Below are positions 1-40,600 of a stretch of DNA of 40,600 nt, piece by piece. Numbering within the stretch: position 1 is the stretch's first letter; every line of letters begins with the position of its first letter. This DNA comes from Chromobacterium piscinae (GTDB lineage Bacteria > Pseudomonadota > Gammaproteobacteria > Burkholderiales > Chromobacteriaceae): the NCBI RefSeq assembly GCF_021129175.1, contig NZ_JAJOHV010000004.1, positions 1-40,600 of the forward strand. The letters are read 5' to 3'. Under the pieces are notes generated by a model. The model saw only the letters and a program-made list of their open reading frames with translations. It was not told where the DNA came from and ran no database searches. The position numbers and the translations under genes were made by a program.

Positions 1-372
1 CGGCACCATGTACTCCGCCAGGCTGGCCGACAGCTGCGCCCGCAGCGATGATGGCTCTAATTCAGCGCCCGGCTGCGCCGTCAAATAGGCCACCAGCCGC
101 TTGTCGCCCGGCGCGTCTTCCCGCGCCAGCACCACCGCCTCCTTCACCCCGGCGCAGGCCGCCAGCTTGGCTTCGATTTCACCGAGCTCGATCCGGAAAC
201 CGCGGATCTTGACCTGGAAGTCGTTGCGGCCCAGGTATTCGATGCTGCCGTCCGGCAGCCAGCGCCCCAGGTCGCCGGTCTTGTACAGCCGCGCCTGCGG
301 ATCGGCGCTATACGGGTCGGCGAGGAAGCGTTCCGCCGTCAGTTCCGGACGGTTCAGGTAGCCGCGCGCCAC
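1..372. repeat. Copy 1 of a near-identical intragenic NRPS repeat (partner at 3250-3621)
   Basis: This segment encodes the C-terminal subdomain of adenylation domain 2. It is nearly base-for-base identical to 3250-3621 in adenylation domain 1. The offset is 3249 nt, exactly 1083 codons. Only a few substitutions are seen until about position 310, after which identity decays. The repeat may continue beyond the left edge. Confidence 0.9.
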
Positions 373-3300
373 GCCGACACCGCCAATATGGATTTCCCCC
401 GCCACCCCGAGCGGCGCCAGCTGGCCATCGCCGTCCAGGATGTGGATTTGGATATTGGAGATCGGCTTGCCGATCGGCACGAAACTGCTCGGCCCCGTAG
501 CGCTACACGGCCAGGCCGTCACATCGATCGCGGCCTCCGTCGGACCGTACAGATTGTGCAACTCGCTGTGCGGGAAGTGGCTCAGGCATTGCGTCTGCAA
601 GGCGTGCGGCAGCGCTTCGCCGCTGCACAGAATGCGCTTGAGCGTCGGGCAGCTGCCGCGCGGCACCAGGCTGACAAAGCTTTGCAGCATCGACGGCACA
701 AAGTGCAGCGTGGTGATGCCGGCCGCCTCGATCAATTGCCTCAAGTAATGCGGATCCTTATGTCCTTCCGGATCGGCCATCACCAACCGCGCCCCCGCCA
801 GCAACGGCAGGAAGAATTCCCAGACCGAGACGTCGAAACCGAACGGCGTCTTTTGCAGCACGCGGTCAGCCGTCGTCAAACGATAGGTCTCTTGCGCCCA
901 CCAGAGTCGGTTAACCACGCCCTCGTGTTCGTTGACCACGCCCTTGGGTCGGCCGGTCGAGCCCGAGGTGTAGATCACGTACGCCGCCTTGCCGCTGTCC
1001 AGCCCCGTTACCGCCGGATTCGCCTCGCGCTGCGCCGCTTGCTTCGCTCGCTCTTCCAGCGCGTCCAGCAATAGCCGCGGGGTCGAACCCGACAGTTTCT
1101 CCGCCAGGCTCGCTTGCGTCAGCACCACGACCGGCGCGCTGTCTTCCAACATGTAGCTCAGCCGCTCCGCTGGATAGCTCGGGTCCAGCGGCACATACGC
1201 GCCGCCTGCCTTCAAGATGCCCAGCAAGCCCACCACCATGTCCAGCCCGCGCTCCACGCAAATGCCTACCCGCGCTTCCGGCCCCACCCCCAAGCCGATC
1301 AGACGATGCGCCAGCTGGTTGGCCCGCCGGTTCAAGTCGCCGTAACTCAGGCTCGCCTCGCCGTGACGCAACGCTTCCGCTTCCGGCCGCGACGCCGCCT
1401 GCGCTTCGAACAAGCGATGGATCAGTTCGCCGCGCGGGTAGTCCGCCGCCGTGTCGTTGAACGTCTCCAACAGTTGCCGGCGCTCCGCCGCCGGCAGCAC
1501 GTCCAGCCGGCGCACCGCCTCGCCGCTGTCCGACTCCAGCGCCGCCGCCAGCGACGCCAGCGCCGTCTCCATCATCGCGCACACCCGCGCCGCCCCCACG
1601 CTCGCCAGCGTCTGCGCCGTCAGCGCCAAGCCGATGCCCAGGTCATCCACCGACAGCGTCAGCGGGTAATGCGTGCTGTCCTGACTGGAAACAATTTCAA
1701 TGCCATCCCAAACTGTTTCCATCACATCGTCATCGGTGCTGCGGCGGTAGTTCAGCAAGGCGCTGAACAGAGGCTGCGGCGCCGCCACCCCGCTGCAGCG
1801 CTGCGCCAGCGCCAGCGACGCGTGTTCGTGCCGCAGCAGCGAAGTCAGCGCCTGCTGCGTCTGCTTCACCGCCTCCCGCGCCGTCGCCGCGCCGATCTCC
1901 AGCTTCAGCGGCAGCGTGTTGATGAACAGTCCCAGCGCCCGATCCGCCCCCGCCCCGCCTTGCAGCCGACCGAACAGCACCGTGCCGAACACCACTTGCG
2001 TCCGCCCCGACGCCCGCGCCAGCACCTGGCCCCAGGCCAGGTGGGCCAGGCAGGCCACGCTGACCCCCAGACGCCGCGCTTGCCGCCGCAATTGCTCCGC
2101 CAGCGTTGGCGACAGGCTGAGCCGCGCCTCTTCGAGCTCGCCGACCTCTCCCCGGTTGCCTTGCAGGCCGAACGGCAGCGTCGGTTCGTCCACCTCGCCC
2201 AGTTGCGCGCGGAAGTAGGCTTCGTGCTCGGCCGCGCCCACGCCCAGCCGCGCCTGCGCCACGAACTGCCGGAACGGCAGCGGTGATGGCAACGCTTCGC
2301 CTTGCCCCTGCTGTAGTTGCCGGATTTCGGACACCAACAAGGCCAAACCAACGTTGTCCATGATCAGGTGATGAACCAGCAGCAGCATCCAGCACTCGCC
2401 TGTGCCGGACTCGGCGATGATCGCCTTGATCAACGGCGCCTGGCGCACGTCGATCCGGTAGCGCCGCGGGTGGTAGCGCGCTTCCAGCTGTTGCGCCAGC
2501 GGGCCGTCCGCCGGGTCCAGCGCCACCGTCTCCACCTGCACCGGCGCCTGCCGCCACACCACTTGCACCGGCTCCGGCAGGCCTTGCCACAGCACCCCGG
2601 TGCGCAGGATGTCGTGCCGGTCCACCGCTTGCTGCACATTCGCGATGAAATGCCGCGCCTTTTCTCTGTCAGCCAAGCGAATCAAAGTCGGGACCAAATA
2701 GGCATCGCCTTCGCCGCCCAGCAGGTGGTGGAACAGGATGCCTTCCTGCAACGGCGCCAGTGGGTAGATGTCCTGGATATTGGCCATCCCGCCCGGCACC
2801 TGCGCGGCGATCGCGTCGATCTGCGCCTGGCTCAAGGCCGTCAGCGTCACCATCTCCGGCGTGATCGCCTCGCAGCCCTCGGCCGGGATGCCGTTGGCCG
2901 GCGCCGCCACCAGCGCCGCGTCGCCGCTCAGGCTGGCCGCCAACGCCGCCAGGTCGGCCGCGCCGAACAGTTGCCGGATGTCGCTGTGCCAACCCGCCTG
3001 CCGCATCCGCTCCACCAGCGTCACCGCCAGCAGCGAATGTCCGCCCAGTTCGAAGAAGTTGTCGTGGCGGCCTACTTGCTCCACCCCCAGCAGCTCGCGC
3101 CAGATCGCCGCCAGCGCCGTCTCCGCCTCGCCTTCCGGCGCCGCGTACGCCCGGCTCGACAGCTGCGAGCCGTCCGGCGCCGGCAGCGCCTTGCGGTCCA
3201 GCTTGCCGTTCGGCGTCAACGGGAAGGCCTCCAGCACCACGAAGCCGCTCGGCACCATGTACTCCGCCAGGCTGGCCGACAGCTGCGCCCGCAGCGATGA

Positions 3301-6099
3301 TGGCTCTAATTCAGCTCCCGGCTGCGCCGTCAGGTAAGCCACCAGCCGCTTGTCGCCCGGCGCGTCTTCCCGCGCCAGCACCACCGCTTCCTTCACGCCG
3401 GCGCAGGCCGCCAGCTTGGCTTCGATTTCACCGAGCTCGATCCGGAAACCGCGGATCTTCACCTGGAAGTCGTTTCGGCCCAGGTATTCGATGCTGCCGT
3501 CCGGCAGCCAGCGCCCCAGGTCGCCGGTCTTGTACAGCCGCGCCTGCGGATCGGCGCTGAAAGGATCGGAGATGAAGCGTTCCGCCGTCAGCTCCGAACG
3601 GTTCAGGTAGCCGCGGCCCACCTGGACGCCTGCAATGTACAGCTCTCCGCTCACGCCTATGGGCACCGGTTGCAACTTGCCATCCAGGATATACATGCCG
3701 GTATTGGCGAATGGTTTGCCTATCGTGACATTGACGCCCTCCGGCTCGCCTGCCAATCGCGTCGCCGTGCAGGAAACCGTGGCTTCCGTCGGTCCGTAGG
3801 TATTGATCAAGCCGGTAGACTCTGGACGAATGCTTTCCCAAGCGCGCACTTTTTGCGCGGATAGCGCGTCGCCGGTGACATTGACCAAGCGCACGCCTTG
3901 CAAATATTGCAAAGCTTGCAAGGGCGCATCGCTCCATTGTCCAACGAGGGTGTGCCAATGGGCGGCCGTCATATGCACGAAACTGAGGCCCAGCTTTCGA
4001 TGCTCGGACAACGGCGCGGAACCAAACAGCTCGGTCGCCAGGACCAGGCATGCGCCAGAGAGCAGCGCCGGCAGCATTTCTTCCAGCGAGAGGTCGAAAT
4101 TCAGCGAGTTCTGCTGCAAGACGCGATCGGAAGGCGTCAATTCGAACCAGCGAATCGCGTCCAATACGTAGTTGACCAGGCTGCGATGCTCGATCATCAC
4201 GCCCTTGGGATGACCGGTAGACCCGGAGGTGTAAATCACATAGGCGAGATCGCTGGAATTCAGATGCAGGCAAGCTGGCGCCTCTGCCGACAGCGCCGCC
4301 CAAGCCTCGCCCTGCCGCTCAAGATTGATCAGCCGGGTCGCGAGCTGCAAGGGCTCCAGAATGGCCTGCCCGGCGTCGTCCGCCAGGATGAGCAAAGGCT
4401 GGCTGTCTCCCAGAATATAGGCCAGCCGGTCCTCGGGATAGGCGGTGTCCAGCGGGATATAGGCGCCGCCGGCCTTCAGGATCGCCAGCAGTCCCACCAC
4501 CATGTCCAGGCTGCGCTGCGCGCACAGCGCCACGAATTCGCCGGCTTGCACGCCTTGCACGCGCAAGTGCCGAGCCAAACGATTGGCTCGGCAATTCAAC
4601 TCGTGGTAGCTCAGCGTGACACCCTTGTGCTCAACCGCCGGCGCGTCAGGCGTGCGTGCGGCCTGAGCCTCGAATAATTGATGGATCAGGGCCTCGCGCG
4701 GAAAATCCCTGGCGGTGGCATTAAAGCCATTCAGCACTTGTTCGCGCTCAGCCGGCGACAGCAGCTGTAACTCGCCCACCGTTTGCGAGTCGTCATCCGC
4801 AAATGCCTCCAGCAATGTGAAATAGTGCCGAATCATTTGCTGCATCAAGGCTTCATCCACTTGCGCGGTATCGAAGCGGAAAGGGCAGCGCATGCGGTCG
4901 CCGATCACCAGCACATCCAGGGTGAAAGCCACGGAGGAATCGCCGATCAGCGGATAGGGGAAGCGCCGAAGCTCTCCGCCCCCCCAGGAAACGGCTTCTT
5001 CGTCATTCTCAGCCACCCACAGCTTGTCCAGCCCGCCCTCCATACGGGTATTCTGAAACGTCATCATGGCCTGGAAAACAGGCGACACTTCCGGATTGCG
5101 TGCCACGCCGAGGCTTTCCAGCACTTTGGCGAAGGGATATTTTTGGTTTTCGATGCCTTGCCGAATCAGCTTTTGGGTATGGCGAATGTGTTCGCGTATG
5201 GTCAGCGCACCGTCAATCTGACATCTCAGCGCCACCGAGTTCACGAACTCCCCGACCACGCGCCCCCATTTGCTGCGCGTTCGTCCCGGCAAACTGGAAC
5301 CAATGATGATGTCGTCCAGACCGCTGTATCGATGCAATAAGACTTGATAGGCGGACAACATGATGGCGAATAAACCGCTGCCTTGCCTGTCCGCCAAGTC
5401 GTTCAACCTTCTGGCCAAGGACTCGGGCACGACAGGATCGATCACTTGGCTACCCTTGGCGCCCCTCTTGCCGACAGGAAACTGCAAAACCGGCAATTCG
5501 CCGGATAAAACCTCTTGCCAATGCCTGCGCTGGGCCTGCGCAACCGGGCCTTCCAGCCACTTCTGCTGCCACTGGACATAGTGCGCGAAATCCTGCGGCG
5601 GCAACGCTTCCAGCGGCTCCCCCGCCAGCACAAAGCCCAACTCATCCAACACCACCCAATATGACCAGCCATCCACCGCCAAATGTTCGCAAAAGATCAA
5701 CATTACGGGGTCTTGGCCCGCGCGCACATACCAATAGGCCGCGAGCAAGGGCGGACGGGTCACATCGAAGGCGCGCTCGCAATCTCGCACCACGCGATGC
5801 CGAAGCGCCTCGTCGCTTTCCGCGCCGACATCCACCACCGTCACCCTGACCGAGACATCTTCTAGAATCCGATAAGCCAACTCCCCCTGATGAATTTCGA
5901 ATGCCGCGCGTAACATTGGGTGTCTGCGAACTAGAAGATTCAACGCCTCCTCCAGACGGTCCGGCGTCAGACCGCGCACACGCGCGCAAAATGGCGTATT
6001 GGATTCCCCGGCGGATTCCGGTTTCAACTGATACTGCAGCCAACGACTTTTTTGTGTTTCCGAAAGAGGATAGATTGTGAGCGATTGGGGCTGATGCAT
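1..6099 (-). CDS. Non-ribosomal peptide synthetase, Dab then Ser modules (partial, runs off left edge)
   Basis: This is the N-terminal 2033 residues of a multimodular NRPS, open across the whole stretch in one frame. The ATG at 6099 starts MHQPQSLTIYPLSE and has a weak AAGAG upstream. Domain order: condensation about 1-450 (His motif EHLAVDG 138-144); adenylation about 455-970; carrier protein with GGHSL, phosphopantetheine Ser1022; second condensation domain from about 1110, with HHLLGGEGD at 1124-1132 and HHLIMDN at 1243-1249; second adenylation domain, cut near its end. HHLLGGEGD matches the HH[I/L]xxxxGD mark of dual epimerisation/condensation domains. Pocket 1 reads D-L-E-H-N-T-T-V-S, resembling Dab signatures as I remember them. 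Pocket 2 reads D-V-W-H-L-S-L-I-D, a serine code. The inferred product start is X-D-Dab-L-Ser. An N-terminal condensation domain implies an acyl or peptidyl donor. The leader 6100-6222 holds two small inverted repeats (6141-6165 and 6173-6200). Product unknown; a siderophore or lipopeptide is possible. Confidence 0.93.
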   Translation of the reverse strand, partial: MHQPQSLTIYPLSETQKSRWLQYQLKPESAGESNTPFCARVRGLTPDRLEEALNLLVRRHPMLRAAFEIHQGELAYRILEDVSVRVTVVDVGAESDEALRHRVVRDCERAFDVTRPPLLAAYWYVRAGQDPVMLIFCEHLAVDGWSYWVVLDELGFVLAGEPLEALPPQDFAHYVQWQQKWLEGPVAQAQRRHWQEVLSGELPVLQFPVGKRGAKGSQVIDPVVPESLARRLNDLADRQGSGLFAIMLSAYQVLLHRYSGLDDIIIGSSLPGRTRSKWGRVVGEFVNSVALRCQIDGALTIREHIRHTQKLIRQGIENQKYPFAKVLESLGVARNPEVSPVFQAMMTFQNTRMEGGLDKLWVAENDEEAVSWGGGELRRFPYPLIGDSSVAFTLDVLVIGDRMRCPFRFDTAQVDEALMQQMIRHYFTLLEAFADDDSQTVGELQLLSPAEREQVLNGFNATARDFPREALIHQLFEAQAARTPDAPAVEHKGVTLSYHELNCRANRLARHLRVQGVQAGEFVALCAQRSLDMVVGLLAILKAGGAYIPLDTAYPEDRLAYILGDSQPLLILADDAGQAILEPLQLATRLINLERQGEAWAALSAEAPACLHLNSSDLAYVIYTSGSTGHPKGVMIEHRSLVNYVLDAIRWFELTPSDRVLQQNSLNFDLSLEEMLPALLSGACLVLATELFGSAPLSEHRKLGLSFVHMTAAHWHTLVGQWSDAPLQALQYLQGVRLVNVTGDALSAQKVRAWESIRPESTGLINTYGPTEATVSCTATRLAGEPEGVNVTIGKPFANTGMYILDGKLQPVPIGVSGELYIAGVQVGRGYLNRSELTAERFISDPFSADPQARLYKTGDLGRWLPDGSIEYLGRNDFQVKIRGFRIELGEIEAKLAACAGVKEAVVLAREDAPGDKRLVAYLTAQPGAELEPSSLRAQLSASLAEYMVPSGFVVLEAFPLTPNGKLDRKALPAPDGSQLSSRAYAAPEGEAETALAAIWRELLGVEQVGRHDNFFELGGHSLLAVTLVERMRQAGWHSDIRQLFGAADLAALAASLSGDAALVAAPANGIPAEGCEAITPEMVTLTALSQAQIDAIAAQVPGGMANIQDIYPLAPLQEGILFHHLLGGEGDAYLVPTLIRLADREKARHFIANVQQAVDRHDILRTGVLWQGLPEPVQVVWRQAPVQVETVALDPADGPLAQQLEARYHPRRYRIDVRQAPLIKAIIAESGTGECWMLLLVHHLIMDNVGLALLVSEIRQLQQGQGEALPSPLPFRQFVAQARLGVGAAEHEAYFRAQLGEVDEPTLPFGLQGNRGEVGELEEARLSLSPTLAEQLRRQARRLGVSVACLAHLAWGQVLARASGRTQVVFGTVLFGRLQGGAGADRALGLFINTLPLKLEIGAATAREAVKQTQQALTSLLRHEHASLALAQRCSGVAAPQPLFSALLNYRRSTDDDVMETVWDGIEIVSSQDSTHYPLTLSVDDLGIGLALTAQTLASVGAARVCAMMETALASLAAALESDSGEAVRRLDVLPAAERRQLLETFNDTAADYPRGELIHRLFEAQAASRPEAEALRHGEASLSYGDLNRRANQLAHRLIGLGVGPEARVGICVERGLDMVVGLLGILKAGGAYVPLDPSYPAERLSYMLEDSAPVVVLTQASLAEKLSGSTPRLLLDALEERAKQAAQREANPAVTGLDSGKAAYVIYTSGSTGRPKGVVNEHEGVVNRLWWAQETYRLTTADRVLQKTPFGFDVSVWEFFLPLLAGARLVMADPEGHKDPHYLRQLIEAAGITTLHFVPSMLQSFVSLVPRGSCPTLKRILCSGEALPHALQTQCLSHFPHSELHNLYGPTEAAIDVTAWPCSATGPSSFVPIGKPISNIQIHILDGDGQLAPLGVAGEIHIGGVGVARGYLNRPELTAERFLADPYSADPQARLYKTGDLGRWLPDGSIEYLGRNDFQVKIRGFRIELGEIEAKLAACAGVKEAVVLAREDAPGDKRLVAYLTAQPGAELEPSSLRAQLSASLAEYMVP
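3250..3621. repeat. Copy 2 of the intragenic NRPS repeat
   Basis: This segment encodes the C-terminal subdomain of adenylation domain 1 and is the partner of 1-372. The N-terminal, substrate-binding parts of the two adenylation domains are clearly different at DNA level. Identity confined to the C-terminal subdomain suggests gene conversion or module exchange. Confidence 0.9.
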
Positions 6100-6222
6100 T
6101 TTTCTCTTCGTTCTTAATAAAGTGATATGCCATCAAGGGAACGGCTAACTGTGTGAAGCAGCCGTGACGACAGAGGGGCCGTCGCGTCGCGCGGGCCCTC
6201 GTCAAATTTAATAGGTGGAGAA

Positions 6223-7503
6223 TCAGGCCGTTTCTGATTCGATCGAGCGGCTTAGCAAAGCCTGGGCGCAGGCAGCGATGCGCGATGCCGCCGCTAACAT
6301 AGCTTGCCTATCCATGGTCAAGACAGGCATCAACTTGAGCACCTCATTGCGAGGACCGCATACCTCAATCAGCAAGCCCGATTCGAATAAACGGCGCGAG
6401 GCTTCGCGGGCGTGCTCGGCATGTTGGAAACGCAAGCCTATCATCAGCCCCTTGCCGACTACGCGAACCTGGCCATCAAAGGCTTGCAGCTCATTTTTCA
6501 AGCAAGCGGCCACGGCCAAGCCCTTTTCTTCGACCTCATGGGCAAAGTGCGGGGTCGCCCAATATTTCCGCAGCGCGGCGGTCGCCATGACCATGGCAAG
6601 ATTGTTGCCGCGGAAGGTCCCATTGTGCTCACCCGGATTCCAGATATCGATCTCAGGCTTGATGAGATTGAGCGAGAACGGCAATCCGCCGCCACCCAAG
6701 GATTTAGACAAGCAAATGATGTCCGGCTCGATGCAGGCGTGCTCGAAACTGAAAAAGCGCCCGGTGCGGCCGCAGCCGGTCTGAATTTCGTCCACGATCA
6801 ACAAGGCGCCTAGCTTGCGGGCGAGCGCTGCCACCCCCTGCAGCCACTCTGCCGACGCGCAATTCACTCCGCCCTCGCCTTGCACGCATTCCAGCAGGAA
6901 CGCGGCCGGCGGATCGATGCCGAAGCCGGGACGGCACAGCATGTCTTGCAAAACTTTCAGCTGGCTGGCGACGCTGCCCTCAATCGCCCCCTCGTACGGC
7001 AAACGCACCACCCCAGGCACCTGCACTACCAGCGAAGCCCGTTTGACGGCATTAGCCGTCACCGACAACGCCCCCAGTGACATGCCGTGGTAGCCGCCCG
7101 AGAAGCAGGCGATATCGGGTCGTTGCGTGACTTTCCTGGCCAGTTTCATGGCCGCTTCCACCGCGTTCGCGCCCGTCGGCCCGGTGAATTGAAGCTTATA
7201 ATTTAGATCACGAGGCTGCAGCACCAAGGTGCAGAATGTTTCGATGAACTCCGCTTTAGCCGAAGTATTTAAGTCCAAACCATTGAGAACGCCATCTTTA
7301 CGCATATAGGATATGGCGGCCTCAATCATATCGTCATCATTGTGGCCGTAGTTGAGCGATCCCGCGCCAGCAAAGAAGTCCAAAAACTTCCGCCCATCTT
7401 CAGCAAGCAGATACTCTCCTTTGGCGCGCGAAAACACTGCGGGGAACGCTCGGCAATAACTACGCACTTCCGATTCAAACTCACTGAAGATTGTTACAGA
7501 CAT
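6223..7503 (-). CDS. Class III aminotransferase, diaminobutyrate--2-oxoglutarate type (EctB/Dat-like)
   Basis: This 426-residue fold-type I PLP aminotransferase resembles EctB/Dat enzymes, which make L-2,4-diaminobutyrate from aspartate 4-semialdehyde with glutamate as amino donor. Visible marks are FTGPTGANAVEAA (PLP phosphate binding), FSGGYHGMSLGAL, the cofactor aspartate in LLIVDEIQTGCGRTG, and the Schiff-base lysine in CLSKSLGGGGLPF. The length is normal for the family. The ATG at 7503 is preceded by AAGGGT at good spacing. The gene lies 123 bp upstream of the NRPS on the same strand, and the NRPS module 1 pocket fits Dab, so it probably supplies the Dab building block. No ectA or ectC is nearby, which argues against ectoine synthesis. 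The family is sure; the exact substrate is inferred from context. Confidence 0.88.
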   Translation of the reverse strand: MSVTIFSEFESEVRSYCRAFPAVFSRAKGEYLLAEDGRKFLDFFAGAGSLNYGHNDDDMIEAAISYMRKDGVLNGLDLNTSAKAEFIETFCTLVLQPRDLNYKLQFTGPTGANAVEAAMKLARKVTQRPDIACFSGGYHGMSLGALSVTANAVKRASLVVQVPGVVRLPYEGAIEGSVASQLKVLQDMLCRPGFGIDPPAAFLLECVQGEGGVNCASAEWLQGVAALARKLGALLIVDEIQTGCGRTGRFFSFEHACIEPDIICLSKSLGGGGLPFSLNLIKPEIDIWNPGEHNGTFRGNNLAMVMATAALRKYWATPHFAHEVEEKGLAVAACLKNELQAFDGQVRVVGKGLMIGLRFQHAEHAREASRRLFESGLLIEVCGPRNEVLKLMPVLTMDRQAMLAAASRIAACAQALLSRSIESETA

Positions 7504-7518
7504 GGCTCATACCCTTAA

Positions 7519-7537
7519 GAATATACTTATCATTAAA
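7519..7537 (-). promoter_or_regulatory. Weak Fur-box-like sequence
   Basis: On the minus strand this reads TTTAATGATAAGTATATTC, which matches 13 of 19 positions of the classical Fur consensus. It lies just upstream of the aminotransferase start, where a repressor could act. The match is modest in an AT-rich region, so chance is a real possibility. Confidence 0.2.
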
Positions 7538-7666
7538 TATTTACTCAAAGACAAAAACGATTATCACATAGAAAATCAATCCGACAAAGAAATATTAATG
7601 ACAAATGGATTTAAATGATTATACAAATACCCGATTAGAATTTATTCTTGATGACTTTCTGAACTG

Positions 7667-7690
7667 AAATTATTTTCATAGGAATAATTT
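7667..7690. promoter_or_regulatory. Perfect 8-bp inverted repeat, possible operator
   Basis: AAATTATT and AATAATTT form perfect 8-bp arms around an 8-nt spacer, about 165 bp upstream of the aminotransferase start. The arrangement suits a dimeric DNA-binding protein. No regulator is encoded next to it. Confidence 0.3.
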
Positions 7691-7934
7691 AAGAACAGAT
7701 ATCTCAAAACACACAACTTGTTGATTTTATTTAGATTAATTGCAAACACGCCACTCAAAACAAATAATCATTCAAACAAAAAATAGACACAGCTCAATTA
7801 ATAAAATCGGCCAAGCAAATAAAAAATTTATACTAATTATGAAAATCACTATTAATTATTTAACACCACCAAAAACGTAGCGATAAAAAGTAGAGATTTC
7901 TGGTAAATCAAGCCCATCCGGGCAGAAGGTTTGT

Positions 7935-8500
7935 CATGAAAAATCGAAGTTTACGGAAGAGCAGATCGCCTTCGCCTTGCGCCAGGCGGAGTCCGGCACC
8001 ACAATCGCCGAGGTCTGCCGCAAGATGGGCATTTCAGAGGCTACAACTGGAAGAAAAAATACAGTGGCCTGGGTGTCAGCGAACTGCGCCGCCTGAAGCA
8101 ATAGGAAGAAGAGAGTGCTCATCTCAAGCGCATGGCCGCCGACCTGAGCCAGGACAAGCAAATGCTGCTGGAAGCCATCCCAAAAAGCTGTGACGCCGGC
8201 TCGCAAACGCGAGCTGGCCGACTTCCGGATCGACGCACACCGCGTCAGCATTCGGTGCGCTACCGCAGTGATCCAACTGTGGCAAGGCCCCTATTTTTAT
8301 CGGCTCCACCCTTGTGACGATCATGCGGAGCGGCAGCAAATCCGTGAAATCGCCGCCACGCGCATTCGCCATGGCGCGCGCCGCATCCATGTTCTGCTGC
8401 GGCGCGGAAGATCCAACATTGACGGCAGGATTACAATGAATTCAGGCCGCACAGTTCGCTCGGCGACCGGACCCCGAGCGAGTTCCGACTTGCTCACCTT
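7935..8500 (+). pseudogene. Degenerate IS3-family transposase remnant (orfA and orfB fragments)
   Basis: The three-frame translation spells out a broken IS3-family element. From 7936, after one lost base in the A-run behind the ATG, the frame reads EEQIAFALRQAESGTTIAEV, then CRKMGIS, typical of OrfA. A short deletion removes part of the following helix, and an in-frame TAG follows LRRLKQ. From about 8190 an OrfB start reads TPARKRELADFRID, then REIAATRIRHGARRIHVLLRR. It then jumps to the extreme OrfB C-terminus, DYNEFRPHSSLGDRTPSEF, at about 8430-8490. The whole DDE catalytic core is missing. No terminal inverted repeats could be placed. It is inactive and marks the right border of the NRPS region. 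Confidence 0.85.
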
Positions 8501-8760
8501 GAATGACCTCCTCCCGCAACACGCCTAATCCCGGCCGCCAGGCTTCGCAGCCTGTCCGCGCACGCGGCGTCCGGCCTGGGTTTGTATCTCGCGGCGCAGC
8601 CTTTGGCGATCTTGCGTTTTTGACGCCGAAAAAATCGCTCCTCGACCTCCGGTTAGCAGGTATTAGCAATCTTTCCGTACCGTTCGAGCCAAAGCGGCAA
8701 TACAATGCAGCGCAAAGATTCATCGGCGCCGCTCGCGCCCAACAGCAACACGGAACAATA

Positions 8761-10077
8761 ATGAGAATTATCCCCCTGCTAAGCCTCGGCCTGCCTCTGT
8801 TTTCCACCCTGGCCCAGGCCGCCGCGCAACCAGCCGAATCCCCGATAGACCGTTACGGCCAGCAGATTTTCAAGAACAGCAGGGCCATCGGCATGACCAT
8901 GGTGGTCATCGACAAGAATCAAACCCAGATGCGCTTCTACGGCGAGACTCGGTCCGGCAGCCGCCAGACGCCGGATGCGGACTCTCTGCTCCGCATCGCC
9001 AGCATCAGCAAGGCCATGACCGGCGAAGTGTTGAGCGCGCTGACGCTGGACAAAAAAGTGAAGCTGGACGACCCGCTGCAGAAATACGCGCCGGCCGGCG
9101 TGGCGCTGCCGCCGGCGGGACAATCGATCACCCTGCTCAACCTCGCCACCCACACCAGCGGCGTGCCGCGCGAAATGCCGGGCGAAAAGCCCAAGGACAC
9201 GCCGGTTTTCGTCTGGCCCAATGTCCAGCAACGCTGGAGCTGGCTGTCCGGCACCAAGAACAAACTTGCGCCCGGACAGCGCGCCCAATACTCCAACCTT
9301 GGCTTCGACCTGCTGGCCGACGCGCTGTCCCGCGCCTCCGGCAAGCCCTATCCGGTCCTGTTCCGGGAAAAAATCACTGTCCCGCTGGGTATGAAGGACA
9401 CCACCTTCAGCCCCAGTCCCGCCCAGTGCGCGCGGCTGATGGAAGGCTACGGCTCCAGCCCCTGCGTGGACACCACGGCAGCGATAGGCAGCGGCGGTAT
9501 TTATTCCACTCCCCGCGACATGCAGCGCTGGCTGCAGGAGCTGCTCCACCCGCAGAACGAGGCCCGCCGCCAGCTGCGCGACCAGACGCTGCGCATGCAT
9601 TTGCAACGCGCCGACCTGAGCAGCCTGCGCGGCATGGACGTGGCCGGCCAGGCGGACCAGTTGGGCCTGGCGTGGATACGGATGGAGCCCAGCCCCAACT
9701 CGCCGGAAATCATCCAGAAAACGGCGGGCGGCGGCGGCTTCCTGGGCTACGCGGCGCTGGCGCCGCGCAACGACGTGGCGGTATGGGTCGGCCTCACCCG
9801 CAGCGGCGGCACCCGCTACCAGCACCTGAGCAACGGCGTGAACAAGCTGGTGGCCGAGCTGAGCGGCTACAAGCCGGTTGCCGCGCCGATGCCCAAACCC
9901 ACCCTGGCCAAAGGCAAGGCCGCCCGCGGCAAGGCGGCGATCGCCCAGGCGGCTCCGGCCAAGCCGCGCGCGAAAAAGGCCGCGCGGAAAGCCGCCGGCC
10001 CCAAGGCTGCCGTCGCGAAGAACGGCGCCAAGAAGAAAACCCACTTGGTCAAGACATCGGCACACCGGGCGCAGTGA
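8761..10077 (+). CDS. AmpH-like serine hydrolase (penicillin-binding protein/class C beta-lactamase fold)
   Basis: This 438-residue secreted hydrolase belongs to the beta-lactamase/AmpH family, which trims peptidoglycan peptides as D,D-carboxypeptidase/endopeptidase. The reading frame is open further upstream, but the ATG at 8761 gives a clean signal peptide (MRIIPLLSLGLPLFSTLAQA). Catalytic motifs are S81-I-S-K84, Y177-S-N179 and the KTG-like K320-T-A-G. The last roughly 65 residues are a low-complexity Ala/Lys/Pro/Arg tail, not part of the catalytic fold and unusual for AmpH. The 3' end overlaps the convergent deacetylase gene by 29 bp. An esterase or beta-lactamase role cannot be excluded. 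Confidence 0.85.
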   Translation: MRIIPLLSLGLPLFSTLAQAAAQPAESPIDRYGQQIFKNSRAIGMTMVVIDKNQTQMRFYGETRSGSRQTPDADSLLRIASISKAMTGEVLSALTLDKKVKLDDPLQKYAPAGVALPPAGQSITLLNLATHTSGVPREMPGEKPKDTPVFVWPNVQQRWSWLSGTKNKLAPGQRAQYSNLGFDLLADALSRASGKPYPVLFREKITVPLGMKDTTFSPSPAQCARLMEGYGSSPCVDTTAAIGSGGIYSTPRDMQRWLQELLHPQNEARRQLRDQTLRMHLQRADLSSLRGMDVAGQADQLGLAWIRMEPSPNSPEIIQKTAGGGGFLGYAALAPRNDVAVWVGLTRSGGTRYQHLSNGVNKLVAELSGYKPVAAPMPKPTLAKGKAARGKAAIAQAAPAKPRAKKAARKAAGPKAAVAKNGAKKKTHLVKTSAHRAQ

Positions 10078-11023
10078 GTGCGAAGCGCGCGATCTCGTCC
10101 TTACGCATGAAGCGCACGCCAGAATGGCCCTGCGCGTAGCGGATGAAGGTCTCCAGCGCCTTCACCCGCGCCGGCGTGCCGGAGATGCGGTCGTGGGTGC
10201 TGATCGACATCATCCTGCGGCGATGGCCAGCCTCCTGGTACAGCAGGTCGAACTCGGCTTTCAGGTCGGCCAGATAGCCGTCAACAGTCAGCGCCGGCGA
10301 GTCGTAACGGACGATGTCATTATTGCGCAGCGTGTACGGCACCACCATGAACGGCTTGCCGTTCACCGGCACCGTGAACGGCTCGTCGCGGCTGATGTCG
10401 TCGATGTGGTAGACGAAGCCCAGCTCTTGCAGGATGCCCAGCGTGCTGGGCGTGCCGCGCAGCCAGAAGGCGTTGAAGCCGATCGGCTGCGTGCCGGTGG
10501 CGCGCTCGATGCTGGCGATGCTGGCCAGGTAGCCCGCGCGCTCCTGCGCCGGCGTCATCGAGTACTGCGGCTCCCAGGTCTGGCCGTGGCCGGCCGCCTC
10601 GTGGCCGCGCTCGACGATTTCCCGCGCCAGATGCGGATTGCGGTCAACCGCCTGCCCCACCATGTGCGAGGTCACTTTCACGCCGGTGCGGTCCCACAGG
10701 TCCAGCATGCGCGGGATGCCCTCCTTCACGCCATAGTCGTACCAGGTCTGCATCGGCAGATCTGGATACTTCGGATCCAGCGGCGGAAACGGCCCGCCGG
10801 CGCCCCGCTCCGGCTGCGCGCCGGCCTCGAACTGCATCGAGATCGAAATCACCAGCCGGGTGTCTCCCGGCCAGAACCCGGTTTGCTCATGCTTGCTTTG
10901 CGTCATTTTTCCTGCCCTTCCCGTTGCCGCCCAGGCCTGCCCTTGTCCCATGGCCAGGCTCGCGCCTCCGGCCGTGGCGCTGGCCAGAAACTGGCGGCGG
11001 TTGATTGCTAGCGTTCTTTTCAT
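10049..11023 (-). CDS. Tat-exported polysaccharide deacetylase-family protein
   Basis: This 324-residue protein has a twin-arginine signal (NRRQFLASATAGG) and a NodB-like barrel related to the PuuE/HpPgdA branch of polysaccharide deacetylases. A histidine pair consistent with metal binding is seen in GHEAAGHGQTWE, and SISTHDRISG lies near the C-terminus. The usual first Asp-Asp motif is not evident; the matching region reads SISMQFEAG. The substrate is therefore open and could be a glycan or a small amide. GGAGGA before ATG at 11023 supports the start. It is the last gene of a three-gene operon, 12 bp after the SDR gene. Confidence 0.8.
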   Translation of the reverse strand: MKRTLAINRRQFLASATAGGASLAMGQGQAWAATGRAGKMTQSKHEQTGFWPGDTRLVISISMQFEAGAQPERGAGGPFPPLDPKYPDLPMQTWYDYGVKEGIPRMLDLWDRTGVKVTSHMVGQAVDRNPHLAREIVERGHEAAGHGQTWEPQYSMTPAQERAGYLASIASIERATGTQPIGFNAFWLRGTPSTLGILQELGFVYHIDDISRDEPFTVPVNGKPFMVVPYTLRNNDIVRYDSPALTVDGYLADLKAEFDLLYQEAGHRRRMMSISTHDRISGTPARVKALETFIRYAQGHSGVRFMRKDEIARFALTAPGVPMS

Positions 11024-11035
11024 CGCGTCCTCCGG

Positions 11036-11743
11036 CTACAGCAAACCGCCGCCATCCACATCCAGCACCGCGCCGGTGAGAAAGACGTTGCCCATCGCGA
11101 ACAGATAGGCCTGAGCCAGATCCTGCGGCCTGCCCACCCTGCCCAGCGGCAGGCCGGACGCGATCCGCGCCATCTCCGCCCCGCGCCCTTCCGCGCCGGC
11201 TTCGCCCCACAGCTCGGTGTCCACCACGCCGGGACTCACCGCGTTTACCCGGCGCGGAGCCAGCTCCTTGGCCAGATTCCTGGCCGCCGCCTCCAGCGCC
11301 GCGTTGACCGTACTCTTGAGCAAGCCGCCGGCGCCGTATTTGCGCGACAGCAGGCCTGACGTGAAAGTGATGGAGGCATCCGCGGCCAGATAGGGCAAAG
11401 CCTGCTGCGCCGCCAGAAGATTGCCGAACAACTTCACCTCGAAGGTCTGGCGCAGATCATCGCCCGTCATGTCCTCCAACCTCGGCGAGCCGACCCGCGC
11501 GCCGGCGGTCAGAATCAGATGGTCGATGCGGCCGATGCCGGCGAAGGCGTTGCGCAGACTGTGCAGATCGGTGACATCGGCCCGCAGGCTCTGCCAGGGC
11601 CCCGGCTGGGCGACGGAACGCCCCAGCACGTAAACCTGGGCGCCGGCGTCAGCCGCGGCCTGCGCCACAGCCCGCCCGATGCCGGAGGTGCCGCCCAGCA
11701 CCGCCACCGTTTTTTGCCGCAGAAAATCCGTGGCCGCGCTCAT
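11036..11743 (-). CDS. Atypical short-chain dehydrogenase/reductase
   Basis: This 235-residue Rossmann protein has the SDR cofactor motif GGTSGIGRA near residue 17, the ILTAGA version of the NNAG motif, and the family C-terminus GAVLDVDGGG. At the active site the catalytic Tyr and Lys of YxxxK appear to be replaced: the segment aligned to YSASKAAL reads KSTVNAAL. Only the upstream Ser (FTSGLLS) remains. It may use another proton relay or may not be a normal oxidoreductase. Its start overlaps the upstream gene's stop (ATGA), showing translational coupling. Confidence 0.85.
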   Translation of the reverse strand: MSAATDFLRQKTVAVLGGTSGIGRAVAQAAADAGAQVYVLGRSVAQPGPWQSLRADVTDLHSLRNAFAGIGRIDHLILTAGARVGSPRLEDMTGDDLRQTFEVKLFGNLLAAQQALPYLAADASITFTSGLLSRKYGAGGLLKSTVNAALEAAARNLAKELAPRRVNAVSPGVVDTELWGEAGAEGRGAEMARIASGLPLGRVGRPQDLAQAYLFAMGNVFLTGAVLDVDGGGLL

Positions 11744-12267
11744 GGCTTCAGCGCTCCCAATTGCTTCAACAGGGTCAGGTTGTCTTCCAGATGCCAGTTT
11801 TCGGCGATGCGGCCGTTTTTCACCCGGTAAAGGTCGAAAGCCTGGAAATCCACTGCCTGGCCTGCGCCCTGGATATCGCCGAACTTGCCGCTGAAATGGC
11901 CGGTGAAATGCAGGCGCAGCGCCACCCGGTCGGCGGCCAGCACCATATCGGTGACTTCCACCTTCAGATCCGGCACCGCGGCGCGGAAGGTTTGCGAAGC
12001 CTGCAATGGCCCGGCCGTACCCTGGCGCCGCCCCTCGGGCAGCGTGCGGTCAAGAAATTCCGGGTCCAGCGCCAGCTCGGCGTAGCGCGGATCGCCGGTG
12101 TTCCAGAAGGCGGCGTAACGCAAGGCCGCCAGTTTCACCGCGGCGGCATTTCCGCCGTTGCGTTCGGAAAACACCCGCGCCGGTTGCGGCAACGCATCGG
12201 CGGCCATCGCGGCGCAGGAAACGAACGCCAGCAGGCTGGCGCTTATCAGATTGGGAAGACGGTTCAT
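11740..12267 (-). CDS. Secreted SnoaL-like (ester cyclase-type) protein
   Basis: This 175-residue protein has a signal peptide ending near AMA-AD (residues 1-22) and a SnoaL-like alpha+beta barrel, with marks such as RYAAFWNTGDPRYAELAL, a FTGHFSGKFGDIQGAG strand pair and a terminal YRVKNGRIAENWHLED. Proteins of this type are often called ester cyclases or polyketide cyclases but are mostly uncharacterised. It is the first gene of the operon followed by the SDR and the deacetylase. No specific function can be given. Confidence 0.8.
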   Translation of the reverse strand: MNRLPNLISASLLAFVSCAAMAADALPQPARVFSERNGGNAAAVKLAALRYAAFWNTGDPRYAELALDPEFLDRTLPEGRRQGTAGPLQASQTFRAAVPDLKVEVTDMVLAADRVALRLHFTGHFSGKFGDIQGAGQAVDFQAFDLYRVKNGRIAENWHLEDNLTLLKQLGALKP

Positions 12268-12308
12268 ATCGGCTCCTGGTTGCTGGTTTGCTTGGGAGTC
12301 GATTATTG

Positions 12309-12319
12309 TCCTGACAGGA
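12309..12319. promoter_or_regulatory. Short palindrome upstream of the SnoaL-SDR-deacetylase operon
   Basis: TCCTG-A-CAGGA is a perfect 5-bp inverted repeat about 40 bp upstream of the operon's first start codon, where a repressor could bind. It is short and no regulator is next to it. Confidence 0.25.
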
Positions 12320-12490
12320 TAAATTGATAATTAGCCTGAAGATTGGATGATTTTACAGTTAGATTTGAAAATAAGCCCAAACCAATGCTAGGAACCGCTC
12401 AAACCGGCTATGGCGGCAAATGCTCGGGCGCTGCGCCATTCCTGTGAAAGAGACCCGGCACGCCCCGTTCCGTCAAAACGGAGACAATAA

Positions 12491-12516
12491 AAAAGCGACC
12501 CCAAGGTCGCTTTTTC
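12491..12516. terminator. Rho-independent terminator of the yjfB-like gene
   Basis: AAAAAGCGACC-ccaa-GGTCGCTTTTT forms a GC stem flanked by A and T runs, so it can work in both directions. It lies just below the stop of the minus-strand YjfB-like gene. Confidence 0.85.
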
Positions 12517-12531
12517 GCATGCGGCGCCAGC

Positions 12532-12717
12532 TCAGGCGCGCACGTCGAGATTTTGTCCCAGATGGGCGGGATTGGAAGCCTGGATCTGCTGTGCGGACTG
12601 TTCCGCGCCCTGCAGCAGGGTCATGGCCGCCTGCGATTGCGCCTGCATCGCCTTTTTCAGCACCAGCGCCTGCGCATTGGTGCTGACATTCGCGCTCACT
12701 TGACTTAATCCATCCAT
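12532..12717 (-). CDS. YjfB-family small protein (putative motility protein)
   Basis: This 61-residue protein starts MDGLSQVSANVS and continues as Gln/Ala-rich amphipathic helix (LVLKKAMQAQSQAAMTLLQG), ending HLGQNLDVRA. The pattern and length fit the YjfB_motility family, small proteins found in flagellated bacteria with no known biochemical role. GGAGG is well placed before the ATG at 12717, and a strong terminator follows. It is monocistronic and divergent from trxB. Confidence 0.75.
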   Translation of the reverse strand: MDGLSQVSANVSTNAQALVLKKAMQAQSQAAMTLLQGAEQSAQQIQASNPAHLGQNLDVRA

Positions 12718-12795
12718 ACCCCAACCTCCACGTTTGACATGCTGCCATTGCTTGCAGTGTAGCGGCCCGCAGGCCTGCTGTCACAACAAAACTGC

Positions 12796-13794
<999 letters not shown>

Positions 13795-13812
13795 GCGCCG
13801 GAACCCTGCATC

Positions 13813-14448
13813 ATGAAGACCTTCAAGGACACTCTGAAGGGCCTTCGCCAGACGCTGCGCCAGGCCGCCCCGCCGCGGGCGGCCTTGCCGCAGCCTGCAG
13901 TGCCCGAGGAGGCGGATTTCCGCCAGTCGGTCGGCAAGGTCAGGCCGCTGAAGCCTGACGACCGCCACCACCCTCAGCCTCCCAAGCCCAGCCCCCGTCC
14001 GCGCAAGCCCAGCCAGGGGCCGGCGCTGCACGCTGCTGCCTGCCAGGAAATCCTGCAGCATCAGATAGGCTGGTTCGAACCCACCCACCAGTTGCAGCAG
14101 TACGCCCGACCCGGCATGCCGTCCGCCACGCTGAAACGGCTACGCCAGGGCAACTGGCCGGTTTGCGCCCAACTGGACCTGCACGGCTATACCCGCCATC
14201 AGGCGCAGGACGCGCTGGCGCTGTTCATCCACCGCGCCCGCCACCGCGGCCAATGCGTGAAAGTGATCCATGGCAAGGGATTCGGCTCGCCGCAAGGAGA
14301 GCCGGTGCTGAAAAAACTGGTGCGCAGCTGGCTGCAGCACCACCCCGACGTGCTGGCTTTCTGCGAGGCGGAAGCCGGCGGCGCGGGCGGCTCGCTGCTG
14401 GTGCTTTTGCGCCGCCCCGCGCCCGGAGAAATCCGCGACGAAGGATAA
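13813..14448 (+). CDS. Smr-domain protein
   Basis: This 211-residue protein has a proline- and basic-rich, probably disordered N-terminal half (about 1-95) and a C-terminal Smr domain. The domain shows the LDLHGYTRHQA motif near residue 122 and HGKGFGS near 158. Smr domains are found in MutS2 and in stand-alone proteins and often have nuclease activity on DNA or RNA; the HGxG motif is kept here. It resembles the YdaL/DUF2027-like stand-alone group. Its role in the cell is not known. Confidence 0.88.
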   Translation: MKTFKDTLKGLRQTLRQAAPPRAALPQPAVPEEADFRQSVGKVRPLKPDDRHHPQPPKPSPRPRKPSQGPALHAAACQEILQHQIGWFEPTHQLQQYARPGMPSATLKRLRQGNWPVCAQLDLHGYTRHQAQDALALFIHRARHRGQCVKVIHGKGFGSPQGEPVLKKLVRSWLQHHPDVLAFCEAEAGGAGGSLLVLLRRPAPGEIRDEG

Positions 14449-14519
14449 CGTGACAACCGCAATGATAATCCGCTAAGCTCAAAACAAGGCGGACCCCTGC
14501 ACACTACCAGGAGTTATGC

Positions 14520-14975
14520 ATGACAGGCACACCCTGCCCCGACTTCACCCTGCCCGGCACCGCCGGCGCCGATTTTCAGCTCTCCTCCAGCCGCAAGCCG
14601 CTGGTGATCTACTTCTACCCCAAAGACAACACGCCCGGCTGCACCAATGAAAGCATGGCCTTCCGCAACCTCCATCCGGAATTCGCCGCGCTGGGCGCCG
14701 AAATCGTCGGCATCTCCCGCGACAGCCTGAAGTCCCACCACAACTTCAAGGCCAAGCTGGAGCTACCGTTCGAGCTGCTGTCCGACGCCGAGGAAACCGC
14801 CTGCGGCCTGTTCGGCGTCATCAAAATGAAAAACATGTACGGCAAACAGGTGCGGGGCATCGAACGCAGCACATTCGTCATCGATGCCTCCGGCATGGTG
14901 TCGCGCGAATGGCGCGGCGTGAAAGTGCCCGGTCACGCAGAGGAGGTGCTGGCGTACGTCAAGACGTTGAAGTAG
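14520..14975 (+). CDS. bcp: Peroxiredoxin of the Bcp/PrxQ family
   Basis: This 151-residue thiol peroxidase reduces H2O2 and organic hydroperoxides in the cytoplasm. The peroxidatic site is DNTPGC41TNES. The frequent resolving cysteine five residues on is absent (Met46); the only other cysteines are C6 and C95. It may thus act as a 1-Cys enzyme or use C95. The rest (VIYFYPKD, GISRDS, RSTFVID) is typical. AGGAG is well placed before the ATG. Neighbouring trxB could supply reducing power through thioredoxin. Confidence 0.93.
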   Translation: MTGTPCPDFTLPGTAGADFQLSSSRKPLVIYFYPKDNTPGCTNESMAFRNLHPEFAALGAEIVGISRDSLKSHHNFKAKLELPFELLSDAEETACGLFGVIKMKNMYGKQVRGIERSTFVIDASGMVSREWRGVKVPGHAEEVLAYVKTLK

Positions 14976-15033
14976 CAAGCCGTAGCCGCCCGGCCGACCG
15001 GCCGGGCCAGAACATGAACAAGGGGACCACATC

Positions 15034-16437
15034 ATGGCCGGCCGTAAAAAGACCACCGCGTGCAAACTGTTCGTACTGGATACCAACGTACTGCTGCACG
15101 ACCCCACCTGTCTGTACCGCTTTGAAGAACACGATGTGTTCATCCCCATCATCACGCTGGAAGAACTGGACACCCACAAGAAGGGCATGTCCGAAGTGGC
15201 GCGCAACGCCCGCCAGGCCAGCCGCTTCCTCGACGACATCATCAGCGGCAAAGAGTTGGACATTTCCGAAGGCATCCCCCTCAAGCACGCCAGCCGCGAC
15301 GCCGCCAGCGGCAAGCTGATCCTGCAGACCCAGGCCATCAACGGCACTCTCCCTTCCTCGCTGCCCATGGGCAAGGCCGACAACCAGATCCTCGGCATCG
15401 TGATGGCGCTGAAAAGCCATTATGAAGGCCGCGCCGTCATCCTGGTGTCCAAAGACATCAACATGCGCATCAAGGCCCGCGCGCTGGGCCTGGAGGCGGA
15501 AGACTACTTCAACGACAAGGTGCTGGAAGACACCGACGTGCTGTACACCGGCACGCGCGAAATCGAGCAAATCTTCTGGGAACGCAACAGCAAGGACATG
15601 AAGTCGTGGCAAGACCACGGCCGCAGCTACTACCAGTTGGCCGGGCCAGACTGCAGCGGGCTCTATGTCAACCAGCTGTTGTGGCAAGAGGGCGAGAAGC
15701 CGTTCCAGGCGCGGGTGATCAAAGTGGAGGGCAAGACCGCGGTTCTTGAGACGTTGAAGGATTACAGCCACAACAAGAACAACGTCTGGGGCATCACCGC
15801 GCGCAACCGCGAACAGAACTTCGCGCTCAACATGCTGATGGACCCCAACGTCGACTTCATCACCCTGCTAGGCCAGGCCGGCACCGGCAAGACGCTGCTG
15901 ACGCTGGCGGCTGGGCTGGCGATGACGCTGGAGCAGAAGATCTACAGCGAAATCATCATGACCCGCGTCACCGTGCCGGTGGGCGAGGACATCGGCTTCC
16001 TGCCCGGCACCGAGGAGGAGAAGATGGCGCCGTGGATGGGCGCGCTGGAAGACAACCTGGACGTGCTGAACAAGAGCGACGACGATGGCGGCGACTGGGG
16101 CCGCGCCGCCACTCGCGACCTGATCCGCAGCCGCATCAAGGTGAAGAGCCTCAATTTCATGCGCGGCCGCACCTTCCTCAACAAGTACCTGATCATCGAC
16201 GAGGCGCAGAACCTGACGCCGAAACAGATGAAGACGCTGATCACCCGCGCCGGCCCCGGCACCAAGGTGGTCTGCCTAGGCAACGTCAGCCAGATCGACA
16301 CGCCCTACCTCACCGAAGGCAGCTCCGGCCTGACCTACGTGGTGGACCGCTTCAAGGGCTGGGGACATTCGGCCCACATCACACTGCAGCGCGGCGAGCG
16401 CTCGCGGCTGGCCGACTACGCCGGCGAGGTGCTGTAA
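15034..16437 (+). CDS. PIN-PhoH family ATPase (YlaK-like)
   Basis: This 467-residue protein has an N-terminal PIN domain (about 10-145; acidic residues in LDTNVLLHD, LEELDTHKKG and SKDINMR) joined to a PhoH P-loop ATPase. The Walker A motif GQAGTGKT is at about 280-287 and the Walker B motif YLIIDEAQNL at about 383-392. This PhoH2 architecture is linked to RNA unwinding and cleavage, known from mycobacterial PhoH2. It stands alone here, 58 bp after bcp. Confidence 0.93.
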   Translation: MAGRKKTTACKLFVLDTNVLLHDPTCLYRFEEHDVFIPIITLEELDTHKKGMSEVARNARQASRFLDDIISGKELDISEGIPLKHASRDAASGKLILQTQAINGTLPSSLPMGKADNQILGIVMALKSHYEGRAVILVSKDINMRIKARALGLEAEDYFNDKVLEDTDVLYTGTREIEQIFWERNSKDMKSWQDHGRSYYQLAGPDCSGLYVNQLLWQEGEKPFQARVIKVEGKTAVLETLKDYSHNKNNVWGITARNREQNFALNMLMDPNVDFITLLGQAGTGKTLLTLAAGLAMTLEQKIYSEIIMTRVTVPVGEDIGFLPGTEEEKMAPWMGALEDNLDVLNKSDDDGGDWGRAATRDLIRSRIKVKSLNFMRGRTFLNKYLIIDEAQNLTPKQMKTLITRAGPGTKVVCLGNVSQIDTPYLTEGSSGLTYVVDRFKGWGHSAHITLQRGERSRLADYAGEVL

Positions 16438-16489
16438 ACGCCAAGGGCGCGGCGAGCGCCTCCGCCCGCCGCGCCCCGAATGGCGAAAC

Positions 16490-16513
16490 GGCGTCCGCCT
16501 CGCCGCGGACGCC
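16490..16513. terminator. GC-rich hairpin between convergent genes
   Basis: GGCGTCCGC-ctcgcc-GCGGACGCC has 9-bp perfect arms between the phoH stop and the stop of the opposing small membrane gene. No T-run follows on either side, so it may only aid termination or protect 3' ends. Confidence 0.45.
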
Positions 16514-16528
16514 GCTTACCTACAGTCC

Positions 16529-16837
16529 CTACCAGTCTTCCTGTTCGCGCATGCCGCGCAGATAGCCCAACAGGCACAGCACTGCTACGCCAAGCACCAG
16601 CAGGTCCAGCGCAAACCACTTCTTCGCGTCCCGCATGCTCTCGCTGCGAGACATCAGCTCGGCGGCCAGCGCCAGCCTTTCCACACTATCCCGCGGCTCC
16701 GCGGCCGCGGCCCGCGCGGCCGCCTTGTCGGCGCACACCACGCATACGCGCGGCGGCAGCTCATTCCCCAACTCATGCCAACTCGCCGCCAGCACCACGG
16801 CGCAAAACGCGCAAAACAACAACAAAAACCTGATCAT
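16529..16837 (-). CDS. Small membrane protein of unknown function
   Basis: This 102-residue protein has two hydrophobic helices (about 1-18, LLLFCAFCAVVLAA, and 76-94, ALDLLVLGVAVLCLLGYL) joined by an Ala-rich, charged loop with two cysteines (CVVCADKAA). An N-in/C-in hairpin is likely. AAGGGG lies close before the start. I do not recognise the family. The membrane-like composition and the convergent layout with phoH support it as real. Confidence 0.6.
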   Translation of the reverse strand: MIRFLLLFCAFCAVVLAASWHELGNELPPRVCVVCADKAAARAAAAEPRDSVERLALAAELMSRSESMRDAKKWFALDLLVLGVAVLCLLGYLRGMREQEDW

Positions 16838-16887
16838 TCCCCTTCAGCGCGCTTCCGCGCCGACCTCATCCGCCCAGCCATAAAGAC

Positions 16888-16920
16888 AATCGCCGCCAGG
16901 CTTGTGCCCATGCGGCGATT
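16888..16920. other. Inverted repeat downstream of the formyltransferase gene
   Basis: AATCGCCGC and GCGGCGATT form 9-bp perfect arms around a 15-nt loop. On the minus strand it lies about 160 bp after the formyltransferase stop and is followed by a T-rich stretch, so it may be that operon's terminator. The rest of 16838-17076 shows no gene. Confidence 0.35.
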
Positions 16921-17076
16921 TCCGGCCGGCGTTCACTCGCCTGCCGCCCACTCCCCAACTATTCACATTTTTTAACAATCATCCGGCAGGGTCAATCAAT
17001 CGATCCCGCTCAGGACAATCCCGCAGCATTCCCGCCACAAAAATGACATAAAGATCAAACAAACACCATTGACCGC

Positions 17077-17937
17077 TCAGCGCCGGCCGCGCCCCGTCAC
17101 CGCGTCCGGCCCGTACAGGCTCCACTCGCTGATCAGCAGCATGCCATCCCCAGTCGCCACCAGCAGCTGTTCGGCTTGGGAATAAATCAGGCTACCCGGC
17201 GCAAAGCCATGCGACTCCACCCAACCCTCAGCGCGATGAATGAAGAACGTAACGTTATTGACGACCGCCGCGCACTCGAAATCGCCGAAGGCCCGCACCT
17301 GACGCAACAGCTCCGCCGTGGTGCGGCTGAAATCCAGCATTCGGTCGCCGTCGGTCCACAGCGGCCAATAGCTGCCGCCCTCCCCTTGGGACCTCGCCCC
17401 GCTCCACAGGCGCTCGAAATCATGGGCCAATTTATGGCTCAGCCGGTGCAGCGCCAGTTGCAGCTTGATGTCCAGCATCTGATGGCTGTCGCCCTCTCCC
17501 AGCGCGAAACGCTCCTGCGCCAGGATGTCCCCGGCATCGAACTCAGGACTCACCTTATGGCAGCTGCAGCCCCATTCGCGATGGCCCTCCAGCAAGGCGC
17601 GCACCTGCGGATACGGCCCGCGGCCCATCGGCAGCAGAGAAGGATGAAAATTGATCGCGTATTTCAAATATGGGGTCCAGTCGGGTATGCGCCAGTTGTA
17701 GCTGCCCACCAGCAATGCCTCGCATCCCAGCTCAGCCAGCTCTTCCAGATCCCGCGGCCGCATCGGCGACAGCTGCAGCGGTAGCTTGTGCTGCTCGGCA
17801 AAACCTACCGACATCTTATTGTGATGCATCCGGTGGTCCACCGGCGTGCAGAACACCTTCACTGGCTGCCAACCCGCCTGCAGGAATACATCGAGCACCG
17901 GTTTGAAACGATCGGAAAGGGTAATCGCGAAACGCAT
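17077..17937 (-). CDS. Formyltransferase-family protein
   Basis: This 286-residue protein resembles methionyl-tRNA and sugar N-formyltransferases, which move a formyl group from 10-formyltetrahydrofolate to an amine. The catalytic Asn-His-Asp set appears as INFHPSLLP and, further on, SPEFDAGDIL. The C-terminal region (about 190-286) looks like a small beta domain. The ATG at 17937 (MRFAITLSDRF) has GAGTGG upstream and is preferred to a GTG nine bases earlier. It follows a HemL-like aminotransferase on the same strand, suggesting one enzyme makes an amine that the other formylates. It is not the housekeeping fmt, since no def lies nearby. Confidence 0.8.
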   Translation of the reverse strand: MRFAITLSDRFKPVLDVFLQAGWQPVKVFCTPVDHRMHHNKMSVGFAEQHKLPLQLSPMRPRDLEELAELGCEALLVGSYNWRIPDWTPYLKYAINFHPSLLPMGRGPYPQVRALLEGHREWGCSCHKVSPEFDAGDILAQERFALGEGDSHQMLDIKLQLALHRLSHKLAHDFERLWSGARSQGEGGSYWPLWTDGDRMLDFSRTTAELLRQVRAFGDFECAAVVNNVTFFIHRAEGWVESHGFAPGSLIYSQAEQLLVATGDGMLLISEWSLYGPDAVTGRGRR

Positions 17938-18055
17938 GGCATCCACTCAGGGCAAGCAGGCCCACCCGGCCCGATGGCTTGGTTATACCATTCGCCCTGA
18001 CCGCGCCTTCGGCGATGACACGCAAATTAACAGAAGCCGGCATCCTCCCACACAC

Positions 18056-19417
18056 TCAGGCCACGGTCCCCTCCAGCCATGCGCTGAAAGCTTCCAGCAA
18101 GCGTTGCCCATCGGCCTCCGAGGTATGCGGACTGAACAGCAGCATATTGTGGAACGGCGTGATCAGCAGGCCTCGGTTCAACAGGTACAGATGAATGCAG
18201 CGCTCCAGTTCCTCGTCCTGCCCCGCCTCTGCCTCGCTGCCATTGCGCGGCGGCCTGGCAGTGAACTGAAACTCGCAACGAGCACCCAGCTGGGTCACGC
18301 ACCAGGGCAAGGCGAAACGGGCGAACAGCTCGCGCAGCCCCTGCGCCAGCTGGCCGGCGCGCTCGAACATGATCCGGTAGTTGTCCTCGGTCATCACCTC
18401 GGCCAGATTGGCGCGCATCGCCGCGCAGGCCAACCTGTTGGCGCTCAGCGTGGTGCCGATGCCGGAATGCCCGGGCGGCGCGGCGCGCTTGGCCTGCTGG
18501 GCCCTCGCCGCCAGTTCGGCGCTGAAGCCGTAGGCGGCGGCCGGCAGCCCGCCGGCCAGCGGCTTGCCCAACACCAGCATGTCCGGCCGCAAGCCATGCG
18601 CGGCGGCATAGCCGCCCGGACCGCAACTGATGGTGTGGGTTTCGTCCAGCAGCAACAGGCTGCCGTAGCGCCGGATGATGGCCTGCGCCTGTTCCCAATA
18701 GCCGGGATCGGGCAGCACCATGCCGATATTGGTCATCGCCGGCTCAGCCAACACGCAGGCGACGCGGCAGTCGACGAGCGCATCCTCGAGCGCGGCCAGA
18801 TCGTTGAATTCCACCACCCGGGTGTGTTCGGTCAAATCGTAAACCTGCCCCAGCAGGCTGGATCTGGGCGTAGCCTGGCCGCCTGCCAGGTCAACGAACA
18901 CATCGTCCACCGTGCCGTGGTAACAGCCGTTGAACACCAATATCCGGTCGCGTCCGGTAACGGCCCGCGCCCAACGGATGGCGAAACGGTTGGCGTCGCT
19001 GGCCGACAACGCAAACTGCCACACCGGCAGACCGAAGCGCCGCGACAGCTCTTCCGCCACCCACAGCGCGTCCTCGCCAGGCAGCATCGCAGTCAAGCCA
19101 CGCGCCGACTCGCGGGCGATGGCCTCCGCCACCGGCGCCGGCGAATGGCCGAACATCGCGCCGGTATCGCCCAGGCAGAAATCAGCGTAGACATGGCCAT
19201 CCACATCTGTCAGCCGCGCGTTCCGCGCCACGGCCAGAAACAGCGAGCGCGGCGTCGGCCAATCATCCATCCAGTGCAGCGGCACGCCGAACAGCAAATG
19301 CCCTCCGGCCCTCACCGCCAACTCAAGCGAGCGCGAGTGTCTCGCCAGAAAATCCTCCGTCTCGCGCGCATGCAGCGCGCGCGCCTTGTCCAGATCGATG
19401 CCGTGCCGAATCGCCAT
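18056..19417 (-). CDS. Class III aminotransferase, glutamate-1-semialdehyde aminomutase-like
   Basis: This 453-residue PLP enzyme has a HemL-like core. Visible marks are the start of the cofactor domain DVDGHVYADFCLGDTGAMFGH, SASDANRFAIRWARAVTGR, NGCYHGT, the PLP-ring Asp in LLLLDETHT and the Schiff-base Lys in LVLGKPLAGGLP. An N-terminal extension of about 70 residues precedes the usual start of the fold. It is not canonical HemL, which is shorter and has GGGLP after a different lysine context. The start at 19417 has AGGAG upstream. The next gene, 118 bp on, is a formyltransferase. The substrate is unknown. Confidence 0.85.
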   Translation of the reverse strand: MAIRHGIDLDKARALHARETEDFLARHSRSLELAVRAGGHLLFGVPLHWMDDWPTPRSLFLAVARNARLTDVDGHVYADFCLGDTGAMFGHSPAPVAEAIARESARGLTAMLPGEDALWVAEELSRRFGLPVWQFALSASDANRFAIRWARAVTGRDRILVFNGCYHGTVDDVFVDLAGGQATPRSSLLGQVYDLTEHTRVVEFNDLAALEDALVDCRVACVLAEPAMTNIGMVLPDPGYWEQAQAIIRRYGSLLLLDETHTISCGPGGYAAAHGLRPDMLVLGKPLAGGLPAAAYGFSAELAARAQQAKRAAPPGHSGIGTTLSANRLACAAMRANLAEVMTEDNYRIMFERAGQLAQGLRELFARFALPWCVTQLGARCEFQFTARPPRNGSEAEAGQDEELERCIHLYLLNRGLLITPFHNMLLFSPHTSEADGQRLLEAFSAWLEGTVA

Positions 19418-19489
19418 GCTCGCCGCTCCTGTTGCCCGGGATGCAGACAGTATGCCAAATCCGTCAGAATCCTATCCACCGCGACAAAA

Positions 19490-19515
19490 GGCCCGGAGGA
19501 AACACGCTCCGGGCC
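19490..19515 (-). terminator. Rho-independent terminator of the small HTH gene
   Basis: On the minus strand GGCCCGGAG-cgtgtttc-CTCCGGGCC is followed by TTTTG. It sits 23 bp after the stop at 19539 and separates this gene from the aminotransferase downstream. Confidence 0.85.
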
Positions 19516-19538
19516 AATGTGCTGCAATGAACGGTTAT

Positions 19539-19754
19539 TCAGCCTAGGGGCAAATGCCCCGACAGGGTATTGAGCTTGCCGACCGCGCGGCGGAAACGCG
19601 CGTGGGCGCGGGAAACGGTGGATTCGCTGATGTCCATCTGCTGCGCGGCGAAGTAGCCTGTCATGCCTTCCACCTCCATCAGCCACACAGCCTCGCGCGA
19701 ACGTTTTTTCATGCCGATCAGGTCGGCCACCACATTGAAATCGTCCAACTTCAT
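19539..19754 (-). CDS. Small helix-turn-helix protein
   Basis: This 71-residue protein carries a helix-turn-helix reading YFAAQQMDISESTVSRAHARFRRA (split here as a turn around DISES), similar in layout to sigma region 4 or TrfB/KorA-type DNA-binding helices. GGGGAGG precedes the ATG at 19754 and a strong terminator follows, so it is a stand-alone unit. The family cannot be named with certainty and its targets are unknown. Confidence 0.7.
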   Translation of the reverse strand: MKLDDFNVVADLIGMKKRSREAVWLMEVEGMTGYFAAQQMDISESTVSRAHARFRRAVGKLNTLSGHLPLG

Positions 19755-20002
19755 CTTATTGCCTCCCCATGTAGTCTCGGTTTCCGGCCTGCGCCGGAGA
19801 GCAAAACATGTCCTTGCACCTCCATCATAGATGCTTGCAGGAAAAATGCAGGTAACGCGGGAGAATTGGCACCCGCCAAGCAGCCGGAGCGGCCGCGAAT
19901 CATAGCCAGCATGGATGGCGATCCAGGAGTGCGGCTGTTTGCATGCTTTTCTCCATGCCGGGCTCGGAATGCTTCATGCAATTGAAAATCGCCGGCCTAC
20001 AA

Positions 20003-20034
20003 ATGCAAGCCGCCCGCCCTCCGGCGGCTTGCAT
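20003..20034. other. Strong hairpin upstream of yheS
   Basis: ATGCAAGCCGCC-cgccctcc-GGCGGCTTGCAT has 12-bp perfect arms in the 414-bp gap 19755-20168. It is directly followed by a TATAAT at 20040-20045, which lacks a clear -35. It could be an operator, a terminator without a T-run, or part of a small RNA. The rest of the gap shows no gene. Confidence 0.5.
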
Positions 20035-20168
20035 CTGCGTATAATCCCCGCGTGCCTTGGAATTTTGTCCGAAGGCGCTATTGATTCATCGCATTCCATC
20101 GGGACGCAAGCAGTCGCCAGGACTGCTATTTCCTCGCTCCCTAAAATTTTGCAGCACGGCTATTCCCA

Positions 20169-21836
20169 ATGATCATTCTGAAAAACGTGGCCTTGCGCCG
20201 CGGCACTAAAGTCTTGCTGGACGGCGCGACCGTCAGCATCAATCCCGGCGAAAAGGTCGGCCTGGTAGGGCGCAACGGCGCGGGCAAGTCTTCGCTGTTC
20301 GCGGTGCTGAATGGCAGCCTGCACGAAGACGGCGGCGATTTCTCCATTCCCAGCCAGTGGCGCATGGCGCAGGTGGCGCAGGACATGCCGGAAACATCGC
20401 AAACCGCCACTGAGTTTGTGGTGGAGGGCGATACCTTCTTGCTGGCGGCGCGGCGCGAAGTGGCCGAAGCCGAAGCGGGCGAAGATTACATGCGCATGGC
20501 GCATGCCTACACCGCCCTGAACGATGCAGGCGAGCACGACGCCCCCGCCCGCGCCCAGGCGTTGATCCTGGGCCTGGGCTTCAGCGTGGCCGAATTGCAG
20601 CAGCCGGTGAACAGTTTCTCCGGCGGCTGGCGCATGCGCTTGCAGCTGGCGCGCGCGTTGATGTGCCCGTCGGACCTGCTGCTGCTGGACGAGCCGACCA
20701 ACCACCTCGACCTGGACGCGCTGGTCTGGCTGGAAGCCTGGCTCAAGCAATACACCGGCACCATGGTGGTGATCAGCCATGACCGCGAATTCCTGGACGC
20801 GGTGACTAATGTCACCCTGCACATCGACCACGGCAAGCTGGTGCGCTACGGCGGCAACTACAGCAAGTTCGAGGACATGCGCGCCGAGCAGATGATTCTG
20901 CAGCAGGCCGCGCTGGCCAAGCAGCAGGAAAAGATGGCGCACCTACAAAAGTTCATCGATCGCTTCAAGGCCAAGGCCAGCAAGGCCAAGCAGGCGCAAA
21001 GCCGCGTCAAGGCGCTGGAACGGATGGAGAAGATCGCGCCGGTTCTGGCCGATGCCGAGTTCCAGTTCGAGTTCAAGGAACCGGGCAGCTTGCCCAACCC
21101 GATGCTGACCATGTCGCAGGCTTCGTTTGGCTATCCGGCGCCGGAAGACGCCGCGGCAGGCACGCCGCCCACCGTGATTGTCAAAGGCGTGAACCGCTCG
21201 GTGCTGGCCGGCCAGCGCATCGGCATTCTGGGCGCCAACGGCCAAGGCAAATCCACGCTGGTCAAGACGGTGGCCGAAGCGCTGGCGGCCACCAGCGGCG
21301 AGATCATCCGCGGCAAAGGCCTGAATATCGGCTACTTCTCGCAGCAGGAGCTGGACGTGCTTCGGCCGGAGGACGATCCGCTGCAGCACATGCTGCGATT
21401 GGCGCGCGAAACGCCGGCGCAGCTGCGCCCGCCAGCCAACGACTGCCGCGAACAAGGCCTGCGCAACTTCCTGGGCACTTTCAATTTCAGCGGCGACATG
21501 GTCAAGCAGGCTGTGGGCAGCATGAGCGGCGGAGAAAAGGCGCGGCTGGTGCTATGCATGATCGTCTGGCTGCGCCCCAACCTGTTGCTGCTGGACGAAC
21601 CCACCAACCACCTGGACCTGGCCACGCGCGAGGCGCTGAGCGTGGCGCTGAACGAGTTTGAAGGCTCAGTGATGCTGGTCAGCCACGACCGCGCCCTGCT
21701 GCGCGCGGTATGCGACGAGTTCTGGATGGTGTCGCGCGGCGGCGTCAGCGACTTCGATGGCGATCTGGACGACTACCAGGTCTACCTGCTGGAGGAGGCC
21801 AAACGCCGGCGCGAAGAGGCAGCTGGCAAGAGGTAA
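20169..21836 (+). CDS. yheS: ABC-F family ATPase YheS
   Basis: This 555-residue soluble protein has two ABC nucleotide-binding domains and no membrane segments. Domain 1 has Walker A GRNGAGKSS, signature NSFSGGWRMRL and Walker B LLLLDEPTNHLDLD. Domain 2 has GANGQGKST, signature GSMSGGEKARL and LLLLDEPTNHLDLA. The linker (FIDRFKAKASKAKQAQSRVK) is the ABC-F interdomain arm that reaches the ribosomal tRNA sites. The order and the start MIILKNVALRRGTKVLLD match E. coli YheS, whose C-terminal extension is shorter or missing here. It acts on translating ribosomes. Confidence 0.93.
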   Translation: MIILKNVALRRGTKVLLDGATVSINPGEKVGLVGRNGAGKSSLFAVLNGSLHEDGGDFSIPSQWRMAQVAQDMPETSQTATEFVVEGDTFLLAARREVAEAEAGEDYMRMAHAYTALNDAGEHDAPARAQALILGLGFSVAELQQPVNSFSGGWRMRLQLARALMCPSDLLLLDEPTNHLDLDALVWLEAWLKQYTGTMVVISHDREFLDAVTNVTLHIDHGKLVRYGGNYSKFEDMRAEQMILQQAALAKQQEKMAHLQKFIDRFKAKASKAKQAQSRVKALERMEKIAPVLADAEFQFEFKEPGSLPNPMLTMSQASFGYPAPEDAAAGTPPTVIVKGVNRSVLAGQRIGILGANGQGKSTLVKTVAEALAATSGEIIRGKGLNIGYFSQQELDVLRPEDDPLQHMLRLARETPAQLRPPANDCREQGLRNFLGTFNFSGDMVKQAVGSMSGGEKARLVLCMIVWLRPNLLLLDEPTNHLDLATREALSVALNEFEGSVMLVSHDRALLRAVCDEFWMVSRGGVSDFDGDLDDYQVYLLEEAKRRREEAAGKR

Positions 21837-21939
21837 GCGGCGGCGGGCCGTGGATTGGCTCCTGGCCTGCCACGGATTCGCGCCCCTCGGACGGCGAAGC
21901 TTTCTTTAGTTCCTTAGCCTCGCCGCTCCGGCTTGCGCT

Positions 21940-23376
21940 TCAGGCGCTGCCCACCAGCCCCCGCGCTTTCGACCCCGCCTGGGCCGCATCCACGCCGAAC
22001 ATCGCCTGCAAGGCCAATGCTTTGACGTCGGTGACGGACAACTCCACTTCGCAAGCGAAAGCGCAGTCGCTGATCAGCAGCGGCGCGTCCGCGGCATCGC
22101 GCGCGGGCAGCCCATGCGATCCCTTGACCACGCTGGCATCCAGGCCGATCACATCCATCAGGCTGCGCATGCCCAGCGCGCGCTTGGCCAGCCGGCTGGC
22201 CACGGCCAGCTTGGGGAAGCGGATGCTCGGGTCGATGAACAGCTCCGCCGGGTCGTAGCCGGGCTTGCGGTGGATGTCCACCGTGCGCGCGAAATCCGGC
22301 GCCCTGGCATCGTCCAGCCAATAGTAATAACTGAACCAGGCGTCATCCTCGGACAACGCGACGAAATCCCCGGCGCGCTCGTGATTCAGGCCCAGCTCGC
22401 CGCGCGCGCGCCCTTGCCACACCCCCGCCACGCCCGGGATGGACCGCAGCGCCTCCTCCACTTCGGCGGCCTTGCGCGCGCCCAAACCGGGCTGCAAATA
22501 GACATGAGCGATCTGGTGGTCCGCCACGGCGAACGCCTGGCATTGGCTGGGGTCCAGAATCTCCGCGCCCGCCTCATGCCGCACCTGCAGCAGGCCCGCT
22601 TCGCGCAGATGGCGGTTCAGATGCACCGCGCGTCTCACCGGGGTGATGCCGTACTCTGACACCACCATCACCTGATAGCCCCGCTCTCGCGCATGAGCGA
22701 TCAAATCCCCCGCCACCGCGTCGATGTCCCGCAAGGACTGCCGCACCGCGGGATGCCCCAGATCCGGTCCGTAGCGCTGCAGATCGTAATCCAGATGGGG
22801 AAGGTAGCTCAGCAACAGGCTGGGGCGAAAATCGGCCATCGCCAGCTTGCTGGCTTCGGCGATCCAGCGGCTGGACGCGATGGAGGTGGCCGGTCCCCAG
22901 AAATGGAACAAGGGAAACGGACCCAGCTCCGCCGTCAGCCGGTCCCGCCATTCGGCGGGCCTGGTGTGGCAATCGGGCAGCTTGCGGCCATCAGCCTTGT
23001 AAATGGGACGCGGCGTCGCGCCGAAATCATGGCTGGACGCCATGTTGTACCACCAGAACAGGTTGGCGCAGGAAAAGTCCGGGTCGTGCCGCTTGCCCGC
23101 CTCCCACAAGCGCTCGCCGTGGACCAGGCGGTTGGACTGGCGCCAGAACCAGACCTCCGCCAGCTCGCGGAACAGCCAGCCATTGCCGACGATGCCGTGC
23201 TGCTCCGGCATCAGCCCAGTCAACATGCTCGCCTGCACAGAACAGGTCACCGCCGGCACTATGCTGTTCAAAGTCCTGACTGCGCCCTGGCCGGCAAACT
23301 CGGCCAAGCGGGGCGTGTGCTCCCCGATGAGGCGCGATGTCAGGCCAACGATATCGAGCAGAAGCAGCGGTTGCAT
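21940..23376 (-). CDS. eboF: EboF-type alkaline phosphatase/nucleotide pyrophosphatase family protein
   Basis: This 478-residue protein of the alkaline phosphatase superfamily resembles type I phosphodiesterases/nucleotide pyrophosphatases. Metal and nucleophile positions are seen in LLLLDIVGLT (Asp), PAVTCSVQASMLTG (nucleophile Thr), LLSYLPHLDYDLQRYGPD, VVSEYGITPV and VKGSHGLP. No signal peptide is visible, so it should be cytoplasmic. AAAGGTGG precedes the ATG at 23376. It is divergent from the operon that encodes EboD, E, C, A and B, and such a phosphatase belongs to ebo clusters as I remember them. The symbol rests on this context. Its substrate is unknown. Confidence 0.75.
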   Translation of the reverse strand: MQPLLLLDIVGLTSRLIGEHTPRLAEFAGQGAVRTLNSIVPAVTCSVQASMLTGLMPEQHGIVGNGWLFRELAEVWFWRQSNRLVHGERLWEAGKRHDPDFSCANLFWWYNMASSHDFGATPRPIYKADGRKLPDCHTRPAEWRDRLTAELGPFPLFHFWGPATSIASSRWIAEASKLAMADFRPSLLLSYLPHLDYDLQRYGPDLGHPAVRQSLRDIDAVAGDLIAHARERGYQVMVVSEYGITPVRRAVHLNRHLREAGLLQVRHEAGAEILDPSQCQAFAVADHQIAHVYLQPGLGARKAAEVEEALRSIPGVAGVWQGRARGELGLNHERAGDFVALSEDDAWFSYYYWLDDARAPDFARTVDIHRKPGYDPAELFIDPSIRFPKLAVASRLAKRALGMRSLMDVIGLDASVVKGSHGLPARDAADAPLLISDCAFACEVELSVTDVKALALQAMFGVDAAQAGSKARGLVGSA

Positions 23377-23555
23377 ACATCCACCTTTCCCTTATCACGC
23401 GACTTGCGGCGGCCCGGACAAGAAACGCGCGGCGACACGGCCTAATCTGCCGTCTGGCCCGCCCCGCCCGGAGACCACCGCCCTGGCCTAAGCTGCCGAT
23501 ATAGGCATTTAGATACCAATAAACTCCACAATAGGATCAAAACAGCCAATCGTCA

Positions 23556-23584
23556 TTGAAATTATTGAAACCCTCCCCTAGAAA
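23556..23584 (+). promoter_or_regulatory. Candidate promoter of the vioB-like/ebo operon
   Basis: TTGAAA (-35) and TAGAAA (-10) with a 17-bp spacer lie 92 bp before the start at 23677, in the AT-richer 300-bp gap between the divergent eboF and vioB-like genes. No operator or terminator is obvious in this gap. Confidence 0.4.
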
Positions 23585-23676
23585 TACAGCTGATGCTCGC
23601 ATCCTTCCCGTATTCGCCGTCCCGCCGCATCGCAAAGCCGCTCAAGACCGTAGCAACCTTATCGAGGAGCTATCGC

Positions 23677-25836
23677 ATGAGTTATCTCCAGTACCCCCGC
23701 CTGGCCTTCTCCGGCCTGTTCCAATCCGATGTCTCCACCGTCAACAACGATCCGCGCCATTTCGACAACGCCACCTTTGAACAGCGCTTCCAGGAGCCGC
23801 GTTACCAGCCCCCCGTGCAGGAAGACGCCGGCGGCGCTCAGGTCTCGATCAACAACGGCTGGTGGAACCCTTGGGGCACCGGCATCTTCGGGCTGAAGAA
23901 TTGCGTGGTGCAATCGGCGCTGGGACCGGATGGCCAGGAAATCCTGAGCAGCGGCGAAGACGCCGCTGTCGGCCTGCTCGTGGGCAACGCCAACGACCAG
24001 CCTTCCGGCAAGATGGTGGACCTGGACCCGGACTGGCAACTGGCTTCCTGTATTTACGGCCAAGTGATCACCCTGCGCTCCGCCAATGGACAAGTGCTGA
24101 TGCGCGGCCAATACGCGCCCAACCCCTTCCGCGACCTGTGGTTCAACCGGGTGGGGAATATATCGGGCGACAGCGCGGCCTCCGCCATCTGGCAGACTCA
24201 GCTCACCCATGTGGAATGGGATCTGGACAAGATCGACAGCCCGGTGCTGCATGCCCTGAAAGCCATCTGCGAGCAACAGGGCAATATCCTGTCGTTGCGG
24301 CTGACCACTTACGGCTACGACGACGACTTGGGCGAAAGCTTCTTCTCCTACGGCATCCTGCTGGGCGCCATCGGCCCCGCTTATGAGACCGAACCGGAAT
24401 CCTTCATTCTGGGCCGCCGCTTCATTCCCGCCAATAATCTGCTGCCGTCCGACGCTTACCAGCCGCAAGACTATGTTCCCAATGTCGGCTGGTTCAGCGC
24501 GCAAGTGGTGACAAACGACAAAACCCAAAGCAGCACTCTGTACGTGGACCTCAGCAACGCGCTGCCCTTGGTCTACAAACCCTCCCAAACTCCGCCAGAC
24601 GGCAGTCGCCCAAGGCCTGTAAGCACGCCGGAAACGACTTACGAGGTAGACATTCTCTGCGGCAGGGGCAGCGGCAATCCAGCAGCCCCTAAAGAAGGCA
24701 ATAGCCAACAGCTGTGGCAGCAACCCCTGATCATCGCTCAATTGACGTCGCAGACGCTGCCGACCAGTCCTTATCTGCAGCCGGGACAAACCGTTCCGGC
24801 TCCCGCAGCTGCGCAATATCAGCCACTGGCGACCATCGACATCAGCAATGCCAATCTGCTCAGCCGCAGCGGCATTGTCGCAGTGCCGATTCCTGCATCC
24901 ATGCAACCGAGCATCAACCAACTGCCGCTGGCATTGCTGACTTCAGCCAATCCCAACACCGGCATCGCCTTGCTATTGTGCTGCGAAGGAAGCGGCGGCT
25001 GGGAAGTGCGCGCCGACCAATTCGCGCTGCGCCTTGACCCCAACGACGCGGAGGCCAACGTTTTGGACTCCGACGTTTACGTCGCGCAATATGGCGTGCC
25101 GCTGGCCAATGGCGACGTCACCCTGGCCGTCACCTCCACCGGTCCCCAAGTGGATGTGGGCGACTGTCCCTCCGACACCCCGCCGGAAACAACGCCCAAG
25201 GCTCCGGCTCCCACCTTCAACGTGCCGGCGGAGCAAGTCCGCTTCGCCCAGAACACTGCGCGCACCGATGCCAACGGCATGGTGAAGCTTACCTTCAATG
25301 GCCCGCTGGCCCTGGGTTACCCCCGCTATTACATCGATGGCCAGCTGTTCAACTATGCCTACAACTTCGCGTCCGATCCCTCCCCCCCCAAGTCGGCGGC
25401 GCCGCAGCCTACGGTACAGCAGATGTTCGACCAGTACGTGATCGTCGTCCGCTCCACCTATGTGGTTCCCGATACGGTCACCTGGGAAGACGTGCAGCCC
25501 ATCCTGCAACAATACGCCAACCTGTATCCGGTGATGAGCCAAGGCCTGTTCGACTTCTCCAAGAAGGAACAGGCGGACGCCAACGCCTTCATCCTCAAGT
25601 TCGTGCTGGACAAACCGGATGACGACCCGGACCAGATGCCGGTCACGCGGGATCTGTCCAGCAGCAAGCGCCAGGCGCTGATCAAGTATTTCGACAGCGT
25701 GCTGCAGGAACAAGGCCGCCCTCCCAGCATGCTGGACATGTTCGGCAAGCGTTGCCCCACCCGAGGCGGAGGTTCTCAAAAAGACTGCCCTCAAGGCTCC
25801 GTCAGCTACGGCAAGCCCGACTGCCCGGCTAAATAA
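23677..25836 (+). CDS. VioB/RebD/StaD-like protein, N-terminal half
   Basis: This 719-residue protein resembles the N-terminal part of VioB, the haem enzyme that couples two indole-3-pyruvate imines in violacein synthesis. The start MSYLQYPRLAFSGLF follows the family pattern (PR-x-x-F-x-G), and the segment WEDVQPILQQYANLYPVMSQ, at about residue 610, parallels the end of that region in VioB. The frame is open from 23593, but GAGGAG at 23664-23669 fixes the ATG at 23677. VioB is a single chain of about 1000 residues; here the chain stops after a Cys-rich tail (RCPTRGGGSQKDCPQ) and the ferritin-like half is a separate gene 29 bp on. The haem site cannot be assigned by eye. Homology is seen from memory, not by search. 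Confidence 0.82.
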   Translation: MSYLQYPRLAFSGLFQSDVSTVNNDPRHFDNATFEQRFQEPRYQPPVQEDAGGAQVSINNGWWNPWGTGIFGLKNCVVQSALGPDGQEILSSGEDAAVGLLVGNANDQPSGKMVDLDPDWQLASCIYGQVITLRSANGQVLMRGQYAPNPFRDLWFNRVGNISGDSAASAIWQTQLTHVEWDLDKIDSPVLHALKAICEQQGNILSLRLTTYGYDDDLGESFFSYGILLGAIGPAYETEPESFILGRRFIPANNLLPSDAYQPQDYVPNVGWFSAQVVTNDKTQSSTLYVDLSNALPLVYKPSQTPPDGSRPRPVSTPETTYEVDILCGRGSGNPAAPKEGNSQQLWQQPLIIAQLTSQTLPTSPYLQPGQTVPAPAAAQYQPLATIDISNANLLSRSGIVAVPIPASMQPSINQLPLALLTSANPNTGIALLLCCEGSGGWEVRADQFALRLDPNDAEANVLDSDVYVAQYGVPLANGDVTLAVTSTGPQVDVGDCPSDTPPETTPKAPAPTFNVPAEQVRFAQNTARTDANGMVKLTFNGPLALGYPRYYIDGQLFNYAYNFASDPSPPKSAAPQPTVQQMFDQYVIVVRSTYVVPDTVTWEDVQPILQQYANLYPVMSQGLFDFSKKEQADANAFILKFVLDKPDDDPDQMPVTRDLSSSKRQALIKYFDSVLQEQGRPPSMLDMFGKRCPTRGGGSQKDCPQGSVSYGKPDCPAK

Positions 25837-25865
25837 CCGAGCTTCCACTTCGAAAGGGTACCAAT

Positions 25866-27077
25866 ATGCTGCGCATCAAACAGAGCATCATCAATCAATT
25901 GCTGAAGGGCTGTAGCCTGGATGAACTGAAGAAAGCCGTGACTACCGCGATCGCGCTTGAGTTCTCCACCATCCCCCCCTATCTGACCGGACTGTTTTCC
26001 ATCATGCCCGGCAGCAATCAAAGAGCCTCCGCCCTGATTCAATCCATCGTCACCGAGGAAATGCTGCACCTGACGCTGGCCTCCAACATCCTGATCGCCA
26101 TCGGGGGCAATCCGGACATCGTCGCCATCGGCCGCTCCCTGGTTTATCCGGGACCCTTGCCGGACCAGATCGACAACGATCTGCAAGTGGGGCTGGCCGC
26201 GCTCAGCAAACCGCAGCTGAAAAAAGTGTTCATGGCGATAGAACGCCCGGAAACCAAACCGGGGGAAATCCTGCCTGGCGAGGAAGCGCCGCAACCCACG
26301 CCGGTCGACCCCGGCGAGTTCGGCTCCATCGGCCAGTTCTACAAGGCTCTGCTGACCGCCCTGGCCATCGCCAACGCCAACAATCCGGGACTGTTCTCCA
26401 CCCCTAGGCTGGAACAGCAGCTCGACATCAGCAAGTGGTTCCCGCCGGTCCCCACCGCGCCGGCGAATGGTCAGATCCGCAATCTCGACGATGCGGCGAT
26501 GGCGATCAACACCATCATCATCCAAGGCGAAGGCATCGAAACTGGAGGCGAGAGCCAGGGGAATCTCGAAGGCCAGAGAATCGAGGGCAAACTCAGGAAG
26601 GCAAATCTGAATGAATCGATCCTGCCGCGGCATCGTCACGGCGGAAACGGAGGCGTGTCCGTCGAGAATGTCAGCCCTGGCGACGGTGACGGCAGCTACG
26701 CGCACTATTTTAAATTCGGCGAGATCTTTTACGGCCGCGAGCTGATGCCAGACCCCGAAGCCGTATCGGGCTGGTCCTACAACGGCGCGCCGGTGCCGCT
26801 GGATGAAAGCCAGATCTACAACTTCCTGCCCAACGCCGCCGTCAGCGATTACCTGCCCGGCTCATCCGCCTCCGTCGCCGCCCAACGCTTCTACGATGCC
26901 TACCAAATGCTGCTGACCAGCCTGAATCAGGTGTTCAACGGCAAACCGGCAGCCATGGACCGGGCGATGGGCCTGATGTACCAGTTGAAGCTGCAAGCAC
27001 AGCAGGTCGCGCAATGTCCGGTCGGCGGCAATGCGTCCAACCTGATGGCGGCCCCGCCATTCATGCTGATCCGTTGA
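25866..27077 (+). CDS. VioB C-terminal-like ferritin-fold protein
   Basis: This 403-residue protein matches the ferritin-like domain (PF12902 type) that forms the C-terminal part of VioB/RebD. The di-metal ligands fit in the right order: E32 (IALEFSTIPPYL), E65 and H68 (TEEMLHLT), E222 (QGEGIETGG), H280 and E286 (YAHYFKFGEIF). VioB has the same TDQGEGG and HYEHSHF blocks. AAAGGG precedes the ATG. It sits 29 bp after the N-terminal half, so the two chains probably form one enzyme. The substrate is unknown; an aromatic 2-imino acid is the family's usual one. A hairpin follows before eboD. Confidence 0.88.
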   Translation: MLRIKQSIINQLLKGCSLDELKKAVTTAIALEFSTIPPYLTGLFSIMPGSNQRASALIQSIVTEEMLHLTLASNILIAIGGNPDIVAIGRSLVYPGPLPDQIDNDLQVGLAALSKPQLKKVFMAIERPETKPGEILPGEEAPQPTPVDPGEFGSIGQFYKALLTALAIANANNPGLFSTPRLEQQLDISKWFPPVPTAPANGQIRNLDDAAMAINTIIIQGEGIETGGESQGNLEGQRIEGKLRKANLNESILPRHRHGGNGGVSVENVSPGDGDGSYAHYFKFGEIFYGRELMPDPEAVSGWSYNGAPVPLDESQIYNFLPNAAVSDYLPGSSASVAAQRFYDAYQMLLTSLNQVFNGKPAAMDRAMGLMYQLKLQAQQVAQCPVGGNASNLMAAPPFMLIR

Positions 27078-27085
27078 TCCCCCGT

Positions 27086-27123
27086 GGCTACGCGCTCCCG
27101 CCAGCCTTCCGGAACGCGTAGCC
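27086..27123 (+). other. Intercistronic hairpin before eboD
   Basis: GGCTACGCG and CGCGTAGCC form 9-bp perfect arms around a 20-nt loop, with no T-run. It lies inside the operon between the ferritin-like gene and eboD and ends just before the eboD ribosome site. It may stabilise the upstream mRNA or lower downstream expression. Confidence 0.6.
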
Positions 27124-27142
27124 TTCGAACAAGGAGATGCCG

Positions 27143-28426
27143 ATGAAACTGGCCGGAACAGACCCTGTTCGCCTACTCCCGACCTCCCGCGACGCAGCAG
27201 CGGATGCCCGACCGGATTCGCATCAACGTTTGCAACTAAACCATGACTTCAGCGTGATCCACACCCGCGACGCCTTCGCCGCGGACAACCCCGCCCTGCT
27301 TCAGGTCCTGCGCCGCCGCGAGCCCGCCAAGCGGCATCGCCTGGCGGTTTTCATCGACGACGGCGTGCTGCGCGCCTGCCCGGAACTGCCGCAGCGCATC
27401 CGCGGCTACGCGGACACCCACGCCGCCCACCTGGAAATAGCCGGGGAGATCGTGCCGCTGCCGGGCGGAGAAGCCTGCAAGAACGATCCCCTGCACCTGT
27501 GGTTGCTGCTGCAGGCCCTGGCCGACCGCAATATAGACCGCCACTCCTACGCGCTGGCCATAGGCGGCGGCGCGGCGCTGGACACAGTCGGCCTGGCCGC
27601 GTCGCTGTTCCATCGCGGCGTGCGCCACATCCGCCTGCCGTCCACGGTGCTGTCCCAAGCCGACAGCGGCGTCGGCGTGAAAAACGCCATCAACTGGAAC
27701 GGGCAGAAAAACCTGATCGGCAGCTTCGCCGTGCCCTGGGCCGTGATCAACGACGCGGCGCTGATCGATGGTTTGCCCGCGCGCGAGAAGCGCGCCGGCA
27801 TGGCCGAGGCGGTGAAGGTGGCGCTGATCCGCGACGCGTCATTCTTCCGCTGGCTGGAAGCCCGGGCCGACGCGCTCGCCCGCTTCGAGCAGCCAGACCT
27901 GGAGGAACTGATACAACGCTCGGCGGCGCTGCACCTGCGCCAGATCACCCAGGGCGGCGACCCATTCGAGCAGGGCTCGGCTCGCCCGCTGGACTACGGC
28001 CATTGGATCGCCCACAAACTCGAGCGGCTGAGCGCCCATGCGCTGAACCACGGCGAAGCCGTGGCCATAGGCATCGCCTGCGACGCGCGCTATTCGGCGT
28101 TGGCCGGACTGCTGCCCGCGGGAGACGAGGCCCGCGTCTGGCGACTGCTGCGCGCGCTGGGCTTCGAGCTATGGCACGAACAGCTGCTGGCCCAAGACGA
28201 GCATGGCCGGCTGGCGCTACTGCAAGGCCTCGGCGAATTCCGCGAACACCTAGGCGGCGCTCTGTGCGTGACCCTGCTGGAAGAGCTGGGCCGCGGCCGG
28301 GAGGTAAACACCGTAGATGGCGAGCGCGTCATGCAAAGCATCCTCTGGCTGCAGCAACGGCACGCCGCCCCTTCGCCCGATGCCCGCGCCGGCGTCAACG
28401 AAACGGTCTGCGGAGCCGGAAGATGA
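27143..28426 (+). CDS. eboD: EboD, 3-dehydroquinate synthase-like protein
   Basis: This 427-residue protein belongs to the dehydroquinate synthase fold. It keeps the NAD motif GGGAALDTVGLAAS, PSTVLSQADSGVGVKNAIN and NLIGSFAVP, and metal-ligand regions AEAVKVALI, DYGHWIAHKLE and HGEAVAIGI. It is longer at the N-terminus than AroB and its divergence suggests another substrate, as in other sugar-phosphate cyclases. Two ATGs follow AAGGAG; the first touches it, so the second (27143) is chosen. It overlaps eboE by ATGA. In ebo clusters the homologue is needed for metabolite traffic, but its reaction is not known. Confidence 0.88.
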   Translation: MKLAGTDPVRLLPTSRDAAADARPDSHQRLQLNHDFSVIHTRDAFAADNPALLQVLRRREPAKRHRLAVFIDDGVLRACPELPQRIRGYADTHAAHLEIAGEIVPLPGGEACKNDPLHLWLLLQALADRNIDRHSYALAIGGGAALDTVGLAASLFHRGVRHIRLPSTVLSQADSGVGVKNAINWNGQKNLIGSFAVPWAVINDAALIDGLPAREKRAGMAEAVKVALIRDASFFRWLEARADALARFEQPDLEELIQRSAALHLRQITQGGDPFEQGSARPLDYGHWIAHKLERLSAHALNHGEAVAIGIACDARYSALAGLLPAGDEARVWRLLRALGFELWHEQLLAQDEHGRLALLQGLGEFREHLGGALCVTLLEELGRGREVNTVDGERVMQSILWLQQRHAAPSPDARAGVNETVCGAGR

Positions 28427-29652
28427 AGCTGGCGCACCTGCCCCTGCCCGCGCATCTTTCCTATTGCACCAATATCCATGCCGGCGACAGCCTGGCCGAG
28501 GTCGAGGCCAGCCTGGATGATTTCCTGCCGGCGATCCGCGCCCATCTGGAGGAATGGCGGGCGCTGGCCCCCGACGCGCCATTCGGCCTGGGGCTGCGGC
28601 TGTCCGCCCAGGCGGCGGAAAGCCTGCTGCAGCCAGACATGCTGCGCGCCTTCGCCGCCCGGCTGGAGTCGCTGCATGCCTATGTGTTCACCATCAATGC
28701 CTTCCCTTGGGGAAACTTTCATCAGAAACCGGTGAAGCAGGCGGTCTACCAGCCCGACTGGCGCAGTGGCCAGCGCGCCGCTTACACCGTCCATTGCGCG
28801 CGGACGCTGGCCGCGCTGCTGCCTGCGGACGTGGAAGGAAGCATCTCCACCGTGCCCCTGGGTTTCGCCGAAAGGGACCGCGCGGCGGCGATGGCGGACT
28901 CGCTGCCGCAACTGCGGCTAGCCGTGCTGGAGCTCAACCGGCTGATGCGCGAAACCGGCAAGGAAATCGTTCTGGCGCTGGAGCCGGAGCCCGCCTGTCT
29001 GCTGGAAAACGCCGCCGACGCATTGCATTTTTTCCAGCGATATTGGTTTGCCGAGGACAACCTGGCGCAACTGGCCCGACAGGCTGGCTGCGCGCAGCCC
29101 GAAGCCCGGCGGCTGGCGCAGCGCCATCTGGGTGTCTGCTACGACGTCTGCCACGGCGCGATTGAATTCGAAGACCCATGCGCGGCGCTGGCCGGGCTGC
29201 TCAACGCCGGCATCCGCATCGCCAAGATCCAGCTATCCTGCGCCCTCAGGGTGGAGGAGATGGATGCGCGCGCCGCGCTTCAGCTGCAGGCCTTCGACGA
29301 CGGGGTTTACCTGCATCAGGTGGTCAGACGCAATGCGTCCGGCCTGCAGCGCCACCCGGACTTGCCGCAGGCGCTGAGCCTGCCGCTCGACGCCATCCGG
29401 CGGGAATCATGGCGCGTGCACTGCCACGTGCCGCTGTTTTGGCAAGCACAGCCGGAAGCGGGCCTAGCCAACACCCGCGACAGCCTGGACGCGGTGCTCG
29501 GCCTGCTGCGCCGGCAAGCCATCAGCCCCCATCTCGAAGTGGAAACCTACACCTGGGACGTGTTGCCGCCCCAATTGCGCGAAATACCCAAGGCCCAGGC
29601 GATCGCGCTCGAATTGCACACCGTCATGAAGGAGCTGCGCCATGAGCGCTGA
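28423..29652 (+). CDS. eboE: EboE, TIM-barrel metabolite traffic protein
   Basis: This 409-residue protein resembles xylose isomerase-like TIM barrels and specifically EboE. Typical marks are the start LSYCTNIHAGDSL, NAFPWGNFH, ISTVPLGF, LALEPEPACLLE, HLGVCYDVCHGAIEFEDP, KIQLSCALR and the end HLEVETYTWDVLPP. Acidic and His residues at strand ends could bind a metal. It overlaps eboD by 4 bp and eboC by 11 bp, so the three are translated together. No enzymatic reaction has been shown for the family as far as I know. Confidence 0.9.
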   Translation: MKLAHLPLPAHLSYCTNIHAGDSLAEVEASLDDFLPAIRAHLEEWRALAPDAPFGLGLRLSAQAAESLLQPDMLRAFAARLESLHAYVFTINAFPWGNFHQKPVKQAVYQPDWRSGQRAAYTVHCARTLAALLPADVEGSISTVPLGFAERDRAAAMADSLPQLRLAVLELNRLMRETGKEIVLALEPEPACLLENAADALHFFQRYWFAEDNLAQLARQAGCAQPEARRLAQRHLGVCYDVCHGAIEFEDPCAALAGLLNAGIRIAKIQLSCALRVEEMDARAALQLQAFDDGVYLHQVVRRNASGLQRHPDLPQALSLPLDAIRRESWRVHCHVPLFWQAQPEAGLANTRDSLDAVLGLLRRQAISPHLEVETYTWDVLPPQLREIPKAQAIALELHTVMKELRHER

Positions 29653-30583
29653 CGCCATTTCATCGATGCCGGCCTGGCTGCGCCTGGGCCGCGTTTCCAA
29701 CCTGCCCACCGTGCTCAGCAACGCGCTGGCCGCCGCGCTGCTGGGCGCCGCGTCCGGCGGACAAGCATTAAGCTCGGCAAACCTGGCGGCCCTGCCCCCG
29801 TTGATGCTGTCGATGTGCCTGTTTTACATGGGCGGCATGTACCTCAACGACGCCTTCGACCGCGAAATCGATGCCCGCGAACGTCCCCAGCGCCCCATTC
29901 CATCCGGCGAAGCCCGCGCGCAAACGGTTTTCGCCTGCGGCTTCGGCATGCTGCTGGCCGGCTGGCTGCTGCTGGGGCTGTACGGCAACAATCACAGCCG
30001 CTTTTACGGCGCGCTGCTGGCATCAAGCATCGTGCTCTACAACGTCTGGCATAAGGACAATCCCTGCAGCCCGCTGCTGATGGGCGCCTGCCGCGCCCTG
30101 CTCTGCCTGTGCGTCGGCTCGGCCTTCGCCGGCGGCACCCCGCCGCTGCTCTGTCTGGCGGCTGCCCTGCTGCTGGCGCATATCGTTGGACTCAGCCACG
30201 CCGCCAAGCAGGAAAGCCTGGACCGCATCGGCGCCCTCTGGCCGCTTGCTGTGCTCGGCCTGCCGCCATTGGCTTACTTGCTGCTGGCCCTGGTCCGGTT
30301 CATCACCGACGAAACCGCTCAAGCCTGGCATGCCTTGGCGCTGGCCGCGCTGCTAGCCGCCGCTCTGGTCGCCGCGCTCGCACTCGCCGTGGCGCGGCTG
30401 ATCAAGCGATCCGCTCCCGGCGCGGTCGGACAGGCGGTGGCGCGGATGATCGCCGCCGTCAGCCTGCTGGACGGCCTGGCCCTGGCCGCCTGCCTGCCGC
30501 AGCCCGCGCCCGCGGCCATCCTCGGCTGCGTGGCGGCCTATTTCGCCACGCGCTTCCTGCAAACCTATATCCCGGGAACCTGA
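29642..30583 (+). CDS. eboC: EboC, UbiA-like membrane prenyltransferase
   Basis: This 313-residue integral membrane protein has about eight hydrophobic helices and the first UbiA aspartate motif N69-D-A-F-D-R-E-I-D77, then RPQRP (81-85), which binds the Mg-diphosphate of a prenyl donor. The second motif region reads SHAAKQESLDRIG and is less canonical. UbiA enzymes attach isoprenoids to aromatic or other acceptors in the membrane. In ebo clusters EboC could make a lipid carrier or anchor for the trafficked compound; this is inference. Its start lies inside eboE. Confidence 0.9.
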   Translation: MSADAISSMPAWLRLGRVSNLPTVLSNALAAALLGAASGGQALSSANLAALPPLMLSMCLFYMGGMYLNDAFDREIDARERPQRPIPSGEARAQTVFACGFGMLLAGWLLLGLYGNNHSRFYGALLASSIVLYNVWHKDNPCSPLLMGACRALLCLCVGSAFAGGTPPLLCLAAALLLAHIVGLSHAAKQESLDRIGALWPLAVLGLPPLAYLLLALVRFITDETAQAWHALALAALLAAALVAALALAVARLIKRSAPGAVGQAVARMIAAVSLLDGLALAACLPQPAPAAILGCVAAYFATRFLQTYIPGT

Positions 30584-30585
30584 AC

Positions 30586-31539
30586 ATGCGCAGCGACACT
30601 CAAGACCCGACTCTCGCCCCCCACACCCTTCCCGCCTCAGACGCATGGAGCGCCTGGCAACCCCGCATGCGCGCCTGGCAAGAGCTGCTGCAAGGCTGGC
30701 TGAGCGCCCGAGCCGACGGCGACTGGTACGCGCGGCAATGCCAGGATCTGGCCCACGCCACCGCGGGCGACCGCCCGCTGAACCTGCTGTTCAAAGCGAT
30801 GGGCATCGCGCCGCGCAAGCTGGGCAAACAAGACCTGGCGCTCAGCGAGGCGGAACAGCGCCAGGCCCGCGCCTTGCAGCCCGGCTTCGACTCCATTCGC
30901 TGGAGCGTGGATCAGGCGGCCCGCGTCGGTTTGATACTGGCCGCGTCCGGCAATCTGCCCGATGGGGCGGCCTTCGCAGCCCTGCTCGACGAGCTGGCGA
31001 ATCAGGGCGACATCCAGGAACAGATCGCCCTGTATCAGGGATTCGCCCTGTATCCGCAAGATCCCGCCTTGCTCGCGCGCGCCGGCGAAGCCGTGCGCAG
31101 CGGCATCCGTCCGGTCTTCGCCGCCTTCGCGCTGCGCGATCCCTGGCCGCAAGCGATGCTGCCGCAAGCGGCGTGGAATCAGATGGTGGTCAAAACCTTC
31201 TTTCTGGACTTGCCGCTGTGGCCGATTCAGGGGCTGGCTGATCGCGCCAATCAGGATTTGGGCGAAATCCTGTGCGACCTGGCGGCGGAGCGCGCCGCCG
31301 CCGGCCGCGGCCTGAACCTGGAACTCTGGCGCCTGCTGGCGCTATGCCCCGGCGAGCGCGGACACGCGCTGCTGCGCCGGCAATACGCCGACACCCGTCC
31401 CGGCACGCATGAGATGTACGCCTTGCAACTGGCGGCGAGGGAAAGCCCGCATGCAGATGTCCGGGCACTGGCGCCTGTCGGACTACCCGGCATCGAATTC
31501 AGCGACGAATGGGAACGGCTGGCCCAGTGGCGGGAATGA
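30586..31539 (+). CDS. eboA: EboA-domain protein
   Basis: This 317-residue protein of unknown fold is Ala/Leu-rich and apparently all-helical, with no signal peptide. Marks include LALSEAEQRQARALQPGFD, SWSVDQAAR-like RWSVDQAARVGLIL and NQMVVKTFFLDLPLWPIQGL, the last typical of EboA proteins. The frame is open upstream to 30109, but the ATG at 30586, two bases after the eboC stop, fits the operon. It is essential in other ebo systems, but its biochemical role is unknown. Confidence 0.85.
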   Translation: MRSDTQDPTLAPHTLPASDAWSAWQPRMRAWQELLQGWLSARADGDWYARQCQDLAHATAGDRPLNLLFKAMGIAPRKLGKQDLALSEAEQRQARALQPGFDSIRWSVDQAARVGLILAASGNLPDGAAFAALLDELANQGDIQEQIALYQGFALYPQDPALLARAGEAVRSGIRPVFAAFALRDPWPQAMLPQAAWNQMVVKTFFLDLPLWPIQGLADRANQDLGEILCDLAAERAAAGRGLNLELWRLLALCPGERGHALLRRQYADTRPGTHEMYALQLAARESPHADVRALAPVGLPGIEFSDEWERLAQWRE

Positions 31540-31560
31540 ATCCAACAAGGGGGAAACCAG

Positions 31561-32634
31561 ATGAGCGACATCCAGCAAGCAATCGAAGAAATGTTTTCCG
31601 ACCGCAGCGCGGCCTGCCCCTGCTGCGGGTCGACATTGAGTCCGGAAATGCTGCGAGGCCTGCTGCGGCAAGCCTCGCAGCGGCAACAGGAGCGCCAGTC
31701 GCGTCACCACCTCTCTCCGGGCGCGAGCGGCATGCTGATAGACCCGCACGCCCACATGATCGCGCGCACCACCGACGACTACGAGGCGATGGCCGCCAGC
31801 GGCGTCGTCGCCGTGATCGAACCGGCATTCTGGCTGGGGCAGGCGCGCACCAACGTGGGCAGCTTCATCGATTACTTCTCTACCATCGCCGGCTTCGAGC
31901 GCTTCCGCGCCGCGCAGTTCGGCATCCGCCACTACTGCGCGATCGGCCTGAATCCCAAGGAGGCCAACAACCGCGAACTCGCCGACGCCGTGCTGGATCT
32001 CCTGCCGCGCTACCTGGGCAAGGAAGGCGTGGTGGCCTTGGGGGAAATCGGCTACGACGAGCAGACCGAGCAGGAAGACCGCGCCTTCCGAGCGCAAATC
32101 GAGCTGGCCCAGGAATTCGACCTGCCCATCATGATCCACACGCCGCACCGCGACAAAAAACGCGGCACCAAGCGGACGATGGATACGCTGGAAGCCTGCG
32201 GCTTCGATCCCGCGCGCTGCGTGATCGACCACAACAACGAGGAAACGGTGCAGGAAGTTCTGGATCGCGGCTATTGGTGCGCGTTCACGATCTACCCCTC
32301 AACCAAGATGGGCAACGACCGTCTGGCTGCCATCGTCGAGCGCTACGGCCCGGAACGCATCATTGTCGACTCCGCCTGCGATTGGGGCGTGTCCGACCCG
32401 CTGGCCGTCGCCAAGTCGGCGCGCATCATGGCCGCCCACGGCCTCGACGAAGCCGTGATACGGCAGGTGGTCTACCACAATGCGCTGGCGGTCTACGGCC
32501 TGAGCGGCGAAATGAGCGAAACCGACTGGCTGGAACCCGCGCCGGTGGATCAGCGCACGCTGTACGGCGGCAATTCGGTATTGCGCGGCCAGGCGCCGCG
32601 AGTGGACCAGGACAACCCCGACCGCATCGTGTGA
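31561..32634 (+). CDS. eboB: EboB, TatD-family metal hydrolase with Cys-rich N-terminus
   Basis: This 357-residue amidohydrolase has a TatD-like barrel from residue 58. Metal ligands appear as D61-P-H63-A-H65, GEIGYDE, MIHTPH, VIDHNNEE and the Asp in IIVDSACDW. Before the barrel is a 57-residue extension with C19-P-C-C22 (AACPCCGSTL), like half a zinc ribbon. The AGGGGG site and ATG at 31561 are well spaced, so the extension belongs to the gene. TatD enzymes are 3' exonucleases, but the EboB group is set apart and its substrate is not known. Confidence 0.88.
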   Translation: MSDIQQAIEEMFSDRSAACPCCGSTLSPEMLRGLLRQASQRQQERQSRHHLSPGASGMLIDPHAHMIARTTDDYEAMAASGVVAVIEPAFWLGQARTNVGSFIDYFSTIAGFERFRAAQFGIRHYCAIGLNPKEANNRELADAVLDLLPRYLGKEGVVALGEIGYDEQTEQEDRAFRAQIELAQEFDLPIMIHTPHRDKKRGTKRTMDTLEACGFDPARCVIDHNNEETVQEVLDRGYWCAFTIYPSTKMGNDRLAAIVERYGPERIIVDSACDWGVSDPLAVAKSARIMAAHGLDEAVIRQVVYHNALAVYGLSGEMSETDWLEPAPVDQRTLYGGNSVLRGQAPRVDQDNPDRIV

Positions 32635-32661
32635 CGGCGGAACCTTCCCAAAGGAAACGGC

Positions 32662-33441
32662 ATGACAAGCAGACAGAGCAACCCCGTGAGCCTGGTTTCG
32701 CAATGGTTCATCCGCCACGGCTGCGTCGAACAAGTGCTGTCGGCGCTGCCCGCCTATGTGCAGGAAGTGATGGAGGAGCCGGGAACGCTGATCTATCTGG
32801 TTCACGCCCCGCTGCCGGAAAACAATCCCAATCCCTTGCTGCAATCGCTGCCGCCCGCCGTGCGCCCCAGCCTGCTGTTCTTCGAAGAATATGCCAGCGA
32901 AGACGCTTTTCTGGCCCATGTCAAAGGCCCGGCCTTCACCGCTTTCGTCGACAAATACGGCCAGTGCTTCATCAGCAGCGATGGCCATCCCTATAACACG
33001 GTCACCTTCCTGCGCCGCGAACAGGGCTTCATCCGCGGCCTGGACAGCCGTTCTCCGCAAGCCGAGCAGATCGGCAGCCTGAACCGGCACCCGGCGGTGA
33101 TGTTTGAAATCATCGCCAGGGATCAGGACAAATCCAAGGCGTTCTATAGCGAGGTGTTCGGCTGGCGCTACCAGAACGGCGGCTCCGGCTTCGCCTATGT
33201 GCACTTCCCGCTGCAATTGCGCACCTTGCTGGGCGGCATCGGCCAATCCGAGAAAGGCGTGCCCGGCATGGAGCCGGGACACAGCTTCTATTTGCTGGTG
33301 GAAGACTTGCCGCTGGCGATAGACCGCGCGCTGGCCGCCGGCGGCAGTCCGCACATGCCGATCACCAGCGTGGACGGCTACACTTTCGCCATGGTCAAAG
33401 ATCCGGAAGGCAACCCGATCGGCCTGCTGCAGGCGGTCTGA
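32662..33441 (+). CDS. ABM monooxygenase-VOC (glyoxalase-fold) fusion protein
   Basis: This 259-residue protein joins two small domains. Residues about 8-110 look like an antibiotic biosynthesis monooxygenase (YgiN-type) domain: EEPGTLIYLVHAP, LLFFEEYASEDAFLAHVKGPAF. Residues about 140-259 form a VOC domain: VMFEIIARDQDKSKAFYSEVFGW, ending FAMVKDPEGNPIGLLQ. AAAGGAAA precedes the ATG, 27 bp after eboB, so it is the last gene of the operon. ABM domains oxidise aromatic polyketides or quinols without cofactors. A tailoring or detoxifying role for the operon's product is likely but unproven. Confidence 0.8.
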   Translation: MTSRQSNPVSLVSQWFIRHGCVEQVLSALPAYVQEVMEEPGTLIYLVHAPLPENNPNPLLQSLPPAVRPSLLFFEEYASEDAFLAHVKGPAFTAFVDKYGQCFISSDGHPYNTVTFLRREQGFIRGLDSRSPQAEQIGSLNRHPAVMFEIIARDQDKSKAFYSEVFGWRYQNGGSGFAYVHFPLQLRTLLGGIGQSEKGVPGMEPGHSFYLLVEDLPLAIDRALAAGGSPHMPITSVDGYTFAMVKDPEGNPIGLLQAV

Positions 33442-33453
33442 ACGCGGGCGGCC

Positions 33454-33486
33454 TTCGCGCCCCAAGCCCTGTCCGCGAGGCGCGAA
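33454..33486. terminator. Possible terminator of the ebo operon
   Basis: TTCGCGCC and GGCGCGAA form 8-bp perfect arms with a 17-nt loop, just after the last ebo-operon gene and before the convergent Lrp gene. No T-run follows. Confidence 0.4.
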
Positions 33487-33544
33487 AACGGAACCGCCGG
33501 TACTGGCCGCGCGGCGCTTCAAACTTGCCTCCCCCCGCCTCCTG

Positions 33545-34036
33545 CTAGCGGCGCGCTTCCGGTCCCACCGGCAGCCGGCCCGACATCTTCACTTCGCGCA
33601 GCGACAGGCTGGAGCGGATGGACGACACGCCTGGCAGTTCGCGCAGCACGTCGCGCACGAAGACGCCAAACGCCTCCAGATCCTCGGCGACCACCTGCAG
33701 CAGGTAGTCGCACTCGCCAGTCAGGTTATGGCAGGACAGTACCTCCGGAATCGCCTGCACCCGCTCCTCGAAACGCAGCGGCGCTTCGCCGATGTGGCTG
33801 CCGAAGCCGATCTGCACGAAGGCGAGTACCCCGTAGCCCAGTTTCTTGCGGCTCAGCACCGCCTGATATCCCTCGATATAACCATCGGCCTCCAGCCGCT
33901 TCAGCCTGCGCCAGCACGGCGTCTCGCTCAGCGCCACCTGCTCGGCCAGCTTCGCATTGGACAGCCGTCCGTCCTTCTGCAACAAGGCCATTAGAGTGAA
34001 ATCCACATCATCAAGGTCTGATTTTGGAAGATTCAT
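33545..34036 (-). CDS. Lrp/AsnC-family transcriptional regulator
   Basis: This 163-residue protein has an N-terminal winged HTH (LSNAKLAEQVALSETPCWRRLKRL, about 24-47) and a C-terminal RAM ligand-binding domain (CHNLTGECDYLLQVVAEDLEAF). Such proteins sense amino acids and control their transport or breakdown. It is divergent from a LysE-family exporter, which it probably regulates. The 125-bp gap between them is AT-rich. No clear ribosome site precedes the ATG at 34036. Confidence 0.93.
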   Translation of the reverse strand: MNLPKSDLDDVDFTLMALLQKDGRLSNAKLAEQVALSETPCWRRLKRLEADGYIEGYQAVLSRKKLGYGVLAFVQIGFGSHIGEAPLRFEERVQAIPEVLSCHNLTGECDYLLQVVAEDLEAFGVFVRDVLRELPGVSSIRSSLSLREVKMSGRLPVGPEARR

Positions 34037-34161
34037 TTATTCACAGCGCTATTAATAAAAGAGTCTTTTCAAATCTAACGCGACAACGCAAGAGAAAGCA
34101 AAGCAATTTCACCTCGCCGGGCGCACACTAGCCGCATCGCCTTCCTGTGCCGGAGCCCGCC

Positions 34162-34779
34162 ATGCTGTCCTTGTCCGTGTTGTCGCTCTACCTTGCCGCC
34201 CTTGTCGCCGTCTACATATTGCCTGGCCCGGACATGGCGCTGGTGATGGCCACCTCGGCCAGCCGCGGCGTCGGCGCCGGCTTGCTGACCGCGCTCGGCA
34301 TCGCCGCCTCCCGCTTTCTGCATGTGATGATGTCCGGCCTGGGGCTCGCCGCGCTGATGGCCACCCATCCGCTGCTGTTCGACGCGGTGCGCTGGGTCGG
34401 CGCCGGCTATCTGCTATGGCTGGCATGGAAGGTGGTGCGCGCCAAGCCGGCGCCAGAAGATGCGCCCCAAACGACCGAGTCAGGCCGCGCGGCGATCGCG
34501 CGCGGTTTTCTGACCAATCTGCTCAACCCCAAGGCGCTGATGTTCTGCGCCCTGTTCCTGCCCCAGTTCGTCTCGCCGGCGCACGGCGCGGTGCTGCCGC
34601 AGTTCGCGCTGCTCGCGGTCATTCTGGTTGCGGTGGGACTGTGTTTCGACACCGCCTACGCCTTCGCCGCCTGCGGCATCGCCCGCCGTCTGAAGGGCCG
34701 CGGCCCGGCGGCGAAGCTGCAGAAAGGCCTGCTCGGCGGCGTGTTCGTGCTGATGGCCGGCCGGTTGATCTTCGGCTGA
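34162..34779 (+). CDS. LysE/RhtB-family amino acid exporter
   Basis: This 205-residue inner-membrane protein has about six hydrophobic segments and the LysE family pattern: YILPGPDMALVMATSASRGVGAGLLTALGI near the start and GFLTNLLNPKALMF in the middle. The GTG at 34147 is possible, but GGAG at 34152-34155 favours the ATG at 34162. The substrate is probably an amino acid or derivative. It is divergent from the Lrp regulator, a common pairing for exporters induced by their substrate. Confidence 0.92.
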   Translation: MLSLSVLSLYLAALVAVYILPGPDMALVMATSASRGVGAGLLTALGIAASRFLHVMMSGLGLAALMATHPLLFDAVRWVGAGYLLWLAWKVVRAKPAPEDAPQTTESGRAAIARGFLTNLLNPKALMFCALFLPQFVSPAHGAVLPQFALLAVILVAVGLCFDTAYAFAACGIARRLKGRGPAAKLQKGLLGGVFVLMAGRLIFG

Positions 34780-34814
34780 CGCCGTTGAACCACGCCGCCA
34801 CCTGCCGGGGCGAT

Positions 34815-34846
34815 GACAAAGAGCCATCCGAGGATGGCTCTTTGTC
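34815..34846. terminator. Bidirectional terminator between lysE-like and OYE genes
   Basis: GACAAAGAGCCATCC-ga-GGATGGCTCTTTGTC is a 15-bp perfect palindrome with a 2-nt centre between two convergent genes, 35 bp after the exporter stop and next to the OYE stop at 34850. Confidence 0.85.
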
Positions 34847-34849
34847 CGT

Positions 34850-35965
34850 TCAAGTCGAGGATGCGGCCAAGGCCGGATAGTCGGTCAGCCCGCGCGCGCC
34901 GCCGCCGAACAAGGTCGCGCGGTCATGCGCCGCCAAGGGCGCGCCGGTGCGCAAGCGCTCCGGCAGATCCGGGTTGGCGACAAAAGGCCGGCCGAAGGCG
35001 ATCAGATCGGCCCAACCGGCGGCTATCGCCTCCCTCGCCCGCGCCGCGGTGTACTTGCCGGCATAGATCAACACGCCGGGAAAGGCCGCGCGCAGCTTCT
35101 GCTTGAAGGCCGCCGGCATCAGCGGCGCGTCGTCCCAGTCCGCCTCGGCGATGTGCAGATAGCCTACGCCCAGCTCGCCGAGCAACTTGGCAGCGGCGAG
35201 ATAAGTGGTTTCCGGATCGTCGTCGACGCAGCCGTTCAGCGTGGTCAGCGGCGCCAGACGGATGCCGACGCGCGACGCGTCGCCGCAGCCGTCTATCAGC
35301 GCCTGCGCGACTTCGCCGAGGAAGCGCAGGCGGTTCTCCAGCGAGCCGCCGTACTCGTCGGTCCGGCTATTGGCGTTCGAGTCTATGAACTGGTTCACCA
35401 GATAGCCGTTCGCGCCGTGCAGCTCCACGCCGTCGAAACCCGCGGCCATCGCGTTGCGGGCCGCCGCGCGGTACTGGTCTACCACATCGCCGATCTCATC
35501 GACGCTCAAGGCGCGCGGCGCGGAAGCCTGGACGAAGCCCGGCGTGCGGCCGTCTTCGCCGGCGATGAACACGTTCACGCCCACCGCCTGGATAGGAGAC
35601 GACGACACCGGCTGTCCGCCGCCGAGCAGGCTCGCGTGGCTCAGCCGACCGACGTGCCACAGTTGGGCGAAGATGCGGCCGCCGGCGGCATGCACGGCGT
35701 CGGTCGTCTTGCGCCACCCAGCCACTTGCGCCGGCGTGTGGATGCCCGGCGTCCACGCATAGCCCTTGCCTAGCGGCGCGATATACGTGCCTTCGCTGAC
35801 GATCAGGCCGGCTCCGGCGCGTTGCGCGTAGTACTCAGCCATCAACGCATTGGCTTCGTCGCCGGGCTGGCTGGCGCGCGAGCGCGTCATCGGCGGCATC
35901 ACGATGCGGTTAGGCAGCGCCAGCGTACCCAGCCGCAGCGGTTGAAACAAAGGGTCTTGCATCAT
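34850..35965 (-). CDS. Old Yellow Enzyme-family alkene reductase (NemA-like)
   Basis: This 371-residue FMN barrel reduces activated C=C bonds with NAD(P)H. Marks are LFQPLRLGTLALPNRIVMPPMTRSRA at the N-terminus, FAQLWHVGRLSH, the substrate-binding ELHGANGYLVNQFIDSNANSRTDEYGGSLENR and LIAFGRPFVANPDLPERL. The frame is open to 36211, but the double ATG at 35965 with AGGAC upstream fits the family start. It is the last gene of a minus-strand set (MFS, aldo/keto reductase, OYE), probably detoxifying electrophiles. Confidence 0.93.
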   Translation of the reverse strand: MMQDPLFQPLRLGTLALPNRIVMPPMTRSRASQPGDEANALMAEYYAQRAGAGLIVSEGTYIAPLGKGYAWTPGIHTPAQVAGWRKTTDAVHAAGGRIFAQLWHVGRLSHASLLGGGQPVSSSPIQAVGVNVFIAGEDGRTPGFVQASAPRALSVDEIGDVVDQYRAAARNAMAAGFDGVELHGANGYLVNQFIDSNANSRTDEYGGSLENRLRFLGEVAQALIDGCGDASRVGIRLAPLTTLNGCVDDDPETTYLAAAKLLGELGVGYLHIAEADWDDAPLMPAAFKQKLRAAFPGVLIYAGKYTAARAREAIAAGWADLIAFGRPFVANPDLPERLRTGAPLAAHDRATLFGGGARGLTDYPALAASST

Positions 35966-36033
35966 GGTGCTTGTCCTGTCGATGCCGCGGCCCTCCGGCC
36001 GCGGGCGGGTGGATTCAGGTGGGCGCGGCGCGC

Positions 36034-36840
36034 TCAATCCCATTGCGGCGCCAGGCCGTCGGGGCTCACTTCGCGGCCGTTTCGCTCCAGCGCGGCGATC
36101 TGCGCCATCTCCTCCTCGCTCAGGCGCAGGTTTTGCGCCAGCAGATTGCCGGCCAGATTCTCGCGTTTGGTGGACGACGGAATCACCGAGTAACCCAGTT
36201 GCAACGCCCATGCCAACGCAACCTGGGCCGGCGTGGCCCCGCGCCGCCGCGCGATGGCGGCGATCGCCGGATCGCCCAGCACCTTGCCGTAGGCCAGGGT
36301 CATATAGGAGGTGACATGGATGCCTTCGCTTTGCAGGAAGTCGGCCAGCTTGCGGTTTTGCAGATACGGGCTCAGTTCGATCTGGTTAGTCGCGATCGCG
36401 TCCTTGCCCACCGCGGCGATGGCCTGCCGGGTCAGTTCGATATTGAAGTTGGAGATGCCGATCCGGCGCGTCAGGCCCTTGGCCTGGGCGTCGGCCAGCG
36501 CGGTCATGAATTCCTCGACCGATACGCCATTGCCCGGCGCCGGCCAGTGGATCAGCGTCAGATCGACATAATCGGTGCGCAGCTTGGCGAGGCTGTCCTC
36601 CAGGCTGGGCAGCAGCTTGTCCTTGGCATAGTGGTCCACCCAGATCTTCGTCGTCAGGAACAGATCGTCGCGACGCACGCCGGAAGCGGCGATCGCCTCG
36701 CCCACCTCGGCCTCGTTACCGTAGATCTGGGCGGTGTCTATCGCGCGGTAGCCAAGCTCGAGGCCGTTGCGGACCGAGTCGATGACGACCTGGCCTTGCA
36801 GGCGGAAAGTGCCGAGGCCGAAAGCGGGGATAGTGCTCAT
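36034..36840 (-). CDS. dkgB: Aldo/keto reductase, 2,5-diketo-D-gluconate reductase B-like
   Basis: This 268-residue NADPH-dependent reductase shows the AKR catalytic set: Asp in [13 protein letters not shown], Tyr in the same block, Lys in FLTTKIWV and His in [14 protein letters not shown] contacts appear in [14 protein letters not shown]. The length and sequence resemble E. coli DkgB, which reduces methylglyoxal and 2,5-diketogluconate. It lies 68 bp upstream of the OYE gene and is preceded by AGGGA. Function in aldehyde clearance is likely; the exact substrate is inferred. Confidence 0.92.
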
Positions 36841-36945
36841 AGTGTGTTTTCCCTGGAAGTGATGGGTCGAAAAAGCCGATGGGCGCTTGCGCGTTTCCCA
36901 TCGCGAAAGGTGGCGAAAATCAGCATTGCGTTTGAAAGACCGCGT

Positions 36946-38157
36946 CTAGGCGGCAGGAGCGTCCGCCAGCTGGCCATGCCCGCGCAGGCTGTCGCGACGG
37001 TCCAGCGCGCCGCTCAGCGCAGTCAAGGCGAACGCGCCCAGCGTCACCGCCGCCGCGATCCACGGCGTATGGCCCAGCCCGATGCGCTCGACGATCAAAC
37101 CGCCCAGCGAAGAGCCGCCTGCGACGCCGAGATTGAACGCGGCGATGTTGAAGCCCGACGCGACATCCGCGGCCTCCGGCGCGAAACGCCGCGCCTGCTT
37201 GACCACATAGACCTGCAGGCCCGGCACATTGCCAAAGGCCACCGCGCCCCAAGCCAGCATCGTCAGCACCGCCAGCCAGGCGATATGGACGGTGAAGGTC
37301 AGCGCCAGCAACACCAGCGCCAGCAGCAGGAAGATCCGCTTCAGCGCCTTGACCGGGCCGGCGCGGTCCGCCAGCCTGCCGCCCCAGACATTGCCGAAAG
37401 CGACCGATGCGCCGTAGCCAACCAAGGCCAGGCTGACTTGCGTCGGCGTGAGGCCGGCGATCTGTTCCAACAACGGCGCCATATAGGTGAAAGCGATCAA
37501 GGAACCGCCGTAGCCGACCGCCGTCATCGCGTACACCAGCAACAGGCGCGGCTGCATCAGCGCGCGGAATTGCCGGGCCAGCGGCGCGGACACGGTCTGC
37601 GCGAGCCTGCGCGGCATGAAGGCCATCACGCCGGCCAAAGCCAGCAGGCCGAACAAGGCGACGATCAGGAAAGTGGCGCGCCAGCCGAAGTGCTGGCCGA
37701 TGAAGGTGCCGAGCGGAATGCCGGCGACGAAGGCGACGGTCATCCCGCTGAACATGGTGGCGATCGCGCTGGCGGCTTTCTCTTTCGGCACCAGCGTGGT
37801 GGCGATGATGGAGCCCACCGAGAAGAACACGCCGTGGGCGAGGCCGGTGAGAATGCGCGCGACGATCGGCGACTCGTAGCCGGGCGAAAGCCAGGCGACC
37901 AGGTTGCCGACGGTGAACAGCGCCATCAGCGCGGCGAGCAGCGTCTTGCGCGGCACGCGGCCGGTCAACGCGGTCAGCAGCGGCGCGCCGACGGCGACGC
38001 CGAGCGCGTACAAGCTGACCAGCAGGCCGGCGGAAGGCAGGCCCACCTGGAGATCGGCCGCGATGGTCGGAATCAGGCCGACGATGACGAACTCGGTCGT
38101 CCCGATGGCGAAAGCGCCGATAGTCAGCGCGAGTAGAGCGAGTGGCATGTTGAACAT
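36946..38157 (-). CDS. MFS efflux transporter (AraJ/YdhP-like)
   Basis: This 403-residue protein has about 12 hydrophobic helices in two halves, with the drug:H+ antiporter-1 pattern GTTEFVIVGLIPTIAADL in helix 1 and VSLYALGVAVGAPLLTALTGRVPRK in helix 2. The frame is open to 38208; the ATG at 38157 (MFNMPLALLALTIG) suits the family, with another ATG three codons on. No strong ribosome site is seen. It is the first gene of the minus-strand set and is divergent from a LysR gene. A sugar or small-molecule efflux role is likely. Confidence 0.88.
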   Translation of the reverse strand: MFNMPLALLALTIGAFAIGTTEFVIVGLIPTIAADLQVGLPSAGLLVSLYALGVAVGAPLLTALTGRVPRKTLLAALMALFTVGNLVAWLSPGYESPIVARILTGLAHGVFFSVGSIIATTLVPKEKAASAIATMFSGMTVAFVAGIPLGTFIGQHFGWRATFLIVALFGLLALAGVMAFMPRRLAQTVSAPLARQFRALMQPRLLLVYAMTAVGYGGSLIAFTYMAPLLEQIAGLTPTQVSLALVGYGASVAFGNVWGGRLADRAGPVKALKRIFLLLALVLLALTFTVHIAWLAVLTMLAWGAVAFGNVPGLQVYVVKQARRFAPEAADVASGFNIAAFNLGVAGGSSLGGLIVERIGLGHTPWIAAAVTLGAFALTALSGALDRRDSLRGHGQLADAPAA

Positions 38158-38233
38158 CCATTGGTCCGGAAGGAATGGATGCAGTGTGCCCGCTTTACTT
38201 TTGCGCAAAAACCGGCTTATAAACGAAATTATC

Positions 38234-38248
38234 TTGAATTAAATTCAA
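38234..38248. promoter_or_regulatory. LysR-type operator candidate
   Basis: TTGAATT-A-AATTCAA is a perfect 7-bp palindrome containing the T-N11-A pattern of LysR-type sites. It lies 2 bp before the LysR start and about 77 bp before the divergent MFS start, which fits autoregulation plus control of the divergent operon. Confidence 0.65.
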
Positions 38249-38250
38249 CA

Positions 38251-39183
38251 ATGAAAGTCACGCTCGACGAGCTCCAGGCCTTCGCCACCGTCGTGGACAC
38301 CGGTTCCATCACCGCGGCGGCACAGCAACTGGACCTCACCGTCTCGGCGACCAGCCGCTCGCTGTCCCGGCTGGAAGAGAAGCTGAAAACCACGCTGTTG
38401 CGCCGGACCACGCGCCGCCTGGAGCTGACCGAAGAGGGACGCGCCTTTCTGCAGAACGCGCGGGCCATCATCGATTCGGTGGACCGCGCCGAGGAACAGA
38501 TGCTCGCGCGGCGCGACCAGCCATCCGGACGGCTGCGGATCGACGCCGCGTCGCCGTTCATGCTGCACGTGATCGTGCCGCTGGTGCGCGGCTATCGCGA
38601 ACGCTATCCACAGGTGGAGCTGGAGTTGAACAGCAACGAAGGCATCATCGACCTGCTGGAGCGGCGCACCGACGTGGCGATACGCATCGGCCAGCTGAAG
38701 GACTCCACGCTGCACAGCCGCCTGATCGGCCACAGCCGGCTGCGCGTCCTGGCCAGCCCCGCCTATCTGCAAGCCCACGGCCAGCCGCGCGCTGTAGAAG
38801 AGCTGGGCGGGCACGCGCTGCTGGGCTTCAACCAGCCCGAGACGCTGAACACGTGGCCGCTGCCGGGCGCGGACGGCGAAGCCTGCCGGATCGAGCCGGC
38901 GGTGCGGAGCTCAAGCGGCGAAACGCTCCGGCAACTGGCGCTGGACGGCGCCGGCATCGTCTGCCTGTCGGACTTCATGACCGAACAGGACCGCGAATCC
39001 GGCCGCCTGACGGAAATCCTCGCCTCCGACACCCTGGACATGCGCCAACCGATACAGGCCGTCTATTACCGCAACACCGCGGTGTCGTCGCGAATCGCAT
39101 CCTTCATCGATTACCTGGTCGAGGCGCTAGGCGGCAAGCTTCCGGAACAGCCAGCCGCGAAATGGGCGACCGCCGCGAAATGA
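38251..39183 (+). CDS. LysR-family transcriptional regulator
   Basis: This 310-residue protein has an N-terminal winged HTH (LQAFATVVDTGSITAAAQQL, then TVSATSRSLSRLEEKL, about 7-45) and a C-terminal periplasmic-binding-like effector domain (ASPFMLHVIVPLVRGYRERYPQVEL; DVAIRIGQL). It is of the DsdC/YhjC-like group that often controls divergent reductase or efflux genes. The frame is open from 38161, but the ATG at 38251 gives the usual start. It probably controls the divergent MFS-AKR-OYE operon. Confidence 0.94.
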   Translation: MKVTLDELQAFATVVDTGSITAAAQQLDLTVSATSRSLSRLEEKLKTTLLRRTTRRLELTEEGRAFLQNARAIIDSVDRAEEQMLARRDQPSGRLRIDAASPFMLHVIVPLVRGYRERYPQVELELNSNEGIIDLLERRTDVAIRIGQLKDSTLHSRLIGHSRLRVLASPAYLQAHGQPRAVEELGGHALLGFNQPETLNTWPLPGADGEACRIEPAVRSSSGETLRQLALDGAGIVCLSDFMTEQDRESGRLTEILASDTLDMRQPIQAVYYRNTAVSSRIASFIDYLVEALGGKLPEQPAAKWATAAK

Positions 39184-39218
39184 AAAAAAGCCTTCCTGAA
39201 CGGGAAGGCTTTTTTTCA
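39181..39218. terminator. Rho-independent terminator after the LysR gene
   Basis: TGAAAAAAAGCCTTCC-tgaacg-GGAAGGCTTTTTTTCA has 16-bp arms that include the LysR stop codon. A- and T-runs on both sides allow it to end transcription from both directions. Confidence 0.92.
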
Positions 39219-39249
39219 TTTAAACAAATTCGTGACACGACCGCCGCTG

Positions 39250-39696
39250 TCAAATATTCTTACCGCCTACTTCCAGTCCAGCCAGGACCTTATTGCAACG
39301 CTCTAGCACATCCGAAGCCTCTTGCGCTCGCTCAGGATATTTAGTAGCAATATTCGTTACCGCCACCTTTACCCATTCAATTACTTCCTTTTTGCTATAC
39401 ATTACCTCACAGGGTTCAATTCCACTTATTTCTTGTAATGCCCAGCAACGCAACGCAGGGACTCCATACTGATCAACAAGCTCATCTCCATCCTCACCTA
39501 GCCCATCTATCTCCCAACCGGGATCTCCACCGCAATACCCTCCCAAAGCTGGGTCTATAATACCTCTAATGAAATCATCAAGAGGATTTCTCCCCCAATG
39601 CACAGCATTGCCTATGCAATAAAACAAGAGCTCCAATCGATCACCACACTCCACTCGCGGCAAATCATCAGACGGTATATATGAATTGACCATCAT
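39250..39696 (-). CDS. Probable immunity protein of an orphan toxin module
   Basis: This 148-residue acidic protein is of unrecognised family (MMVNSYIPSDDLPRVECGD at the start, HWGRNPLDDFIRGIIDP in the middle). Its base composition is AT-richer than the chromosome around it. The stop of an upstream 22-codon reading frame overlaps its double ATG, and that frame reads like the C-terminal end of a polymorphic toxin. It lies below an intact toxin-immunity pair. This is the usual position of an orphan immunity gene; the role is inferred from context only. Confidence 0.55.
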   Translation of the reverse strand: MMVNSYIPSDDLPRVECGDRLELLFYCIGNAVHWGRNPLDDFIRGIIDPALGGYCGGDPGWEIDGLGEDGDELVDQYGVPALRCWALQEISGIEPCEVMYSKKEVIEWVKVAVTNIATKYPERAQEASDVLERCNKVLAGLEVGGKNI

Positions 39697-39764
39697 CTAG
39701 GCTTCTTTGATGGAAACACAGTTCTTACCTGAGCTTGTCCAGTCTTCGTATTAATAGGAACCGG
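39693..39764 (-). pseudogene. Orphan polymorphic-toxin C-terminal tail
   Basis: On the minus strand the frame that ends at 39693 reads VPINTKTGQAQVRTVFPSKK then PR and stop. It overlaps the next gene's start (ATGA) as toxin genes overlap their immunity genes. Upstream the frame runs into the end of the MITE-like element and soon meets a stop, so the rest of the toxin is gone. Confidence 0.55.
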
Positions 39765-39947
39765 CTTTGTTGCATAAATCAGTCACAGGTGACTTTGTTG
39801 CATAACTAATTTTTGTGCCACTGCACGAAAAAGAATCCTGATAAAATTGTCGATAGTGATGTGAAATTTCCCGCCAAAAACCTACGGTGTTTTAGCACAA
39901 TTTTGCGTTATGCAATAAATCCGCAGCGGCGATTATGCAACAAAGCC
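39763..39947. mobile_element. 185-bp MITE-like element with 15-bp terminal inverted repeats
   Basis: GGCTTTGTTGCATAA at 39763-39777 and TTATGCAACAAAGCC at 39933-39947 are perfect inverted repeats, a sequence type seen at the ends of IS5-family elements. There is no room for a transposase. Internal partial copies of the end occur at 39792-39805 and near 39908-39915. No target-site duplication could be fixed with confidence. It sits between the immunity gene at 39989-40213 and the orphan toxin tail. Confidence 0.75.
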
Positions 39948-39988
39948 CATCAACTATGCCATTTCCTTCTAGTAGGTTAAAATAAAAT

Positions 39989-40213
39989 TTAACAATTCAC
40001 CAAATTGCTTTTGGCCTTAATCAAGGCTGAAATAAAATCTGTGAGATCCAAGTCAATCACCCCATCCTTCAATGGGAATATTTGAATTCTAACACCCTCC
40101 TCCTCAGATTCATAATAAACCTCAGCCAACTGCCGATCACTTTGAAATATTTCAAACACTACATTATCTCGATCAGGCAGACTAGCTATTTGCACCAATA
40201 AACTATCACTCAT
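39989..40213 (-). CDS. Putative immunity protein
   Basis: This 74-residue acidic protein (SLPDRDNVVFEIFQSDRQLA, then EVYYESEEEGVRI) ends in a short helix. Its ATG overlaps the stop of the toxin-domain gene (ATGA), so the two are translated together. Small size, acidity and position fit a cognate immunity protein that blocks the toxin in the producing cell. The family is not recognised. Confidence 0.65.
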   Translation of the reverse strand: MSDSLLVQIASLPDRDNVVFEIFQSDRQLAEVYYESEEEGVRIQIFPLKDGVIDLDLTDFISALIKAKSNLVNC

Positions 40214-40600
40214 CGCGGCGGCTCCAAGAAACCAATTAATCGACCATTTGAATCATATCGCAAACCTACCCCACTTGACGATACGATATCAGTAACTTCT
40301 CCGTACCTTCCTGTGTTTTTAACTACAACTGTCTTATTTGGATCATTCAAAATATCTTGTACAATTTTTTTCCCCTGCTCATTAATTTGCTCAGGACTTC
40401 CTTTTGCCTGAGGAAAAGCGCTACCCTCTCGGCTTCCATGCTTCTGCAACGCTCGGCCTGCTAGAGTCAAGTCTCCTTTTTTTGATGCCGGGTCAATAAT
40501 TGATGCGCCCTCGATAAGCTGATTTTTTGTTTTACCACCAATTTTTACCGGCAGGGTAGGATTAACTCCTTTAATTGTGCCAACCGCAACAGTCAACAGC
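40210..40600 (-). CDS. C-terminal toxin domain of a polymorphic/contact-dependent toxin (partial)
   Basis: These 130 residues are the C-terminus of a larger protein whose N-terminus lies beyond the right edge; the frame is still open there. The end reads LTLAGRALQKHGSREGSAFP, then GEVTDIVSSSGVGLRYDSNG and RLIGFLEPPR. The pattern of H in QKHGSR, a central R and the RYDxNGxxxGFLEP end is one I associate with RNase-type toxin domains at the C-terminus of CdiA/Rhs-like proteins. The exact class cannot be set by eye. An immunity gene overlaps its stop. Confidence 0.7.
   Translation of the reverse strand, partial: LLTVAVGTIKGVNPTLPVKIGGKTKNQLIEGASIIDPASKKGDLTLAGRALQKHGSREGSAFPQAKGSPEQINEQGKKIVQDILNDPNKTVVVKNTGRYGEVTDIVSSSGVGLRYDSNGRLIGFLEPPR

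Follow-up and report, generated by a model that had tools for sequence, protein, structure and literature searches.

Organization of the operon

The locus described here raises the question of what two genes that resemble the halves of VioB are doing at the head of an ebo operon. It lies in a stretch of 40,600 nucleotides of the Chromobacterium piscinae genome (positions 1–40,600 of contig NZ_JAJOHV010000004.1), which is referred to below as the window. Eight genes form a single run on the + strand (23677–33441) in the order N, F, eboD, eboE, eboC, eboA, eboB and ABM-VOC, with successive gaps of 29, 59, −4, −11, 2, 21 and 27 bases. An earlier sequence-only reading of this DNA had described the same genes in the same order, and its coordinates were confirmed. 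N (23677–25836, +) encodes a 719-residue homologue of the N-terminal half of VioB, RebD and StaD. Its start at 23677 is the first ATG of a conserved MSYL start and is preceded by GAGGAG; an alternative ATG further upstream, at 23593, would extend the protein to 747 residues. F (25866–27077, +) encodes the 403-residue ferritin-like half (PF12902, 163 bits, cut-off 22). The next genes are eboD (27137–28426, +), encoding a 3-dehydroquinate synthase-like protein of the AroB family (NF004852, 557 bits, cut-off 333), and eboE (28423–29652, +), encoding a TIM-barrel metabolite traffic protein (NF035939, 415 bits, cut-off 250), whose start was re-set to 28423 in an ATGA overlap with eboD. They are followed by eboC (29642–30583, +) for a UbiA-like membrane prenyltransferase homologue (PF01040, 64 bits, cut-off 34), eboA (30586–31539, +; start re-set) with an EboA domain (NF035938, 128 bits, cut-off 50), and eboB (31561–32634, +) for a TatD-type metal-dependent hydrolase (PF01026, 68 bits, cut-off 27). 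The last gene (32662–33441, +) encodes a fusion of an antibiotic biosynthesis monooxygenase fold and a glyoxalase fold (ABM-VOC; PF03992 and PF00903).

The earlier reading had called the operon a complete ebo operon and named the five ebo genes in the run; a sixth had been overlooked. This gene, eboF (21940–23376, −), encodes a type I phosphodiesterase/nucleotide pyrophosphatase (PF01663, 224 bits, cut-off 23) and diverges from the run, so that all of eboA–eboF are present in the window; Mycetohabitans and Aureibacter likewise carry eboF homologues within their ebo clusters. The ebo assignments are based on scores above cut-off for EboE, EboD and the EboA domain, and on Pfam matches for EboB, EboF and EboC. 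With their own family models, EboC and EboA scored below cut-off (NF035940, 106 bits, cut-off 250, and NF035937, 172 bits, cut-off 320, respectively). Judging from position, the promoters of both eboF and the operon are presumed to lie in the 300 bases between eboF and N (23377–23676); scanning 23300–33700 for the sigma-70 consensus returned no site. The same operon is present in the close relatives examined, C. vaccinii and Jeongeupia. The Nostoc punctiforme ebo cluster, which serves scytonemin monomer export, contains the same six ebo genes; unlike in that cluster, N, F and ABM-VOC belong to the run in the window.

Relationship of N and F to VioB, RebD and StaD

A Pfam search with N returned no family. 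Profile–profile alignment with hhalign matched N to residues 1–583 of VioB (99.1%, E 1.7e-18) and to RebD/StaD-type proteins (99.0%), while ten shuffled, one reversed and eight unrelated control profiles all remained below 1% in the VioB comparison, and the N controls did likewise in the RebD/StaD-type comparison. F aligned with residues 595–932 of VioB (98.6%) and with RebD/StaD-type proteins (99.2%), so the two proteins cover VioB in order. The homology of both halves to VioB/RebD/StaD that had been proposed from the sequence is thus borne out for N and F alike. F retains E32, E65, H68, E126, E222 and H280, six glutamate and histidine residues common to the ferritin-like half of VioB, RebD and StaD, and these are candidate metal residues. 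N shares with the same proteins a start motif with R8, F11 and G13, the C-terminal M620 and, in nearly all cases, the motif MP..R.L. A search by sequence yielded no solved structure relevant to N or to VioB; a solved relative was found for the ferritin-like half alone (3hl1).

The pair resembles VioB, RebD and StaD, the enzymes of indole-3-pyruvate imine coupling in violacein, rebeccamycin and staurosporine biosynthesis, in both halves and their order. It differs from them in being encoded by two genes, in its linkage to ebo, in its want of a close tryptophan oxidase and in the position of F off the VioB/RebD branch. According to the accessible text of PMC10851217 and PMC10847564, the known enzymes contain haem and couple two imines. 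Where these are single polypeptides of ∼1000 residues, the window has two open reading frames 29 bases apart. The NCBIfam VioB equivalog model (TIGR04492, cut-off 1250 bits) gave 20 bits with N and no match with F, and 1856 bits with the VioB that this genome encodes elsewhere. In a tree of ferritin-like halves, F falls outside the VioB/RebD branch with a support of 99 for the dividing branch, whose length is 1.85 and 0.17 on either side of the midpoint root (a quick method with SH-aLRT support only). N-F as VioB proper is excluded by the two genes, the score far below the VioB cut-off, the position of F in the tree and the lack of a close VioA/RebO-type oxidase.

Tryptophan oxidases and other partners

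VioB, RebD and StaD are accompanied by an adjoining gene for an FAD tryptophan oxidase, and none was found within the window, in agreement with the earlier statement that no VioA-type oxidase is present here. The genome nonetheless encodes vioA, together with vioB and vioC, on another contig, all above their cut-offs. A VioA/RebO/StaO profile that gave 503 and 837–844 bits on positive loci found no match in 83 of 85 N-F loci and weak ones, of 58 and 22 bits, in the other two. The 58-bit match is an FAD amine oxidase of Trinickia dinghuensis, encoded ∼1.1 kb beyond F on the opposite strand, which reaches 62 bits with the NCBIfam VioA model (cut-off 600). Full-length VioB had no match in nine of 14 N-F genomes tested, which argues that the pair is independent of the vio pathway. 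Among the 104 neighbouring open reading frames scanned (loci L006 to L060; 247 listed), no recurrent pathway enzyme was found. Other PF12902 proteins of this genome adjoin a GMC-type oxidase and a LodA-like oxidase, and the ferritin-like fold therefore does not fix the chemistry. Proteins associated with LodA/GoxA or GMC oxidases belong to the same ferritin-like family as F, but their partner is an oxidase, whereas that of F is a VioB-N-like protein.

N and F as a unit and their linkage to ebo

N and F form a conserved two-gene unit, with F directly following N for 79 of 82 N genes. The three exceptions are a contig end, a reversed order and a single open frame containing both, the last in a Myxococcaceae metagenome-assembled genome (MAG) in which a stop codon may have been lost through sequencing error. 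ABM-VOC travels with the pair even where ebo is not nearby: it was found near N-F at more than 150 bits in 17 of 78 loci, nine of them ebo-linked.

Two peptide patterns retrieved 164 relatives, and the best of these make up the 78 loci. At least three ebo genes lie inside the flank examined in 33 of the 78 best-matching N loci, 14 of which are less than 15 kb long. In 27 of the 33, the pair and the ebo gene closest to it share a strand, and the 33 display 18 different gene-order strings. The survey of ebo clusters for VioB-like pairs suggested by the sequence-only reading thus revealed a link that recurs in three phyla and in many gene orders. The N tree requires at least 13 changes of the ebo link, so N-F and ebo are not one inherited block. 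When two genome samples were combined and two search centres left out, members of the N superfamily (many of them weak matches) co-occurred with EboE more often than expected (5/10 versus 22/652; Fisher p = 1.7e-5); in the gammaproteobacterial sample alone the co-occurrence was not significant (p = 0.11). In both surveys, scoring was confined to the three or four highest-ranking candidates of each genome, so N may have been missed in some.

The pair is an accessory of ebo clusters. Among ebo genomes sampled regardless of N-F, it stood beside ebo in the stretches read in one of 27; ebo clusters devoid of the pair, which had been named as evidence against the link, are thus frequent in wider groups (26 of 27 genomes) but were not seen in C. 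vaccinii or Jeongeupia. When 42 N-bearing genomes with no ebo near N were searched for EboE, none was found in 19, some of which are MAGs, and N-F probably has work without ebo. Judged by titles and the beginnings of abstracts, none of the literature matches listed connects ebo to genes of the VioB-like or ferritin-like kind; subscription papers, including those on EDB, were mostly outside reach and could already describe such a link. In the accessible parts of the ebo papers, the words 'ferritin' and 'VioB' do not appear in PMC6282210, 'ferritin' and 'violacein' in PMC5133447, 'ferritin' in PMC9235831, or any of the three in PMC6092422.

Possible functions of the pair

We give about an even chance to the proposal that the cargo delivered by Ebo proteins, or a precursor of it, is made by a split oxidase belonging to the VioB/RebD/StaD superfamily. 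N and F would be the two subunits of this oxidase, N a mostly β-stranded scaffold with a helical C-terminal part and F a ferritin-like subunit with a putative metal site, and they would most likely form one cytoplasmic complex. The substrate may be an oxidized amino-acid derivative, probably aromatic, supplied by an enzyme whose gene presumably lies at another locus of the genome. ABM-VOC may alter or bind what the complex produces, and by analogy with the scytonemin monomer in Nostoc, Ebo proteins could bring the product or its precursor to the periplasm. Such delivery was itself deduced from Nostoc mutants, according to the available text of PMC6282210. Against the proposal speak the lack of a close VioA/RebO-type oxidase or recurrent pathway enzyme beside the pair in the loci scanned, the varied oxidase partners of PF12902 proteins, the position of F in the tree, the many ebo clusters sampled that lack N-F, the N-bearing genomes that gave no EboE and the non-significant gammaproteobacterial sample. 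Homology, the two-gene unit, recurrent ebo linkage and retention of the candidate metal residues are established; complex formation, metal binding, the aromatic substrate, the order of the steps and transport are what we infer.

The sequence-only reading had proposed an aromatic dimer made in the cytoplasm and moved across the membrane. Its basis in homology and in a recurrent ebo link stands, but the dimer itself is conjectural. A true dimer synthase, coupling two oxidized aromatic amino acids and leaving export of the dimer or its precursor to ebo, would fit the homology of both halves, the shared motifs and candidate metal residues, the VioA encoded in the same genome and the distant VioA-like amine oxidase near the N-F-ebo locus of Trinickia dinghuensis. 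Scytonemin, the ebo-dependent product in Nostoc, is moreover a dimer, but in the model given in the accessible text of PMC6282210 the order is reversed, the monomer being exported and then dimerized outside by ScyE. Together with the absence of a close tryptophan oxidase adjoining the pair in the 85 loci, the F tree and the genomes with no full-length VioB match, this makes dimer synthesis unlikely, though a serious candidate. Oxidation of a single molecule, for example of an aromatic imino or keto acid to an amide, aldehyde or similar product that Ebo delivers as a small aromatic repellent or signal, would be in line with the distance of N-F from known dimer synthases. It also draws on the EDB cluster of Pseudomonas fluorescens NZI7, known for nematode repellence, which, like the window, contains ebo (PMC6282210) and in E. 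coli reportedly converted tryptophan to indole compounds (PMC9655573; both from the parts of the texts available). VioB-N-like genes lie downstream of eboF in 17 of 17 Pseudomonas ebo loci read, which do not include the NZI7 cluster. There the N-like gene adjoins a cytochrome-like gene, whereas its counterpart in the window adjoins ferritin-like F; the stretches read gave no ferritin-like match, and the chemistry may differ from that in the window. On this evidence single-molecule oxidation is possible, if somewhat doubtful. The Pseudomonas loci and the indole compounds of the EDB cluster also speak for the split-oxidase proposal.

The pair could instead be a tailoring oxidase for a cyclitol- or prenyl-derived metabolite that the ebo enzymes build, without itself supplying any aromatic cargo. 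The resemblance of EboC and EboD to a prenyltransferase and AroB and the variety of oxidases that adjoin PF12902 proteins are compatible with such a role, and a secondary metabolite made by ebo enzymes was proposed earlier (accessible text of PMC5133447). However, N-F also occurs in the 19 genomes in which EboE was not found, and we consider tailoring improbable. A chance neighbourhood of N-F and ebo, devoid of functional significance, would agree with the single pair found among 27 ebo genomes and with the non-significant gammaproteobacterial sample, but hardly with a link that 33 of the 78 N loci display across three phyla and 18 gene-order strings, usually with a shared strand, with the repeated changes of this link on the N tree, or with the pooled co-occurrence; we regard it as very improbable.

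Implications

With delivery by Ebo of a product of the split oxidase as the preferred reading, the recurring pairing is a concrete lead to the ebo cargo outside scytonemin producers, because the recurrent partner enzyme comes from a family of known chemistry and so narrows the field to oxidized amino-acid products. The data also suggest a two-subunit enzyme as the ancestor of VioB and RebD or as a relative of common origin; if true, this could aid the dissection of a family in which the sequence search found no relevant solved structure for N or VioB. In a broader and rather speculative view, which we hold only tentatively, the pair and Ebo would represent a widespread, unrecognized class of pathways in which a tryptophan- or tyrosine-derived compound, a dimer in some lineages, is synthesized in the cytoplasm and then completed or displayed in the periplasm for anti-grazing or protective purposes, with an older two-gene enzyme as the stock from which fused VioB and RebD arose as a single late branch. 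The pairing of N-F with ebo supplies strains, gene pairs and deletions for experiment.

Organization of the ebo operon and its surroundings

The operon (23677–33441, + strand) lies on contig C4, which in full is the window, of a 5.0-Mb genome. It consists of eight closely spaced genes, N, F, eboD, eboE, eboC, eboA, eboB and an ABM-VOC fusion, with successive gaps of 29, 59, −4, −11, 2, 21 and 27 bases. N (23677–25836) and F (25866–27077) are homologous to the N-terminal and ferritin-like (PF12902) halves of VioB/RebD/StaD, respectively. The sequence-only reading had recognized this run as an ebo operon but overlooked the sixth ebo gene, eboF (21940–23376, PF01663), which is divergent from it. 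Directly after the operon, at 33545–34779, an Lrp-type regulator (− strand) is divergent from a LysE-type exporter (+ strand). The Lrp gene is present in Chromobacterium vaccinii (L016) too, and no match to it was found next to the Jeongeupia operon (L017). N shares 96% identity in the best segment with a C. vaccinii protein, so the genome is probably that of a close relative of this species.

N and F form a two-part unit distinct from VioB

One genome per species was scanned for relatives of N across ∼85,000 species, and the best 78 distinct loci of 164 relatives were kept. In these loci, F is located immediately downstream of 79 of the 82 N genes; among the three exceptions, one gene is at a contig end, one is in reversed order and one is fused. 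In a Myxococcaceae metagenome-assembled genome, N and F form a single open frame of ∼900 residues, counted from the conserved start. Unless it reflects a sequencing error, this would be a second N-F fusion, apart from VioB/RebD, and would support N and F working as one enzyme.

Judged by sequence, the pair is not VioB proper. It scores 20 bits against the 1250-bit cut-off for the VioB equivalog, which the VioB of the same genome exceeds (1856 bits). When 44 ferritin-like halves are placed in a tree, built with a quick method and containing several long branches, VioB and RebD/StaD-type proteins cluster with one actinobacterial split pair and one lone protein, and the branch that parts this group from the remaining halves has a length of 1.85 plus 0.17 and a support of 99. 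The F protein of the window groups with further F proteins linked to N. A genome of an actinobacterial order encodes a split pair in which F precedes the N-like gene (L160 7927–11360); its F groups with VioB/RebD, and the pair may therefore resemble a form ancestral to the fused enzymes.

Other PF12902 proteins are encoded in the same genome. On contig C20 (L012 6972–9999), a GMC-type oxidoreductase is directly followed by one whose place in the 44-half tree is with the F proteins linked to N. On contig C147 (L014 928–9244), a LodA-like CTQ oxidase adjoins another, with a tyrosinase (PF00264) gene nearby. In a solitary, decayed-looking copy on contig C32 (L015 5595–6605), E65 and H68 of the candidate metal set of F are replaced by Q and R, and there are gaps at E126 and E222.

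A profile built from the tryptophan oxidases VioA, RebO and StaO, which scored 503 bits at the vio locus and 837 to 844 bits at reb/sta-type loci, gave only two weak matches over 85 N-F loci (58 and 22 bits). The 58-bit match is an FAD amine oxidase (PF01593) of Trinickia dinghuensis (L034 14247–15860), on the opposite strand ∼1.1 kb past F and near an N-F-ebo run. Its top NCBIfam match is VioA (62 of 600 bits), and this is the sole locus of the 85 with a distant oxidase of the VioA kind nearby. The earlier statement that no VioA-type oxidase is present here agrees with the profile search of the window. Elsewhere in the genome, vioA, vioB and vioC are located on contig C2. A predicted tryptophan oxidase therefore exists in the cell, with no tie from it to the ebo operon.

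Linkage of the pair to ebo

The proposed link between a VioB-like pair and ebo recurs well beyond Chromobacterium. Of the 78 loci (best of 164 relatives), 33 have at least three ebo genes in the flanking sequence retrieved, which extended up to 10 kb; this is a lower bound because 14 loci are shorter than 15 kb. Linkage is seen in alpha-, beta- and gammaproteobacteria, Bacteroidota and Cyanobacteria, with 18 distinct gene-order strings (scored genes only, with accessory genes and contig cuts counted in), and in 27 of the 33 linked loci N and its nearest ebo gene share a strand. When 87 N proteins are placed in a tree (39 with the link, 32 without it and 16 uncounted owing to contig ends), the ebo link must change at least 13 times, and well-supported branches force 12 of these changes. 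With shuffled labels, 23.6 changes are required, so the link is also partly inherited. Among records whose N locus had no nearby ebo cluster, EboE was present in 24 of 45 (23/42 genomes and 1/3 plasmids). The ABM-VOC gene is near N-F in 17 of the 78 loci, and in eight of these no ebo cluster lies close by; it is therefore a companion of the pair as much as of ebo. In three Paraburkholderia loci (L023, L027 and L063), ebo clusters have N-F downstream and, upstream, a further pair in the opposite order, with F before the N-like gene.

Two samples were drawn irrespective of the pair. The first, 369 genomes from the class of the window (GTDB Gammaproteobacteria, betaproteobacteria included), yielded EboE in 15 genomes and N in four, with the genome of the window counted in both. 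The fetched ebo stretches of the 14 other ebo genomes, some shortened by contig ends, contained no N or N-like gene; one of these genomes (G275) has an N-like gene on a different contig. The second, 295 genomes from one Bacteroidota class, yielded EboE in 14 genomes and N-superfamily matches, several of them weak, in eight. N-F lies inside the ebo run of G906, one of 13 Bacteroidota ebo genomes with the search centre excluded, and in G845 an N-like match is ∼19 kb away from EboE. Another Bacteroidota locus (L207, G928) carries two adjacent N paralogues; in both, part of the match contains a single in-frame stop.

With both search centres excluded, one of the 27 ebo genomes carries the pair next to ebo. 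The pair is thus mostly absent from ebo clusters sampled independently of it, which counts against a tight tie. The sequence-only reading had named ebo clusters of relatives with no link to the two genes as evidence against its proposal. In wider groups, 26 of the 27 ebo genomes have no pair next to ebo in the sequence read; the close relatives C. vaccinii and Jeongeupia have the same operon. Co-occurrence is still above expectation: in the pooled samples, both search centres excluded, EboE is present in 5 of 10 genomes with N-superfamily matches versus 22 of the 652 that have none (P = 1.7e-5). The Bacteroidota drive this result (P = 7.6e-5), and the gammaproteobacterial sample on its own is not significant (P = 0.11).

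VioB-N-like genes in Pseudomonas ebo loci

In the genus to which a P. cichorii genome belongs, EboE was found in 17 genomes among 149. In all 17 loci (18 to 19 kb read), eboF is followed by a gene encoding a secreted-looking CxxCH protein and next by a VioB-N-like gene, and no ferritin-like match was found within them. Comparison of the N of the window with this VioB-N-like family gave 99.9% (family profile of two sequences). CxxCH proteins with a signal-peptide-like start adjoin VioB-N-like genes in L094 (11016–12179 and 15601–16893) and L143–L158; two were scanned and matched no known family convincingly. A secreted-looking, cysteine-rich family of ∼330 residues, here named Sec350, is present in 12 of the 17 loci and adjoins N-F in 20 of the 78 loci (best of 164 relatives), 13 of them ebo-linked. 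Members include L008 16773–17816, L009 15443–16411, L018 5959–6939 and L038 13788–14801, among others, and two that were scanned had no convincing Pfam/NCBIfam match.

Passages of one paper describe the EDB cluster of P. fluorescens NZI7 as including ebo, with insertions in the ebo homologues making the strain edible to Caenorhabditis elegans (PMC6282210); passages of a review report that the cluster converts tryptophan to indole compounds in Escherichia coli (PMC9655573). Should the NZI7 cluster be like these 17 loci, one system would bring together a VioB-N-like protein, ebo and a product derived from tryptophan.

Proposed function of the N-F/ebo system

In the best supported mechanism, N-F would be a VioB/RebD-superfamily oxidase of two subunits whose substrate is an oxidised amino-acid derivative, and the Ebo proteins would carry its product, or the precursor of that product, to the periplasm. 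Coupling of two molecules by N-F is possible. In the scytonemin model, as given in passages of PMC6282210, the monomer and not the dimer is exported, and dimerisation takes place outside. Two rivals are live: N-F may oxidise a single molecule, or it may tailor a compound that ebo makes. The components of the system are all of known kinds. Literature listings and passages covering ebo and the VioB-like pair, with subscription papers mostly outside their coverage, gave no paper pairing the two among the matches listed. The split VioB-like pair as a repeated partner of ebo would be the new element.
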